From IMG/VR virus record IMGVR_UViG_3300046515_000113, positions 1-52,233 of that record: a stretch of 52,233 bases of DNA; one strand, given 5' to 3'. Below are positions 1 to 52,233 of the stretch, one piece after another. Source of the DNA: a virus. Below the pieces are notes generated by a model. The model searched no databases and was not told the DNA's origin. It worked only from the letters and a program-made list of their open reading frames with translations. Within the stretch, counting starts at the first letter, position 1. The number at the start of each line of letters is the position of its first letter. The position numbers and the translations under genes are program-made.

Positions 1-76
1 CACGACCCAATACAAGCAGATGATTCGGCAGATGATTGCCGAACTGGAAGATGTGCTGGTGGTTCTCAAGAAATAA
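1..76 (+). CDS. C-terminal end of a chromosomal gene (partial)
   Basis: The first 76 bases read as the last 24 codons of a gene cut by the window edge and end in TAA at 74-76. The visible tail is amphipathic and ends in VLVVLKK. A 10-bp inverted repeat follows immediately. There is too little to name the product. It is host chromosome, since it lies outside the prophage attachment site. Confidence 0.6.
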   Translation, partial: TTQYKQMIRQMIAELEDVLVVLKK

Positions 77-81
77 AAAGC

Positions 82-112
82 AGCGTTTGAATACTTCCAG
101 TTTTCAAACGCT
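82..112 (+). terminator. Hairpin after the upstream chromosomal gene
   Basis: A perfect 10-bp stem (AGCGTTTGAA at 82-91, TTCAAACGCT at 103-112) with an 11-nt loop lies right after the stop codon. The run after it is not T-rich (TGCGC), so it may be a weak terminator or a processing hairpin ahead of the tRNA. A possible -10 for the tRNA, TATATT, lies at 118-123. Confidence 0.45.
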
Positions 113-165
113 TGCGCTATATTCTTGAGCGTTCTTCGAGGTGGAGAGCGAGTTGCAAGACCAGT

Positions 166-242
166 CGGGGCGTAGCGCAGTCCGGTAGCGCACTAGCATG
201 GGGTGCTAGGGGTCGAGTGTTCGAATCACTCCGTCCCGACCA
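166..242 (+). tRNA. tRNA-Pro (anticodon GGG)
   Basis: A 77-nt tRNA with a 7-bp acceptor stem (CGGGGCG with CGTCCCG), an encoded CCA end and a normal T-arm (TGTTCGAATCA). The anticodon stem CTAGC/GCTAG closes the loop ATGGGGT, which puts GGG at positions 34-36, so it reads CCC proline codons. The prophage is inserted in its 3' half. The 49-bp phage core restores the sequence from the anticodon stem to the CCA end, so the gene stays functional. Confidence 0.95.
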
Positions 243-243
243 T
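195..243 (+). repeat. attL core (49-bp direct repeat)
   Basis: The sequence from AGCATGGGG in the anticodon arm to the CCAT just past the CCA end of tRNA-Pro is identical to 50471-50519. The flanks diverge at once on both sides (T versus A before, A versus T after). This is the crossover region of site-specific integration. Confidence 0.95.
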
Positions 244-258
244 ATAATTCAATGACTT

Positions 259-286
259 AGCCCAACTCTAGCCAGTTGGGCTTTTT
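259..286 (+). terminator. Rho-independent terminator after tRNA-Pro
   Basis: AGCCCAACT (259-267) pairs perfectly with AGTTGGGCT (274-282) across a 6-nt loop and is followed by TTTTT. It lies inside the phage, so the phage supplies the terminator for the reconstituted tRNA. The original one is probably the hairpin past attR at 50545-50571. Confidence 0.85.
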
Positions 287-311
287 CATTGGTGGGGAGT
301 TTTTCGGGACT

Positions 312-1490
312 TCATCCAATTTTCCTTTTCAAGATCGTCAGCACCGGACCGCGTGAGTCTGTTGCTGATACCATATTTGCAGCCTCAATCAGATGCCCGA
401 GCTCAGCGCCCGAGTAGTGACTGGTGATGCTGCCGTTCTTGTGTCCCAGCAAGGCCTTTCGGTCTTCCTGAGTGACACCAGCCGCACGGAGGCGACGGCC
501 AAGCGTGTGCTTCAAATCGTGCACTCTGATGGATGCATACCCTGGGTGAGCGGGGCGAAGGTTTTCCTCCTGCCAGAGTTTCGCCGCTCTCACCCGTGCC
601 TTTTTCCAAGCCGAGTCGTTCATGCGATGCAGTGCGGTGCCGTTGTAAGGGAACACCCAGTCCTTGCTCAGGCCTCGCTGTTTGTCGATGATCGACTTCG
701 CTACGGAGTTGAGCACCACCAATCGCTCGTCACCGTTTTTTACCCCTGACCGCTCGTTGCGCCCGCCGAAGTCTGACGGAATCAGGAACACGCTGGTGCC
801 AAGCTCTGGCACCGAAATCTCCCAGTCCCACCTCAACTTGCAGACCTCTTGCTCGCGACAACCCGTGTTCACTTTGAACAGGGCCATCGTCTGCAGGTGC
901 GCCGGCAACTCTCCAAAAAGGATCGACTGCTCTTCCCATGTCATGGGGTAGGGCTCGCGAACTTTCTTCTTTAAGTCCAGCTTGGCCAGCATCGGCACCG
1001 AATCAAGCCATGGCCTACGCTCCTCGTCCCGCCACTTCCTTGCGCAAAGCGATAGAACCCGGATTACCCGCTCGATTGAAATGTTTATCGTGCGCGGCGC
1101 TACCGGCTTCAACTGCTTGCCGCACGGCAACACCATTCCCTTCAAACGATCCTTCACAAAAGGCTCAAGCGCCTGGTCATCGATGTGCGTCAATGGCAGG
1201 TCTTTTAGATACGGGTGCAAGTGCTTCAGGTGGTGGGCCGTCAACTTGATTGACGGCTGATCCTTGCTCTCCAGCAGAAACTTCGTCGCTGCTTCTTCCC
1301 ACGTCCTGATCCGGCGCACGCCGTACACCTTTTGCTGCCGAAGCTGCTCGAGGCGATGAATCAGGTATTGCTCTGCTTCTTGCCTGTCACCAGTTCCAGT
1401 GCTTTCTCGAAGTCGCTCACCTCGGAAAACCTTGTCGATTTGCCAGACCCCACCTTTCTGGTAGAGACCGGAGATCGCTTTTCTCGCCAT
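312..1490 (-). CDS. int: Tyrosine-recombinase integrase
   Basis: This 392-residue site-specific recombinase catalyses integration into and excision from tRNA-Pro. The N-terminal half holds the arm- and core-binding domains. The catalytic domain has Arg212 (NTGCREQE), Lys251, the box HDLKHT with His324, His350 (LLGHK) and the nucleophile Tyr359 (SHYSG). The second catalytic Arg of the usual HxxR box is a Lys (residue 327), a conservative but uncommon variant. The start is supported by AAAGGAGG seven bases upstream. The gene lies next to attL, as in most tRNA-integrating phages, and its 5' end overlaps the excisionase-like gene by 130 bases. Confidence 0.95.
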   Translation of the reverse strand: MARKAISGLYQKGGVWQIDKVFRGERLRESTGTGDRQEAEQYLIHRLEQLRQQKVYGVRRIRTWEEAATKFLLESKDQPSIKLTAHHLKHLHPYLKDLPLTHIDDQALEPFVKDRLKGMVLPCGKQLKPVAPRTINISIERVIRVLSLCARKWRDEERRPWLDSVPMLAKLDLKKKVREPYPMTWEEQSILFGELPAHLQTMALFKVNTGCREQEVCKLRWDWEISVPELGTSVFLIPSDFGGRNERSGVKNGDERLVVLNSVAKSIIDKQRGLSKDWVFPYNGTALHRMNDSAWKKARVRAAKLWQEENLRPAHPGYASIRVHDLKHTLGRRLRAAGVTQEDRKALLGHKNGSITSHYSGAELGHLIEAANMVSATDSRGPVLTILKRKIG

Positions 1491-1774
1491 GGTTTGCCTC
1501 CTTTGGCTTCACCCTGGCGCTCGCTGCGGGGGTGATTGTTGTCCTGATTCGCGGCCTTTTCAACCGACTTGCTTTCGACGTAGGCGTCAGCCCACTCATC
1601 GAGCTCGATTCGGTCGAAGGCCACACCTTGTTTCCCGATCGGAAATTCTCGAACGCTTGGTCGCACTGTTCTGTTGAATTCGTCCCGGCACATGCCGAGG
1701 TAGCCAGGAGCATCGCCAAACCTGATGAAGCGCGGTTGAATGCTGCTGGCCTTTGCCGCTGTGGCGTTTGCCAT
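1361..1774 (-). CDS. Excisionase-like DNA-binding protein
   Basis: The 137-residue product has a short helix-turn-helix-like region at about residues 15-65 (FIRFGDAPGYLGM, then FPIGKQGVAFDRIELDEW). It resembles the small AlpA/Xis-type proteins found beside integrases in Pseudomonas phages. This similarity is recalled and not searched. It probably directs excision or represses int. The start at 1774 was chosen because GGAG precedes it; a longer reading exists but has no ribosome site. The basic C-terminal 40 residues are encoded inside the start of int in another frame, an unusually long overlap. Confidence 0.7.
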   Translation of the reverse strand: MANATAAKASSIQPRFIRFGDAPGYLGMCRDEFNRTVRPSVREFPIGKQGVAFDRIELDEWADAYVESKSVEKAANQDNNHPRSERQGEAKGGKPWREKRSPVSTRKVGSGKSTRFSEVSDFEKALELVTGKKQSNT

Positions 1775-1820
1775 AAGGTGATGCTCCATGCCGCGCGTGG
1801 CGGCAGAAGGTGGTGATGGG

Positions 1821-2315
1821 TTATGCGCCGGCCTTGGCAAGGACTGCGTCGATCCTTTGCACAGTGGTGTGCTGGGCAATCTTTTCATCGGTGTCGAACC
1901 AGTCGGGCGCCCCAACCTTGAGTGCCGTAGCGACCACTTGCCGAGACTCAACGAGCGCCGCGACCAGCTCTTCGTGCAGCCCGCGTTCCTCCCGGCCGAT
2001 ATCCCAGAAGCGTTGGCCCCAATGACTGGCCGGTGGCGGGTTGTCGTTCTGCGCGCCGAGCGCCAGTGCTCCGACCACAGCGTCCAGGAGGTCGCGCTTG
2101 TAGGCGTTGTCGCCGTCGATGCTCAGGCCTTGGCGGCGCAGCGCGTCGAGCGCGTTATTCAAGTTCGCCTCGGGCGATGGCAGCACCAGGTCAAAGTCTG
2201 CTTTGCCCGGCCGGCAGACGATCACAAACATCTGGCAGTCGAGCGGAAGGTGCTGGGCGATATCGGATATCGCTTCGATAGCGACCTCGCGCAGTTGGTG
2301 TTTTTGATCAGACAT
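1821..2315 (-). CDS. Hypothetical early phage protein
   Basis: A 164-residue soluble protein with no motif I recognise. It has an N-terminal segment rich in Ala and Ile (REVAIEAISDIAQ), a central FVIVCRPGKADFDLVL strand region and a C-terminal helical region. The start was placed at 2315 because GAGG lies nine bases upstream. It sits in the leftward operon between the excisionase and the PAPS-reductase-like gene. Function unknown. Confidence 0.65.
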   Translation of the reverse strand: MSDQKHQLREVAIEAISDIAQHLPLDCQMFVIVCRPGKADFDLVLPSPEANLNNALDALRRQGLSIDGDNAYKRDLLDAVVGALALGAQNDNPPPASHWGQRFWDIGREERGLHEELVAALVESRQVVATALKVGAPDWFDTDEKIAQHTTVQRIDAVLAKAGA

Positions 2316-2366
2316 GCGAATACCTCGCCCGCCGTACACCGGCAGGCTGTTGAGTTGGGGGAGGGG

Positions 2367-3131
2367 TTACGACTTATCTGCTATGTCGGCTTCGGCCATT
2401 TCGCAGAAGAACGAGCAGGAGGGAATTTTCTCGTTGCGCCGCACTGGGCCATCGCCAAGGTCGCGCAGGGAGAAGCGAACATTGGTGGTGCGATCGCGAA
2501 ACAGGTAGGAGCCTTCGCCCAAGTCGTCTTGGATCACGCACAATTCTTCAAACTGTTCCGGAAAATCTTCCCGAATTGCTCGAAAATAGCCTTCGCCGCC
2601 TTTTACGCAGCCGATGCAGTTGGCATTGTCGTAGCCCAGACGGTACATCAGCGGCAACTCGATCCCCGCACGTTCGACCATTGCCTTGCAGTCGTCCTTC
2701 CCCAGTCCCGCATCAATCAAAGGGGCGATCACGGGGCGATCAGGGTTCCGATCACGAAAGTCTTCTAAGCGATCGACCTCTTCTGCGGTGTAGCCGAACA
2801 CCATGACGTCGCCTGGTTGCTTCCAAGAATCGAGAAGCCGGCGCTTGAGCAGCCTGGTACAAGGTGCGCCGTTGCGGCCTTTCATGAAGCGCTCTCTCCG
2901 GAATACCTGGATGATATCCGCGCCGTACTTCTCATCCCGAAGCTGCACGATCTCCCGTCCGAACCAATCCTGGCAGTTCTGGAGGAAGCGCCGGTTGTCT
3001 GCGTGCTCATTGGCCAGAAAGGCATTGATGATCTGCACATCGTGTGTCGCACCGTACTTCGCCAGTGCCAGCTTGGTGGCCACCGCAGAGGCGGCGCCAC
3101 AGCTGAACTGGCAGACGATCCTGTTATTCAT
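2367..3131 (-). CDS. PAPS reductase / ATP-PPase family protein
   Basis: The 254-residue protein opens with VCQFSCGAASAVATKLAL. This is the SxGxxS-type PP-loop of the adenine nucleotide alpha-hydrolase fold (residues 10-15), as in phosphoadenosine phosphosulfate reductases. Further marks are APCTRLLKRR (Cys91), FGYTAEEVDRLEDF near residue 112 and a CxxC pair (NCIGC, Cys172/175) that could hold a metal or Fe-S centre. Phage members are seldom true sulfate-assimilation enzymes. Sulfur transfer to nucleic acid or nucleotide activation are possibilities, not shown. The start overlaps the stop of the upstream micropeptide by ATGA. Confidence 0.8.
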   Translation of the reverse strand: MNNRIVCQFSCGAASAVATKLALAKYGATHDVQIINAFLANEHADNRRFLQNCQDWFGREIVQLRDEKYGADIIQVFRRERFMKGRNGAPCTRLLKRRLLDSWKQPGDVMVFGYTAEEVDRLEDFRDRNPDRPVIAPLIDAGLGKDDCKAMVERAGIELPLMYRLGYDNANCIGCVKGGEGYFRAIREDFPEQFEELCVIQDDLGEGSYLFRDRTTNVRFSLRDLGDGPVRRNEKIPSCSFFCEMAEADIADKS

Positions 3132-3196
3132 CGCCAGGGCCCCTTGTAGATGAGGTAGGCCATGTAGAGCGGGGCGGCTATTGGGAAGAGGATCAT
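3128..3196 (-). CDS. 22-residue hydrophobic micropeptide, copy 2
   Basis: A tiny open frame starts at an ATG that overlaps the stop of the cupin-like gene (ATGA, 3193-3196). It ends in a TGA that overlaps the start of the PAPS-reductase-like gene (ATGA, 3128-3131). The peptide is a short hydrophobic helix (ILFPIAAPLYMAYLIY) with a basic end (KGPWR). Perfect coupling at both ends and an equivalent peptide after the paralogous gene upstream suggest it is translated. It could be a small membrane partner of the cupin-like protein. It is too short for confident calling. Confidence 0.5.
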   Translation of the reverse strand: MILFPIAAPLYMAYLIYKGPWR

Positions 3197-3759
3197 GCCG
3201 CCACCTTCTGGCCGAGCAGCACATCGCTGACGACCTCCCAAAGTTGAGCTGGCGACCACTGGAAGCGATCAAAGTCCGTGTCTGGCTGAACGCCGTATGT
3301 GCAGGTCGAGTGGGCGCCGGCCGGATGCTCGTTGATCTTGGTCATAATCGTGGCTACCCGGCCATTTCCTCCCGGTTCAGTGCGGTGATAGTCATAGGCC
3401 TGGCAGAGATATTCCCTGCCCGCGGTGATTGCGTGGGTTCGTCTGTGGATCAAGTCGCCGCGACCGTCAGGTGTCCAGGGCCGACCGCCGCCGGCGGTGC
3501 GCGCACCTTCGTGCAGGTACAGAACAAAATCCCCATCGTCCCGGCGATCTAGATAGAACTGGTGGTTAACCTGAGTGCCGATGATCACTCGCGACATGAA
3601 GTCGAAGCGGTGATCGTGGATCGCCGAGTACTCGAAGCAAGCCCGGCGCGGCAGTTCAGGGTGCCAGACGTGCAGACGCTGATTGCCCTGCAGCTGGACC
3701 TGCACAAAGCCGAGGCCGTGCAGGGTGATTTTGTCCGTCATCACATCATCGATAATCAT
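3193..3759 (-). CDS. Cupin-like protein, tandem paralogue 2
   Basis: The 188-residue protein is a close paralogue of the next gene upstream (3833-4402). Both share near-identical openings (IIDDVMTDKITLHGLGFVQV), HVWHPELPRRACF, AIHDHRF and HRTEPGG. The repeated His residues in HDHRF and YHRTEPGG resemble the metal-binding boxes of a cupin or small-molecule-binding beta-barrel. The start at 3759 was chosen by alignment with the paralogue and by ATGA overlap with the preceding micropeptide. Substrate unknown; a role in phage nucleotide or DNA modification is only a guess. Confidence 0.7.
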   Translation of the reverse strand: MIIDDVMTDKITLHGLGFVQVQLQGNQRLHVWHPELPRRACFEYSAIHDHRFDFMSRVIIGTQVNHQFYLDRRDDGDFVLYLHEGARTAGGGRPWTPDGRGDLIHRRTHAITAGREYLCQAYDYHRTEPGGNGRVATIMTKINEHPAGAHSTCTYGVQPDTDFDRFQWSPAQLWEVVSDVLLGQKVAA

Positions 3760-3836
3760 CCGATCACCGCCTTTATGGTCAGTACCAATGGAAGCCAGAA
3801 GAAGAGGGTGCAGCCGAGTGCGCACCTGGTGATCAT
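3756..3836 (-). CDS. 26-residue hydrophobic micropeptide, copy 1
   Basis: The frame starts in an ATGA overlap with the stop of the upstream cupin-like gene (3833-3836) and ends in an ATGA overlap with the start of the second paralogue (3756-3759). The core LFFWLPLVLTIKAVI is a single possible transmembrane helix after a short polar head with two Cys. Its sequence differs from the copy at 3128-3196, but size, hydrophobicity and coupling are the same. The duplicated unit is therefore cupin-like gene plus micropeptide. Confidence 0.5.
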   Translation of the reverse strand: MITRCALGCTLFFWLPLVLTIKAVIG

Positions 3837-4402
3837 GGCGTCAGTCTCTGACCGAGCATTACGTCGGTGACGATTTCCCAGAGCTGCGACGGTGACCACT
3901 GGTACCGGTCGAAGTCGGTGTCAGGCTGAACGCCGTAGGTGCAAGTCGAGTGGGCGCCGTCCGGGTATTCGCCGCGCTTCGCCATGATCGTGGCGACTCG
4001 ACCATCGCCGCCGGGCTCTGTGCGGTGATAGTGGTATGCCCGAGTGTTGTAGTCGTTGCCGGCTTCCACGGTTATCGTTCCATCCGGTATCAGGTGCGCG
4101 CGGCCGTCTGGCGTCCACGGTCTGCCGCCGCCTGGTGTGCGGGCGCCCTCGTGCAGATACAACACGAAGCCGCCTTCGTCGCTGCGCTCCAACTCAAAGC
4201 AGTGATTGATCTGCTTGCCGACGATCACTCGGGAGGTGAAGTTGAAGCGGTGATCGTGGATCGCCGAGTACTTGAAGCAGGCGCGCCGCGGTAGTTCTGG
4301 GTGCCAGACATGAAGCCTTTGGCCGCCTTCCAGCTGGACCTGCACAAAGCCCAGGCCGTGCAGGGTGATCTTGTCGGTCATAACGTCGTCGATGATGCTC
4401 AC
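3833..4402 (-). CDS. Cupin-like protein, tandem paralogue 1
   Basis: First gene of the leftward accessory block, 189 residues. The pattern of His and acidic residues (HVWHPELPRR, AIHDHRFNF, AYHYHRTEPGG) suggests a metal-dependent cupin-type barrel. It is clearly homologous over its whole length to 3193-3759, so this is a recent tandem duplication with retained function or early divergence. A 14-bp palindrome lies upstream at 4419-4432. Function unknown. Confidence 0.7.
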   Translation of the reverse strand: MSIIDDVMTDKITLHGLGFVQVQLEGGQRLHVWHPELPRRACFKYSAIHDHRFNFTSRVIVGKQINHCFELERSDEGGFVLYLHEGARTPGGGRPWTPDGRAHLIPDGTITVEAGNDYNTRAYHYHRTEPGGDGRVATIMAKRGEYPDGAHSTCTYGVQPDTDFDRYQWSPSQLWEIVTDVMLGQRLTP

Positions 4403-4418
4403 GGCAACACTCGTCCTT

Positions 4419-4432
4419 GCCGCTATAGCGGC
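4419..4432. promoter_or_regulatory. 14-bp palindrome between divergent genes
   Basis: GCCGCTATAGCGGC is a perfect palindrome in the 99-bp gap between the leftward cupin-like gene and the rightward SEC-C gene. It could be an operator for either. No second copy was noticed in the window. Confidence 0.35.
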
Positions 4433-4501
4433 TGACTTGATAGTGGTTATTGTTGGAGTGAGCTAGAGTTAATCTATCGGCTCACGAAAAAGGTGTGCGA
4501 C

Positions 4502-5080
4502 ATGGTAATTGGCGTCTTTATGTCTAACTGCTCAAATGGCACTTTAGGAGGAGGGGTTAGCCTTTCGGAAGGGACGGGGTATGTAATCGAGAATTGTCAC
4601 GACATTCAGGCAAACGGACTTCAAGTAAATGTCGGATATGGTAAGCCGAGAAAGCTAGCTGGGCGCAACGCTTTATGTCCTTGTGGATCAGGGAAGAAGT
4701 ACAAAAAATGCCATTTGGGGAAATCTATGTCTACAGCAATTAAATCTTCGAATTCATCAACAACATTCAAAGACACGCTGGCAGTGTCTTCGGGAGATGG
4801 GATAGTTTTAGATAACGATCGTAGTTCTTTCGAAGGCACCAAAATTTTTGCAGGTGTTTCAGAACAGTCTATCAATTCAATTATTACTAGGCTCGGTCTG
4901 CCCGAGAATACTCCGCCAGAACTAGTCCTGGAGGCGGTTAGTGAGATTTCTGCTACGGGGAATGTAAGTATCGTAGAGCGATCACGATTGAAGTCTTGGC
5001 TGTTGTCGGCTGCCAACTTCGACATAGCGGGCTGGGCGGGTGTTGCTCTTGCAATTGCTTCTATGGCTGTTCCGAAGTAA
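4502..5080 (+). CDS. SEC-C motif protein, probable moron
   Basis: The 192-residue protein holds GRNALCPCGSGKKYKKCH at about residues 55-72. This is the SEC-C zinc-binding motif (CxCxSGxxYKxCC/H) known from the SecA C-terminus and many stand-alone proteins. The N-terminal part is Gly/Ser/Asn-rich and the C-terminus ends in a hydrophobic Ala-rich helix (GWAGVALAIASMAV). The start at 4502 has AAAGGTG six bases upstream; a GTG nine bases earlier overlaps that site. It is AT-richer than its neighbours and faces against the surrounding leftward operon, which fits a moron gene. Role unknown; defence or lysogenic conversion is possible. Confidence 0.7.
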   Translation: MVIGVFMSNCSNGTLGGGVSLSEGTGYVIENCHDIQANGLQVNVGYGKPRKLAGRNALCPCGSGKKYKKCHLGKSMSTAIKSSNSSTTFKDTLAVSSGDGIVLDNDRSSFEGTKIFAGVSEQSINSIITRLGLPENTPPELVLEAVSEISATGNVSIVERSRLKSWLLSAANFDIAGWAGVALAIASMAVPK

Positions 5081-5086
5081 AAAAGC

Positions 5087-5587
5087 CTAATTATTATTTT
5101 CAGTGTAGGTGCGCCAAGGCACCTTCACGCCGTTTACGAGGAATCCCCAGTCACCGCGCCACTTGCTGGTGATGAAGAGGGTGATGACGCCGCAGGGTGA
5201 TACCTGGTCGATGCGGTGGTATTCGCCATGGTTGAGGCGGGCGGTATCGCCGGTTGCTCGCCGGCGCCACATGATTTGGCGCTGCTCGATATACCAGCCG
5301 CGCAGGATGATCGTCCGGGCGTTCCATGGGTGATCATGCAGATCCCGGTCTTCATCCGGCCGCATGATGTGGTGGATGCGGAACGACCACGGGCACCACC
5401 AGAGCGCAGGCTTATGCGTCTCCCGGCTGTACGGGTTGAACAGCCACCAGCGGCCCATGTACATCTCGGTGCCGTCGGCGGACATGATGTGCTGATACGG
5501 GGTGAGCTTGGCGCGGGCGATGAGCCATTCTGCGATTGCCTGGCGCGCGAGTACCTTGGCGATGATTCGCCAGAAGAGATTGATCAT
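5087..5587 (-). CDS. Cupin-like phage protein (third member)
   Basis: The 166-residue protein has a basic amphipathic N-terminal helix (INLFWRIIAKVLARQ) and a central His-rich segment (IHHIMRPDEDRDLHDHPW, then LNHGEYHRID). This resembles a cupin metal site. It shares the xHDHx element with the two tandem paralogues but little else. Its start overlaps the stop of the preceding gene (ATGA, 5584-5587). It is probably an enzyme or binding protein of the phage accessory region. Confidence 0.65.
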   Translation of the reverse strand: MINLFWRIIAKVLARQAIAEWLIARAKLTPYQHIMSADGTEMYMGRWWLFNPYSRETHKPALWWCPWSFRIHHIMRPDEDRDLHDHPWNARTIILRGWYIEQRQIMWRRRATGDTARLNHGEYHRIDQVSPCGVITLFITSKWRGDWGFLVNGVKVPWRTYTENNN

Positions 5588-6225
5588 GCTGCCTCCTGCT
5601 GCTGTTCCTGGCGTAGCGCGTGTTGCACCGCTTCAACAACGCGGCGCAGGTAGGTGAATTTGTGGTTTTCTTCGACCGCCTTGCCGTCGAGCGGGTAATG
5701 CCATTCATCGCCGAACAGTTCTGTCAGTAACCTGCTTTGATGCCAGCACTCGTTAGCGCTCTCTATGCCGCGCAGCTCGTCGATGTCGCGCCAAAGCTCT
5801 CGGGCTTCGTCTTTACTCAGCTCGCCCAGCTCCCACTCATGGCGCCCTGTCTGTTGCCGGCGGCGCTGAACGATGCACTTCTTGGCCAGAGCGTGGAGGG
5901 CGTTACCGCTGAACACCGTAGGGCTGATCCCGCGATCCAGGCAGTTGAGGATGTAATGCCAGTCGCAGTCGGCGACAAACTCCGCGACGGTGCGCGGGCC
6001 CATGCCACCCCAGTAGGCGTTCCAGCTGTTGTCCCAGCAGTTGATCGTGATCTTGCCCTGGGCGGTCTGATAGCTCGGGTCGGATTCAGTAGGGCAGTCG
6101 CGGCGGCCGAAGTCCTCGAGGAACACGGTAATCGGGTCAAGCCGCGGTGCGCCGGTGATTACCAGCTTGGTCACAGTCGAGCGCTCGACCTTCAGCGGCT
6201 CAGCGATCTTGTTTTCTGTGGGCAT
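5584..6225 (-). CDS. Conserved phage protein of unknown function
   Basis: The 213-residue protein has a distinctive N-terminal half (KLVITGAPRLDPITVFLEDFG, CPTESDPS, GKITINCWDNSWNAYWGGMG) that I recall from early regions of other proteobacterial phages. The second half is helical and charged. AGGA lies five bases before the start. It is coupled by ATGA to the cupin-like gene downstream. Function not known. Confidence 0.7.
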   Translation of the reverse strand: MPTENKIAEPLKVERSTVTKLVITGAPRLDPITVFLEDFGRRDCPTESDPSYQTAQGKITINCWDNSWNAYWGGMGPRTVAEFVADCDWHYILNCLDRGISPTVFSGNALHALAKKCIVQRRRQQTGRHEWELGELSKDEARELWRDIDELRGIESANECWHQSRLLTELFGDEWHYPLDGKAVEENHKFTYLRRVVEAVQHALRQEQQQEAA

Positions 6226-6270
6226 GGGGCGTCCTATGCCGGGGCATGCCCGGGCGGTGGAGGGGGGGGG

Positions 6271-7887
6271 TCAAAGTTGGTTGAGGATTCGCCGGCCGAT
6301 CCAGCGAACGACGGTGACAGCCTTGCTGTTGCCGATCGCCTTATAGCGTGGGCCGTCCGGGCACTCGCTGGCAGGCTTGCCGCGCCATGGGATGAGCGTG
6401 TAGTCGTCGGTCATTCCCTGGAGGCGTTCGCACTCGCGAGGGATAAGGCGGCGAACGCTCGAACCGCCGATGAGCTGACCTGTCCAGGCGTGTTCGGCCT
6501 TGACGTTTCCATGATTGGCGCCGAGCGTTCCCGATATCTCTGCAACCATAACGGCATGCTGGCTCCCTTGATCAAGGGTGTACATGGGCTCACCAGGCTC
6601 TGCGATTCCGAGTCCATTCTGGTCTTTGCCTCGCGTGGCGTTCTGGATCGCGAGCACAGCATTCTCCGCACCATTATTTCGGCCAAGCGTATGGGCTTGT
6701 TCGTAGCGGACATCGGGATCCTGAGTACCATGGACAACCAAGTGGCTGTGCCCGTGGTTCGCGTCTTGGCCTGAGCAACCCTGAAGTCTCCCGTAACTGG
6801 CATCCAATGTCGCAGTGACGCATGGAATGTCGTCATAGCTATAGCCGCCGGACTTTCTCGAACCGCCCGCTAAGGTCGGCGCCACAACAAAGTGTCCCGC
6901 TGCTGCTCCATCTGGGCGGCCGCCAGCACCGCCGCTGAATGCATGACTGGTGAGAGCACCCGCTACCTCTGGGTGAACGAAGAACGTCTCGCTTTCCATG
7001 TCGAGTCGGGTGTCCTTCGCTGTGAGCGTGGCAGACCGTTCGACCGATCCGCCCAGACTGTGCCCGCCGAACGCCGGCACACCGCAGAACACACCAACCG
7101 CCGGGCCTTCGTCGCCCTCGCAGTTCGGGCAGCCGTACTGCCCTAATGACTCGTCGAAGGTGTATCCGCAACCGCACTGGAGCGCAGGGCCGAAAGGAGC
7201 TGATCCGGTAACGTCTTGCCCCTCGCCTCGGCGCGGCGCAGTATCCCGGCGCACGCCTTCTCGCTCAAAAAGTACCTCGGTGGGATCGAATCCGTCTCGA
7301 GCACTTGCGACAACGAACACACGGCGGCGTCGTTGGGCCAGGCCGAAATATTGGGCGTCCAGGATCCGCCACGCGATTGTTCTTTTGGGTCCATACACAC
7401 AACCAGCGTCCGGCCATTTCTTCCCTGAAGGCTGCAGTTCGCAGTCTTCCCCAGCAAGCGCGCCAAGAAAGCATCCGAAGGCGTTGCCTTTGTCGCTGAG
7501 GACGCCGAGGACGTTTTCCCAGACGATAACGCAGGGCGGCTTTCGCTGGCCTGCTCGAACATAGTCAACTGCATCTGCAAGCTCCACGTATTTGATGGTG
7601 AGGGCGCCGCGCGGGTCGGTGAGGCCTTCGCGCATCCCGGCCACGCTGAACGCTTGGCACGGTGTTCCGCCGACGAGGACGTCGGGCGCGGCGATCTTTC
7701 CGGCCAGCACCTGGGCCCCGAGTTTTGTCATGTCGCCGAGGTTCGGCGTGTTCGGGTAGTGATGGGCCAGCACCGCGCTGGGGAAGGGTTCGATCTCGGC
7801 GAACCATGTGGCGCGCATGCCGAGCGGCTTCCACGCAAGCGTTGCAGCCTCGATGCCAGAGCAGACCGAGCCGTATTCGATTTCCAT
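6271..7887 (-). CDS. C5-cytosine DNA methyltransferase (Dcm type)
   Basis: The 538-residue enzyme has the ordered motifs of a 5-methylcytosine methyltransferase: motif I VCSGIEAATLAW (SAM binding, residues 8-19), motif IV GGTPCQAFS with catalytic Cys77, motif VI ENV (124-126), motif VIII QRRRRVFVVA (185-194), motif IX RRLIPRECERLQG and motif X AIGNSKAV. The long region between VIII and IX is the target-recognition domain and carries a zinc-ribbon-like CxC...CxxC (Cys238/240/253/256). No partner nuclease is nearby, so it probably protects phage DNA from host restriction. The start at 7887 has GAGG seven bases upstream. Confidence 0.95.
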   Translation of the reverse strand: MEIEYGSVCSGIEAATLAWKPLGMRATWFAEIEPFPSAVLAHHYPNTPNLGDMTKLGAQVLAGKIAAPDVLVGGTPCQAFSVAGMREGLTDPRGALTIKYVELADAVDYVRAGQRKPPCVIVWENVLGVLSDKGNAFGCFLGALAGEDCELQPSGKKWPDAGCVYGPKRTIAWRILDAQYFGLAQRRRRVFVVASARDGFDPTEVLFEREGVRRDTAPRRGEGQDVTGSAPFGPALQCGCGYTFDESLGQYGCPNCEGDEGPAVGVFCGVPAFGGHSLGGSVERSATLTAKDTRLDMESETFFVHPEVAGALTSHAFSGGAGGRPDGAAAGHFVVAPTLAGGSRKSGGYSYDDIPCVTATLDASYGRLQGCSGQDANHGHSHLVVHGTQDPDVRYEQAHTLGRNNGAENAVLAIQNATRGKDQNGLGIAEPGEPMYTLDQGSQHAVMVAEISGTLGANHGNVKAEHAWTGQLIGGSSVRRLIPRECERLQGMTDDYTLIPWRGKPASECPDGPRYKAIGNSKAVTVVRWIGRRILNQL

Positions 7888-7963
7888 AGGGGATCCTCGC
7901 CGGCTGGCGTGATTCGTAGAAGTGGGGTATGTATCTCTGAACTCACACTGGCAGGAGGCCGAC

Positions 7964-8152
7964 ATGAGGTTGCAGAGCGATGTAGATGCGCTGGCGGCGA
8001 TCGAAGAAGACGCCAAGGCAATGCTGAAACGGATAGGGCTGCCGGACGACGCGGTGAAGCTGGAGATGGTCGTGTTCCTTCGGGAGGTGATCGACCTGGC
8101 CAGCTACATGGAGTCGAAGCATCGGCTGGTTGAAGCGCCGGCGTTCGTCTGA
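7964..8152 (+). CDS. Small phage protein, divergent from the methyltransferase
   Basis: A 62-residue, mostly helical acidic protein (DALAAIEEDAKAMLKRIG, then MVVFLREVIDLASYME). A strong ribosome site, AGGAGG, lies five bases before the ATG. With the next gene it forms a short rightward unit in an otherwise leftward arm. Function unknown. Confidence 0.6.
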   Translation: MRLQSDVDALAAIEEDAKAMLKRIGLPDDAVKLEMVVFLREVIDLASYMESKHRLVEAPAFV

Positions 8153-8220
8153 GCTGGCGCATTGCCCGCCGTTGCGGTATTTGTGTTCGGCCCGGCATGG
8201 GGCCGGATCAAGGAGTGAAA

Positions 8221-8688
8221 ATGTCAGCTACTGCGGAAATGCTTTTCAATCTTCAGAAATTCCAACTGCTCACGCTTTTTACGAGTGGTCGCCCAGGCAA
8301 AAACATCACACCCGCTTACGCATATGCTTGGGACAATGGCGTTTACCCGATTGGTAATGATGCTGCGTCTTGGCACGAACCCTACAAAGATCAGTTTGTA
8401 ATTAGCGAAGAGCAGGTTTCTGAGTTGGCAGGTTTTCTAGACAAAAAGTGGTTAGAGAAGGAGAAAATCTCGTTTTACGAACTCGAGGATCATTACGATA
8501 TTCAAGGCCTCGCTAGCTCTGGATCAGAGTGGGAGCGGGGAACGCTGATTGACGCTTGCCACTATTTTTATCTGCTTGGCTGGTTTGATGAGGACTTTTG
8601 GACAGGGCTTGTCGGGCATTCAGATTGCCCGTCTGAGTCTCACTCTATCCGGCGCGAGTTCAAACCTGAGGACGTGTATTTCCTTTAA
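8221..8688 (+). CDS. Hypothetical protein, probable moron
   Basis: A 155-residue protein rich in aromatic and acidic residues, with AAGGAG before the ATG at 8221. The segment ISEEQVSELAGFLDKKWLEKEKISFYELEDHY looks like a folded helical domain. The gene is AT-richer than the recombination genes and runs against them. It ends convergently with the next gene in a shared TTAA. No family recognised. Confidence 0.65.
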   Translation: MSATAEMLFNLQKFQLLTLFTSGRPGKNITPAYAYAWDNGVYPIGNDAASWHEPYKDQFVISEEQVSELAGFLDKKWLEKEKISFYELEDHYDIQGLASSGSEWERGTLIDACHYFYLLGWFDEDFWTGLVGHSDCPSESHSIRREFKPEDVYFL

Positions 8689-9041
8689 GGACTTGGGGTG
8701 ATTATTCCATCGCCTGGGTCGGCAGCGAGTTCGGCCATGCTCTTCTCGTAAAATGCTCGCGACACCTTTTCGCTTGGTTCATAAGGTGTCGTGACATTCC
8801 GCAGCATCCAAGCCTGCGTTTCGAGGTCAGCGTCGATCAGGTTCTTCAGCAGCCGCTGGTGAATGTCCTGCTGATTGTTGATGCCGTGCGCTTTCATCAC
8901 CGCCTTCAGGTCAGGCTTGAACACACCCGCGACTTCAACCGTAAACTTCTCGACGCCCAATGCAGCGTCCTTTGCTGCAGCCTTCTCGCGCTTCCTGCGC
9001 TGCTTCTTGGCTTCCTCCGTCAGTTCCTTTTCCTCGGCCAT
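8685..9041 (-). CDS. Hypothetical basic/helical phage protein
   Basis: The 118-residue protein starts with a charged, Lys/Ala-rich helix (EEKELTEEAKKQRRKREKAAAK) and continues with HGINNQQDIHQRLLKNLIDADLETQAWMLRNV, possibly a small DNA-associated fold. AGAGG precedes the start. Inside it lies one of the three 36-bp dyad elements (8758-8793), encoding the stretch TTPYEPSEKVSR. Function unknown. Confidence 0.65.
   Translation of the reverse strand: MAEEKELTEEAKKQRRKREKAAAKDAALGVEKFTVEVAGVFKPDLKAVMKAHGINNQQDIHQRLLKNLIDADLETQAWMLRNVTTPYEPSEKVSRAFYEKSMAELAADPGDGIITPSP
8758..8793. repeat. 36-bp dyad element, copy A
   Basis: Arms CGCGACAC (8758-8765) and GTGTCGTG (8786-8793) are separated by exactly 20 bases, the same geometry as at 18644 and 25054. 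One base in the right arm differs from the perfect complement. It lies inside a coding sequence. Confidence 0.65.
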
Positions 9042-9116
9042 GGCCTACCTCTTCAATTCCGCTGGCCGGCAAGTCCAGCCAGGTCTGTCGTTTGCGTTGT
9101 TGGGGTCTGGAACGTC

Positions 9117-9581
9117 TCACGCTGCAACCTTCACCTGATGCCAGGCGCCGGCGGCGTAGAACAGCTTCGCGGCTTGGGCTTCGTCCATCGAGATCTCGTC
9201 GGGAATGGCGATCCAGCCTGATGCAACCAGATGGGTCGGGTTGGCGCTGTTGCGCAGCTCAAGGTAGTAATGCTCGACGGCGTCGGTCAGGCGCTCAACC
9301 TTGTAGAAGCCTTCTGGCGAGATCTCGACCGACTTGATGTACTCGGCGCCGCGCTCGTCTCGACACATGGCGGCGATGTAGATCGTCCAGCGGTAGGAGA
9401 AATCGAATATCGCGTTGGCGATCGCCAGACTGCGGATCTGCCGGCAACTCTTCCAGTTCGCCATGATCTGGCTGCCGCTGGGGTCGATGTTTATCACCGC
9501 GACGTGGTTGGTACGCAGCAGCGCCCGGCAACTGCGTTCTGCCCGGGCGAAACCGTTGTTGGGTTTGCGCTTCGACTTCAT
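9117..9581 (-). CDS. Hypothetical phage protein
   Basis: A 154-residue protein with a basic N-terminus (KSKRKPNNGFARAERSCRALL), a beta-rich middle (HVAVINIDPSG, FDFSYRWTIYIAAMC) and a C-terminal helix (MDEAQAAKLFYAAGAW). The start overlaps the stop of the preceding gene (ATGA, 9578-9581), so it belongs to the exo/recT operon. No function assigned. Confidence 0.7.
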   Translation of the reverse strand: MKSKRKPNNGFARAERSCRALLRTNHVAVINIDPSGSQIMANWKSCRQIRSLAIANAIFDFSYRWTIYIAAMCRDERGAEYIKSVEISPEGFYKVERLTDAVEHYYLELRNSANPTHLVASGWIAIPDEISMDEAQAAKLFYAAGAWHQVKVAA

Positions 9582-9820
9582 ATCGCGTCCGCCATTTTTC
9601 GCAGAGCCTTGCGGTCGGCGGCCGATATCGGCTTCGGCCGACGCTTGAGGACCGTTTCAGGGTCTACCCAGTCCCGCCGTGCAGGCCTGGGCTTTATCCG
9701 GGTCGCCGGGAACTCTTTGAAGGTGCTGCCGGGTCGCGCCCTGAAGTCGGCCATCGCAGCCGCGATTCGATCCGACTCAGTCTGCTTTTCACGAACTGCG
9801 TTTAGGTTGAGGCTGATCAT
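9578..9820 (-). CDS. Small basic phage protein
   Basis: An 80-residue, Arg/Lys-rich protein (RIKPRPARRDWVDPETVLKR) preceded by AGGAG. It lies directly after the nuclease gene and is coupled to the next gene by ATGA. The charge suggests nucleic-acid contact, but no motif is visible. Confidence 0.65.
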   Translation of the reverse strand: MISLNLNAVREKQTESDRIAAAMADFRARPGSTFKEFPATRIKPRPARRDWVDPETVLKRRPKPISAADRKALRKMADAI

Positions 9821-9822
9821 GC

Positions 9823-10491
9823 TCAGGCTCCTAATCGATGGGCTTGTGCCCGCGCTTTATCCGCTACTTCGTCAACCATCCGGCCAAGCTCCAAATTGAA
9901 CTGGACCAGCTCTTGATGAAGCATCGCGATGTACTCGTCATCGCGCTTGATGGTCTCGATGTACAGGCGGCAGTCTTCATCTTGTCGCGGATCGAAGGAC
10001 AGGAAATCCCACCATTCCCGGCCCGTGACGAACATGCAGCCCTGAACCTGCGGCTTGTGTTCGTCGGGCATTCCTTCGAGCCAGGTACGGACGTGAACGG
10101 CCTCATTGAAAGGACACTTCGACTCAATTCCGCCGTCTTCGCCAATCAAACCGTCCGGCGAGCAGCCCAGCCAGTCATATTTTGGGTGAACCACAAAGCC
10201 CGACTTGATGACGGTATTGCCGGTCAGGATTTCGTAAAAGTCGTGGCTCGACTGCTCGACCTCAGTACCCCATGCCATCGACTTGCTGCTGACCGAATGC
10301 TTTGATCGGTTGGCCAGTCGCTCGAAAGCCAGCTCTCGCATATAAGTGGTGCGAGCCGCGAGTGGCTTGCGCTTTCCGTGCTTGTCACGATCACCCCAAG
10401 CAATCACATCCTTGAACCTGCTTGCCGTTAGGCGCCCGCTGCGGTCTTGATGCCACTGCTCGGTGCGCTGAAGGTCTACTGAGGCGTTCAT
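9823..10491 (-). CDS. Lambda Exo/YqaJ-type exonuclease
   Basis: The 222-residue protein has the YqaJ/lambda exonuclease signature: LTASRFKDVIAWGD near residue 21, WGTEVEQSSHDFYE at 75-87, then SPDGL with Asp113 and ESK with Glu123 and Lys125 of the PD-(D/E)xK active site. It should resect double-strand ends 5' to 3' to expose single strands for the RecT annealase encoded just upstream. The two genes overlap by ATGA (10488-10491). Together they form the phage homologous recombination pair. Confidence 0.9.
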   Translation of the reverse strand: MNASVDLQRTEQWHQDRSGRLTASRFKDVIAWGDRDKHGKRKPLAARTTYMRELAFERLANRSKHSVSSKSMAWGTEVEQSSHDFYEILTGNTVIKSGFVVHPKYDWLGCSPDGLIGEDGGIESKCPFNEAVHVRTWLEGMPDEHKPQVQGCMFVTGREWWDFLSFDPRQDEDCRLYIETIKRDDEYIAMLHQELVQFNLELGRMVDEVADKARAQAHRLGA

Positions 10492-11468
10492 TGATCGCCG
10501 TCCTGCAGATCGTTGTCAGCACTGACGTTCGAGCTTTCATTGAGGGTTGTGAACTCTGCTTCGATTGTCTGTGCAATCGACTTCAGCTCACCGTGACGTG
10601 TCACGCCAATAGCACCACGTTGCTGCGGCTTCAGCGCCTTCCATGCTTTTTCGTAGCCTTCAATACCTTGCTCTTGAGCGATCTTTTTGAGCTGCTCGAA
10701 CAAGTCCGTAGTTGCGTCGGTTGTGTCGCCCTGAGGAACCGACGCGGCTCCCACATCTGCTGGCTTCTCGTTGGTAGATCGGGGGGTAACATCCGTTTCC
10801 GGAGGCGCGTAGCCGTCGTCCAACTCGTCACGTGTGTACACGCCCAGAATCACGTCGGGGCAATACAGACGAGCCCATTTTTTGAGGGCCAGGTACGCGA
10901 TCTGCTGCTTTGGATCGTCCGCCCATAGCGTAGAGTTTCGGGTTCGTGCCTGAGTCATCAAGGTGGTCAGTTCGCGGGGAGCGTCTTCACCCTCGAAAGT
11001 AGCCCAGACGCGGACACCAAGCCCTTTCTCGTCGTTGATGTTCCAGTTTGGAACGCGGTACTTTTTCGGATGCCCGTGATCATCCGTTTGCTTTTTGCTT
11101 TCGATTTCACGGAAGTTGCCAATGATCTTGTCCCAGTCGCCAAACCACTCGTAATGGATCCGATCAAGGGTCGGCGCTCGCGTGGTGATGACTGCATTGA
11201 CCAGCTGCGCTTCATAGCTCAGTTGGCCACCGTTCACGATGAACGTCTTCTGCGCCACCTGAAAGGGGTTCATACCCCATTGCATGGACTGCATGATCAC
11301 TGCCATGCAGTCGGCAGTGTTGCCGTGGAAATGCTTCGGCAGGGTGGTTTTGCCGCCTGCCATGATGGCCGCGAGTTCAGTCATCGACTGCATGCTGTCG
11401 CGATTGAGGATCAGGCCCGTCGGGCTAGTGTCCATTGGTACGGTAGCAATCTGGGTTTGAGCGTTCAT
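10488..11468 (-). CDS. recT: RecT-family single-strand annealing protein
   Basis: The 326-residue protein matches the RecT/RedB group in character: MAVIMQSMQWGMNPFQVAQKTFIVNGGQLSYEAQLVNAVI near residues 55-95 and DDPKQQIAYLALKKWARLYCPDVILGVYT near residue 190, followed by a variable acidic tail. It should pair complementary single strands made by the coupled exonuclease. The start at 11468 has GGAG six bases upstream; an ATG four codons earlier lacks a good site. Confidence 0.9.
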   Translation of the reverse strand: MNAQTQIATVPMDTSPTGLILNRDSMQSMTELAAIMAGGKTTLPKHFHGNTADCMAVIMQSMQWGMNPFQVAQKTFIVNGGQLSYEAQLVNAVITTRAPTLDRIHYEWFGDWDKIIGNFREIESKKQTDDHGHPKKYRVPNWNINDEKGLGVRVWATFEGEDAPRELTTLMTQARTRNSTLWADDPKQQIAYLALKKWARLYCPDVILGVYTRDELDDGYAPPETDVTPRSTNEKPADVGAASVPQGDTTDATTDLFEQLKKIAQEQGIEGYEKAWKALKPQQRGAIGVTRHGELKSIAQTIEAEFTTLNESSNVSADNDLQDGDQ

Positions 11469-11523
11469 TCCTAACTCCATAGCCGACGACTTTGGCCGGC
11501 CTCCGGGGTGATTTCAGGGTTTG

Positions 11524-12681
11524 TTAGAACGACAGGGCGCGCAGCCAGGCCGAGGCCTCGTCATTGGTGACGCAGAAGGCCATGGCCACGACCTCGACCA
11601 CTTCGCCGGCGCTCGGCATGTTCGAGTCAGCGACTTCGTGAGCCGCTGGAAGCGGAACAACTCCCGATGCAAATGCTGGCGATGCGTCGGTAACGGCGGT
11701 TGTCGTGATGATGTCTGCAACCGAAGCGGGTGCTGCAGCCAGTGCGCGAAGACGAGCCAGCTCTTCTTGGTCACGCTGATATTGCGCATCGCGTTCGCGC
11801 TGCTGGCGCTGCTGTTCTTCTTGCTGCTCACGTTGCTGGCGTTGTTGCGCTTCCATGTCGCGGCGCTGCTGGTCGAGTTCATCCTGCTGCTTCTTCAAAC
11901 GCAGGCGATCTTCCTCAGCGCGCTGCTTGCGCAACTCCTCTGCTTCTGCATCGGCGAGGCGTTGCTTCTCACGCAGCTCGTCCAGCTCTTTTTGTTGGGC
12001 CAGTAGCTTGGCTGCCGCCTCTTCGCGGTCAACAGCAGACCATTGCAGCGCTTCAAGCTGATCAATAGCATTGTCGCGGGCGATGGTGGCTTCAGCTTCA
12101 AACTCGGCGTATTCGTCTGGCAGGATTACCGACTCTTTGACGCTTTGAAGCACGGCTGCAACATCGGCAGCACTGCGGCTTGCGTACGCTGCTGCTACAG
12201 AGCTGAATCGGGTAATTTTTTTCCGGATGACCTCGACACGTTCAGCCTCGACACGCTCGCGCTCTGCTTTGGCGTCAGCGGCGCGCTTTTCTTCGGCCTT
12301 GATTGCCTCGTCTATAGGCGCTTCGATCGCCAGAACTCGATCCTTCAGCGCCTCGCCAAACTCTTTGACTTGGTTGACGCGAGCCTGGGCCTCTTTGACT
12401 TTCTGCTGATACGGGACGAGTGCGGTCTTGGTGGTGTTTGCCAAGGCGTAGCGCACGTCCCGGATGTCGACCCGCACTTCCTTGGCGTTTGCCAGCCCCT
12501 CACTGGTCGAGCAGTCAACGACGAGCTTCGCGTAGCTGGTTTCCAAACGGACGATCTGCTCCTCATGCGGCCGATACTCGGCGATATCGGTAACGGCAAC
12601 TGCAGGGACTACAGGGTTCTCTCCGGCTTCACTCAGATCGAGATCGGCCGATACGGGGGCTTGTTTGGCATTTGCGGACAT
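11524..12681 (-). CDS. Long coiled-coil phage protein
   Basis: The 385-residue protein has a globular N-terminal part to about residue 120 (VTDIAEYRPHEEQIVRLETSYAKLVVDCS). A long coiled coil follows at about 120-320, rich in Glu, Arg, Ala and Gln, with Gln/Arg/Glu-only stretches. The C-terminal 60 residues form a small domain. It stands upstream of recT with AAGGA before the start. Phage recombination operons often hold such a protein and its role is unclear; an SMC- or nuclease-accessory function is possible. Confidence 0.75.
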   Translation of the reverse strand: MSANAKQAPVSADLDLSEAGENPVVPAVAVTDIAEYRPHEEQIVRLETSYAKLVVDCSTSEGLANAKEVRVDIRDVRYALANTTKTALVPYQQKVKEAQARVNQVKEFGEALKDRVLAIEAPIDEAIKAEEKRAADAKAERERVEAERVEVIRKKITRFSSVAAAYASRSAADVAAVLQSVKESVILPDEYAEFEAEATIARDNAIDQLEALQWSAVDREEAAAKLLAQQKELDELREKQRLADAEAEELRKQRAEEDRLRLKKQQDELDQQRRDMEAQQRQQREQQEEQQRQQRERDAQYQRDQEELARLRALAAAPASVADIITTTAVTDASPAFASGVVPLPAAHEVADSNMPSAGEVVEVVAMAFCVTNDEASAWLRALSF

Positions 12682-12724
12682 GACGATTCCTTGCCGCGCC
12701 GAGCGCAGCTTGTGGTGGTGTTGT

Positions 12725-12841
12725 TTATTGAGTAATGCGGTCGGCGAGGGCGCTTAGCAGCATCAAGAGGGTGTAAACGCCGATGGCGGAGAACGAGCCG
12801 CGCCGAATCAACAGACGACGCGCTCGCTGAAGACTGGTCAC
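12725..12841 (-). CDS. 38-residue single-pass membrane peptide
   Basis: Starting at a GTG that overlaps the stop of the preceding tiny gene (GTGA, 12838-12841), this frame encodes a basic head (SLQRARRLLIRRGS) followed by one hydrophobic helix (AIGVYTLLMLLSALA). The basic-then-hydrophobic layout and the coupling support translation, although there is no clear ribosome site of its own. Function unknown. Confidence 0.4.
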   Translation of the reverse strand: MTSLQRARRLLIRRGSFSAIGVYTLLMLLSALADRITQ

Positions 12842-12963
12842 CGGAAAACCCGGTAGGTGGTTGAGTGCGGCACTTCGCAGACACCAGACGAATCGCGTGC
12901 CGTCGTGTAAGCGGCCATCCCGGCGACGAGGACGGAGGCGAGGATCCAGTAGGCAAGCTTCAT
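12838..12963 (-). CDS. 41-residue secreted or membrane peptide
   Basis: The frame begins in an ATGA overlap with the preceding gene (12960-12963). It opens with a signal-like segment (KLAYWILASVLVAGMAAYTTA) and ends with a short polar tail containing one Cys. It is coupled to the next tiny membrane peptide by GTGA. Small early membrane peptides of this kind can act in superinfection control, but this is inference. Confidence 0.45.
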   Translation of the reverse strand: MKLAYWILASVLVAGMAAYTTARDSSGVCEVPHSTTYRVFR

Positions 12964-13154
12964 GGTCGAACCCTCGCGGCAATGCGACCGCCTTTCATGG
13001 TCACCGACAGGCGCTGCGGGAGACTGGAAACAAGCTCCTCTCGCTTGCGGCCGATCACCTCGTTGAAGGGCAGGCCGAAACCGAGGATGGCGATGCGGCG
13101 CTCGATGTCATCGAGCTGTTCATCGACCAGCGTTTTTACTGGTGGCGTCGTCAT
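12960..13154 (-). CDS. Small phage protein
   Basis: A 64-residue protein with a helical acidic first half (LVDEQLDDIERRIAILGFG) and a basic C-terminus (RLSVTMKGGRIAARVRP). It overlaps both neighbours by ATGA, placing it firmly in the leftward operon. No function recognised. Confidence 0.6.
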   Translation of the reverse strand: MTTPPVKTLVDEQLDDIERRIAILGFGLPFNEVIGRKREELVSSLPQRLSVTMKGGRIAARVRP

Positions 13155-13384
13155 GCTGCAGCTCCTTGCGTGATCGAATCGTTGTAGGAGGCGTAGATCT
13201 GATCAATCCGCGCCCGGTAATGCCGGTGCTCATCGTTATCAATGGCACGCAGCAAGAAGGCGAGGGTGATTGCAGATGTTGCGGCGGCGCTGGCGTTGGG
13301 CTGTCCAAGGTCGCGGATCATGTTTTCGATCTCGCCCTCGATCCAGGTGATCGCCGTCTGGTGATCTCGCTGCTGAACGTTCAT
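13151..13384 (-). CDS. Small phage protein
   Basis: A 77-residue helical protein (AITWIEGEIENMIRDLG, then SAITLAFLLRAIDNDEHRHYRARIDQIY). It is coupled by ATGA to both neighbours. Function unknown. Confidence 0.6.
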   Translation of the reverse strand: MNVQQRDHQTAITWIEGEIENMIRDLGQPNASAAATSAITLAFLLRAIDNDEHRHYRARIDQIYASYNDSITQGAAA

Positions 13385-13617
13385 TTCAACCCCCAGAACT
13401 CGCCGTAAGCGACCACTGCTGCCGCGACTCGCTTTGCCCGCGCCCTACGGTCGACGAGCTCCTGAGCGGCCATCAGCGCTTGACGCTGTGTGCGTTGCTG
13501 CTCGGCAGCTTCGTAGTCGTGAAAGTCTTCAACCTTCGGCGCTTTCGGGCGCCCCCAATCGTCATAGCGCCTGTCCCACTCTCGGGCCTGCGCACTGTCT
13601 GCATAGCTGGTTGCCAT
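13381..13617 (-). CDS. Small phage protein, first of the coupled chain
   Basis: A 78-residue charged protein (SYADSAQAREWDRRYDDWGRP, then EQQRTQRQALMAAQELVDRR). The start at 13617 has GGAGG five bases upstream. A long hairpin (13657-13712) precedes it in the transcript. The following genes down to 12725 are linked by four-base overlaps. Function unknown. Confidence 0.6.
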   Translation of the reverse strand: MATSYADSAQAREWDRRYDDWGRPKAPKVEDFHDYEAAEQQRTQRQALMAAQELVDRRARAKRVAAAVVAYGEFWGLK

Positions 13618-13656
13618 GATCGCCTCCGTGGTGGCGGGTGTTGATTCAACAAAACT

Positions 13657-13712
13657 CGGATGCACTCATCCGCTCCGCTGGTTGCCGTTGGGCGCGGAGG
13701 TGAGTGCATTCG
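13657..13712 (-). other. Long RNA hairpin upstream of the small-gene chain
   Basis: CGGATGCACTCA (13657-13668) pairs with 13701-13712 (one G-U). Inner arms CTCCGC (13673-13678) and GCGGAG (13694-13699) extend the stem. No T-run follows on either strand, so a translational or processing element is more likely than a terminator. Confidence 0.4.
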
Positions 13713-14218
13713 GGATTGGTCGGGGGAGGGTGGCCCGGTCTCGCTGCTGGCGACAGTCCGGGCTTGCATCATCAAGTTGTGTTCGTGCGCTGGGGTGGCC
13801 TACCTCATTCGGCCGATGCGCGGTGACATCGACGGCCTACTGTCCGCTGCCTGTATGAGTGATGGGCGACGGCCTTCAGGCTTGCCGCGCCGCGCAGGTG
13901 AGTCGGTCACTGTTACATGATGGTCATCCTCCTATTTCTTACTCACTGGGCAGGCAGTGGCCACCTATTGAATGGGGTGATGCAGATGGCCGGAGCTGAT
14001 CCCGGCATGACTATTAGCGGCCTTAGTGACACCGGAGTTTCACCGGGGCGAAGGTTTCAGCCGCTTATTCTTGGACTCGCCGTGGCCATCTGGGCGCTTA
14101 CTCACTCTACCGTCCACGATTCCCGCGATCCCTCAGGTCTTACACTTGCCCGTCAGCCCGGGCATTCATCTGCGTGTTGCGTTGATGCAGGTGGGCGGTT
14201 ATAGGCCGCAGTTTCGTC
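13713..14218. other. Gap of about 500 bases without a supported gene
   Basis: Frames open on either strand here lack ribosome sites and look like noise. An isolated AGGAGG on the minus strand is followed by a four-codon frame only. The stretch is part of the leftward early transcript between the tRNA-like element and the small-gene chain. I see nothing else in it. Confidence 0.4.
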
Positions 14219-14356
14219 CGCATCGGGGTGTGATTTGGTAGGGATTCGAACCCAAAAGAACTACGTCGATTTCGGCAGCGCTACCTAGTCGACACCACCC
14301 CGCACGCAGGGCGCCCCTGATCCGCCGAGGCAAACTCCAAATCACACCCCGATGCG
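14219..14356 (-). ncRNA. tRNA-like element with a 20-bp terminal stem
   Basis: Read on the minus strand, the ends form a perfect 20-bp stem (14337-14356 with 14219-14238). Two bases inside the 3' arm sits GGGTTCGAATCCC, the hallmark tRNA T-arm with loop TTCGAAT. A long arm (GTCGA...TCGAC around GGTAGCGCTGCC) lies between, like a large variable arm. A normal D-arm, a seven-base anticodon loop with U33 and an encoded CCA cannot be fitted. It is therefore tRNA-like, a relic, or a structured RNA mimicking the T-arm and acceptor stem. Confidence 0.4.
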
Positions 14357-14382
14357 CTCTCATAGAGAGGATCGGGCAGTTA

Positions 14383-14397
14383 ACGACAGGCTGTCGT
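14383..14397 (-). promoter_or_regulatory. boxB-like hairpin
   Basis: On the minus strand ACGAC-AGCCT-GTCGT forms a 5-bp stem with a 5-nt loop, the size of a lambda boxB. It follows AACAACCAGCGCCA, a 14-bp sequence repeated at 15220-15233 beside the boxA-like motif. It may be part of an antitermination (nut-like) site. Confidence 0.35.
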
Positions 14398-14409
14398 GGC
14401 GCTGGTTGT

Positions 14410-14952
14410 TCAATACGGCTTTTCAACCTTTCCTTGGTCTTGCAGGCTTTTGATTTTGAAAAGGTCGTTCAGCATGTGGTCCATTTGATTGGCAAGCTGA
14501 TTGCGCAAGCCGTCTTTCAGGGCGCCGGTTACGTTCGCCACGCTTTGCTGCATTTGCTTGCTGAAGTCTTCGGCGCAGATCTTGGTCATAAGCCACTGAG
14601 CCCGGGTGACTGAGTTGTAATCGCTAGATGCTGGCTTGCCATCCCCGGGGTTTACCTTGCCGTTCCAGTAGGCGGTTACCGTTTTTTCCAGTTCTTTGCG
14701 CAACGTGGTAGATGGCCCTTCCTGATCGCCCCACTGATTCACGCGGCGATATTCACGCTCGAACGAGCCATTGATGGTTTCGTCGATCGCCATCTGGATC
14801 TGCGAGGTAACGCGCTCATCGAAGATTTTGTCGATGCGCTTTTTCACCTCTTTCGCCACCATCTCCGAGAGGTCTTCATCCTCTCGCAGCAACTGATCGG
14901 CGACGTTCGACACGATGGATTTCTTCAGTTCAGCTTCGTTGATGTTGAGCAT
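14410..14952 (-). CDS. First gene of the pL operon, unknown function
   Basis: A 180-residue, helical, charged protein (LNINEAELKKSIVSNVADQLL, then EMVAKEVKKRIDKIFDERV; DHMLNDLFKIKSLQDQG at the end). The start at 14952 has GGGAG eight bases upstream. It is the first full gene after pL, the place of lambda N, but it does not look like an Arg-rich N protein. Its stop codon lies in one copy of the 14-bp repeat tied to the nut-like sites. Confidence 0.65.
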   Translation of the reverse strand: MLNINEAELKKSIVSNVADQLLREDEDLSEMVAKEVKKRIDKIFDERVTSQIQMAIDETINGSFEREYRRVNQWGDQEGPSTTLRKELEKTVTAYWNGKVNPGDGKPASSDYNSVTRAQWLMTKICAEDFSKQMQQSVANVTGALKDGLRNQLANQMDHMLNDLFKIKSLQDQGKVEKPY

Positions 14953-15292
14953 TTTGTGACTCCCGTTGATTTCCAATGCCGCCTCATAGAAGCGGCATCA
15001 GTAAATCTGTGGTCTTTCTCCGCACCCGCTTACCAGGTCATTCACTCAGTTCGGTCAACACCTCGTCCGCCGTCGCAGTGGGCTGCGCGTTGGCAGGCTT
15101 TCGGGCCTGTCGGATCGCCGGTCGCCGGTAGAGGCAAGTGCGGTTTTGTTCATCGGTTTACTGACCTCCCACCGATGGAGCCGGGAGTGACCTAACCGGA
15201 CTGGCCGGGTAGTCGTTCATGGCGCTGGTTGTTAAAGAGCGGCGGGTCTGTTGAGGCCCTTCGCAGTGGCTGTGTGTCGCTGCGATGGGTGA
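14953..15292 (-). other. pL leader region
   Basis: This 340-base leader on the minus strand holds the boxA-like site at 15229-15241. A short Arg-rich frame of 32 codons (15055-15153; RSPLRRRTRC at its end) has GGGAGG 12 bases before its ATG. A hairpin GCCGCCTCATAGAAGCGGC lies near 14980-15000. The Arg-rich frame recalls short antitermination peptides but is too weak to call a gene. Confidence 0.35.
15229..15241 (-). promoter_or_regulatory. boxA-like antitermination signal
   Basis: The minus strand reads CGCTCTTTAACAA, matching the rrn boxA core (GCTCTTTAACA) and close to lambda boxA. It lies about 50 bases downstream of the pL -10 element, where a nutL site is expected. A small hairpin with a CCAGT loop follows. 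Confidence 0.6.
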
Positions 15293-15335
15293 ACATTACC
15301 TCCGGTATTGTGTGCGGTCAATACCGCCGGTCATG
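15293..15335 (-). promoter_or_regulatory. pL promoter with operators OL1 and OL2
   Basis: On the minus strand TTGACC (15316-15321), a 17-bp spacer and TAATGT (15293-15298) form a strong promoter. Two 17-bp operators, CATTACCTCCGGTATTG (15294-15310) and CAATACCGCCGGTCATG (15319-15335), cover both elements with centres 25 bp apart. Bound repressor or Cro should shut off the leftward early genes. Confidence 0.8.
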
Positions 15336-15352
15336 TATTTTTTAGAAGACAT

Positions 15353-15377
15353 GAAAAAGCCCGCTCAGTGGCGGGCT
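15353..15377 (-). terminator. Terminator of the hicA-hicB-secB-like operon
   Basis: On the minus strand AGCCCGC (15371-15377) pairs with GCGGGCT (15358-15364) over a 6-nt loop and is followed by TTTTTC. It insulates the immunity-region operon from pL just downstream, like lambda timm. Confidence 0.8.
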
Positions 15378-15429
15378 GCGTATCAGATCGAGGGGGTAAC
15401 CAATTCAGCTCTGAATCGGATACCTCAGA

Positions 15430-15876
15430 TCAAGATGTCGTTTTCTTCTTGCGAACGGGCGATCTGCGCGGAGCGGGTTTACGTGTAGACGGGCGGGGAG
15501 GTGAAAACGGAAAATCAGAAGCGCTAGCACCGAGATATTCAAGGTTCGGCTTGGCCACATTTCTCATATACGGATACAGAAGCAAGGCCACTTCATAGGG
15601 AACGTCGGGAAGTTTCAAGTTATCTACTACAGAAGGCTCAATAATCTGAAACTCTCCGATAATCTTCAAATTGAAAAATATGTCCCCGCCTGCGGCACGT
15701 GTTTCTAGCGTCATGCGCACACTAAACGCATCTCCGGCGCCAAGATCATCAATTGGATTCGCATACTCCACCCCAAGTTTTGCTTCGAATCCCTGATCGT
15801 CTTCTGAATGGCGGAATGCGGAGCCGTTAATGCTCTCGACGGATACCAGGACCAAACGAATATCATTCAGTTTCAT
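15430..15876 (-). CDS. SecB-like chaperone of a TAC module
   Basis: The 148-residue protein has the pattern of SecB-like chaperones tied to toxin-antitoxin systems. A beta-rich core (FSVRMTLETRAAGGDIFFNLKI, GEFQII at 51-80) is followed by the helix ALLLYPYMRNVAKPNLEYLG (97-116) and DFPFSPP. In SecB this region reads LFPYAR...L...G.FP.L...P. The C-terminal 20 residues are very basic (RKPAPRRSPVRKKK), which is unusual. In known TAC systems such as M. tuberculosis HigBA-Rv1957 the chaperone protects the antitoxin from degradation. The start overlaps the hicB stop by ATGA. The family call is by eye. Confidence 0.65.
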   Translation of the reverse strand: MKLNDIRLVLVSVESINGSAFRHSEDDQGFEAKLGVEYANPIDDLGAGDAFSVRMTLETRAAGGDIFFNLKIIGEFQIIEPSVVDNLKLPDVPYEVALLLYPYMRNVAKPNLEYLGASASDFPFSPPRPSTRKPAPRRSPVRKKKTTS

Positions 15877-16319
15877 TGAACGGCTCTCAAAACTACGCGT
15901 TGAGTGGGTCGACGTTCGTGAACAGTGAAGGAAGTTTCATAGCCCTGATGACTTTCGTAGTGATGATGAACCTCTTGATGCCTACCGTTGAGATGGCAAT
16001 CAATGGCTTCTCTAACGAAATCATTGATACTTTTTTCTTCTCGCTGAGCCTGTCGTGCCAAATCTCTATGCAGGGTGGCGCCGATTCGGACGTTGAACGT
16101 TCCGGAGAAAGGCTTATTAGGTGGCAGGCCTAGCTCTTTGCAAGTCTCCAAGTAATCGTCAACCGATTCTTTAAAAGCCTCGTTGAGATCAGTGATGTTA
16201 TCGGCCTCATAGGTGACCAAATCATCGATAAGTAGAATTTTTCCATGGAGGACGCCTGCCTCCAGAGCGAACTCCACAGATCCCTGAAATCCATTATGCT
16301 CAAGAATCTTTTTGCTCAT
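15873..16319 (-). CDS. hicB: HicB-family antitoxin with C-terminal extension
   Basis: The 148-residue protein has the typical HicB layout. A degraded RNase-H-like N-terminal domain (GSVEFALEAGVLHGKILLIDDLVTYEA, residues 13-39) is followed by YLETCKELGLPPNKPFSGTFNVRIGATLHRDLARQA and a ribbon-helix-helix region ending at IDCHL (residue 110). It should bind and neutralise HicA and repress the operon. Residues 111-148 (NGRHQEVHHHYESHQGYETS and on) extend past the usual end. In TAC systems such a tail is the chaperone-addiction segment. It overlaps both neighbours by ATGA. Confidence 0.85.
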   Translation of the reverse strand: MSKKILEHNGFQGSVEFALEAGVLHGKILLIDDLVTYEADNITDLNEAFKESVDDYLETCKELGLPPNKPFSGTFNVRIGATLHRDLARQAQREEKSINDFVREAIDCHLNGRHQEVHHHYESHQGYETSFTVHERRPTQRVVLRAVQ

Positions 16320-16570
16320 GTTAAATGCCCTTGCGCTGTCAAGGCCTCAACAACTGCCTCGATTTGGTAAGCTAGCAATGTGCTATCAGGATGTCGTTTA
16401 TGTAACAAAATCTTGTGCTTACTGATGTTTATGAATTTTTTCCGCGATCCTGCCCCCTCTATTTCGGAATATCCAAAATGTCTGAGGATTTTGACAACGT
16501 CCTCCCACGGAAAATCCTTCGGTGACGGTCTGCGGGTGAACTCATCAATGAGTTTTTGAATCCGGCTCAT
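16316..16570 (-). CDS. hicA: HicA-family mRNA-interferase toxin
   Basis: The 84-residue protein matches small HicA toxins: WEDVVKILRHFGYSEIEGAGSRKKFINI (22-49) followed by LHKRHPDSTLLAYQIEAVVEAL (56-77), with the conserved His-x-x-x-His-Pro box. HicA folds like a double-stranded RNA-binding domain and cleaves mRNA. The toxin-first order is normal for hicAB. The start at 16570 was chosen for family length and GAGG upstream. A longer reading would run through the predicted promoter and operator. Confidence 0.85.
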   Translation of the reverse strand: MSRIQKLIDEFTRRPSPKDFPWEDVVKILRHFGYSEIEGAGSRKKFINISKHKILLHKRHPDSTLLAYQIEAVVEALTAQGHLT

Positions 16571-16595
16571 TGACGATGCCTCGATCCTATCGGAT

Positions 16596-16629
16596 TGCAA
16601 CTATAGTTCAGTTGCACCGAGTGAGGCAA
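16596..16629 (-). promoter_or_regulatory. hicA promoter and operator
   Basis: On the minus strand TTGCCT (16624-16629), an 18-bp spacer and TATAGT (16600-16605) form a promoter upstream of hicA. The inverted repeat TGCAACT (16596-16602) / AGTTGCA (16610-16616) overlaps its -10 element and fits autoregulation by the HicB ribbon-helix-helix domain. The module can thus be expressed separately from cI. Confidence 0.55.
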
Positions 16630-16933
16630 TGAAGGGGGGGAAATAATACTAGAACGCTCAGTCTGCTCGGTCATTTGAACCGTTTCTTCCTTGGAATTCT
16701 TATTGAAATCAGTATGTTGAACAGGTAGAGCAATCTTCACGAAAGGCCGAAGCTTTTCTGACCATCCGTCGATGCGTGAGCACTACACCTCTTCGAGAGG
16801 TCGCGCCGTCTCTTAAACCTCACCCCAACGGCTGACTGAGTCAGGGCGACGTCTCAGGATTCGAGGGAGGCAACGGCTTATTTTAGGTCGTGGCGCAATT
16901 CCCTGCTGGATTTGGTGGGTTCAAAAAGATCCT
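16630..16933. other. Gap between cI and the hicA promoter
   Basis: About 300 bases without a convincing gene. It holds a run of seven G (16634-16640) and a small perfect hairpin, ACCTCT-TCG-AGAGGT, near 16787-16801. A 35-codon frame (16567-16674, minus) overlaps the hicA start by ATGA but would run through the promoter. Confidence 0.45.
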
Positions 16934-17725
16934 CTATAGCATCCCGCCGCGCCACACGACGCGCCCGATGATCCGCACTTCGTTTATCTCGCCGTCTCGC
17001 AAAATCTCGTCGCCATATCGCGCCTTATCCGAGTTGTCGCTACGGATGATCCAACCCTCGATGTCCGACTTCACCAGGCGCTTCACGATCGTGCCTTTGG
17101 TCGTGCTCTGCATGGCGAAGATCTGACCGTCTTTCGGTTCGATCTTCGACTCATCCACCAGCAGCACGTCGCCGTCGTTGATGGTCGGCTCCATGCTGTG
17201 TCCGTTGGCGTAGATCACATCGAGGTGGCGCTGATTGAGGTTGTTTGCGCGCAGCCATGAAGACTTGAACGCCATGACGCCGCGAATCTCTACGTGAGGA
17301 TTGTCATCGCCATCACCGGTTGAGCCGCGCGCAGTGAGTTGCAGTACGCCTGTGTAGCCCGGCTCATTTCTGAGATCGAAGCTCCGTGGCGGTACGCGTT
17401 CGTCATCAGTCTCTCGGTGAGAAGGGCGAGTGTCCGGGAGTGATGCCGCCATCTTTTCGATCTGCGTGGCCAGCGTCGGGCTGATATCAGATACGGGGAC
17501 CTGCAGCGCTTTCGCAAAAACCACAGCAGCGTTAACGCTCAAGGCTGTGCGCCCATTCATAAAGTGGCTCACAGCGCCTTGCGTCACGCCATCGCCCAGT
17601 TCTGCGGCGAGTTTTTCTTGGGTGAGCTTCAGCTCCCCGCGCTTTGCCTGGAAGAGGGATTTCAGACGAGCGCTGTCTTGCAGCTGCCAGTCAGATAACG
17701 GAAGCCGTCGGGAGTCTTTTTTCAT
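16934..17725 (-). CDS. cI: CI-type repressor with S24 peptidase domain
   Basis: The 263-residue protein has an N-terminal XRE helix-turn-helix (LTQEKLAAELGDGVTQGAVSHFMNGR, residues 34-59) and a C-terminal LexA/CI autoproteolysis domain. That domain has Ser177 in NGHSMEPTINDGDVLLVD and Lys215 in GTIVKRL. It should hold lysogeny by binding OL and OR, and cleave itself when RecA is activated. There is no ribosome site before the ATG. TAATAA lies nine bases upstream and may be a -10 element giving a leaderless mRNA, as for lambda cI made from pRM. Confidence 0.95.
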   Translation of the reverse strand: MKKDSRRLPLSDWQLQDSARLKSLFQAKRGELKLTQEKLAAELGDGVTQGAVSHFMNGRTALSVNAAVVFAKALQVPVSDISPTLATQIEKMAASLPDTRPSHRETDDERVPPRSFDLRNEPGYTGVLQLTARGSTGDGDDNPHVEIRGVMAFKSSWLRANNLNQRHLDVIYANGHSMEPTINDGDVLLVDESKIEPKDGQIFAMQSTTKGTIVKRLVKSDIEGWIIRSDNSDKARYGDEILRDGEINEVRIIGRVVWRGGML

Positions 17726-17735
17726 GGCGTGATGT

Positions 17736-17803
17736 TATTACCCACGGTATTTACTTAACCAATATCGCCGGTATTGACTGTTAACAATACCGGCGGTCAT
17801 ACT
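17736..17803 (+). promoter_or_regulatory. OR region with three operators and pR
   Basis: Three 17-bp sites lie at 17736-17752 (TATTACCCACGGTATTT), 17760-17776 (CAATATCGCCGGTATTG) and 17785-17801 (CAATACCGGCGGTCATA), with centres 24-25 bp apart as in lambda OR. A rightward promoter TTGACT (17774-17779), 18 bp, CATACT (17798-17803) overlaps the middle and right sites and should be pR, driving cro. The left site abuts the cI start. Confidence 0.8.
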
Positions 17804-17833
17804 TATGGCGAAATCTACGCAGAGGACGCCGCA

Positions 17834-18028
17834 ATGCGCCGAATCCCACTCACCGAATTTGCCAAAGAACACGGCCATACCAAGGCCGCGCAGCTGCTCG
17901 GCTGTACGCAAGGCGCCCTCAGCAAGGCGATCCGCGTAGGCCGTGATGTGTACGTGACCCTCGAAGACGACGGCAGCTTGTCGGCACAAGAGCAGCGTCC
18001 GTTCCCGTCCCAGAAATCCGCCGCATAA
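17834..18028 (+). CDS. cro: Cro repressor, lambda Cro homologue
   Basis: The 64-residue protein aligns with lambda Cro from end to end by memory: [21 protein letters not shown] against [32 protein letters not shown] against SAINKAIHAGR, and PFPSQK near the C-terminus against PFPSNK. It is a small dimeric DNA-binding protein that should bind the same operators as CI and favour lytic growth. The start at 17834 was set by family length; GAGG lies nine bases upstream. It is the first gene from pR. Confidence 0.95.
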   Translation: [64 protein letters not shown]

Positions 18029-18060
18029 CCATTTTCCATTCACCAAGGAGCAAGACCCTT

Positions 18061-18255
18061 ATGGCCTACGACGACAGCCGTCACCTGAAGGATCGGGAAA
18101 TCAAATCCCGCTACGACGATGAGACCTACGAGGCATTGAAGGCTGTGGCACGCCTTCACAAGTTGCAGCTCGCAGTGTTCGTGCGCATGTGCGTGGAGGA
18201 GAAGCTGGAAAGCATCGTCGAGAGCGATGTTACCGATGAACGCCACATGGCCTGA
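18061..18255 (+). CDS. Small ribbon-helix-helix-like regulator
   Basis: The 64-residue protein reads KDREIKSRYDDETYEALKAVARLHKLQLAVFVRMCVEEKL. A short strand followed by two helices suggests an Arc/MetJ-type ribbon-helix-helix fold. It stands after cro, where lambda carries cII, and AGGAG precedes it. It may regulate early or lysogeny genes. The fold call is by pattern only. Confidence 0.65.
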   Translation: MAYDDSRHLKDREIKSRYDDETYEALKAVARLHKLQLAVFVRMCVEEKLESIVESDVTDERHMA

Positions 18256-18273
18256 AGGCCTACAGGAGGCCCT

Positions 18274-18516
18274 GTGCCTGAAACCACGATCTGCCACGGG
18301 ATCGATGGAAGGCTTTACGAAAAGCTTGTGCGACTTGCGAAAGCAGAAGGACTGACGCCAGAGCAGTACGCCGCAAAGCTTGGAACAGAGCGTTTCTTCG
18401 AGAAGACCAGGCCAAAAGGCTCCGGAAAGCTGCGCAATCTTCCGGTGCCTCGGCGAGAGCCGCCGCCGGACTTAAAAGGGACTGAAAAAGGATTCGCTGA
18501 TGAAGTCCACAAGTAG
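18274..18516 (+). CDS. Small early phage protein
   Basis: An 80-residue protein with GTG start, preceded by AGGAGG four bases upstream. The N-terminal part (LYEKLVRLAKAEGLTPEQYAAKL) could be another ribbon-helix-helix-like unit. The C-terminal half is basic and Pro-rich (LPVPRREPPPDLKG). It is followed by a hairpin terminator. Function unknown. Confidence 0.6.
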   Translation: MPETTICHGIDGRLYEKLVRLAKAEGLTPEQYAAKLGTERFFEKTRPKGSGKLRNLPVPRREPPPDLKGTEKGFADEVHK

Positions 18517-18541
18517 CAAACCCCAAACCGCAGGCGAAAAA

Positions 18542-18566
18542 AAACCACCAGGCCCGGTGGTTTCTT
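18542..18566 (+). terminator. Hairpin in the pR transcript
   Basis: AAACCACC (18542-18549) pairs with GGTGGTTT (18556-18563) over AGGCCC and is followed by CTTCT. It is a moderate terminator in the place of lambda tR1, before the antirepressor and replication genes. Confidence 0.5.
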
Positions 18567-18602
18567 CTACTGCATACAACAAAAGCATCTGTGAGGCCGA
18601 TT

Positions 18603-19412
18603 ATGCATACCTCTAACCATGATGTACAGGCCCTCAAAAAGCCCGCGACACCTTTTGGTAATACCGAAAACGTGTCGCGACACGCTATGTCTTCTCGCGA
18701 GATTGCCGAACTGGTCGGCTCGCGCCACGACAAGGTCAAACAATCCATCGAACGACTTTCCGCGCGGAACGACGCGAATGGAAATCCGGTGATTGCTCTT
18801 CCCCCAATGGGGGAATACCTCGACAGCCTCGGCCGCAAGGCTTCCGAGTATATGGTCTGCAAGCGCGACAGCTTCGTAGTAGTTGCTCAGCTCAGCCCTG
18901 AATTTACCGCTGCGTTGGTGGACCGCTGGCAGGAGCTGGAAGGGCAGATCGCCCAACCCCGCGAACTCTCCCGCATGGACCTCATTCAGCTCGCTTTCGA
19001 GGCTGAGCAGCAGCGCCTGCAGTTGTCCATTCAGGTCGAAGCCCAGGCCTCGAAGATCCATTCCATGGAGAACCTGTTCAAGGAAGGGATGACGCATACC
19101 CAATTCTGCAAGGGCCTCAATGGGGTCAACGTCATGCAGGTGGGCAAGTTTCTCGAAGGCCGCAACTGGCTCTACAACGAGAGCAAATCCGGCCTGCGCT
19201 TTCGTGTGGCGTCCTACGCCCGCGACAAGTACATGACCGAGCATCAGCACGAAGTCACTCCCCACGGCAAAGAGCCGTTCGTTTCCTTCACGCCAGTCCT
19301 GCTCAAGAAGGGCGCCGTGCGCCTGTACGACCTGTACCTGGCCGGCGAGCTGCCAATGAAGAAGACCTGGGACGGGCTGTTCACCCATGACAAAGCACTG
19401 AGGGCCGCGTAA
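18603..19412 (+). CDS. Rha/KilAC-type phage regulator (antirepressor)
   Basis: The 269-residue protein has an N-terminal Rha-like domain (SSREIAELVGSRHDKVKQSIERL, residues 30-52) and a C-terminal KilAC/Ant-like domain (EGMTHTQFCKGLNGVNVMQVGKFLEGRNWLY, then GAVRLYDLYLAG). Such proteins act as antirepressors or interfere with host regulation. The start at 18603 has GAGG six bases upstream. The stretch encoding KKPATPFGNTENVSRHAMSS contains dyad copy B (18644-18679). It overlaps the next gene by one base. Confidence 0.8.
   Translation: MHTSNHDVQALKKPATPFGNTENVSRHAMSSREIAELVGSRHDKVKQSIERLSARNDANGNPVIALPPMGEYLDSLGRKASEYMVCKRDSFVVVAQLSPEFTAALVDRWQELEGQIAQPRELSRMDLIQLAFEAEQQRLQLSIQVEAQASKIHSMENLFKEGMTHTQFCKGLNGVNVMQVGKFLEGRNWLYNESKSGLRFRVASYARDKYMTEHQHEVTPHGKEPFVSFTPVLLKKGAVRLYDLYLAGELPMKKTWDGLFTHDKALRAA
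18644..18679. repeat. 36-bp dyad element, copy B
   Basis: Arms CGCGACAC (18644-18651) and GTGTCGCG (18672-18679) with a 20-base gap. The right arm is part of a 14-bp palindrome, CGTGTCGCGACACG (18671-18684). It lies inside the antirepressor gene. Confidence 0.7.
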
Positions 19413-20194
19413 TGGCCGGGGACTGGATCAAAATGCGAATCGACCTTCAGACACATCCGAAAGTTTTCCGCATGGTGTCCGCATTGAAAGCGGACAGACT
19501 TCGGATCATTGGCGGACTGCACATTGCGTGGAGCATCTTCGACACCCATTCCGACGACGGCGTACTGCACGGTTACAGTGTCGATGCGATGGATGCCGTG
19601 GTGGGCTGGCCAGGTTTCACTCAGGCCATGATCGAAGTGGAGTGGGCGTCCGTGCAGGACGATGGAAGCCTTGTAATGCCTCGCTTTGACGAGCACAACG
19701 GCGCCAGTGCAAAGCGCCGAGCCAACGACAGCGAGCGCAAGCGTAACGACCGCAAAAACAACTCTGTCCGCAATGTGTCCGCAAGCGATGCGGACAAAAC
19801 GCGGACCAGAGAAGAGAAGAGAAGAGAAGAGAAGAAAGAGCAAGATCAAAAGCATGGTGCTGGCGCACCCGCGAAGTCTGGCAAATTCGATCCCCTCACA
19901 GCCAAGCCCGAGAACGTGTCCGAAAAGGCGTGGGCCGACTGGTGCCAGCACCGCAAGGAAATCCGCAAGCCGCTGACCGCTAAGAGCTGTGAGCAGCAGG
20001 CCAAGGCGTTGCTGGGTCATGCCGCGCCGGATCAGGTGCTTGCCACTTCGATCTCCAACGGCTGGACCGGCATCTTCCCGGACAAGGTCGCCAGCAACGT
20101 GCACCCGTTCCCGCAATCCCGCCACACCGGCTTCGCTGAACGCGATTACACCTCCGGATTGAAGCAGCGGGAGGATGGCAGCTATGCGCTCTGA
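19412..20194 (+). CDS. O-like replication initiation protein
   Basis: The 260-residue protein has an N-terminal domain (MRIDLQTHPKVFRMVSALKADRLRIIGGLHIAWSIFD) of the type seen in phage replisome organisers, likely winged-helix. A hinge of Lys/Arg/Glu repeats near residues 130-150 precedes a C-terminal domain (VSEKAWADWCQHRKEIRKPLTAKSCEQQAKALLG) that may contact the helicase loader. It precedes a DnaC-like gene, as lambda O precedes P. The hinge coincides with clustered GTCCGC boxes and a purine tract that could be the origin. Confidence 0.75.
   Translation: MAGDWIKMRIDLQTHPKVFRMVSALKADRLRIIGGLHIAWSIFDTHSDDGVLHGYSVDAMDAVVGWPGFTQAMIEVEWASVQDDGSLVMPRFDEHNGASAKRRANDSERKRNDRKNNSVRNVSASDADKTRTREEKRREEKKEQDQKHGAGAPAKSGKFDPLTAKPENVSEKAWADWCQHRKEIRKPLTAKSCEQQAKALLGHAAPDQVLATSISNGWTGIFPDKVASNVHPFPQSRHTGFAERDYTSGLKQREDGSYAL
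19765..19840 (+). other. Candidate replication origin inside the O-like gene
   Basis: Four GTCCGC boxes occur in 43 bp: TGTCCGCA at 19765 and 19776, and inverted copies TGCGGACA at 19789 and CGCGGACC at 19800. A 33-nt pure purine tract built from GAAGA repeats (19808-19840) follows. A further inverted pair lies at 19476-19496. Iterons plus a strand-asymmetric tract within the initiator gene is the lambda ori layout. Confidence 0.5.
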
Positions 20195-20990
20195 ACCAGT
20201 CCAAACCACTCCGGAACTGCCGACGGGTACTCGCATACAGCCCGCTGAGTGCGAAACCCACGGCGCCTACGAGCAGAAGGTCTATGCCGTGCTGGGCCGA
20301 GAGCTGAAAAGCAACTGCCCCGAATGCAGCCGTATCGCCCGCGAGAAAGCCGACGCGGCCGAGAAGGCCAACAAGGCGATGGAGCTGCGCATGTCCCTCG
20401 CTCGCAAGCTGGGCGATGCGCTTATCCCGAAACGCTTCACCACTCGCACCCTGGGCAACTACCAGGCCGAGAACGAAGGACAGCGCAAAGCCCTCCGGTT
20501 CTGCCAGCACTACGTGCAGATCTTTGACGAGATCCTGAAAACGGGTCGCTGCATGGTGCTGATCGGCAAACCCGGTACCGGGAAAACGCACCTCGGCGCC
20601 GGCATGGCCAACGAGCTGCTGCACAACACGTCGCGCACGGCGGTGTACCGCACTGTCGGCGCAATCCTTCAGGCGATCCGCTCCACGTACGACAAGCACA
20701 GCGAACGCAGCGAGGCCGAGATTCTGTCGAGCCTGATCGATCCCGATCTGCTGGTGCTGGACGAGGTAGGCGTGAGCAAGGAGCAGCCGAGCGACTTCGA
20801 GCTGACCACCCTGTTCGCAATCATCAACGGCCGGTACGAGCAGGAACGCCCGACGGTGGTGATCTCCAACCTCGAAGCCAGCCAGTTGCCAGCCGCCATG
20901 GGTGACCGCTGCGTCGACCGACTGCGTGAGGGCGGAATGATCGTTGTTCCGTTCGACTGGGAATCTCAGCGCGGCAAGGAGGGTTTCTGA
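20184..20990 (+). CDS. DnaC-like helicase loader (AAA+ ATPase)
   Basis: The 268-residue protein has a possible zinc site at the N-terminus (CETH at 23-26, CPEC at 45-48), Walker A GKPGTGKT (128-135) and Walker B LLVLDEV (189-195), as in the DnaC/IstB family. It should load the host DnaB helicase at the phage origin. The ATG at 20184 was preferred because GGGAGG lies nine bases upstream. It overlaps the end of the O-like gene by 11 bases. Confidence 0.9.
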   Translation: MRSEPVQTTPELPTGTRIQPAECETHGAYEQKVYAVLGRELKSNCPECSRIAREKADAAEKANKAMELRMSLARKLGDALIPKRFTTRTLGNYQAENEGQRKALRFCQHYVQIFDEILKTGRCMVLIGKPGTGKTHLGAGMANELLHNTSRTAVYRTVGAILQAIRSTYDKHSERSEAEILSSLIDPDLLVLDEVGVSKEQPSDFELTTLFAIINGRYEQERPTVVISNLEASQLPAAMGDRCVDRLREGGMIVVPFDWESQRGKEGF

Positions 20991-20991
20991 C

Positions 20992-21423
20992 ATGACCATC
21001 GACAAACAAAAGCTCCAGAAGCTGCTGTGGGCAGAAGCCGCGTCCTACCGTGCCGATTGCGCAGACTGGAAGCGCAACACCGAGGCGCTGCAGGAATTCC
21101 TCGGGGAGAAGACGGTGGAGGAGGCGGCGCTCGATCTGCTGGCCGAGAACGAGCAGTTGAGGGCTGACAAGCACACGGTTGAGTGTCGGCTTGAAGTGAG
21201 CGAGGACACTCTGGGCTGTATTCGCGGTTGCCTTCGCTCTGCAGAGTCTGAGATCGACCAAATCAAGGCCGAGAACGAAGCGCTGCGCAAGGATGCTGAG
21301 CTCCTGCAGAACGCTGCCGATTTCGTGCAGAAGCTGTGTGATTCCGCAGGAAAGCAGCCAAGTGTGGCGACAGGGTATTTGCACGACATCCTGTCAACCA
21401 TGGGCAAGGATGGGCGGTCATGA
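20992..21423 (+). CDS. Ead/Ea22-like protein
   Basis: The 143-residue protein (DKQKLQKLLWAEAASYRADC, then LLAENEQLRADKHTVECRLE) resembles the Ead/Ea22 group of lambdoid phages, with an N-terminal helical unit and a coiled coil. AAGGAGG precedes the start. It ends in an ATGA overlap with the next gene. The role of the family is not settled. Confidence 0.7.
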   Translation: MTIDKQKLQKLLWAEAASYRADCADWKRNTEALQEFLGEKTVEEAALDLLAENEQLRADKHTVECRLEVSEDTLGCIRGCLRSAESEIDQIKAENEALRKDAELLQNAADFVQKLCDSAGKQPSVATGYLHDILSTMGKDGRS

Positions 21424-21890
21424 CCGACAAGATCAGCGTCAACTGCCAAGCCAAGCTTTCCGAAGCCATCACGCGGCTCAGCGCCATGTTCCGCGACAAG
21501 AAGTTCGTCGTTGTGTCGCTGCGCCCGGGAAAGGACCGCACGCTCGACCAAAACCGGCTGTGGTTCGCGATGTACAAGCGCATCGCAGAGATGACCCAGA
21601 TCGGCGACGAGGCCGACGCTCGCCGGTACTGCAAGTTGCACGTCGGCGTGCAGATCCTGCTGAACGAGGATGCCGGGTTTCAGGCTGAGTGGTACCGCGT
21701 CATGCGCCACCTTCCGTACGAGACGAAGCTGGCCATGATGGGCGGCTGCAAACTCTTCGGCCCGGACGGCTTCCCGGTGACCAGTCTGTTCAACCGCGCC
21801 CAAGGCGTGGCGTACACCGATCGCATCGTCGCGCGCTTCGCACAGCAGGGTGTGTACTTCGATGATCTGCTGAGCCAGGAGGCTGCATGA
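21420..21890 (+). CDS. NinB-like recombination protein
   Basis: A 156-residue protein whose centre reads GKDRTLDQNRLWFAMYKRIAEMT, close to the R(T/S)xxQNxxLW signature of lambda NinB (Orf), a recombination mediator that binds single-stranded DNA and SSB. Its place just before ninG in a nin-like region supports this. It overlaps both neighbours by ATGA. Confidence 0.65.
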   Translation: MTDKISVNCQAKLSEAITRLSAMFRDKKFVVVSLRPGKDRTLDQNRLWFAMYKRIAEMTQIGDEADARRYCKLHVGVQILLNEDAGFQAEWYRVMRHLPYETKLAMMGGCKLFGPDGFPVTSLFNRAQGVAYTDRIVARFAQQGVYFDDLLSQEAA

Positions 21891-22492
21891 CGATTGAACG
21901 GAGGCAGCCCAAGCCGAAGAAATGCCGCGTTTCTACTTGCAGGGCCTCATTCGTCCCATCGCGGATGGGGCAGGCGGTTTGCAGCCCGGCATGCGCATTG
22001 ATCGATGCGCCCAGGCATGAGCCGAAGGCACGTAAGGCGCTGGCTGACATTGAGCGCAAGGACATCAAGGTCCGCAAGGAGAAGTTGAAGAGCAGGGCGG
22101 ATCACCTGCGCGAAGCCCAAGCAGCGGTGAACGAATACGTCCGACTGCGTGACGCGCACCTGCCGTGCATCAGCTGCGACTCAATGCCGAACGATAACGA
22201 CCTGATGACCGGCAGCCGCTGGGACGCAGGCCACTACCGATCCGTCGGCGCCTGTCCCGAGCTGCGTTTCGAGCCGATGAACATCCACCGCCAGTGCGTG
22301 AAGTGCAACCGCAACCTTTCCGGCAACGCGGTCGAGTACCGCATCCGGTTGGTGCTGCGCATCGGCGCCGAAGTCGTGACATGGCTCGAAGGGCCTCATG
22401 AGCCCCGCAAGTACACCGTCGAAGAAATCAAAACCATCAAGGCCGAATACCGGGCCAAGACCCGAGAACTGAAAAAGGGGCAGGCAGCATGA
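21887..22492 (+). CDS. ninG: NinG/Rap-type recombination nuclease
   Basis: The 201-residue protein has the NinG layout. An N-terminal zinc finger (KCRVSTCRASFVPSRMGQAV then CSPAC) is followed by a helical Lys-rich linker and a C-terminal metal-binding nuclease part (CISCDS, WDAGHYRSVGACPELRF, NIHRQCVKCNRNLSG). In lambda, Rap resolves branched DNA such as Holliday junctions. ATGA overlaps link it to its neighbours. Confidence 0.9.
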   Translation: MTIERRQPKPKKCRVSTCRASFVPSRMGQAVCSPACALIDAPRHEPKARKALADIERKDIKVRKEKLKSRADHLREAQAAVNEYVRLRDAHLPCISCDSMPNDNDLMTGSRWDAGHYRSVGACPELRFEPMNIHRQCVKCNRNLSGNAVEYRIRLVLRIGAEVVTWLEGPHEPRKYTVEEIKTIKAEYRAKTRELKKGQAA

Positions 22493-23166
22493 AATTGATC
22501 AACGCACGTCAAGCGTGGACAGATGCACAGCATGAGTCGAACGCCTCAATCAGTGCGGCAGCAGCTGACCGGGCAAAATCCGCGACTGTCGTCCGGAAGG
22601 AGAAGGCCGCGCTTCGAGAGGTCATCTTTGCCGCCCAGGGAGAGGACAAGGAAGAGCGCATCATGGCTGTGCGCCAGAAGATCCACATTGCCGAGACGCG
22701 CCGGGCGCCTATTGGCCGTTCGACACATCGGGCCGCTCACCTGGTGACCATGGGGAAGGTGCAGAAGGCGATCGAGTCGTTGCCGTTCCAGGTGCAGCAG
22801 TTGGGGCACTACCTCTACCACCCGTGCATGACCGTTGTTCACATGCTCAACGCCGAGAAGCTGATCTGGTCGGATACCGACTTCAGTGCGCTGACAGAAG
22901 CCAAGGCGGCGAAGGTGCACTGCCTGATCACCTGCGCTCTGCAGTCCTACAAGGCCGAGGCGAACGGTGGTGACGCGTGGGGGCCAGCTCGAGTGGCTGA
23001 CGCCATGATGAAGCTGTACGGGATCGCTATCCAGCCTAAGCACTGGGATCGCGATTGGCTCGACATCTGGAATTTCCTGCGAAAGGCTATCGAGGAAGTG
23101 GATATTCAGGCACAACAGCCGGTGTGGCAGGTTATTCACGCAGAAAAATCAGAGGATGCGGCATAA
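22489..23166 (+). CDS. Hypothetical protein in the Q (late regulator) position
   Basis: The 225-residue protein has a charged N-terminal helix region and a C-terminal half reading VQQLGHYLYHPCMTVVHMLNAEKLIW, then WLDIWNFLRKAIEEV. It ends the early operon and is followed by three terminators and the late genes. This position fits an antiterminator like lambda Q, but I see no sequence proof. Confidence 0.6.
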   Translation: MKLINARQAWTDAQHESNASISAAAADRAKSATVVRKEKAALREVIFAAQGEDKEERIMAVRQKIHIAETRRAPIGRSTHRAAHLVTMGKVQKAIESLPFQVQQLGHYLYHPCMTVVHMLNAEKLIWSDTDFSALTEAKAAKVHCLITCALQSYKAEANGGDAWGPARVADAMMKLYGIAIQPKHWDRDWLDIWNFLRKAIEEVDIQAQQPVWQVIHAEKSEDAA

Positions 23167-23242
23167 AGGTGTTGCCATGGTGGGGAATTTGATGTACTTT
23201 TCCCACACTGCGCAACTTACCTCCAGCGCACGACCACTTCAG

Positions 23243-23269
23243 AGCCTCGCCAACGTGCGGGGCTTTTTT
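23243..23269 (+). terminator. Terminator 1 after the early operon
   Basis: AGCCTCGC (23243-23250) pairs with GCGGGGCT (23257-23264), one G-U, followed by six T. Confidence 0.8.
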
Positions 23270-23309
23270 ATGCGCTGCCGGGTTTCGTCCGCCGCGCACC
23301 CTATTCAGG

Positions 23310-23335
23310 GCCTCTGCATTCGCGGAGGCTTTTTT
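23310..23335 (+). terminator. Terminator 2
   Basis: GCCTCTGC (23310-23317) pairs with GCGGAGGC (23322-23329) around ATTC, followed by six T. Confidence 0.8.
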
Positions 23336-23356
23336 GTAGTCGCCAGAATGCAAAAA

Positions 23357-23380
23357 GCCCCGACAGGATCGGGGCATTTT
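23357..23380 (+). terminator. Terminator 3
   Basis: GCCCCGA (23357-23363) pairs with TCGGGGC (23369-23375), followed by ATTTTC. Upstream AAAAA allows some action on the other strand. The three hairpins fill most of the 360-base gap before the com-like gene, and I see no other gene in it. Confidence 0.75.
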
Positions 23381-23530
23381 CATTGGCGCGGATAAAGAGA
23401 GGGCGACTCCATAGGGTGCTGTAACACCCAAGGAGACGCCAGATCGCAGAATGTGCCTGCAAGCCAGCCAAGGCCCTCACTGCTCGCGCGAGCGGGGCGG
23501 AGCCTAGCAGAAAATCAAACGGACTTGCAG

Positions 23531-23713
23531 ATGTTGAAAGAATGCAGATGTGGAAAATGCAACAGACTTCTCGCCCGCGTGGGTGAGTTTACCGAGCTCC
23601 AGATCAAATGCTCCCGATGCGGGACGTTGAATCATGAGAAGGCCACGAGCCTCGAGCGATCGCCTTTGAGCGACATGAAAGCGGAATCCTCCGCGAACAA
23701 TCATTCGACTTAA
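23531..23713 (+). CDS. com: Com-like zinc-finger protein
   Basis: The 60-residue protein starts with KECRCGKCNRLLARVG and continues ELQIKCSRCGTLNHEK, two CxxC pairs spaced as in phage Mu Com, the translational activator of mom. No mom-like gene follows. The next gene is an unrelated beta-rich protein. The start was chosen by homology; the ribosome site is poor. It may control translation of another phage mRNA. Confidence 0.75.
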   Translation: MLKECRCGKCNRLLARVGEFTELQIKCSRCGTLNHEKATSLERSPLSDMKAESSANNHST

Positions 23714-23725
23714 AAGGTGTAAAAA

Positions 23726-24046
23726 ATGGAAGCAGTAACTGTTGGTGCAAAATTCTTCACTTCGGACACATACGGTGTAAGCGCAATTATCAAGCCGGCT
23801 GACAACGTCGCAGGTGCCGTAATTCGAACCGCGTCTGTGAGCGGCAGTGCTCTATCCGGTCTCATCACCGGTACCGTGGCCCCGTTGAATGGGTCTGATT
23901 ATGCCGGTAAGCCCGTCTTGATGACTTTGGGTAGTGGCTCTCAGAATCTTTCGTATCCGATCCAACTGCCGCCTGGTTATGGCCTTTGGATCACTTCGAA
24001 CAGCGGCCCGAGCCGCGCTTGTGTGACCTACGACCTGTTGCCTTAA
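23726..24046 (+). CDS. Beta-rich protein of unknown role
   Basis: A 106-residue protein preceded by AAAAGGTG. It is rich in Ser, Gly, Thr and Val (AGAVIRTASVSGSALSGLIT, LPPGYGLWITSN) with no charged helices, like small structural or decoration proteins. It stands between com and holin and is followed by two terminators. Function not recognised. Confidence 0.6.
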   Translation: MEAVTVGAKFFTSDTYGVSAIIKPADNVAGAVIRTASVSGSALSGLITGTVAPLNGSDYAGKPVLMTLGSGSQNLSYPIQLPPGYGLWITSNSGPSRACVTYDLLP

Positions 24047-24052
24047 AAGGAT

Positions 24053-24075
24053 GGGCCGCTAACGCGGCCCTTTCC
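24053..24075 (+). terminator. Terminator after the beta-rich protein gene
   Basis: GGGCCGC (24053-24059) pairs with GCGGCCC (24064-24070) around TAAC, followed by TTTCC. Confidence 0.65.
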
Positions 24076-24088
24076 TAACCAAATTTCA

Positions 24089-24115
24089 AGCCTCAGCACT
24101 CGCTGGGGCTTTTTC
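24089..24115 (+). terminator. Second terminator before the lysis genes
   Basis: AGCCTCAGC (24089-24097) pairs with GCTGGGGCT (24102-24110), one G-U, followed by five T. Confidence 0.8.
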
Positions 24116-24202
24116 GTTTTCGGCTCCCCACACCCATAGCCCCGAGCTGGGAGTGCAGCGGACGCCGGATTTATCAATCTCCCCATGGGGGAGGCAACCC
24201 GG

Positions 24203-24526
24203 ATGCCAAACATGCCTGACAAGCCAGACACATGGGCCAAGATCTGGCTGGCGTTGAGCAATCCGCTCTGGCAGGGCGTGATCATGTCCATCACCGTATC
24301 GTTGCTTCGAGTCATGTACGACGCGAAGGAAACCAGTAAGCGCCGGATTGTGTTCGAGGCGCTGATCTGCGGATCGCTGAGCTTGGTCGCGTCCAGCATT
24401 ATCGAGTGGATGGCCTGGCCTTCCAGTTTGTCGGTCGCTGCCGGTGGCACGATCGGCTTTCTTGGCGTGACAGCCATACGCGAACTGGTGACCCGATTCC
24501 TTGGTCGCAAGGCGGATGCCGCATGA
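24203..24526 (+). CDS. Holin
   Basis: The 107-residue protein has hydrophobic helices at about 23-37 (GVIMSITVSLLRVMY), 50-67 (ALICGSLSLVASSIIEWM) and 74-90 (SVAAGGTIGFLGVTAI), and a basic C-terminus. It resembles the lambda-type phage holins of Pseudomonas. It should form the membrane lesion that triggers lysis. The start at 24203 has GGAGG eight bases upstream. The stop overlaps the Rz-like gene by ATGA. Confidence 0.85.
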   Translation: MPNMPDKPDTWAKIWLALSNPLWQGVIMSITVSLLRVMYDAKETSKRRIVFEALICGSLSLVASSIIEWMAWPSSLSVAAGGTIGFLGVTAIRELVTRFLGRKADAA

Positions 24527-24909
24527 AGGCCTTCGCTGCTGCAATCATCATTGCCCTGGTCGGCCTGCTCCTCATTGGAATCCAGCAGTCGCGCGTCATC
24601 GCCCTTCGCGGGGAGGTGGCATTCGAAGCCAGCGAGAAGAAGAAGGCGGTGGACGCCAACCTCGAAAGCCAAGCCACGATCACCACGCTGCGCGCCGAAG
24701 CCCAGCGCAACGCCGATTACCAGAAAGACCTGAACAAGCGGTTACAGGCCAGTCAGGCCAAAGCCAAAAAGGCGGAGAAGAACTTTGAAGAACTCAAGCG
24801 CAACAGCAAGCCTGTTCGTGATTGGGCTGCTCAGCCTCTGCCTGACGGCCTGCGCGGGAAAGCCGTCAGTGGTAACAAAGACAGCGGCAGTAAGGGTCGA
24901 ACCCCCTGA
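24523..24909 (+). CDS. Rz: i-spanin (Rz-like)
   Basis: The 128-residue protein has one N-terminal transmembrane segment (AFAAAIIIALVGLLLIGI) and a long periplasmic coiled coil (KKKAVDANLESQATITTLRA, KDLNKRLQASQAKAKKAEKN). This is the inner-membrane spanin layout. It should bridge to the outer-membrane Rz1 and fuse the membranes in the last step of lysis. It is coupled to the holin. Confidence 0.9.
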   Translation: MKAFAAAIIIALVGLLLIGIQQSRVIALRGEVAFEASEKKKAVDANLESQATITTLRAEAQRNADYQKDLNKRLQASQAKAKKAEKNFEELKRNSKPVRDWAAQPLPDGLRGKAVSGNKDSGSKGRTP

Positions 24910-25051
24910 GCTGGTGCCATGTGAGCGGGTAGCCGATGAAGACCTCGCTGACAACGGCCAGCTGTGGGAGCTGAAGAACCAGGCCATCAACCTGCTCGAC
25001 ACTTGCGCAGATCAGGTGGACGCGCAAATCAAGCGCAGTCAGAGCAAATAG
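24785..25051 (+). CDS. Rz1: o-spanin lipoprotein (Rz1-like), overlapping Rz
   Basis: The 88-residue protein starts at TTG 24785 with GGAG seven bases upstream. A signal peptide ends in the lipobox LTAC (Cys23). The mature part has the Pro-containing stretch RVEPPELVPCE and a C-terminal helix. It begins inside Rz in another frame and extends past it, the usual overlapped Rz/Rz1 layout. It is longer than lambda Rz1 (60 residues). Confidence 0.85.
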   Translation: MKNSSATASLFVIGLLSLCLTACAGKPSVVTKTAAVRVEPPELVPCERVADEDLADNGQLWELKNQAINLLDTCADQVDAQIKRSQSK

Positions 25052-25053
25052 GT

Positions 25054-25089
25054 CGCGACACGTTCCGCGAGAGTGCAAATTGTGTCGCG
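25054..25089. repeat. 36-bp dyad element, copy C
   Basis: Arms CGCGACAC (25054-25061) and GTGTCGCG (25082-25089) with a 20-base gap. Each arm is part of a longer palindromic half (GTGTCGCGACAC at 25082-25093). This copy lies between Rz1 and the next gene, just before its ribosome site. Confidence 0.7.
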
Positions 25090-25108
25090 ACACTAAAAGG
25101 AGAGAGCC

Positions 25109-25384
25109 ATGAGTAACGGATATACCAGCCCAACCTGCCGCGGTGACATGAAACTCGGCACAGGCTGCGGGCGCTGTGTGCGATGCGCAGTTTTCAAGCC
25201 TGCCGAGATTCACCATCTTGCGGACCATCGCCCGCACTTGGTGGTGGCGGCGAGTAATGGCGCCCATTCCATCCCGCGCGCCCTGATCCAGTCAGTGATC
25301 GACGGTAAGCAGCCATCCACCATCCTTACCGAACCGGTAGTGCAGCGCATCATCGAAGAGTGGCTGCAGAAGGTGAACCCGTGA
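25109..25384 (+). CDS. Hypothetical protein with Cys cluster
   Basis: A 91-residue protein. Its N-terminal part has four Cys (PTCRGDMKLGTGCGRCVRCAVF) that could bind zinc, followed by a helical half (SIPRALIQSVIDG, VVQRIIEEWLQKV). AAGGAG precedes the start. The stop overlaps the next start by GTGA. Function unknown. Confidence 0.65.
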   Translation: MSNGYTSPTCRGDMKLGTGCGRCVRCAVFKPAEIHHLADHRPHLVVAASNGAHSIPRALIQSVIDGKQPSTILTEPVVQRIIEEWLQKVNP

Positions 25385-25635
25385 CCGCCAAGCTGATCGA
25401 TTTCAAGCGCGAGGGATGGCGCGACGCCGCCAAGACCCTACGCAAGATCGCGGACGACCTTGATGCAGGCGTTCATCCGGAGTGCGCCGTAGGCGCCTTG
25501 ACCCTGATCGGCCCGAAAGGGCAGGTGACTGTGTTCGGGCTCGGCCCAAAGTGCGACGACCTGCAATGCCTGGGTGCTATGCGCCTGGGTGAGCAGAAGC
25601 TGATTGATGTGTTGCTGGACGGCGGGGAAGGGTAA
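25381..25635 (+). CDS. Hypothetical phage protein
   Basis: An 84-residue protein with GTG start and AAGGTG six bases upstream. It has a helical start (REGWRDAAKTLRKIADDLDAG) and a beta-rich end (GALTLIGPKGQVTVFGLG). Such proteins are common just before the packaging genes in Pseudomonas phages. Function unknown. Confidence 0.6.
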   Translation: MTAKLIDFKREGWRDAAKTLRKIADDLDAGVHPECAVGALTLIGPKGQVTVFGLGPKCDDLQCLGAMRLGEQKLIDVLLDGGEG

Positions 25636-25666
25636 GTGTGCCGCAGGTGAGTGCGGCACGGGTGGA

Positions 25667-25864
25667 TCACTTGACCTTCAAAGCTTCTTGAATCTGATCT
25701 GCGTACTTGCTGAGATTGTCAAACTCGTCAGCAACAACTGTTCCGTATGTAGGGGCGTTTGTGACCTTTGACTGAATCACGCTAAGCGCCGCAGATACCG
25801 CCAGCGCCCTCTTATCTTCAGCAGATTGGTTGTATGCACTGTATTTGCTGAGGTCGATCGACAT
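25667..25864 (-). CDS. Small reverse-strand gene before the terminase
   Basis: A 65-residue helical protein (SIDLSKYSAYNQSAEDKRAL, then SKYADQIQEALKVK) on the strand opposite to the late genes, with AAGGAG seven bases before the start. Its orientation suggests expression in the lysogen, i.e. a moron-like gene. No family recognised. Confidence 0.6.
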   Translation of the reverse strand: MSIDLSKYSAYNQSAEDKRALAVSAALSVIQSKVTNAPTYGTVVADEFDNLSKYADQIQEALKVK

Positions 25865-25953
25865 GTATTGCTCCTTGCGTTGAGTTGATCCCTACCAATA
25901 CCGGCAACACGCGACTATTTCAATATCGACCTTAGGCCTACCTGAGACAATTT

Positions 25954-26478
25954 ATGACAACCAAGCAACCCGACTGGGAGGCGATCGAACGAGCCTACCG
26001 GGCAGGTTCGCTTTCCCTGCGTTCCATCGCTGACAAGTACGACACCAACGAAGGCACAGTACGCAGCAGAGCAAAGAAGCATGGCTGGTTGCGTGACCTC
26101 ACTGAGCAGGTACGCACCGCAACGAAAGAAAAGCTTTCACGCAAAGCTTCACGCAGTGACGTCACGCAGCGTGATGTGCGTGAAGATGCGCAAATCGTCG
26201 AGGAGGCTGCAACAGAGGCGGCTTCCGTTGTGCTGGCTCACCGCATGGATCTTGCGCAGTGGCGCTCGATCTCGAACAAGCTGCGTGATGCGCTGGAAGA
26301 CATCGAGGTGACCGAAGACAACATCGGCGACTTCTCCCGATCGCTCAACGCAGGCGTCGATGCTCAGCTCAAGGTCATCAAGGGCGAACGCCAGGCCTAC
26401 AACCTCGACACGGAAGAGGGCGACAAGACAGTCGACACTCTGGCCGCGATGATGGACGAACTATCGAAGGACGCCTGA
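25954..26478 (+). CDS. terS: Terminase small subunit
   Basis: The 174-residue protein has an N-terminal helix-turn-helix (WEAIERAYRAGSLSLRSIADKYDTNEGTVRSRAKKHGW, residues 8-45) typical of small terminase subunits, then a helical oligomerisation region. It should recognise the packaging site and hand DNA to TerL encoded next. TCACGCA iterons lie within the gene. Confidence 0.85.
   Translation: MTTKQPDWEAIERAYRAGSLSLRSIADKYDTNEGTVRSRAKKHGWLRDLTEQVRTATKEKLSRKASRSDVTQRDVREDAQIVEEAATEAASVVLAHRMDLAQWRSISNKLRDALEDIEVTEDNIGDFSRSLNAGVDAQLKVIKGERQAYNLDTEEGDKTVDTLAAMMDELSKDA
26137..26183 (+). other. TCACGCA iteron cluster in terS (candidate packaging site)
   Basis: TCACGCA occurs at 26137, 26149 and 26162, and its complement TGCGTGA at 26177. 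Direct spacings are 12 and 13 bp. Small-terminase binding sites are often clustered repeats within or beside terS. Confidence 0.4.
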
Positions 26479-26479
26479 C

Positions 26480-27967
26480 ATGAAGCCCGAGCACATGAAG
26501 CTGCTCCGGGATAAGCGTTGGCGGTTGAACAATCTCTACTTCATCACCGACAAGAAGGGCAAGAAAGTCCGCTTCCGGATGACGGACGAGCAGATTGAAT
26601 ACTTCGACGGGATGCATACCCGCAACATCATCCTGAAGGCTCGGCAGCTCGGTTTCACGACTGAGTGCTGCATCATCCAGTTGGACGCCGCTCTGTTCGA
26701 GTCGGCCAAGTGCGCGTTGATCGCCCATACCCTGAACGACGCCAAGCGCCTGTTTCGGGAGAAGGTCAAATATGCCTACGACAACCTGCCTAAAGAGATA
26801 CGCGCCGCCAATCCTGCTTCTAACGATGCTGCTGGTGAGCTTGTGTTCAGCAAAGGCGGATCGCTCTACGTGTCCACGTCCTTCCGGGGCGGGACTCTAC
26901 GGTATCTGCACGTATCCGAGTTCGGGAAGATCTGCGCCAAGTTTCCACACAAGGCGCGCGAGATCGTCACCGGCGCGTTTGAGGCGGTGGCCACTGATTG
27001 CTTCGTCACGATTGAATCGACGGCAGAGGGACGGGCCGGTTACTTCTTCGACTACTCGCAGAGCGCAGAGAAGCAACTTCTGTCCGGTACGCCGCTCGGC
27101 AAGCTGGACTGGAAGTTCTTCTTCTTCAGCTGGTGGAAGAATAAGGCCTACTGGCTCGATCCGGCCGAGGCGATCATCCCGCAGCGGCTGACCGACTACT
27201 TCAACGAACTGTTCGCCAAGCACGGCATCGACACGAACCCGGGGCAGCGCGCCTGGTACGCCGCCAAGGAGAAGACCCTCGGCGACGACATGAAGCGGGA
27301 ATACCCTTCGATCCCTGCCGAAGCCTTCCAGCAGTCGATCGAGGGCGCCTACTACGCCCAGCAGTTCACGAAGCTGTATGCCGCTCAGCGCATCGGCACG
27401 CTGCCAGACAACAGCCACCTGCCGGTGATGACCTTCTGGGACATCGGCGTCGGTGACTCCACGGCCATCTGGTTCGTGCGTCAGGTCGGCAACGAGTACC
27501 ACGTCATCGACTTCTACCAGAACAGCGGGGAAGGCCTGCGGCACTACATGAAGGTGTTGAAGGACAAGGGTTACACCTACTCCGAGCACTGGGGTCCGCA
27601 CGACATCGACAACCGCGAGTTCGGCAGCGATGCCAAGACCCGCCGGGAAATGGCGCGCGAAGGCTACGAGATCGACGGCCAGCACTACCGCATGACGTTC
27701 CAGGTCGTGCCGAAGATCGGCGTGGATGACGGCATCGATCAGGCGCGAGAGATCCTTGCCCACTGCGCCTTTGACGAGGCGAAGTGCGAAGAGGGCATCA
27801 CCGCGCTGGAGAACTACCGCAAAGAGTGGGACGACAAGAAGGGCTGCTGGAAAGACCGGCCGCTTCACGACTGGGCGTCTCACCCTGCTGACGCATGGCG
27901 CTACTTCGCAGTCGCGAAGAGCAAGCGCGTAGCAGTCACGCACATTCCTGTCACATTCAGCTTCTGA
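26480..27967 (+). CDS. terL: Terminase large subunit
   Basis: The 495-residue protein has a variant Walker A (KARQLGFTT, residues 53-61) and ATPase-region features (HVSEFGKI, TIESTAEGRAG). The C-terminal nuclease domain has the acidic residue in FWDIGVGDSTAIW (about 320) and the late box DWASHPADAWRY. It pumps DNA into the prohead and cuts concatemers. AAGGA lies before the start, two bases after the terS stop. Confidence 0.95.
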   Translation: MKPEHMKLLRDKRWRLNNLYFITDKKGKKVRFRMTDEQIEYFDGMHTRNIILKARQLGFTTECCIIQLDAALFESAKCALIAHTLNDAKRLFREKVKYAYDNLPKEIRAANPASNDAAGELVFSKGGSLYVSTSFRGGTLRYLHVSEFGKICAKFPHKAREIVTGAFEAVATDCFVTIESTAEGRAGYFFDYSQSAEKQLLSGTPLGKLDWKFFFFSWWKNKAYWLDPAEAIIPQRLTDYFNELFAKHGIDTNPGQRAWYAAKEKTLGDDMKREYPSIPAEAFQQSIEGAYYAQQFTKLYAAQRIGTLPDNSHLPVMTFWDIGVGDSTAIWFVRQVGNEYHVIDFYQNSGEGLRHYMKVLKDKGYTYSEHWGPHDIDNREFGSDAKTRREMAREGYEIDGQHYRMTFQVVPKIGVDDGIDQAREILAHCAFDEAKCEEGITALENYRKEWDDKKGCWKDRPLHDWASHPADAWRYFAVAKSKRVAVTHIPVTFSF

Positions 27968-27975
27968 GGCCATCC

Positions 27976-29391
27976 ATGGCGAATTTCAGCACTCCCCGGG
28001 CAGAGTACGCACAAGCCCTGCCTGGCTGGCAGTTGGTGAAACGCTGCGTAGCCGGTGCGCGAGAGGTGCGCAAGCACGACGAATACCTGCCGATGCCAGA
28101 TCCGGAAAACAAATCACCGGAAAATCTGGCTCGATACAAGCAGTACAAGAAGCGGGCGATGTTCCTCAACATCACCGGTCGCACTCGCACCGGTCTCATG
28201 GGGGCGGTTTTTCGCAAGACGGCCGAACTATCCCTGCCGACTGCGGTGGGGTACTTGAAGGAGAACGCCAGCGGCGACGGCACCAGCCTTGAGCAGTTGT
28301 CGAAGGAGTCGGTTGGCGAGTGCCTGGACAGCGGGCGAGGCGGCTTTCTGGTCGACTTCCCGACCGTGGCCACTGAAAGCGGTGTCAGCTCGATGGCTGA
28401 CCTTGCCACCAAGCGCGCCCTGATCCACCACTACGACGCGCTGTCGATTATTGACTGGGATGAGCAGGTGATCGACGGCGTAAAGCGTCTGGTGTACGTG
28501 AATCTGCGGGAGTGCGTGTCTGAGTTCAACGCTATCGACCTGTCCCGCGAGACATACACGCAGAACCGGGTCTTGCTGCTGGTCGACGGGAAATACGTAC
28601 AGCGTGTCTACAAGGAAGGCGAAGAAAGCGTCGAGGAGACGCAGCCTACTGACAAGGCTGGCAAGTCCTTCGATCACATCCCGTTCAGCTTCTACGGCGC
28701 CCAGAACAACGACGCCAGTATCGACAAGTCGCCGCTGGAAGACCTGGCCGACGTCAACATCCTGCACTACGGCAACAGCGCTACGGTGGAAGAGAGCGGC
28801 TTCATCAGTAGCCAGCCCACGCTGTTCATCACCACAAGTATCGACGCCGACGAGTTCGCGAGACTCAATCCGAACGGGATGCACATCGGCTCTCGTCGCG
28901 GGCACAACCTTGGCAAGTCCGGGTCTGCGGTCATGTTGCAGGCCACTGAAACCCAACTCGCCCGCACCCTGATGAAGGACAAGGAAGAGCAGATGCTGAT
29001 GATCGGCGCCCGTGTCGTCCAGAAGGGCAGCGGCGCCGAGACGGCAGAGGCTGTTCGAATCCGGTACAGCTCGGACAACAGCGTGCTGGGCACAATCGCC
29101 GGCAACGTATCCGAGGCCCTGAAGCGAGCAATCCTCGACGCCGAGCGCTTCATGATGGATGCGCCGGACGAGAAGGGCACCGTGTTCTGGTTAAACCAGT
29201 CGTTCTTCGACGAAACCATGACCGCGCAAGACATCCTCGCCCAGGTGCAGCTGTGGCAGCAGGGCTTCATTGCGAAGTCGGATGTTCGGGTTAACCTGCG
29301 TCAGGGCGGCGTGCTTGAAGCGGATCGCACCGACGATAAGATCGATGAAGAGCTGGCCAGCGCGCCACCGGTAGGCGGGAACGATGAGTAA
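27976..29391 (+). CDS. Portal protein (DUF4055-like)
   Basis: The 471-residue protein resembles the DUF4055 phage structural family (MPDPENKSPENLARYKQYKKR, FLNITGRTRTGLMGAVFRK, GRGGFLVDFP). It stands between TerL and the MuF-like protein, the place of the portal. It should form the dodecameric channel at the capsid vertex. The start at 27976 has GAGG seven bases upstream. It overlaps the next gene by eight bases. Confidence 0.8.
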   Translation: MANFSTPRAEYAQALPGWQLVKRCVAGAREVRKHDEYLPMPDPENKSPENLARYKQYKKRAMFLNITGRTRTGLMGAVFRKTAELSLPTAVGYLKENASGDGTSLEQLSKESVGECLDSGRGGFLVDFPTVATESGVSSMADLATKRALIHHYDALSIIDWDEQVIDGVKRLVYVNLRECVSEFNAIDLSRETYTQNRVLLLVDGKYVQRVYKEGEESVEETQPTDKAGKSFDHIPFSFYGAQNNDASIDKSPLEDLADVNILHYGNSATVEESGFISSQPTLFITTSIDADEFARLNPNGMHIGSRRGHNLGKSGSAVMLQATETQLARTLMKDKEEQMLMIGARVVQKGSGAETAEAVRIRYSSDNSVLGTIAGNVSEALKRAILDAERFMMDAPDEKGTVFWLNQSFFDETMTAQDILAQVQLWQQGFIAKSDVRVNLRQGGVLEADRTDDKIDEELASAPPVGGNDE

Positions 29392-30433
29392 TGAAGGCTT
29401 TCTTGAGGACGCCGCCACACGGCACCAGATTTACGTCCAGCGGTATGCCGGCGGAAACCTGAAGCGCGTGGCGTCGTTCATCAGCAAAGCAATCAAGACC
29501 GCCAAGCAGCGCGTGTCGGACGGCCTGAGCACTTACGGTACTCGTCGGTACAACACTCAGATCGAAACGCTTCAGGGCGACTTGCGGGGCATCTACGACG
29601 ATCTCAAAGGGCGCGCTCAGCTAGATCTCGGCGAGTTCGCCACCTACGAGGCCCAGTTCAACGCGACGATGTTGGGCAAGGTTGTCCGTGCGGTGGTTCA
29701 GCTCAATGTGCCATCGGCCGAGATGATCTCCGCAGCAGCCCTAGCTGATCCGCTGCAGCTCGAAGCACGCAAGGGCATTCAGCGCATCAGTATCAGCGGT
29801 GCGCTCGACCAGTTTGGTACGAAGAAGGCGGCCGAGATCATCGGCGAGATTCAGATCGGTTCCAGCCTGGGCGAAACCAGCCAGCAGATCAGCCGGCGTC
29901 TGACCGGCATTCATCAGTTGCAGCAGGATCAGGCCGGCGCACTGGTTCGCACCATGACCAACCACATCGCCAGCACGGCGCGAGTGGAAACGCTGAAGGC
30001 GAACGACGACATCCTCGTAGGGATGCGCAGGGTGGCGACTCTGGACTCGAAGACCACACTGTTCTGCATGAGCGTGGACCAGACGGTGATCCCGCTGGAC
30101 GGGCCAAAGCCGCCGTATCACTGGGGCTGCCGCACCACACTGATTCCGGTGCTGAAGGATGAGTTTGCACGCGAGATCAAAGGCTCGACGCGGCCGTCAA
30201 TCGGCCCTGATGGGGTTACGCTTGTACCGAGCAAGACGAGCTATCAGGAATGGCTGGCACGGCAGCCCGCCACCTTCCAGCGCGACATCCTCGGGCCCAA
30301 CAGGTATGCCCTGTTCACGAAGGGCGAGTTGACCCTGGACAGATTTATCGATGACAACGGCAAGACTCTGACCCTCCAGCAGTTGAGAGACCTTGAGCCG
30401 CTGGCGTTTGAGCGGGCCAGATTGGTAATCTGA
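29384..30433 (+). CDS. MuF-like minor head protein
   Basis: The 349-residue protein has a helical N-terminal part and the Mu gpF C-terminal box: TMTNHIASTARVETLKAND, TLDSKTTLFCMSVDQ, PPYHWGCRTTLIPV (residues 200-265). Such proteins attach to the portal and are often ejected or needed for head assembly. Confidence 0.85.
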   Translation: MSNEGFLEDAATRHQIYVQRYAGGNLKRVASFISKAIKTAKQRVSDGLSTYGTRRYNTQIETLQGDLRGIYDDLKGRAQLDLGEFATYEAQFNATMLGKVVRAVVQLNVPSAEMISAAALADPLQLEARKGIQRISISGALDQFGTKKAAEIIGEIQIGSSLGETSQQISRRLTGIHQLQQDQAGALVRTMTNHIASTARVETLKANDDILVGMRRVATLDSKTTLFCMSVDQTVIPLDGPKPPYHWGCRTTLIPVLKDEFAREIKGSTRPSIGPDGVTLVPSKTSYQEWLARQPATFQRDILGPNRYALFTKGELTLDRFIDDNGKTLTLQQLRDLEPLAFERARLVI

Positions 30434-30457
30434 GAATTTCGATGCTAGGAAACGCTC

Positions 30458-30829
30458 ATGCTTGCAAGTCTCATGGATGAAGAGTCGATTTATCTCACTG
30501 AAGTCTTATGTCGTTTGTTGGGCATCGGTATAGCACGCAGACGGTCTGGAACAGATGCTGAGCTCTATTCAGCTTTGTCTGAGCTTCACGAGCTTCTGAT
30601 ATCGCTTGATGGAGATGCGTATGTGGAGACGGACATTGTTCTAAACGCAATCTTTGAGTTTCCAGACATTGAAGAAACCTTTTATGCAGAATGCGAGCCG
30701 TTGCTTTCCTCTAGCTCGACAACTGAATTCGCGACAGCTTTAAACAATATTTACAACAGAGCAGAACACTTACTGGAGTTCGTTAATGAGCATCAATCTG
30801 CTCATGTTTATTACATGGCGATCTACTAG
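30458..30829 (+). CDS. Moron between head genes
   Basis: A 123-residue acidic, helical protein (DEESIYLTEVLCRLLGIGIA, SELHELLISLDGDAYVETDI, NIYNRAEHLLEFVNEH). It is AT-rich compared with the head genes, has AGGA before the start, and is followed at once by its own strong terminator. This is the classic moron layout in a late operon. Function unknown. Confidence 0.65.
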   Translation: MLASLMDEESIYLTEVLCRLLGIGIARRRSGTDAELYSALSELHELLISLDGDAYVETDIVLNAIFEFPDIEETFYAECEPLLSSSSTTEFATALNNIYNRAEHLLEFVNEHQSAHVYYMAIY

Positions 30830-30853
30830 AAAGGTCTGCCAAGGATTTCAAAC

Positions 30854-30875
30854 ACCCGCTCCGGCGGGTTTTTTT
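30854..30875 (+). terminator. Terminator after the head moron
   Basis: ACCCGC (30854-30859) pairs with GCGGGT (30864-30869) around TCCG, followed by seven T. Late transcription must read through it, which implies antitermination. Confidence 0.85.
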
Positions 30876-30918
30876 ATGCCCGCAGGCAGGGCCTGCACTA
30901 CGTCTCTGGGAGATAGCA

Positions 30919-31629
30919 ATGACCTTGAAATTCCAACTGGACAGCCTCGATGGCGTCGACGAATCCATTCAGGCCCTGTACGTCGAGAAGGACGGCAAGT
31001 TCGTTCTCGGCATTGAAGGGCTGCCACAGCCGGAAGATGTTTCCGGTCTGAAATCCAAAGTCCAAGAGCTCCTGGACGAGAAGAAGGCAGAAGCCGAGAA
31101 GCGTAAAGCCGCTGAGGATCAGGCGCGACTGGATCGCGAAGAGGCGCTGCGCAAGTCCGGCAACGTCGAAGAGCTCGAAAAGTCCTGGTCTGAGAAGTAC
31201 GCACGCCGCGAAGCTGAGCTTACCGGCCAACTCGAAAGCACGAATAGCACACTGCAAGGCCAGATCCGGGATCTGACCGTGGGCCGTACTGCTACCGAGA
31301 TCGCGACCGCTCTGGCCATTCCGGGCAGCTCCAAGGCGTTGCTTCCCCACATCGAACGCCGGCTCAGCGTTGAGCAACGCGACGGCAAACCAACCGTCGT
31401 CGTGCTGGACGCGGCCGGCAAGCTCTCGGCGGCAACGCTGGACGAGCTGAAAGCAGAATTTACCAACGATCCGGCCTTTGGCCCGCTGATCGCTGGCAGC
31501 AAGGCATCGGGCGGCGGGGCCGGCGGTGCTGGGAAAGGCGGCGGGGCCGCAAAAGGAAACATCGGCGGCACCAAAGAGGAACGACAGGCCGCAATCGCGA
31601 GCCGGTTCCCAGACCTCCCTCAGAAATAA
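30919..31629 (+). CDS. Scaffolding protein
   Basis: The 236-residue protein has a charged coiled-coil centre (KSKVQELLDEKKAEAEKRKA, REEALRKSGNVEELEKSWSE) and a Gly/Ala-rich C-terminus (GGGAGGAGKGGGAAKG). It directly precedes the capsid gene. This is the usual form and place of a capsid scaffold, which guides prohead assembly and then leaves. Confidence 0.85.
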   Translation: MTLKFQLDSLDGVDESIQALYVEKDGKFVLGIEGLPQPEDVSGLKSKVQELLDEKKAEAEKRKAAEDQARLDREEALRKSGNVEELEKSWSEKYARREAELTGQLESTNSTLQGQIRDLTVGRTATEIATALAIPGSSKALLPHIERRLSVEQRDGKPTVVVLDAAGKLSAATLDELKAEFTNDPAFGPLIAGSKASGGGAGGAGKGGGAAKGNIGGTKEERQAAIASRFPDLPQK

Positions 31630-31641
31630 GGAAAATCACTC

Positions 31642-32610
31642 ATGTCCCTGTCGCAAATGCAGGTCTTCAACGAATACGTAATGCCGGCGACCATCGAGAC
31701 GCTGGACCAGATGCTGGTGGCGTTCAACGCTGCCAGTCGTGGTGCCATCCTGCTTTCGCCTGACGGCTTCACCGGCGACTTCCTTCAGGAGTCGTTCTTC
31801 CAGACCCTGGCTGCCGCCCAGCGCCGCGTCGATCGCTACGCCGCCAACGGCGCCGCACCGATCACCGACCTGACCGAGCTGAAGAACTCCTCGGTAAAAG
31901 TGGCAGGCGGCTTCGGCCCGATCCGCTACGAGCCTTCGCAGATGACTTGGCTGGAGCGCCCAACCGCACAGGGCATCGAAGTCGCATCGCGCGCGTTCGC
32001 CGAGATCCTGCTGAAGGATCAGCTGAACACCGCGATCGCTGCTCTGGTGGCTGCTATCACTGCCCAAGCGGCGGCGGTGAACGACGTATCTGCAACCGCT
32101 GGTATCAGTCAGGCCGCGCTGAACAACGCTCACGCGAAGTTTGGCGATGCGAGTCAGTCGCTGGTCACCCAGATCATGCAGGGCACCACCTACCACAAAC
32201 TGGTCGGCCAGGCGCTCACCAACAGCGAGCAGCTGTTCCAGGCCGGCAACGTTCGCGTGGTGGACATCCTCGGCAAGATCTCGGTTGTCACCGACGCTCC
32301 AGCGCTCATGCAGACCGGTACGCCGAACAAGGAAATCGTCCTGTCGCTGGTGCAAGGCGCGGCGATGGTGCACGACGGTCGGGACATCATCAGCAACGTC
32401 CAGACCACCAACGGAAAGGAGCGCATCGAGACCACTCTGCAGACCGACTACACCTTCGGCCTGGGCCTGAAGGGTTACACCTGGGATACCACCGCCGGTG
32501 GCAAGTCGCCGACCGACGCCGAGCTGGCGACCGGCACCAACTGGGACAAGACCGCCACCAGCATCAAGCACACCGCCGGTGTGGCTGTGATCGGTGACGC
32601 CTCCAAGTAA
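31642..32610 (+). CDS. Major capsid protein
   Basis: The 322-residue protein follows the scaffold gene with AAGGA upstream. Segments such as LLSPDGFTGDFLQESFFQTL, AKFGDASQSLVTQIMQGTTY and MVHDGRDIISNVQTTNGKER resemble phage coat proteins of the HK97 fold found after DUF4055/MuF head genes. The product should build the icosahedral shell. No protease gene is nearby, in line with the use of a separate scaffold. Confidence 0.85.
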   Translation: MSLSQMQVFNEYVMPATIETLDQMLVAFNAASRGAILLSPDGFTGDFLQESFFQTLAAAQRRVDRYAANGAAPITDLTELKNSSVKVAGGFGPIRYEPSQMTWLERPTAQGIEVASRAFAEILLKDQLNTAIAALVAAITAQAAAVNDVSATAGISQAALNNAHAKFGDASQSLVTQIMQGTTYHKLVGQALTNSEQLFQAGNVRVVDILGKISVVTDAPALMQTGTPNKEIVLSLVQGAAMVHDGRDIISNVQTTNGKERIETTLQTDYTFGLGLKGYTWDTTAGGKSPTDAELATGTNWDKTATSIKHTAGVAVIGDASK

Positions 32611-32659
32611 CCCTGACTGCTGAGCCGGGCGGTGTGCCCGGCTCAGCGAGGACATGATC

Positions 32660-33244
32660 ATGAGCAACAAAATCTGGTATCTGCCCGGCCCGTTCCACCA
32701 GTATCGGGAAAACGTGAAAGAGCTGGCTAAGGAATACGGTTTGCGCATCGTCGACGCGAACGTCACCGAAGACCGCGAGGGTGAAGCTGTTGATGTGCCT
32801 GAAGTGACACTGCGACAGGCAGCTCCGGTGCCGGTCCTGGTGATCGACGGCCAAGGCGGTGTTGATGGCGCAGCGCTGCAGGGGCTGATCGACAAGTTGA
32901 ATGCAGAGCGCGACAGCGTCGTGCTGTTGATCGAAGCGGCCGAGGGTCTCGCTCCACTGGAACATCCTGGCGCCGGCGAACTGCCGATTCGGCTGTTCGA
33001 TGCATTGACCTCCATTCACGAAGGCATCGCCTCACTGAAGAGCAAGCGCGATGAACTGCTGGGTGAAGTTGAATCGCTCCGCGCAGAAGTCGTGCGGCTG
33101 ACTCCTGCACCGCAGAGCAACGGCTCAGCTCTCGATGATCTTACCGTCGTGCAGATCAAGGAACAGCTCGACGCCAAGGGCGTGACCTACAAGGTCAACG
33201 ACTCGAAGCCTGAGCTGCTCGCTCTGCTGAAAGCCAACCAGTAA
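32660..33244 (+). CDS. Head protein with SAP/HeH-like C-terminus
   Basis: A 194-residue protein with a coiled-coil middle (SIHEGIASLKSKRDELLGEV) and a C-terminal LTVVQIKEQLDAKGVTYKVNDSKPELLALL (about 160-190), a HeH/SAP-like DNA-binding unit common in phage head-region proteins. The ATG at 32660 is favoured by GAGG eight bases upstream over one six bases earlier. Probably a minor head or head-completion protein. Confidence 0.7.
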   Translation: MSNKIWYLPGPFHQYRENVKELAKEYGLRIVDANVTEDREGEAVDVPEVTLRQAAPVPVLVIDGQGGVDGAALQGLIDKLNAERDSVVLLIEAAEGLAPLEHPGAGELPIRLFDALTSIHEGIASLKSKRDELLGEVESLRAEVVRLTPAPQSNGSALDDLTVVQIKEQLDAKGVTYKVNDSKPELLALLKANQ

Positions 33245-33284
33245 TACCCGGGGCTTCGGCCCCACTCATTCAAGCGGAGGCCTG

Positions 33285-33674
33285 ATGGCTACCTACATCA
33301 CCGTGGCGGACGTTGACGCCGAGCTCGGGGCTTCGTGGGCTCCAGATGACAAGAAGGCCCGGGCGGTGTTGCAGGCGAATGCCTATATGACATCGCTCAA
33401 CCTGGTCGGCATTGATATGGCCGCAATTCCCGAAGAGGTGAAGCAGGCCGGCGCGGAACTGGCGAAGACAGCCGCCGACGGTAAGCTGTACCAACAGAGG
33501 ACGGAAGGCAATCTGGAAGCAAAGACCGTGAAAGCGGGCTCGGTGACCACCAGCAAGACTTTCGGCTCGCTGGATAGCAGCAAGATTATCGCTCAGCCGG
33601 GTGATGTCCAGTTCGCTCTGGCGCTCCTTGATCCGTGGATGCGGAGCGCATACAGCTTCGACGTGTACAGGTGA
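33285..33674 (+). CDS. Head-tail connector (DnaT-like fold)
   Basis: The 129-residue protein (ITVADVDAELGASW, ARAVLQANAYMTSLNLVG, FALALLDPWMRS) resembles the helical DnaT-like or gp6-type connector proteins placed after capsid genes. It should form part of the ring under the portal. The assignment is by position and pattern. Confidence 0.7.
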   Translation: MATYITVADVDAELGASWAPDDKKARAVLQANAYMTSLNLVGIDMAAIPEEVKQAGAELAKTAADGKLYQQRTEGNLEAKTVKAGSVTTSKTFGSLDSSKIIAQPGDVQFALALLDPWMRSAYSFDVYR

Positions 33675-33677
33675 CCC

Positions 33678-34037
33678 ATGGGCCTACGTGAAGAGATCCA
33701 GGCGGATCTGGCCGAGGCCTTCGACACTGATCTGGCGGACGCAGTGAAGCCATTCAGCGGTGGCGTGACGCTGCCGGGAACATGGGATCCGGTCAATGAG
33801 GTGGCGGGCGACCCTGTTGTCATCGCCTACACCGGTCGGGGCGTGTTCGACGCGTTCAAGATTGCTCAGGTCGATGGCGTGAACATCCGCGCCACCGACC
33901 AGCTGCTGATCGCGCTGACCAACGAAACGATCGGCGGGGTTCCGGACATCGGCCACAAGATCAACGATTTCGACGTGGTCAACGTCCAGACCGACCCGGC
34001 CGGCGCCCATTACGAGATCCAGCTGAGGAAAGTCTGA
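33678..34037 (+). CDS. Head closure / neck protein
   Basis: A 119-residue, mostly beta protein (GGVTLPGTWDPVNEVAGDPV, FDVVNVQTDPAGAHYEIQL) located between the connector and the HK97-gp10-like protein. Head-closure proteins have this size and position. It shares one base with the next gene (TGATG). Confidence 0.65.
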   Translation: MGLREEIQADLAEAFDTDLADAVKPFSGGVTLPGTWDPVNEVAGDPVVIAYTGRGVFDAFKIAQVDGVNIRATDQLLIALTNETIGGVPDIGHKINDFDVVNVQTDPAGAHYEIQLRKV

Positions 34038-34612
34038 TGTCGAACAAGGCGGGCTGGAGCCATAGCCTCACGGACTTCGCCGATCAGGCTGGCGAGGACA
34101 TCACCCAGATGGCGCGCGTCATCGCGACCGCCATGCTCACGGAAGTGGTGAACCGCTCGCCGGTCGGCAACCCCGACCTATGGCAGGCCAACGTTGCGCT
34201 GCGCACAAAAAACGTGGCGCTGGCAGATGCCTATGACGCGAACGTCGACGCCCGCAACGCGGCGCGCACCGGTGGCAGGGCATTCAAGAAGCTGACCAAG
34301 CGCGAGCGCGAAGAGAACTACTTCGTCAAAGCCCAAGCCGCGGGGAAGGGCTACATCGGCGGCACGTTCCGAGGAAGTCACCTGGTATCTATCGGCACGC
34401 CCGACATGACCGTGACCGACAACGTCGACCCGTCCGGCCGCGAAACGATCAGCAAGGGCAGCATGCTCATCAAGGCATCAGGCCAGTTTCCCGTCATCTA
34501 CATCCAAACGAACAGCCCCTACGGCGAGATGCTGGAACTGGGGCATTCCACGCAGGCGCCCGGCGGGGTTTATGACCTCGCGTTCATCGGCGTATCCGAG
34601 GCCTACAAATGA
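34037..34612 (+). CDS. Tail completion / neck protein (HK97 gp10-like)
   Basis: The 191-residue protein has an N-terminal helix (ITQMARVIATAMLTEVVNRS) followed by PVGNPDLW and a C-terminal YGEMLELGHSTQAPGGVYDL. This is the feature set of the HK97 gp10-type neck family (membrane-distal PxGxP and E-x-G boxes). It should join tail to head. Confidence 0.8.
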   Translation: MSNKAGWSHSLTDFADQAGEDITQMARVIATAMLTEVVNRSPVGNPDLWQANVALRTKNVALADAYDANVDARNAARTGGRAFKKLTKREREENYFVKAQAAGKGYIGGTFRGSHLVSIGTPDMTVTDNVDPSGRETISKGSMLIKASGQFPVIYIQTNSPYGEMLELGHSTQAPGGVYDLAFIGVSEAYK

Positions 34613-35004
34613 CCTTCGAGCAAATCAGGGCGCTCATCACTGCGCGTATGGTTGCCTTCACCGGAATTGACCAGGCGCGGATCGATTACCCGAACCAGCC
34701 GGAAGTGTTCACGCCGCCGACGACCGGCCTCTGGTGCCGGCTGAACATCCAGTACGCATCGGCATTCATGGCTGGCATGGCCGACCGACCCCACACCCGC
34801 AAACCCGGGCAGATCAGCATTCAATGCTTCGCCCGGGAGCGCACCGGCACCAAAGCCATCAACGAACTGGCCGACACGCTCGAAGCGCACTTCGCCTACT
34901 GGATGTCCGGCGACCTTGAATGTATGGAAGCCAGCCAAGTGGTGGCCGGCGAGTTCGAGGGCTTCTACCAAATCAACGTCAACATCCGGTTTCGCGCCGG
35001 CTGA
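34609..35004 (+). CDS. Tail terminator protein
   Basis: The 131-residue protein (FEQIRALITARMVAFTG, WCRLNIQYASAFMAG, GTKAINELADTLEAHF, FYQINVNIRF) fits the lambda gpU/DUF4128 pattern by size, strand-helix pattern and place before the tail tube gene. It caps the growing tail tube. ATGA overlap with the previous gene. Confidence 0.7.
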   Translation: MTFEQIRALITARMVAFTGIDQARIDYPNQPEVFTPPTTGLWCRLNIQYASAFMAGMADRPHTRKPGQISIQCFARERTGTKAINELADTLEAHFAYWMSGDLECMEASQVVAGEFEGFYQINVNIRFRAG

Positions 35005-35006
35005 AA

Positions 35007-35216
35007 TTATCGCGAAACAAGCCGGACACCGATCGCGCCAAACGGGGCGGTCTCAAATGCATCCTCGCCAGCCCATTCAGCAACTCGGTCGATATCGGCA
35101 TCGGTGATGTGATCGAGATCAATAAGCAGGCCCGGCTTGTCTTTTAGCCGAAGCTCGCTTTTGCCCTGTACGAAGTATTCGTTTAGCCAAGCGTTTCTCA
35201 CACAGATCTGTTTCAT
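35007..35216 (-). CDS. Reverse-strand moron in the tail operon
   Basis: A 69-residue acidic protein (LRLKDKPGLLIDLDHITDAD, DRVAEWAGEDAFETAPFG) on the minus strand between tail terminator and tail tube genes, with GAGGG six bases before the start. A plus-strand terminator lies beside its 5' end. It is probably expressed in the lysogen. Function unknown; superinfection control is a fair guess. Confidence 0.65.
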   Translation of the reverse strand: MKQICVRNAWLNEYFVQGKSELRLKDKPGLLIDLDHITDADIDRVAEWAGEDAFETAPFGAIGVRLVSR

Positions 35217-35241
35217 GTGACGCCCTCAAAAAAACCAGTGT

Positions 35242-35263
35242 AACCCGCCTTCGCGGGTTTTTT
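35242..35263 (+). terminator. Terminator before the tail tube gene
   Basis: AACCCGC (35242-35248) pairs with GCGGGTT (35253-35259) around CTTC, followed by six T. It blocks rightward transcripts unless they are antiterminated. Confidence 0.85.
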
Positions 35264-35286
35264 ATTACCGCGAATAGGAGGCTCCA

Positions 35287-36207
35287 ATGAGCTCTGGCGC
35301 AAAAGTTGTAAGCCACATCATTGCGGAGGTGACGCCCGGCGTTACTCCCACCGGCACCTGGGACACGCTACGCCTCACCGGCAACGCGCTGACCCCTACC
35401 GTTAACACCGAAGTCAGCGACGAAATCACCGACACCCGCCTGAGCCAAGGCTCGGTGGCCACCAGCATCGATATTGGCGGCGATCTGACATCTGAATTCT
35501 CGTTCGGCTCGTTCGACCAGCTGCTGGAGGCCGCGTTTTACGGCAACTGGACTGGCAACGTGCTGAGTGTTGGCGATACCCGCCACACCTTCAGCATCGC
35601 CAAGGGCTACGACGACGTCGGCGTCTACGGCGTGTTCAAGGGCGCGCACGTATCGACCTTCGCGCTCGACATCCCGTCGGAAGGCAAGGTGACCGCCACG
35701 TTCAACATGGCGTGCCTGGACTACACCGACGGCGACACGCCGATTGTCGTTTCGCCGAATGCGCCGACCACCACCCCGTTCCTGTCGAACAATAACGTCG
35801 GCACGATCCTGGTGAACGGCCAGTCGCTGGAAGGAGTGGCCTGTGTCTCGGCCATGACCGTGAATCTGGATAACAGCCTGCAGACTCAGCGCTGCCTTGG
35901 CTCCGATCGTCTCGGGCCGGGCGCGCACATCGCCACCGAGGCGGCGGTCACCGGCAGCATCACGCTGGCCTGGTCGAAGCGCGCGTGGGAGATCTGGAAG
36001 AACACCTTCACCCGGACGCCGATCGCAGTTGTCTTCCCGATCACCGACTCGCTGGGCAACAAGTACACGTTCAACTTCCCGGCCGTGGAAGTGGACGGCG
36101 AGCTGCCGAACGGTGGTAAGCGCGACCTGATCGAGGTGACGCTGAACTACACCGTCGCCAAGCTCAGCCCGACCATCACCCGCGAAGCGGCTGATCCAAC
36201 CCCGTAA
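35287..36207 (+). CDS. Major tail tube protein
   Basis: The 306-residue beta-rich protein (VSHIIAEVTPGVTPTGTW, SQGSVATSIDIGGDLTSEFS, FDQLLEAAFYGNW) matches the tail tube family of siphophages and myophages. It should polymerise into the tail tube on the tape measure. AGGAGG precedes the start. Confidence 0.85.
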   Translation: MSSGAKVVSHIIAEVTPGVTPTGTWDTLRLTGNALTPTVNTEVSDEITDTRLSQGSVATSIDIGGDLTSEFSFGSFDQLLEAAFYGNWTGNVLSVGDTRHTFSIAKGYDDVGVYGVFKGAHVSTFALDIPSEGKVTATFNMACLDYTDGDTPIVVSPNAPTTTPFLSNNNVGTILVNGQSLEGVACVSAMTVNLDNSLQTQRCLGSDRLGPGAHIATEAAVTGSITLAWSKRAWEIWKNTFTRTPIAVVFPITDSLGNKYTFNFPAVEVDGELPNGGKRDLIEVTLNYTVAKLSPTITREAADPTP

Positions 36208-36214
36208 AACCTTT

Positions 36215-36254
36215 GGCTCCCTCGGTTCAGACGCCGGCCGGGGGAGCCCTTTTA
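36215..36254 (+). terminator. Hairpin after the tail tube gene
   Basis: GGCTCCC (36215-36221) pairs with GGGAGCC (36242-36248), with an inner CGG/CCG pair and TTTT after it. A terminator here would lower chaperone expression relative to tube protein, a usual arrangement. Confidence 0.6.
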
Positions 36255-36278
36255 TTGGCGTGGCGTTGAGGAATTGAA

Positions 36279-36764
36279 ATGGCTCTGCAACTGGGCAAGA
36301 AGAAGCCGGCGATCGCCGGTGAGCGCTGGGCGAAGTTCGACGAAGACACCAAGATCCTGCTGGCCAGCATCGACAATCCTGAATATCAAGTAGCACTTGA
36401 GCGCATGCGCCGCCGCATTCAGCGCAATGACGCGCGGTTCGAGGAAGGCCAGGTGGGCGTGATCGCTGGCGAAATGACTGAGCACCAGAACCACGCAATG
36501 CTGCTCAGCCATTTCATCGTGAAGGACTGGGAGGGCGTGCTGGATGCCGACGGCAATCCGATCAAGTACAGCCCGCCCGTAGCTGCTGAGCTGCTGGAAA
36601 ACAACATCGAGTTCTTCGTCTTCGTCCTGCGCGAAGGCGCGCTTGCCGCCAACGATGCTGCCGAAGAGCGGGCTGAGTCAGTGGGAAAGCAGTCGCCCGC
36701 TTCGAGTGGGAGCAAGAGTGGGCCGGGGAAAGCGAAAAGCGCCGGGCGGTCTACTCGCGCCTGA
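36279..36764 (+). CDS. Tail assembly chaperone (G-like)
   Basis: The 161-residue protein (KKKPAIAGERWAKFDEDTKI, EYQVALERMRRRIQRND) is the zero-frame product of a G/GT pair. It sits between tail tube and tape measure. The last 25 residues after the slip site are Ser/Gly/Lys-rich and probably disordered. It should coat the tape measure protein during tail assembly. Confidence 0.8.
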   Translation: MALQLGKKKPAIAGERWAKFDEDTKILLASIDNPEYQVALERMRRRIQRNDARFEEGQVGVIAGEMTEHQNHAMLLSHFIVKDWEGVLDADGNPIKYSPPVAAELLENNIEFFVFVLREGALAANDAAEERAESVGKQSPASSGSKSGPGKAKSAGRSTRA

Positions 36765-37006
36765 AGATGGCGATTCCCGGCGAGCCAGAGAATGACCCGC
36801 TCACCGCCTATCTGCTTAACCTGTACCGGAACGTGTGTCGCGGCCGACGGTACATCGCCGGCATGGCAGGTGCGTTCCCGCTCCCACTGTCGGCGCGTGA
36901 GATCTCCGACTGGCTGGAGTCTCACCCGTCACCTCTGCCGCGCGACGAGATTGATGATGTGATGTTTGCGCTGGATGCGGTGTGCTTGGCCGGTGCCGAC
37001 GAGTGA
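36279..37006 (+). CDS. GT fusion made by -1 frameshift
   Basis: At 36683-36689 the zero frame reads G GGA AAG, the same GGGAAAG heptamer lambda uses. The -1 frame is open from there to 37006 (VARFEWEQEWAGESEKRR, then AIPGEPENDPLTAYLLNLYR), giving a fusion of about 242 residues. The T part contacts the tail tube subunits in lambda. An ATG at 36767 lies in the same frame, but separate translation is unlikely. Confidence 0.8.
36683..36689 (+). promoter_or_regulatory. Programmed -1 frameshift slippery site
   Basis: GGGAAAG in the correct X XXY YYZ register of the G gene, 25 codons before its stop. It allows tandem slippage on G and A codons. Confidence 0.85.
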
Positions 37007-37028
37007 TCTGCGGCCCTCTTCAAGAGGG

Positions 37029-37424
37029 TCACTCCTTGGGGAGTCTCTTGCGGGGCTTAGGGCCTTTTGGAGATGCGGATCCGTCCTGCCATGTATCCAG
37101 AGCCTTCAACATCGCAGCCATTACCGCTTCATTCAGATCCTTTTTTGTGACGGGGCTGTCGTGGTCAAGAGATGCCAGCAACTTTTCTTTCGAAACGCCC
37201 CGAGTGACAGGCGTGGGCTCTGTAGACGGGATATAGAAAGAGTGATCCGGATTTAATCGATCCCTGTCACTGATACCAATTTCGTCCGTATCTCCGACGC
37301 TGCGTTCAAGCCGAGCAACTATTTCAGCGGTAAGAGAGCGCCTGTTCAGCTTGGCTAGCGCTTCAAGCTCATCCTTTAGGGATGCAGGCATACGAAAATT
37401 GACCTGAAGGTCTGCACGGCTCAT
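37029..37424 (-). CDS. Mnt/Arc-type ribbon-helix-helix repressor (leftward)
   Basis: The 131-residue protein starts with ADLQVNFRMPASLKDELEALAKLNRRSLTAEIVARLE, the pattern of Arc/Mnt repressors, followed by a longer C-terminal region. It faces a second Arc-like gene and a BRO/Ant gene across a 120-bp operator region, like mnt in the P22 immI region. It probably represses the antirepressor in the lysogen. The start at 37424 was set by the family's N-terminus. Confidence 0.8.
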   Translation of the reverse strand: MSRADLQVNFRMPASLKDELEALAKLNRRSLTAEIVARLERSVGDTDEIGISDRDRLNPDHSFYIPSTEPTPVTRGVSKEKLLASLDHDSPVTKKDLNEAVMAAMLKALDTWQDGSASPKGPKPRKRLPKE

Positions 37425-37469
37425 TTGGTTGGCGCCTTTCACTAAAAGTAAAACGAGTAAAAGGATGAA

Positions 37470-37527
37470 GCACTTTGCTATAGACGGCAATAAAGCAAAG
37501 TGCTTTAATCCAAACCAAGCAAAGTGC
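37470..37527. promoter_or_regulatory. Operator cluster between the divergent RHH genes
   Basis: GCAAAGTGC occurs at 37495-37503 and 37519-37527 (24 bp apart) and inverted as GCACTTTGC at 37470-37478. The sites flank possible -10 sequences (TATAGA, TATACA). They are the likely binding sites of one or both ribbon-helix-helix repressors. Confidence 0.6.
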
Positions 37528-37545
37528 TATACAAGGAGTGAGCTG

Positions 37546-37701
37546 ATGAGCAGGAAAGATCCGCAGTTCAATTTGAGGTTGCCGGAGGAGGTAAAGGAGT
37601 GGGTAGAGCAAAGCGCGAAGGAGAATTGCCGGTCCCAGACCGCCGAGATTGTTTTCTGGCTGACGGCGGCGAAGAAGCGACAAGAGCAAGCAGCAGCTTG
37701 A
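37546..37701 (+). CDS. Arc-like ribbon-helix-helix repressor (rightward)
   Basis: The 51-residue protein (KDPQFNLRLPEEVKEWVEQSAKENCRSQTAEIVFWL) is close to P22 Arc in size and pattern (strand, helix, RS-x-x-AEI, helix). AAGGAG lies seven bases before the start. It precedes the antirepressor gene, as arc precedes ant in P22, and should moderate its expression. Confidence 0.85.
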   Translation: MSRKDPQFNLRLPEEVKEWVEQSAKENCRSQTAEIVFWLTAAKKRQEQAAA

Positions 37702-37772
37702 AAATGAAGAAGCCCCAGTGCGGGAACACTGAGGCTTCGGAAAACGAGATCAACTTCGAGGAAGAAATCGTC

Positions 37773-38636
37773 ATGTCGAATATTAGCACAGCGGTATCGA
37801 ATGTCATCCCATTCGCCTTCGAGGCAAAAAGTGTCCGTGTCCAGGATATCGGCGGCTCTCCGTGGTTTTGTGTTACCGACGTCTGCAGCATCCTCGGTTA
37901 TTCGAATAGCCGAGACGCAATGGCAAAGCATTGCCGGGAGAAGGGTGTAGCGAAACGCGACACCCTTACATCCAGAGGCAAGCAGGCTCTGACATTCATC
38001 GATGAGGGAAATCTGTATCGGTTGATCATCAAAAGCCGCAAAGAGGAAGCGGTGCGTTTTGAATCTTGGGTCTGCGATGATGTGTTGCCGGCGATCCGCA
38101 AGCACGGACATTACGTCGATCATCACAGCGCCATGGGCGACTTGGTCGGCGCCGTGATCGGCACCAGTGGCGAAAATGTCCTCGATCGCGTGATTGATCA
38201 GAAGGCCTCACCAGTCCCTCATTCGCTTCAGCGCAGTTTCAAGCAGACCATGAAGAGTCGTTTGCGCTCGCGCTTCAATGTGCACCGCACTGCGCTGATT
38301 CCGGCTGAGTGTCTGGCCGACGCGTGCAATTTTGTTGCGGCCTACGCGCTGGAAGGCGAGTGGATCGGTCGTCAAGATACCGAAGGCTTGTTCTTCAGCA
38401 ATCAGGAAGTCGGCCACATTTATTTGCTGATGAGCCGCCACTACTGCCTTCAGGAAGACCGGTCGGCAATTCTGTCTTCGGCGCGAACCCTTGATTCGCG
38501 CGTACTGATGAGGGTGTTCGACCAGATCAACGAGGGGCGAAGTTCTTTCGCCGCGCTTGATGCTCGGAGGTCGGAAATTTACAGCATCTACCGAGCAAAT
38601 GGCTGCTCTCCCGGTGGTTATGCAATTGTTGCTTGA
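37773..38636 (+). CDS. BRO-N family antirepressor
   Basis: The 287-residue protein has a BRO-N domain: VRVQDIGGSPWFCVTDVCSILGYSN, AKHCREKGVAKRDTLTSRGK, LTFIDEGNLYRLIIKSRKEEAVRFESWVCDDVLPAIRKHG (residues 20-115). A C-terminal domain of unknown kind follows. In P22, Ant inactivates c2-type repressors. Here it could act on CI and induce the phage or let superinfecting phage escape immunity. The start at 37773 has GAGGAA nine bases upstream. Confidence 0.85.
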   Translation: MSNISTAVSNVIPFAFEAKSVRVQDIGGSPWFCVTDVCSILGYSNSRDAMAKHCREKGVAKRDTLTSRGKQALTFIDEGNLYRLIIKSRKEEAVRFESWVCDDVLPAIRKHGHYVDHHSAMGDLVGAVIGTSGENVLDRVIDQKASPVPHSLQRSFKQTMKSRLRSRFNVHRTALIPAECLADACNFVAAYALEGEWIGRQDTEGLFFSNQEVGHIYLLMSRHYCLQEDRSAILSSARTLDSRVLMRVFDQINEGRSSFAALDARRSEIYSIYRANGCSPGGYAIVA

Positions 38637-38652
38637 TCTCAACTGAGCTACG

Positions 38653-38674
38653 ACCCTGCACCTGCGGGGTTTTG
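38653..38674 (+). terminator. Terminator after the antirepressor gene
   Basis: ACCCTGC (38653-38659) pairs with GCGGGGT (38664-38670), one G-U, around ACCT, followed by TTTTGG. Confidence 0.6.
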
Positions 38675-38726
38675 GTGCTTCCTGCGGATGGTGGTAGATT
38701 GCTGCCATCAGAAAAAGGAAGTCACC

Positions 38727-39104
38727 ATGCGAACATTATTGAAGGGGCTGCTTTTTGCTTTCGTATCTCAGGGAGCATTTGCAGCATCGAACGCTACTTA
38801 CCTCTCATGTCCTGGCGTCGATAAAAGGGCCGACGATCTTGTCGTCGTGCTTGATCAGCAAGCCGGCACGGCCTCGCTTCAAAGTGGTAAGAGTGGCGAA
38901 GGCCTGAACTTCGTCTCTCCAGCTTCCTTCGGCCCAAAGGAAGTGATGTGGAGATATCAATCTGACCGGTACCCTCGCAAGTTCTCAGTAGATCGGGTTA
39001 GCTTGGTCCTTAAAGTAGAGACAACGAGCACCATGACCGACAAAGTTTATGTTGAGTCATCAACCTGCACGATTGTTAAGCCGCCAAGTGGTGCGAAGTT
39101 TTAG
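38727..39104 (+). CDS. Secreted moron protein
   Basis: The 125-residue protein has a signal peptide (RTLLKGLLFAFVSQGAFA) cut before ASNATY. The mature part holds two Cys (LSCPG and STCTIV) that could form a disulfide. It is AT-richer than the tail genes, has AAGGAAG upstream and is enclosed by two terminators between the immI-like cassette and the tape measure. This suggests a lysogenic-conversion or superinfection-exclusion gene, but its activity is unknown. Confidence 0.7.
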   Translation: MRTLLKGLLFAFVSQGAFAASNATYLSCPGVDKRADDLVVVLDQQAGTASLQSGKSGEGLNFVSPASFGPKEVMWRYQSDRYPRKFSVDRVSLVLKVETTSTMTDKVYVESSTCTIVKPPSGAKF

Positions 39105-39120
39105 AGATATTCCTGATTCG

Positions 39121-39144
39121 AAGCCACCAACTGGTGGCTTTTTT
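39121..39144 (+). terminator. Terminator before the tape measure gene
   Basis: AAGCCACC (39121-39128) pairs perfectly with GGTGGCTT (39133-39140) around AACT, followed by a T-run to 39144. Confidence 0.85.
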
Positions 39145-39162
39145 ATTGCCCGGAGAAAAGTT

Positions 39163-42093
39163 ATGGCGCAAACGTCCCGCTTAGTCCTGGAGATCGATAG
39201 CCGGGATGCGGAAAAGAAAGCAGCGGATACCCGCGTGGCTTTGGAAGAGCTGGAGGCTCTTGGAATTCCAACGCAGCGCGCCATGGCCAAAGCAGCGGCA
39301 GGAATTACTGAGACAGGCAAAAGCGCTGAGGGCGCACGCAGGTCGTACGGCTACTATCGAGATGAGGTCGAGCAACTGCTCGGTCGGCTCGATCCTCTTC
39401 GGAGGAAGCAACAGGATCTGGCGAAGAGCCAGGCTGAATTGGCTGCAGCCTTCAAGAAAGGCGATATCAGTGAGACTGGCTACAAAGAGTTTTCGGGCAT
39501 CATCCGCGACCAGTCAGCGGCAATCACCGCGCAACGGGCCGCTCTCAAAAGCCTGAATGGTGATCTGGGGAGAACTGGCAACACAGCGAAGCAGACGGCA
39601 GCTGCGATGAGAATGCTGCCAGCGCAGTTCAGCGATATCGCCGTTAGCCTGCAGGCCGGCCAGTCTCCGCTTACAGTTTTTTTGCAGCAGGGGTCACAGA
39701 TCAAAGACTCGTTTGGCGGGGTCGGTGCAGCCGCTAAGGCAATGAGCGGATACATTCTCGGCTTGGTAAATCCATACACCGCCGCAGCCGCAGCGGTTGG
39801 TGCGCTGACCCTGGCTTATTACAAGGGGAGCCAAGAGGCAGATGAGTACAACAAGGCCCTAATATTCACCGGTAATGTTGCCGGTACAAGCGCTATGCAG
39901 CTGGCATCGATGGCGCAAAAGGTTAGCGCTACGGTCGGCACTACCGGTGCTGCTGCCGAGGTGCTGGCCAAGCTGGCAGGCAACGGCAAGATTGCCAGTG
40001 GCAGTTTCGAAGAGATCACTGAAGCTGCTCTGCAAATGGAAAAGGCCACCGGCAAGGCTATTGACGAGACGATTGCCGAGTTCGCAAAGATCGCCAAGGA
40101 CCCGGTCGCAGCGGCCAAAGAGCTCAACGACCAGTATCACTTTCTGACAGCAAGTACTTACGCTCAAATCACGGCTCTCAAGGAACAAGGCGACACGATC
40201 GGTGCTACGAAGCTGCTCACCGATACCTACGCAAAAACTATTGAGGAGCGCACCGGCCAGGTAACGCAAAACCTTGGCTTGATCGAGAGCGCTTGGAACA
40301 AAATCAAAGAAGCAGCCAGTGGCGCACTCGACGCCGCGAAGGATATCGGCCGAATTCAGACCTTGGAGCAACAGGCGGAAGTTATCCGACAAAGATTGCA
40401 AACAAACCAAGGGCGGGCCGGGCGAGTGGCCGCGCTCGGGATTGAGACGCGCGATGTCGCGAAAGATCGTGGCGATCTGGCTTTTCTTGAGCTTCAGATT
40501 GACGCAGAGAAAGAGCGTGCCAAATGGGTCGGAACAGTCAGGAAAGAAAACGACCTCTCTATCACTGCACAAGCATCGCTGAACAGTCAGTTAGCGGCGT
40601 CAGCAAGCAACGCCGAAAAGCTGAAGAAGCGACTTGAAGAAATCAATCGTCTTGCCAAGGACGCGAAAGGCGGGACCGGAGGTAAGGTTTACACGGATCT
40701 CGAACTCCAGCAGCTCCGGGATGCTGCAGTAAAACAGTTTGCAGACCCGAAGCCTAAGGCTGTTACTGAAGATGCTGGGCAGCGGATGCTTGACGAAGCC
40801 CGCCAGCGAAATGCTGTTCTTCAGCAACAAAACTCATTGATTGGTTTGCAAGTTGACGGAACGAAGTCCTTGGGGGCCGAAGCCAAAAGACTGCTCGAGC
40901 TTGAACAGCAGATTGCGGACCTGAAGGACAAGAAGACTTTAACGGCTACGCAAAAACAGATACTCGCAATGGCCGATCTGAATCTCGCGCAGCAGAGGCA
41001 GAATGCCGCTCTTGAAAAAGAAAATGAGCTGCGCAAGATCGCAACCGAGGAATTGCAGAAGCTCGCGGCATTCCAGACCAATCTGGCCAGCCAATTGGCA
41101 AAGGCACAGACGGGCCTGGACAACAACCTCGCCGGCATGGGGATGGGCGACCAGCAGCGTCAGCGCTTGCAGGAGCAGCTCAGCATTGAGCAGCAGTACC
41201 AATCGCAGATGGACGCTCTGCAGCAGCAGCGCAACGAGGGGCGCATCAGCGAAAAGCTGTACAGCGAAGAGACTGATGCACTCCGCTCAGCGCTGCAAGC
41301 GCGCCTCGCCATGCAGCAGCAGTACTACACCGATGTGGACAGGGCCCAATCGGACTGGGCGCTCGGTGCTTCTTCGGCATTTCAGACCTACTCGGAGCAG
41401 GCGCGCGATGTCGCCGGCCAGACTCGCAATCTCTTCACCAACGCCTTCAGCAACATGGAAGACGGCATCATCCAGTTCGTGAAGACTGGGAAATTGTCGT
41501 TCAAGGATCTGGCGGACGGCATCATCGCTGACCTGATCCGCATCCAGGTGCGACAGGCGGCGGTGGGCATCTTCGGCACGATCTTCAGCGGGCTGACCGC
41601 CGGTGGCGCTGCTGCCGGCAACGGCCTCGCCGCCGGATCCGCAGGCGCGACGTCCTCCAGTCTCGGAGCATCTGCAGCCGGATACAGCTCGAAGTTCGGT
41701 TTCTCTGACGGCGGCTATACCGGCGACGGCGGCAAGTTCGAGCCGAAGGGCGTTGTGCATGGCGGCGAGTTCGTTGTCCGAAAGGAAGCGGTGAGCCAAC
41801 CAGGCGCTCGGGAGTTCCTCGAGCGCATGAACGCGAACGCCAAAGGGTACGCAGATGGCGGCTACGTTGGCGCGACTGCTGCGGCTTCGACCTCCAACGT
41901 CATCCCAATCTCGTCGGGCTCTTCCGCTGCTCCGGTCATCCAGCAGAGCTTCAGCTTCCAAGGCACGCCAGATGACGCCACCGTCAACATGGTGCGTGAG
42001 GCGGCAATGCAGGGTGCCAAGGGCGGCTATGAGCTGGTCGTGCGCGACCTGAAAATGAACGGAACCATCCGCCAGCTGATCGCGCGGCGCTAA
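39163..42093 (+). CDS. Tail tape measure protein
   Basis: The 976-residue protein has long alpha-helical and coiled-coil stretches and hydrophobic segments near residues 185-230 (GYILGLVNPYTAAAAAVGAL). The C-terminal region has lambda gpH-like motifs (FTNAFSNMEDGIIQFVKTGK, FKDLADGIIADLIRIQVRQA) and ends in a Gly-rich stretch (GGYTGDGGKFEPKGVVHGGE). Tape measure length sets tail length; lambda gpH is of similar size, so a tail of about 150 nm is expected. The start at 39163 has GGAG seven bases upstream. Confidence 0.95.
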   Translation: MAQTSRLVLEIDSRDAEKKAADTRVALEELEALGIPTQRAMAKAAAGITETGKSAEGARRSYGYYRDEVEQLLGRLDPLRRKQQDLAKSQAELAAAFKKGDISETGYKEFSGIIRDQSAAITAQRAALKSLNGDLGRTGNTAKQTAAAMRMLPAQFSDIAVSLQAGQSPLTVFLQQGSQIKDSFGGVGAAAKAMSGYILGLVNPYTAAAAAVGALTLAYYKGSQEADEYNKALIFTGNVAGTSAMQLASMAQKVSATVGTTGAAAEVLAKLAGNGKIASGSFEEITEAALQMEKATGKAIDETIAEFAKIAKDPVAAAKELNDQYHFLTASTYAQITALKEQGDTIGATKLLTDTYAKTIEERTGQVTQNLGLIESAWNKIKEAASGALDAAKDIGRIQTLEQQAEVIRQRLQTNQGRAGRVAALGIETRDVAKDRGDLAFLELQIDAEKERAKWVGTVRKENDLSITAQASLNSQLAASASNAEKLKKRLEEINRLAKDAKGGTGGKVYTDLELQQLRDAAVKQFADPKPKAVTEDAGQRMLDEARQRNAVLQQQNSLIGLQVDGTKSLGAEAKRLLELEQQIADLKDKKTLTATQKQILAMADLNLAQQRQNAALEKENELRKIATEELQKLAAFQTNLASQLAKAQTGLDNNLAGMGMGDQQRQRLQEQLSIEQQYQSQMDALQQQRNEGRISEKLYSEETDALRSALQARLAMQQQYYTDVDRAQSDWALGASSAFQTYSEQARDVAGQTRNLFTNAFSNMEDGIIQFVKTGKLSFKDLADGIIADLIRIQVRQAAVGIFGTIFSGLTAGGAAAGNGLAAGSAGATSSSLGASAAGYSSKFGFSDGGYTGDGGKFEPKGVVHGGEFVVRKEAVSQPGAREFLERMNANAKGYADGGYVGATAAASTSNVIPISSGSSAAPVIQQSFSFQGTPDDATVNMVREAAMQGAKGGYELVVRDLKMNGTIRQLIARR

Positions 42094-42112
42094 GCAATCT
42101 AAGGAGTACTGC

Positions 42113-42697
42113 ATGGCTCTCACGTGGCCGGCTTCGCTGCGCCCGTCAGAAATGACGTGGGGCATCGTCAACAACAGCAGGGCGTTCACTTCGACGCTCT
42201 CGAATGCCCAGCAGATCGTCGGCTACCCGGGCGCCTATTGGCAGTGCACCTTGACCTTCGGATTGCTGACCAGAGAGCAGGAGCGACAGCTGTCCTCATT
42301 TCTCGGGAAGCTTGACGGGATGATGGGCACCTTCAACTTGCCGGCGTTCACGCGCCGGCGCACCAATAGCGTCGGAGCGATCTCAGTGGTCACCGGCAAT
42401 GCGCAGGCGCGCTCGATGGTTCTCGGCGGCGCAACAGCGAACGCACCGGCCTTCAGCGCCGGCGACTACATCACCATCGCGGGCGAGATGTTCGAAGTAA
42501 CCGATGCGGCATCGGCTAACGCGCAGGGCAGGGTGACTGTGTCGCTCAACAAGCGCATCCGCAAGACGCTTACCGCCGGCACCGCTGTCGAGTACCTCAA
42601 CCCGTACTCAGAAATGCGGATGACCACCGACACCTGGGCTATGTCCGTAAAGCCTGTGATCGCAAACGGCAGCTATCAATTCAGGGAGGCGTTCTGA
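42113..42697 (+). CDS. Distal tail protein
   Basis: The 194-residue protein (PASLRPSEMTWGIVNNSRAF, YPGAYWQCTLTFGLLTREQE, YITIAGEMFEVTD) is a beta-rich protein placed between tape measure and tail tip genes, the position of lambda gpM-type distal tail proteins. GGAG precedes it and it shares one base with the next gene. Confidence 0.75.
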   Translation: MALTWPASLRPSEMTWGIVNNSRAFTSTLSNAQQIVGYPGAYWQCTLTFGLLTREQERQLSSFLGKLDGMMGTFNLPAFTRRRTNSVGAISVVTGNAQARSMVLGGATANAPAFSAGDYITIAGEMFEVTDAASANAQGRVTVSLNKRIRKTLTAGTAVEYLNPYSEMRMTTDTWAMSVKPVIANGSYQFREAF

Positions 42698-43299
42698 TGC
42701 CCTCAGCATTTCCGTTCAGCCAGAACGTGGTGAACATCATCGCAACCGGTCGCTTCATGCCGGTGTACGCCGTGCAGCTCGACTTCGTCGACGGGATGGT
42801 CTTCGCGCATACCGGCACCGGAGACTTGGTGGTCGATGGCATCACCTACCTGGGCGTGGGTAACTTCGGCCAGGTGAGCCAATCGCAGGAAAGCGACAAC
42901 TCTGGATCACCCATGTCGGTCGAGCTGACACTCAGTGGTTTGGATGCCTACATCCTTTCCGAGACGAACATCCGGGGCTGCCGAGGGCGAATGGCAAAAG
43001 TCATATTCGTGGTGTTCGACGAGGCCGGTAACTACGCGGCGGACATCCTTTTTTCTGGCCGGATGGACGCGGCGAAGTTCTCTTTCGCCGGCAATGGAGA
43101 GGACGGCAACAGCATCACTGTCCCGGTTATCGATCGCATGGCCGAGTGGAGCCGTACCGGTACTGAGCGTTTCACCGACGAAAACCACCGCGCGCGCCAC
43201 GACGGCGACCGGTTCTTCTACGCCATCGCCCAAATGTCCGAGTGGCCCATTTACTGGGGTTCGAAGAAGGACGCACCGACATTCACCTATGGAATCTAG
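42697..43299 (+). CDS. Tail tip protein (DUF2163-like)
   Basis: The 200-residue protein (FMPVYAVQLDFVDGMVFAHT, GTGDLVVDGITYLGVGNFGQ, VELTLSGLD, ILFSGRMDAAKF) resembles the DUF2163/lambda gpL group of tail tip proteins. It should form the ring between distal tail protein and the J-type hub. Confidence 0.8.
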   Translation: MPSAFPFSQNVVNIIATGRFMPVYAVQLDFVDGMVFAHTGTGDLVVDGITYLGVGNFGQVSQSQESDNSGSPMSVELTLSGLDAYILSETNIRGCRGRMAKVIFVVFDEAGNYAADILFSGRMDAAKFSFAGNGEDGNSITVPVIDRMAEWSRTGTERFTDENHRARHDGDRFFYAIAQMSEWPIYWGSKKDAPTFTYGI

Positions 43300-43301
43300 C
43301 C

Positions 43302-43700
43302 ATGCGCTACCGAGACTGGACAACCCGTCTGAACGAAACGATCAAGGCCGCCCAAGAGCGGCCTTTTTCATGGGGCGAATTTGACTGCTGCCTGTTCGCC
43401 GCCGACTGCACGGCTTCGGTGTGTGGTGTCGATCCGGCGGAGAACTATCGGGGCAAGTACACGACGGAAACCGGTGCCAAACGGCAGCTGAAGAAGCAGC
43501 ACGGCAGCCTTGAGGCCGCTTGGGATACCCACTTCGCCCGAGTGCCGCTGCCGTTCATTCAGCGCGGTGACGTCGTGCTGTACGACGCGCCCGGCGGCCG
43601 AAGCATGGCTGTTTTCTGGGCAGGAGATTACTGGGCGGCGACCGATGACGGCGCGGCCCGCGTTGTGTGCGTGCCATTGGCCGCGTGGAGAATTGAATGA
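43302..43700 (+). CDS. Tail-associated C40 (NlpC/P60-like) peptidase
   Basis: The 132-residue protein has FSWGEFDCCLFAADCTASVCG (residues 23-43), with the catalytic Cys in the GxxDC box. A later His/Asp-containing segment (GRSMAVFWAGDYWAA) is followed by GAARVVCVPL. It fits the DUF6950-type tail peptidases that replace lambda gpK. It should open peptidoglycan locally during DNA entry. ATGA overlap with the J-like gene. Confidence 0.8.
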   Translation: MRYRDWTTRLNETIKAAQERPFSWGEFDCCLFAADCTASVCGVDPAENYRGKYTTETGAKRQLKKQHGSLEAAWDTHFARVPLPFIQRGDVVLYDAPGGRSMAVFWAGDYWAATDDGAARVVCVPLAAWRIE

Positions 43701-46700
43701 GCGGCGGCGTTAAGAAACTTGCTCAGGTGGTGGTCGGCGCGGTTATCGGTGCATTCCAAGGCGGCCCGTGGGGCGCGGTCGCGGGCGCAGCGCTTGCCTT
43801 TTATGCCGCTGAGCAGCAGGAAAAGCTCAACACCAAATCCCCTCTGCGCGACAACGAGCCGTCCGCTCAGACCGTGCGCTCCTCAAAGGCGCCGGTTCGC
43901 TTCATCCTCGGCCGTGTATCCACCGGCGGCGTGCTGGTGTGGGCGCAAGAACAGTCCGGCGCGCAGGGCGAGGGAGAATGGCTGCACCTGGTGTATGTGC
44001 TTTGCGAAGGTGCGATCGATGCGCTTGAAAACATTTATTTGGGTGAAGAAGAGATCGGCGCATTCGGCGCACTGGCCACCTACGAGCTTGTGGTCAACCC
44101 CACTCAGGTCAATGCATTCCTTAAGGCCAACTGCCCTGACTGGAAAGATTCGCAAATTGGGCGCGGACTTTCATACGTCCGAGTTTCCCTGCGTTACAGC
44201 GCCGAGAAGTTTCCATCAGGTATTCCTGATACGCGCTTCGTGGTTCGTGGCCGTAACGATATTTTTGATCCCCGCACCGGAACATCCGTTTACAGCGCCA
44301 ACACCGCGCTGCACCTGCTCTGGTTCTTGCGGTCGCGCTGTGGCGTGCCTGACGACGAAATCGTGTTCGAAACGTTCGCCAGTGCGGCCAACGTGTGCGA
44401 TGAGGCCCTGACCAATGCCGACGGCTCGACGAGCCAGCGGTATCGTACCGGATGCGTGATTGGTGCCGATGAGCAGCGCACCGGCGTTCTCCAGAAGTTA
44501 GAGGCGGCGTCTGGCGGGCATCTTATTCGTGTTGGCGGCCGCTGGATGTTCCAGGCTGGCGCCTATTACGGCCCGTACGACTTCGAGATCACCGAGGATA
44601 TGGTGATCGGCACTGTCACTGGCAGCACTGAACCCACCAACGACACTGCGATCAACACAGTACGCGGCACCTTCATTGATCCGGAACAGTCGTGGACCGA
44701 GACGGATTATCCGGAAGTCAGCGTCGCTGAATGGATTGTTGAGGATGATGGCGAGGCGGCAGAGACGCTGACCTATTCGTATGTCACCGATCCCTACCAA
44801 GCGCAGCGCCTGGCGAACATGGAGCTGCGCCGGCGCCGTGCGGGTGGTGCAATCAGCATTCCGATGAACTTCGCTGGCTACAACTGCCGTCCGGGCCGCG
44901 TGGTGCGAGTGAATCTCCCGTCGCTGAACATCCTTGGCGAGTTCATCGTCTCCGACTGGTCGATGGGCGATCGCGAGGGGTGCACGGTCCAGGTCAAGCA
45001 ATATGAGCCTGCTATCTTCGATGACGCCGTCGGCCAGCCGTACAACCCGATCGGCTTCATCAATCTGCCTTCGGGCGGTCTGGGCACGCCAACCAATCTG
45101 ACGTGGACGCAGGACACCACGGCCGAGGTGACGCAGGGTGTTCTGTCGTGGACTCCTCCTGCAGGAGTGGTCAAGGAGTACATCGTCATTGTCCGTCAGG
45201 GCACGGCTGCGATTCAGTCGCACAACGTGCCTGCGACCTCAACTGAGTGCGCTATCAACGGTTTGCCGTCTGGCAACTACACCATGAGTGTGGCGGCCGC
45301 CGGCCCTATGGCGCGATCGGGAGAGGTGACGATCACTGTCAGCATCAACGGCCCGCCAATCCCGGAAAGCTGCGTGGTGCAGTCCTCGATCGACAGCATC
45401 GTGCTGATCCCTAGCAACTCGCAGAACGGGCTGAACGGCGGCACGTACGAGTACTTCTTCAGTACCTCGCCGACAGCCACCGCTGCTGATGCCGAGTATC
45501 TAGGGCAAGGCCTGACGTTTACCCATAACGGACTGGGGTTTTGGACGAATTATTACTACTTCATCCGTTCGTCAAACGCTTATGGGAAAAGCTCGTTCCT
45601 CTATGTCCCCGCTCAAACTTCGAACGATGTTTCGGCCTACCTGGCTGCACTTGCCGGGAAAATCACGGAGACAGAGTTGGGGCAGGAGCTTGCGGACGAA
45701 ATCGATAAGATTCCGGGGCTACAAGAGCAGATCGATGCGCTGGATGGTTTGAAGGGTTACGACCCCGAAGCAACCTATGAGGAGTACGACCTAGTAGTGC
45801 AGGGCAAGCGGATCTATCAGGCTACCGGCCCGGTGCCAGTCGATACGCCACCGCCAAACCCACTCTACTGGCTCGACGTTGGTCAGACGGTGGAAACGGC
45901 CAATGGGCTTGCCCAGCAGGTTGCGACAAACACCGCCGAGATCATCGAGATCGATGGCGTTGTTACTGCGCAGGCCACGGCCTTCGAAGCCCTTCGCGCC
46001 TCTTACCGAGACGATGACGGTGCTGGCGATCTCGCGGACGCGATCAAAAGCTACACCAGCACCGCGGCACTCGCGTCCGAATCGAAGGTTCGCGCCTCCG
46101 AGAACGAGGCGACGGTAAGGCGCCTAACGACCTTCGACGCCCAAATAGGACAGAACGCGGCGAATATCACCGAGCTTGAAGAGGTGGTGGCCACGAACGA
46201 ATCGGCGACAGCGACGAAGATCGACCAACTGAACGTGTCCGTCGGGCAAAACTCGGCGGCCATTCAGCAGACGTCTTCAGCCTACGCGGACACTGCCGGC
46301 AAGCTGAGCACGATGTGGTCGGTGAAGATGCAGGTCACTGCCGGCGGGCAATACGTGGCCGCGGGTATCGGTCTTGGGATTGAAAACACCGGAGCCGGCC
46401 TGCAGAGCCAGTTTCTGGTGAGCGCTGATCGGTTTGCCATCGTAAACACCATTGCCGGCGGAGCCATTGCGGTGCCATTCGCGGTGCAGGGCGGGCAAGT
46501 GTTCATGAACTCGGCGTTCATCCAGGACGGAACGATCACCAACGCCAAGATCGGCAGCTACATCAGCTCCACCAACTACATCGCCGGCCAGCAAGGCTGG
46601 ATTCTGAACAAAGACGGCACGCTTGAAATAAACGGCATCGTTCCGGGGCAGGGGCGCTTGGTGATCAACTCACTGAACGTCTCGGTCTACGACGCCAATA

Positions 46701-46735
46701 ACGTCTTGCGTGTTCGTCTCGGCTATCTGGGGTAA
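43697..46735 (+). CDS. Tail tip attachment protein (J-like hub)
   Basis: The 1012-residue protein starts with a Gly-rich hydrophobic segment (VVVGAVIGAFQGGPWGAVAG), contains the hub domains (SSKAPVRFILGRVSTGGVLV, GHLIRVGGRWMFQAGAY), a fibronectin-type domain near residues 460-555 and a C-terminal DUF1983-like region (FLVSADRFAIVN, AFIQDGTITNAKIGSYI). As lambda J it should determine receptor binding and trigger ejection. Confidence 0.9.
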   Translation: MSGGVKKLAQVVVGAVIGAFQGGPWGAVAGAALAFYAAEQQEKLNTKSPLRDNEPSAQTVRSSKAPVRFILGRVSTGGVLVWAQEQSGAQGEGEWLHLVYVLCEGAIDALENIYLGEEEIGAFGALATYELVVNPTQVNAFLKANCPDWKDSQIGRGLSYVRVSLRYSAEKFPSGIPDTRFVVRGRNDIFDPRTGTSVYSANTALHLLWFLRSRCGVPDDEIVFETFASAANVCDEALTNADGSTSQRYRTGCVIGADEQRTGVLQKLEAASGGHLIRVGGRWMFQAGAYYGPYDFEITEDMVIGTVTGSTEPTNDTAINTVRGTFIDPEQSWTETDYPEVSVAEWIVEDDGEAAETLTYSYVTDPYQAQRLANMELRRRRAGGAISIPMNFAGYNCRPGRVVRVNLPSLNILGEFIVSDWSMGDREGCTVQVKQYEPAIFDDAVGQPYNPIGFINLPSGGLGTPTNLTWTQDTTAEVTQGVLSWTPPAGVVKEYIVIVRQGTAAIQSHNVPATSTECAINGLPSGNYTMSVAAAGPMARSGEVTITVSINGPPIPESCVVQSSIDSIVLIPSNSQNGLNGGTYEYFFSTSPTATAADAEYLGQGLTFTHNGLGFWTNYYYFIRSSNAYGKSSFLYVPAQTSNDVSAYLAALAGKITETELGQELADEIDKIPGLQEQIDALDGLKGYDPEATYEEYDLVVQGKRIYQATGPVPVDTPPPNPLYWLDVGQTVETANGLAQQVATNTAEIIEIDGVVTAQATAFEALRASYRDDDGAGDLADAIKSYTSTAALASESKVRASENEATVRRLTTFDAQIGQNAANITELEEVVATNESATATKIDQLNVSVGQNSAAIQQTSSAYADTAGKLSTMWSVKMQVTAGGQYVAAGIGLGIENTGAGLQSQFLVSADRFAIVNTIAGGAIAVPFAVQGGQVFMNSAFIQDGTITNAKIGSYISSTNYIAGQQGWILNKDGTLEINGIVPGQGRLVINSLNVSVYDANNVLRVRLGYLG

Positions 46736-46738
46736 TCA

Positions 46739-47095
46739 ATGGCGCTATTTGGACTGCGTGTGTTTAACGAGAGCGGTCAGCTCGCTATGGACACCAACAG
46801 CTTCACCTATCAGGTGATCTGGCAGGGCGTTATCGATTTCAGCGGCTCCACTCCCAGCTATACGCTGAATATCCCAGGTTTCAATCCGGACAACTGCGTC
46901 TTCATGATCATTCCGACGAGGGCACAGGACGTGCAGTCGTCCGAGAACGACGGCCTTGGCAACTCAAAGTCCTATCCGTACGTCACCACTTCAGCTGGGC
47001 AGGTTGTGGTGCGTCCGAAAAATCCATCGGCCAGCGCATCGACTATTCAGTCAAGGATAGTCGCCAAGGCGTACGCGATCAGGTACTCGACATGA
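46739..47095 (+). CDS. Tail-tip accessory protein
   Basis: A 118-residue, beta-rich protein (FGLRVFNESGQLAMDTNSFT, QVVVRPKNPSASASTIQSRI) directly after J. Small proteins of this style after J are common in Pseudomonas siphophages. The stop overlaps the next start by ATGA. Role not known. Confidence 0.65.
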   Translation: MALFGLRVFNESGQLAMDTNSFTYQVIWQGVIDFSGSTPSYTLNIPGFNPDNCVFMIIPTRAQDVQSSENDGLGNSKSYPYVTTSAGQVVVRPKNPSASASTIQSRIVAKAYAIRYST

Positions 47096-47754
47096 GCTAT
47101 GGATTTCAGAGCATCAACGACAATTCATATGTCCAGATCGACTCCGAAGCGCCGAGGCTCTGTGTTCTTACCAAAGGCTCATATTCCGGCAGTACCAATG
47201 TTACGGGGACATTTGCGCGAGCAGTAACAAGCCAAGATCCTCCACTGGTATTCATTCGCCCCAATCAGACCGGCACGATTCAGGTGCCTATTTCTGTTTG
47301 GTTCACTGGTGGCCCGGGAAACTGGACCGGGTTTTCCATGAAAGCCTCGGTTGTCGACGCAACGTTGAGCGGTCTCTATTTCGTTGCTGCTTGGGCATCA
47401 ATGGGGACTGCGGCATACGGCATGCGGCTTTGGGATCAGAGCGGCACGCTTATCTATGACAGCGGCGCCCCAGCGGTTGTAGTGACCTTCGCCGCCGGGA
47501 ACTGGACGTATCTCGGAAGTGAGGTGCTTACGGTTGGTCGTCGTTACATCTGGGGGATAAATAAAGCTCTCGGAATTGGCGAATATGTATCACTGAACCC
47601 GTTTGCGATGAACTGCCACAACGACTCAACCGGCGGCGGTTGCGCTCTGGGCGTCGATTACAGCGGCGGTCGAATCATGATGTACAGCCTGGCAAGCACT
47701 GCTTGGACTGACCAAGGCCACAGGCCGTTTCTTTGCGCCAAATTACTGGCCTGA
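47092..47754 (+). CDS. Tail-tip or fibre-associated protein
   Basis: A 220-residue, Gly/Ser/Thr-rich beta protein (LTKGSYSGSTNVTGTFARAV, FAAGNWTYLGSEVLTVGRRY). It belongs to the post-J receptor-binding cluster and may be a side fibre or adhesin part. No family recognised. Confidence 0.6.
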   Translation: MSYGFQSINDNSYVQIDSEAPRLCVLTKGSYSGSTNVTGTFARAVTSQDPPLVFIRPNQTGTIQVPISVWFTGGPGNWTGFSMKASVVDATLSGLYFVAAWASMGTAAYGMRLWDQSGTLIYDSGAPAVVVTFAAGNWTYLGSEVLTVGRRYIWGINKALGIGEYVSLNPFAMNCHNDSTGGGCALGVDYSGGRIMMYSLASTAWTDQGHRPFLCAKLLA

Positions 47755-47777
47755 CCTTTTATTTCTGGAGATAAACA

Positions 47778-48776
47778 ATGCCCTGGTACAAGACGGGAAC
47801 GGTCTCTGTCACACAAAATTCCAATGCAGTTATTGGCACGGGTACAGCTTTCATTGCCAACAGCCGGGTCGGCGATGGCTTTCGCGGTCCGGATGGGCGT
47901 TGGTACGAGGTCACCAATATCGCCAGTAATACCGCTCTGTCGATCTCGCCGAATTACGAAGGCCCGACAGCCGCCGGTGGCTTCTATTCCATCATGCCGG
48001 TGCAGGGCTATCAGAAAGACCTGTCCGACCAGGTGCGCGCCATCCTAAAAGACTACGGCGATAAGCTTGCGGCGCTCGGGACGACCGGAAACTACGAAAT
48101 CCTACCAGTGGCCAAAGGTGGCACTGGTGGATCTGACCAGGCACAAGGCCGAACTGGGCTTGGGCTAGGAGCTGTCGCGACTGAGAATGTACTCCCTGTA
48201 GCGAAGGGGGGGACAGGCGCAACGGATCAGGCTGGTGCACGCTCCGGCCTTGGGCTTGGATCAGTGGCCGTTGAAAATGTTTTGCCGTTGGCGAAAGGAG
48301 GCACTGGCGGAACAACGCAATCCGCAGCCCGAATTGCCCTTGGCATAAAGTCCGGCGACGTTCGCTGGAAATCGAATACCAGCAACGTAACCATCCCGAA
48401 CGGCACCTACACCACAATAAACTGGACCAACGACGTCTACGGTATCGGGGGAATTCACAGTCAGACTTCAAACTCAGATGCGTTCGTTTTGCCCGTGGGG
48501 ATTTTCCTGGTGTCGGCGACTCTGACCTACGACTACGCCGCAAATGGACGACGCGGTCTGCGCTTTACACTTGGTAACGCCGCCTTTGCGGGATGCTTCC
48601 TGCTTTCACCGGTGACACCTTCAGGTTCAACCGTGCTGACGCTCACGATTATCATCAGGATAACCACAGCTGGCACGATTTTGCGGGTTCAGGGTTTTCA
48701 AGACAGCGGGGCAGATCTGAACGCGCCGCTGAGCGGCGGCAGCAACATGGAAATTTATCAGCTTGGAGATGCCTGA
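47778..48776 (+). CDS. Tail fibre with KGGTG repeats
   Basis: The 332-residue protein has an N-terminal attachment domain (TGTVSVTQNSNAVIGTGTAF, GFRGPDGRWYEVTNIASNT). Three repeats of the type LPVAKGGTGG..Q...R..LGLG..A.EN lie at about 115-195, as in many phage fibres. A C-terminal beta domain for receptor binding follows. GGAG precedes the start. It shares one base with the assembly gene. Confidence 0.85.
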   Translation: MPWYKTGTVSVTQNSNAVIGTGTAFIANSRVGDGFRGPDGRWYEVTNIASNTALSISPNYEGPTAAGGFYSIMPVQGYQKDLSDQVRAILKDYGDKLAALGTTGNYEILPVAKGGTGGSDQAQGRTGLGLGAVATENVLPVAKGGTGATDQAGARSGLGLGSVAVENVLPLAKGGTGGTTQSAARIALGIKSGDVRWKSNTSNVTIPNGTYTTINWTNDVYGIGGIHSQTSNSDAFVLPVGIFLVSATLTYDYAANGRRGLRFTLGNAAFAGCFLLSPVTPSGSTVLTLTIIIRITTAGTILRVQGFQDSGADLNAPLSGGSNMEIYQLGDA

Positions 48777-49168
48777 TGGCGACCATTGTCGTTCCACCCA
48801 ACTATGACCTGGTCAAGATCGCAACTGAGGCGGGCCAGCCAGACCCTGAAATGCGCTCCTATCACGATGGCGTTCTCGAGGTGCTGGGGGTAACCCAGAA
48901 AAAACTGAACGCAGCTTTGGCGAATTACAGCTACTCCGAGACCGAGGTCGAGGTTGCCGCCCTGAACGCGATATCCAAACGCGATCAGCTGTTGGAATCA
49001 GCAGATAAGGCTACGGCCGGAATGTCTGACGCGTTCATCGCCGGCCTGCTGGACGATGCTGATACCCAGCGGTTCAAGAGCTTCGCCGCTTACAAGCTGG
49101 CGCTGAGGAACATCAGTGCGCAGGACGGGTACCCGACAGCAATCGATTGGCCCCTCAATCCCGCCTGA
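48776..49168 (+). CDS. Tail fibre assembly-type protein
   Basis: The 130-residue protein ends in the Tfa-like pattern (LLDDADTQRFKSFAAYKLALRNI, then PTAIDWPLNP), in which the residues before the end recall the xxWPxxP tails of fibre chaperones. It follows the fibre gene with a one-base overlap (TGATG), with GGAG seven bases upstream. It probably helps the fibre fold or trimerise. Confidence 0.75.
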   Translation: MATIVVPPNYDLVKIATEAGQPDPEMRSYHDGVLEVLGVTQKKLNAALANYSYSETEVEVAALNAISKRDQLLESADKATAGMSDAFIAGLLDDADTQRFKSFAAYKLALRNISAQDGYPTAIDWPLNPA

Positions 49169-49185
49169 TCAAGCCAAACACCGCA

Positions 49186-49211
49186 ACCCGCCATCGAGCG
49201 GGTATTTTTTT
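49186..49211 (+). terminator. Terminator after the fibre genes
   Basis: ACCCGC (49186-49191) pairs with GCGGGT (49198-49203) around six bases, followed by ATTTTTTT. Confidence 0.8.
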
Positions 49212-49225
49212 GCCTGGAGAAAATT

Positions 49226-49648
49226 ATGAGCGCCACTGAAAAAGATCGCGATGTCCTCGCCCGCACCATCTGGGGTGAGGCGCGCGGTGAGGGCACGGCC
49301 GGCCAGATCGCCGTCGCCTGGACGATCCGCAACCGTGTGGTTGATGGGAAGGAAAAATCGTGGTGGGGGGAGGGGTATGCAGGGGTGTGCCAGAAACCAT
49401 ATCAGTTCAGCTGCTGGAACAAGAACGACCCGAACTATCAGTTCCTGATCGGTGTGAAACAGATCCCGTTCCGCGAGCTGGCGCAATGTCGAATCGCTGC
49501 TGACCAGGTGATCGACGGCAAGGTGCCAGACCCAACCGGCGGCGCCACGCATTACTACGCCACCAGCATCAAGGCGCCGGCCTGGGCGGCGAAGGCCAAG
49601 CAGACGCTTAAGCTCGGTCACCACGTCTTCTTCAAGGACGTGCCGTAG
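49226..49648 (+). CDS. Endolysin, SleB-type cell wall hydrolase
   Basis: The 140-residue protein reads LARTIWGEARGEGTAGQIAVAWTIRNRVVDG at residues 11-41, the SleB/CwlJ (Hydrolase_2) active-site region with catalytic Glu18. YQFSCWNKNDPN and HYYATSIKAPAWA complete the fold. It should cut peptidoglycan glycan strands. It has no signal peptide, so it depends on the holin encoded 25 kb away at 24203. GGAG precedes the start. Confidence 0.85.
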   Translation: MSATEKDRDVLARTIWGEARGEGTAGQIAVAWTIRNRVVDGKEKSWWGEGYAGVCQKPYQFSCWNKNDPNYQFLIGVKQIPFRELAQCRIAADQVIDGKVPDPTGGATHYYATSIKAPAWAAKAKQTLKLGHHVFFKDVP

Positions 49649-49660
49649 CCAGGATCTGCC

Positions 49661-49993
49661 TCATTCCTCCTCGTCGCGGTCGCGAATCTCCCTGAGCAGG
49701 CGCTGGTTTTCATTGAACAGATGGTTCCTGTTGTGCTCGACGTCCGCAAATCTTCGCCTTTCGCTCAGCAAGTCCCCTTCGGCGTACTGAAGCTTTGCCC
49801 TGAGAGAATTTCTCTCCTGGGTGAGCGCGTCATTGTCTCGAACCAATCCCTGAATATTTTCCAGTGCTCGCTCGAGCTTTAGGTTGAGCGCTTCGAATTC
49901 GTTTTCGTACATCCTGAGCTGGTGCCGGCAGGTTTCGAGCGAAGTCGGGTTACCGAGCCAATCGTCGGTTTCTTCTATATAGAGGGGATCCAC
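49661..49993 (-). CDS. Coiled-coil protein near the right end
   Basis: The 110-residue protein starts at GTG (AAGG eight bases upstream). It is almost wholly helical with a coiled coil (LKLERALENIQGLVRDND, RNSLRAKLQYAEGDLLSERR) and an acidic end. It lies on the strand opposite to the late genes, so it is probably lysogen-expressed. Function unknown. Confidence 0.65.
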   Translation of the reverse strand: MDPLYIEETDDWLGNPTSLETCRHQLRMYENEFEALNLKLERALENIQGLVRDNDALTQERNSLRAKLQYAEGDLLSERRRFADVEHNRNHLFNENQRLLREIRDRDEEE

Positions 49994-50071
49994 GGGAATG
50001 CCTTACCGAATACTGTTTGCATATACAGTAATCGAGGCGATGCTAGCGGGCGAGGGTGAGGCGACGAGCTG

Positions 50072-50281
50072 TCAGTCGGGCGTCATCAAAACAGCCAAGG
50101 TCATTTTGATGAATTCTTCATTCCGATCGAGCGCGGCCAGAGAGCTTCGGACATTTTCGGCGACATCGGCGGATCCGCGCTGCTCGACCCAAAGGGTGAG
50201 TTCCATGATGGCGGCTTCGAGCGCGAGTTGGTTTTCGTTGATCTTGACGAGCAGGGAAGGGAGCAGATCTGAATTCGGCAT
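50072..50281 (-). CDS. Small helical protein next to attR
   Basis: The 69-residue protein (LLPSLLVKINENQLALEAAI, SSLAALDRNEEFIKMTLAVL) has GGAGGAAA before the start at 50281. It is the last phage gene. The next 190 bases up to attR hold no gene and may contain integrase arm sites. Function unknown. Confidence 0.65.
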   Translation of the reverse strand: MPNSDLLPSLLVKINENQLALEAAIMELTLWVEQRGSADVAENVRSSLAALDRNEEFIKMTLAVLMTPD

Positions 50282-50470
50282 ATTGGTTTCCTCCGTGGAC
50301 GAAACCAGAGTAGCAGGGGGATTCATTGTCGGCAGAGCGCCGGAGAGGGTGCCAAAAGGCGGGGGGACTTTTTCGGGGATTCGTAAATATCGGTGATGAT
50401 CAGTGAGGCACCGTTTGCAGCGAGCGCCGATAGAAGACTCAACAAATACTGGGGTTTCATCCCATTTTCA

Positions 50471-50519
50471 AGCATGGGGTGCTAGGGGTCGAGTGTTCGA
50501 ATCACTCCGTCCCGACCAT
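50471..50519 (+). repeat. attR core (49-bp direct repeat)
   Basis: Identical to 195-243. It contains only the 3' part of tRNA-Pro, so no complete tRNA is formed here. The phage-side flank is unrelated to the tRNA 5' half. Confidence 0.95.
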
Positions 50520-50544
50520 TATTCCTGAGTGAAATCAGACACAA

Positions 50545-50571
50545 AAGCCGATCAGATGGATCGGCTTTTTT
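50545..50571 (+). terminator. Original chromosomal terminator of tRNA-Pro
   Basis: AAGCCGATC (50545-50553) pairs perfectly with GATCGGCTT (50559-50567) around AGATG, followed by six T. It stands just past attR, where the tRNA terminator would be in the empty site. Confidence 0.8.
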
Positions 50572-50664
50572 GTACCCGCGCGAAACTACACGGTAGTTTC
50601 TTAATAAGATCCGGATTCGCTCCGGCCAAGCGATCTTTGCTGAATCCTTCAAATTCAATCCCGA

Positions 50665-50820
50665 CTATGCGTAGTAAAGGTTCAGCGCAATCAGCTCAAA
50701 CACAGCCACAAATACGCAGAACGCAACGAACCTTCGGGTAAACACCCGGCGAGGCTTTTCATAGCCTTGATAGTTACTGAATGCGCTGCAAAGGTTTCCC
50801 ACAAAATCAATAAAGTCCAT
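50665..50820 (-). CDS. Small chromosomal membrane protein
   Basis: A 51-residue frame with a C-terminal transmembrane segment (FVAFCVFVAVFELIALNLYY) after a basic stretch (KPRRVFTRR). The start at 50820 has GAGG 11 bases upstream, which is long; starts further upstream (TTG) also exist. Host gene of unknown function. Evidence is limited. Confidence 0.4.
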   Translation of the reverse strand: MDFIDFVGNLCSAFSNYQGYEKPRRVFTRRFVAFCVFVAVFELIALNLYYA

Positions 50821-51016
50821 CAGATCTGCATCCTCGCCCGCATGCTTCACGCATCTTGCCAATTCCAATCTGGTTGATATTTCTCATTGTCCTTACGATC
50901 GGCCTCGGTAGTCGGCGGAGGGCTCTACTCCCCCATGCGGGTGGCCAGTTGTAGAGGGAAAGTCATCTGCAACCCCGTTTACACAGCTCAGTATCAACAA
51001 CTAATAAGGATATTAA

Positions 51017-51256
51017 GTGTTTCAAAAACTGATGTTACTGGTGTTGATTGCCAGCTCAAGCGGCTGTGCAGCAACGGCCATGCGGATGGATTATGACAAG
51101 CATCGATGCCCCTACATCGGTGTTCGGCTCGACTGGTGGTTGGTCGGTACATCCAAAGGCAAGCTGATTCCCTTTTTACTGATCGACGCTCCATTTTCAT
51201 TGGTGGTCGATACAGTATTCTTCCCCTTCGAATATCAATACACATGCAATTTCTGA
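51017..51256 (+). CDS. YceK/YidQ-type lipoprotein
   Basis: The 79-residue protein starts at GTG (AAGGA eight bases upstream) and has a lipoprotein signal with Cys17 (IASSSGC). The mature part (PYIGVRLDWWLV, IPFLLIDAPFSLVVDTVFFP) matches the YceK/YidQ (DUF1375) family. Role in the envelope unknown. A terminator follows. Confidence 0.75.
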   Translation: MFQKLMLLVLIASSSGCAATAMRMDYDKHRCPYIGVRLDWWLVGTSKGKLIPFLLIDAPFSLVVDTVFFPFEYQYTCNF

Positions 51257-51302
51257 CTTGCGAGTCGTGCAACCTAAAGCGGTATAAAACTTCTGTAGAA
51301 AC

Positions 51303-51327
51303 GCCTTGGCACACGCCAAGGCTTTTT
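51303..51327 (+). terminator. Terminator after the lipoprotein gene
   Basis: GCCTTGGC (51303-51310) pairs perfectly with GCCAAGGC (51315-51322) around ACAC, followed by five T. Confidence 0.85.
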
Positions 51328-51354
51328 CGTTGCTGACGCCACCGCCAATAAAAC

Positions 51355-51912
51355 TCAGGACGATCCAACCCTGCCGTCCCGAACCTGTATCAGTGCAAAC
51401 CCCAGAAGATTCAGGCCTTTCCACAGATTCGGATCGTTCACATCTGGGTGATCTTGCGCGAGCCCAATTCCCCAAATGGCATCAACCGGGCTCGCTTCGA
51501 CAATGACCCGGGATCCAGTGCGCATCAGGTATTCGTTCAGCTCCGGGTTTTGGGAGAACTTGGCTTGGTTTGCCTGGACGACGATGTCGTATCGGTGTTG
51601 CAGCCAGAGTCGGTCGTTGAACCCGCGCACTTTGCGGCCGAGGGCTTTGGCGGCGTTCGGGGTCGGGGCCTGGAGCACTTGTGCACGAATTTCCTGATCG
51701 TCGAACAACGCTGCCTTCTCGGCCATCATGAAGTGTTCGGCTGTCGGGTAGCGTTGCCCCTCGACAACGAATTCGGCTTCGTACCACTGGCTGAAGCACG
51801 AAGCCGTGACGGCGTCTTTGCTTCGCTGGTGTCCCCAGAAAAAGGTGAAATCCAGAGGCTCTCCAGCGTTGAAGCGAGCGCGTAGATCTTCGAGAAGTTT
51901 AGAGTCGTGCAA
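51355..51912 (-). CDS. NADAR family protein (YbiA-like)
   Basis: The 185-residue protein has the NADAR features: FFWGHQ (residues 24-29), CFSQWYEAEFVVEGQRYPTAEHFMMAEKAALF (39-70), FSQNPELNEYLM and WGIGLAQDHP near residues 146-155. YbiA-type enzymes hydrolyse the N-glycosidic bond of early riboflavin intermediates, and related proteins act on ADP-ribose. Host gene; it converges with the lipoprotein gene. Confidence 0.9.
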   Translation of the reverse strand: MHDSKLLEDLRARFNAGEPLDFTFFWGHQRSKDAVTASCFSQWYEAEFVVEGQRYPTAEHFMMAEKAALFDDQEIRAQVLQAPTPNAAKALGRKVRGFNDRLWLQHRYDIVVQANQAKFSQNPELNEYLMRTGSRVIVEASPVDAIWGIGLAQDHPDVNDPNLWKGLNLLGFALIQVRDGRVGSS

Positions 51913-51989
51913 TGAGATTTCCTCGCTAACTGACTTTCGACGTTACAGTTGCTGTGCGTGTCAGGGCAATACGCAATATTGCCCAGAGA

Positions 51990-52233
51990 CTAATCCAATG
52001 GGCCCAAGACCTGGCGGTAGTGTTCTTCGCCTTGAGGCGTCTGCCGGGTCAGGCGGATTTCCAGGCCTTGGGGGTTTTCTTTGCGGTTGCCGCTGAGCTG
52101 GCGCCACCCCATCTGCGGTTCCCAGACGCGCACTTGCAGGTCGCTGATGCTGTCGAGCACCGCCACTGCCTGTTTCGGCGCAGGCAGCGGGTAGCGATCA
52201 CGTGGCGTGGCGGCGGCGCGGTACAGGGTTTGA
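51990..52233 (-). CDS. gspJ: GspJ-like type II secretion minor pseudopilin (partial)
   Basis: The last 80 residues of a gene cut by the right window edge, ending in TAG at 51990-51992. The frame reads VLDSISDLQVRVWEPQMGW, then LEIRLTRQTPQGEEHYRQV, and matches the C-terminal region of GspJ/XcpW (LxVRxW...GW). Only the C-terminal part is visible. The product would be part of the pseudopilus tip of a type II secretion system. Confidence 0.7.
   Translation of the reverse strand, partial: QTLYRAAATPRDRYPLPAPKQAVAVLDSISDLQVRVWEPQMGWRQLSGNRKENPQGLEIRLTRQTPQGEEHYRQVLGPLD

Follow-up and report, generated by a model that had tools for sequence, protein, structure and literature searches.

The 52,233-nt virus record IMGVR_UViG_3300046515_000113, analysed here over its full length (the window), belongs to a temperate phage of Pseudomonas type with a siphophage tail operon, and within this operon lies a cassette whose genes (in order, direction and repressor family), repeated operator candidates, location and predicted sar-like RNA, as read from the DNA, support its interpretation as an immI region or "ant moron" of the kind known from phage P22. 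By analogy with P22, it probably acts as such a moron, in which Ant would be made briefly, would inactivate a CI-type repressor, and would be silenced in lysogens. In P22 itself, immI lies within the late operon, flanked by gene 16 and the tailspike gene, and has been named the ant moron (PMC2629481; PMC8022706), so that a cassette of this kind is ordinarily found among virion genes; in P22, Ant is produced briefly on infection and inactivates the repressor, being shut off by Arc, Mnt and an antisense RNA (PMC11016777).

The insert and its junction

The insert occupies positions 37007–39162 and holds four genes, namely a leftward ribbon-helix-helix (RHH) repressor, a rightward Arc-like protein, a Bro-N antirepressor and a secreted moron:

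36279–36764, plus strand: tail assembly chaperone, left flank (phrog_313, 1e-34)
36767–37006, plus strand: second tail chaperone ORF, the final conserved gene ahead of the insert (phrog_1189, 1e-26)
37029–37424, minus strand: mnt-like RHH repressor gene (Pfam Arc, 3e-7; best phage PDB match Mnt, 1mnt)
37546–37701, plus strand: arc-like RHH repressor gene, 51 aa (Pfam Arc, 1.6e-11; PDB Arc, 7e-5)
37773–38636, plus strand: ant antirepressor gene, 287 aa (Bro-N, 7e-23; phrog_245 anti-repressor Ant, 3e-45)
38652–38671, plus strand: terminator-like hairpin with TTTT, 3′ of ant (fold; also after ant in most relatives)
38670–38708, plus strand: promoter-like conserved element 5′ of the moron (27 distinct contexts; 21 contigs)
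38727–39104, plus strand: moron, a small protein whose signal peptide was recognised by eye
39120–39141, plus strand: terminator closing the insert (fold)
39163–42093, plus strand: tape measure gene, right flank (phrog_24, 2e-245; TMP_2)

An earlier, sequence-only reading of this DNA had recognised two divergent RHH repressor genes and a BRO-type antirepressor in the order mnt-arc-ant, in agreement with the Pfam Arc domain now found in both small proteins and Bro-N in the large one. Its flanks were likewise borne out by phrog_313, phrog_1189 and phrog_24, and its span of the insert is exact, the chaperone stop lying at 37006 and the tape measure start at 39163. The genes stand with revised limits: the mnt-like gene runs from 37424 (not 37490) to 37029, the arc-like gene occupies 37546–37701, and ant begins at the ATG at 37773, which agrees with the relatives, the ORF that opens at 37599 overlapping arc.

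The same reading held the chaperone and tape measure genes to be normally adjacent, and proposed a comparison with related phages lacking the insert. Through the chaperone, 51 IMG/VR relatives were found, 46 of which, together with the window (n = 47), span the junction. Adjacency fails in this group: the inserts are between 36 and 5024 bp long, a single junction is empty (36 bp), and the other 46 hold at least 404 bp. An antirepressor is present in 13/47, the cassette is absent from 34/47, and, in the manner of a late-operon ant moron, other phages carry other genes at the junction or none. Since 46 of the 47 junctions hold an insert, the chaperone-tape measure junction is marked as a moron hotspot in the group. 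The cassette is moreover dispensable, as phages with a closely similar CI and no ant exist (L038, L051, L063).

Terminators and promoter-like sequences were found, at the sequence level, within the insert, and as the cassette ends in a predicted terminator of its own, it could work apart from late tail transcription. Near-identity searches of the phage collection and of plasmids gave no match. The moron matched nothing in Pfam, PHROG or NCBIfam, and a homologue search of viral contigs found none; L016 and L020 have an ORF 63% identical to it at the corresponding junction.

The element of about 38 bp at 38670–38708, TTTTGGTGCTTCCTGCGGATGGTGGTAGATTGCTGCCAT, recurs near-identically before unrelated morons, among them those of L007–L011, L028, L038, L046, L054 and others, mostly 370–730 bp 5′ of the tape measure gene, and is perhaps a moron promoter that doubles as a recombination seam. 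L012 carries, at 3952–9025, tandem cassettes (XRE-RHH-Bro-Rha, then RHH-RHH-Bro) after the gene downstream of its major-tail-protein relative. A conserved protein of about 191 aa (MSMELLNLRVTGTSPLMMHSDKLANP...) follows ant in longer inserts (L047, 9011–9586; L037, 8645–9253; L054, 8806–9381).

Repressors, candidate operators and the predicted sar-like RNA

As in P22 immI, a leftward RHH repressor diverges from a rightward small RHH protein followed by ant. Both small proteins exceed the Pfam cut-off for the Arc-type RHH domain and, against solved phage repressors, the leftward one matches Mnt (1mnt, E = 0.025) better than Arc (0.57), while the rightward one matches Arc (7e-5) better than Mnt (7e-4). 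The C-terminal tetramerisation domain of Mnt, PF11423, is present in P22 Mnt and gave no Pfam match in the mnt-like protein. Given this, and the Bro-N head of Ant, the cassette resembles immI without being its strict orthologue. The control elements between and within these genes are:

37469–37479, no strand assigned: operator candidate 1, AGCACTTTGCT (repeat count)
37481–37486, plus strand: predicted arc-ant promoter, −35 TAGACG, 17-nt spacer (sequence)
37494–37504, no strand assigned: operator candidate 2, AGCAAAGTGCT, within the promoter spacer (repeat count, shuffles)
37504–37509, plus strand: predicted arc-ant promoter, −10 TTTAAT (sequence, by eye)
37518–37528, no strand assigned: operator candidate 3, AGCAAAGTGCT, close to the transcript start (repeat count, shuffles)
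37702–37772 (about), minus strand: predicted sar-like antisense RNA (Rfam RF00262 sar, fold, covariation)
37709–37738, minus strand: terminator hairpin of the sar-like RNA (13-bp stem; covariation)
37780–37807, minus strand: promoter of the sar-like RNA inside the ant start, ATGACA-16-TAATAT with TGn (sequence; place kept in relatives)

The divergent intergenic region of 121 nt contains AGCANNNTGCT three times, at 37469, 37494 and 37518, a pattern which occurs six times in the whole window against 1.0 expected; in 1000 shuffles of the intergenic DNA, three copies of any 10-mer were never reached. The stretch 37470–37527, to which repressor binding had been assigned from the sequence alone, is thus real as a repeat-bearing site. 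Around the first candidate, a 16-nt stretch at 37467 is identical in 14 of its 16 positions to the P22 O-arc GAAGCACTCTACTATA, where 500 shuffles gave 12 at most. One candidate lies upstream of the candidate promoter TAGACG-17-TTTAAT, one inside it and one just past it, and repeated candidate operators at the arc-ant promoter are a feature of P22 immI as well. In L011, L031 and phage UFJF_PfDIW6 the intergenic DNA differs, yet repeated TGCATCACCGT-type sites, by eye, again flank a promoter, here a better candidate (TTGACG-17-TATATT in L011 and TTGACA-17-TATACC in UFJF_PfDIW6, in the corresponding place).

The sequence-only reading overlooked an antisense RNA between arc and ant. The minus strand, from 37772 to 37705, matches Rfam sar over the full length of the model with 29.6 bits (E = 0.0034); this is the top Rfam score there, and it falls short of the 43 bits required for gathering. 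Rfam matches other than sar were judged to be chance. The predicted RNA folds with a z-score of −5.6, and its hairpin has a T-rich tail on the minus strand. Across 27 sar-like sequences, P22 included, 94.8% of the stem cells are paired and 45 show double changes, against 14.1 when shuffled, and pairing falls to 50–61% in a slid control with the partner shifted by one column. Four relatives match the model in the same slot with 24–30 bits, UFJF_PfDIW6 with 37.4 bits (E = 2e-5), and PhiR12_5 with 69.4 bits, above the Rfam cut-off. In P22, the first base of sar adjoins the start codon of ant and its end lies at the stop codon of arc, and the match in the window takes the same slot.

As regards its promoter, 37 cassettes were scored over the opening 60 nt of ant, and in 34 of them, among these P22, the best minus-strand candidate is an extended −10 whose end falls near nt 5–8 of ant; as TGn was scored as a bonus, no shuffled control was used and related leaders are not independent, this count speaks of constancy of place and not of a probability. 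Its −35 is built from differing DNA (ATGACA, TTGAAC, TTTGCG). In position, hairpin and promoter, the predicted sar-like RNA between arc and ant is therefore as in P22 immI.

The arc-ant interval occurs in 18 of 399 genomes, in Pseudomonas prophages. In L151 and L154, roughly 1.5 kb inside each locus, the sar-like leader precedes an ORF of about 103 aa that matches no Ant profile, and the arc/sar control block may there drive genes other than ant.

Modules of Ant and the CI repressor

Ant belongs to phrog_245, the family matched by P22 Ant too, and comparison with the relatives divides it into three parts, considered here with the other immunity genes:

37815–38123, plus strand: ant head, exchangeable N-terminal domain, Bro-N (9–43% identical in L008–L011, the remainder at least 91%)
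38124–38387, plus strand: ant C1, shared middle domain (comparison of relatives)
38388–38633, plus strand: ant C2, C-terminal segment of about 85 residues, covarying with CI type (CI/C2 association)
16934–17725, minus strand: repressor of CI type that carries an S24 peptidase domain, the presumed Ant target (Pfam)
18603–19412, plus strand: second antirepressor-type gene, Rha with weak ANT/KilAC (Phage_pRha, 3e-10; ANT, 0.0012)

The P22-type domains P22_AR_N and P22_AR_C were not met in Ant of the window, whose head is Bro-N according to Pfam. An AlphaFold model of the protein (pLDDT 71, pTM 0.40) had no PDB match at E ≤ 0.001; its head has only a weak likeness to the N-terminal domain of granulovirus Orf22 and to Ski/Dachshund folds. 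Sister cassettes exchange this head: the C-terminal 170 residues are at least 91% identical among the window, L007, L009, L010 and L011, and L008, L009, L010, L028 and L032 share the arc-ant spacer at 100% identity, although their heads are only 10–43% identical to that of the window. The heads are Bro-N subtypes 31–43% identical to that of the window (L008–L010), Rha (L011), or P22_AR_N (L028–L032), so that sister cassettes sharing the control DNA encode a true P22_AR_N antirepressor, the domain being found in L028 and L031.

The CI-type immunity region presumed in the earlier reading is confirmed by the S24-type CI at 17725–16934 (Pfam). The Rha/KilAC-type antirepressor it placed at 18603 holds as regards Rha (Phage_pRha, 3e-10), while the ANT match of 0.0012 lies under the cut-off. 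Beside the CI gene, at 15873–16600, a HicB-domain protein (Pfam, 3e-19) follows a small ORF that looks HicA-like by eye, and the two form a probable HicAB toxin-antitoxin pair.

The similarity of each part of Ant to its counterparts was compared with that of CI in 22 cassettes with an identified CI-type ORF (Mantel, 2000 shuffles; n = 19 after dereplication), the CI of genome loci being taken as the best S24-type ORF 13–33 kb upstream, which might at times belong to another element. In these correlations, which leave shared ancestry in, C2 follows CI (Pearson r = 0.60, 0/2000 shuffles; dereplicated 0.415, p = 0.001), the head does not (0.07, p = 0.18; dereplicated 0.115, p = 0.15), and C1 is intermediate (0.35, p < 0.001; dereplicated 0.09, p = 0.08); by rank correlation the association of C2 is weaker (0.23, p = 0.0025; dereplicated 0.155, p = 0.03). 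Head and C2, being parts of one gene, serve as an internal control for ancestry. C2 of type I is found in 6/6 CI-A phages (one of which, L153, derives from a host genome, its head being different) as against 1/17 others (Fisher, 7e-5). The CI-type ORF and ant occupy opposite strands in the genome loci, just as they do in the window, an arrangement in favour of their belonging to one prophage. The test on 22 supersedes an initial association of Ant with CI (p = 0.018), which covered just eight phages, too few to rely on.

These data suggest an antirepressor assembled from swappable parts, of which the tail end alone tracks the main repressor. To our knowledge, the recognition of repressors by antirepressors is an open matter for most phages. 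It is possible, and we propose it tentatively, that one conserved control block (arc, the sar-like RNA and the ant leader) drives freely swapped heads (Bro-N, Rha, P22_AR_N), and that the last 85 residues or so, matched to the phage's own CI, would set target specificity. If it is C2 that matches CI, and if heads can be exchanged, specificity becomes testable by simple swaps between sequenced sister cassettes.

Proposed function of the cassette and its known relatives

The sequence of events can be sketched from P22, the analogy supplying repressor binding, RNA synthesis, CI inactivation and timing. On infection, the arc-ant promoter would fire ahead of the build-up of repressor, and a short burst of Ant would inactivate a CI-type repressor, the phage's own CI (17725–16934) being the likeliest target, through the C-terminal segment of Ant. 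Arc would next shut the arc-ant promoter, the sar-like antisense RNA would cover the ribosome site of ant, and the Mnt-like protein would keep ant off in the lysogen.

An immI-type switch could also be conceived in which Ant acts in trans on repressors encoded by other prophages resident in the cell, its variable head picking the target and the phage's own CI not being the object. Trans-acting antirepressors are known from the Gifsy phages (PMC3121763), and a head frequently swapped while the remainder is kept is what target diversification would lead one to expect; however, it is the C-terminal segment and not the head that tracks CI, which fits recognition of the own CI, and we regard action in trans as rather unlikely.

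RHH and Xre proteins often serve as antitoxins. In L037, L053 and L054 an XRE repressor occupies the place of the Mnt-like gene, and BRO proteins are mentioned in a survey of toxin-antitoxin systems (PMC2701414), all of which could point to a toxin-antitoxin-like pair of an RHH or Xre antitoxin with a BRO protein, stabilising the prophage and forming no antirepressor switch. This is very improbable, because a divergent repressor, a small Arc and an antisense RNA whose end lies at the start of ant make up the control layout of P22, kept with P22_AR_N heads too. Hardly credible, finally, is a decaying passenger, functionless in this phage and kept only by chance: all frames are open, the arc-ant spacer and both control proteins are highly conserved, and the antisense promoter is kept through changes, against which stand the absence of the cassette from the 34 homologous junctions and the degraded ant morons of P22-like phages (PMC2629481).

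Considered as an immI-type ant moron, the cassette has in common with P22 immI (mnt-arc-sar-ant) the divergent mnt/arc genes, the arc-ant operon, candidate operators at the promoter, a predicted antisense RNA between arc and ant, and a late operon location beside a tail gene. It differs from it in the siphophage tail operon of Pseudomonas type, the Bro-N head, the lack of the Mnt C-terminal domain in the Mnt-like protein, the three copies of the candidate operator and the chaperone-tape measure site.

Comparable cassettes are already known in named phages: (i) Pseudomonas phage UFJF_PfDIW6 (NC_070881), with arc/arc/ant, has two diverging Arc genes, a 70-nt gap with a sar match, and then ant, but a P22-type Ant head, a site after the tail spike and before the integrase, and other operator repeats; (ii) Pseudomonas phage Medea1 (NC_074658) has, between tail genes K and I, a repressor, an Arc-like protein and an antirepressor, with Ant residues 121–201 80% identical, but an HTH repressor instead of Mnt, a Rha head and another junction; (iii) Escherichia phage PhiR12_5 (PV340554) has immI-like genes and sar within its tail-tip genes, between L and K, but is a coliphage with lambda-type tail genes and another junction, its Ant being only 33% identical. 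In prophage 06 of Pseudomonas fluorescens Pf-5 (PMC2647930), the tail module is split by four extra genes and there are two putative antirepressors, a likeness at the level of the description, the published passage making no mention of mnt, arc or sar. In the open literature no description was found of a sar-like RNA in Pseudomonas phages, or of head/C2 modularity with CI matching; the cassette would extend sar-type antisense control from P22-like phages to the prophages of Pseudomonas.
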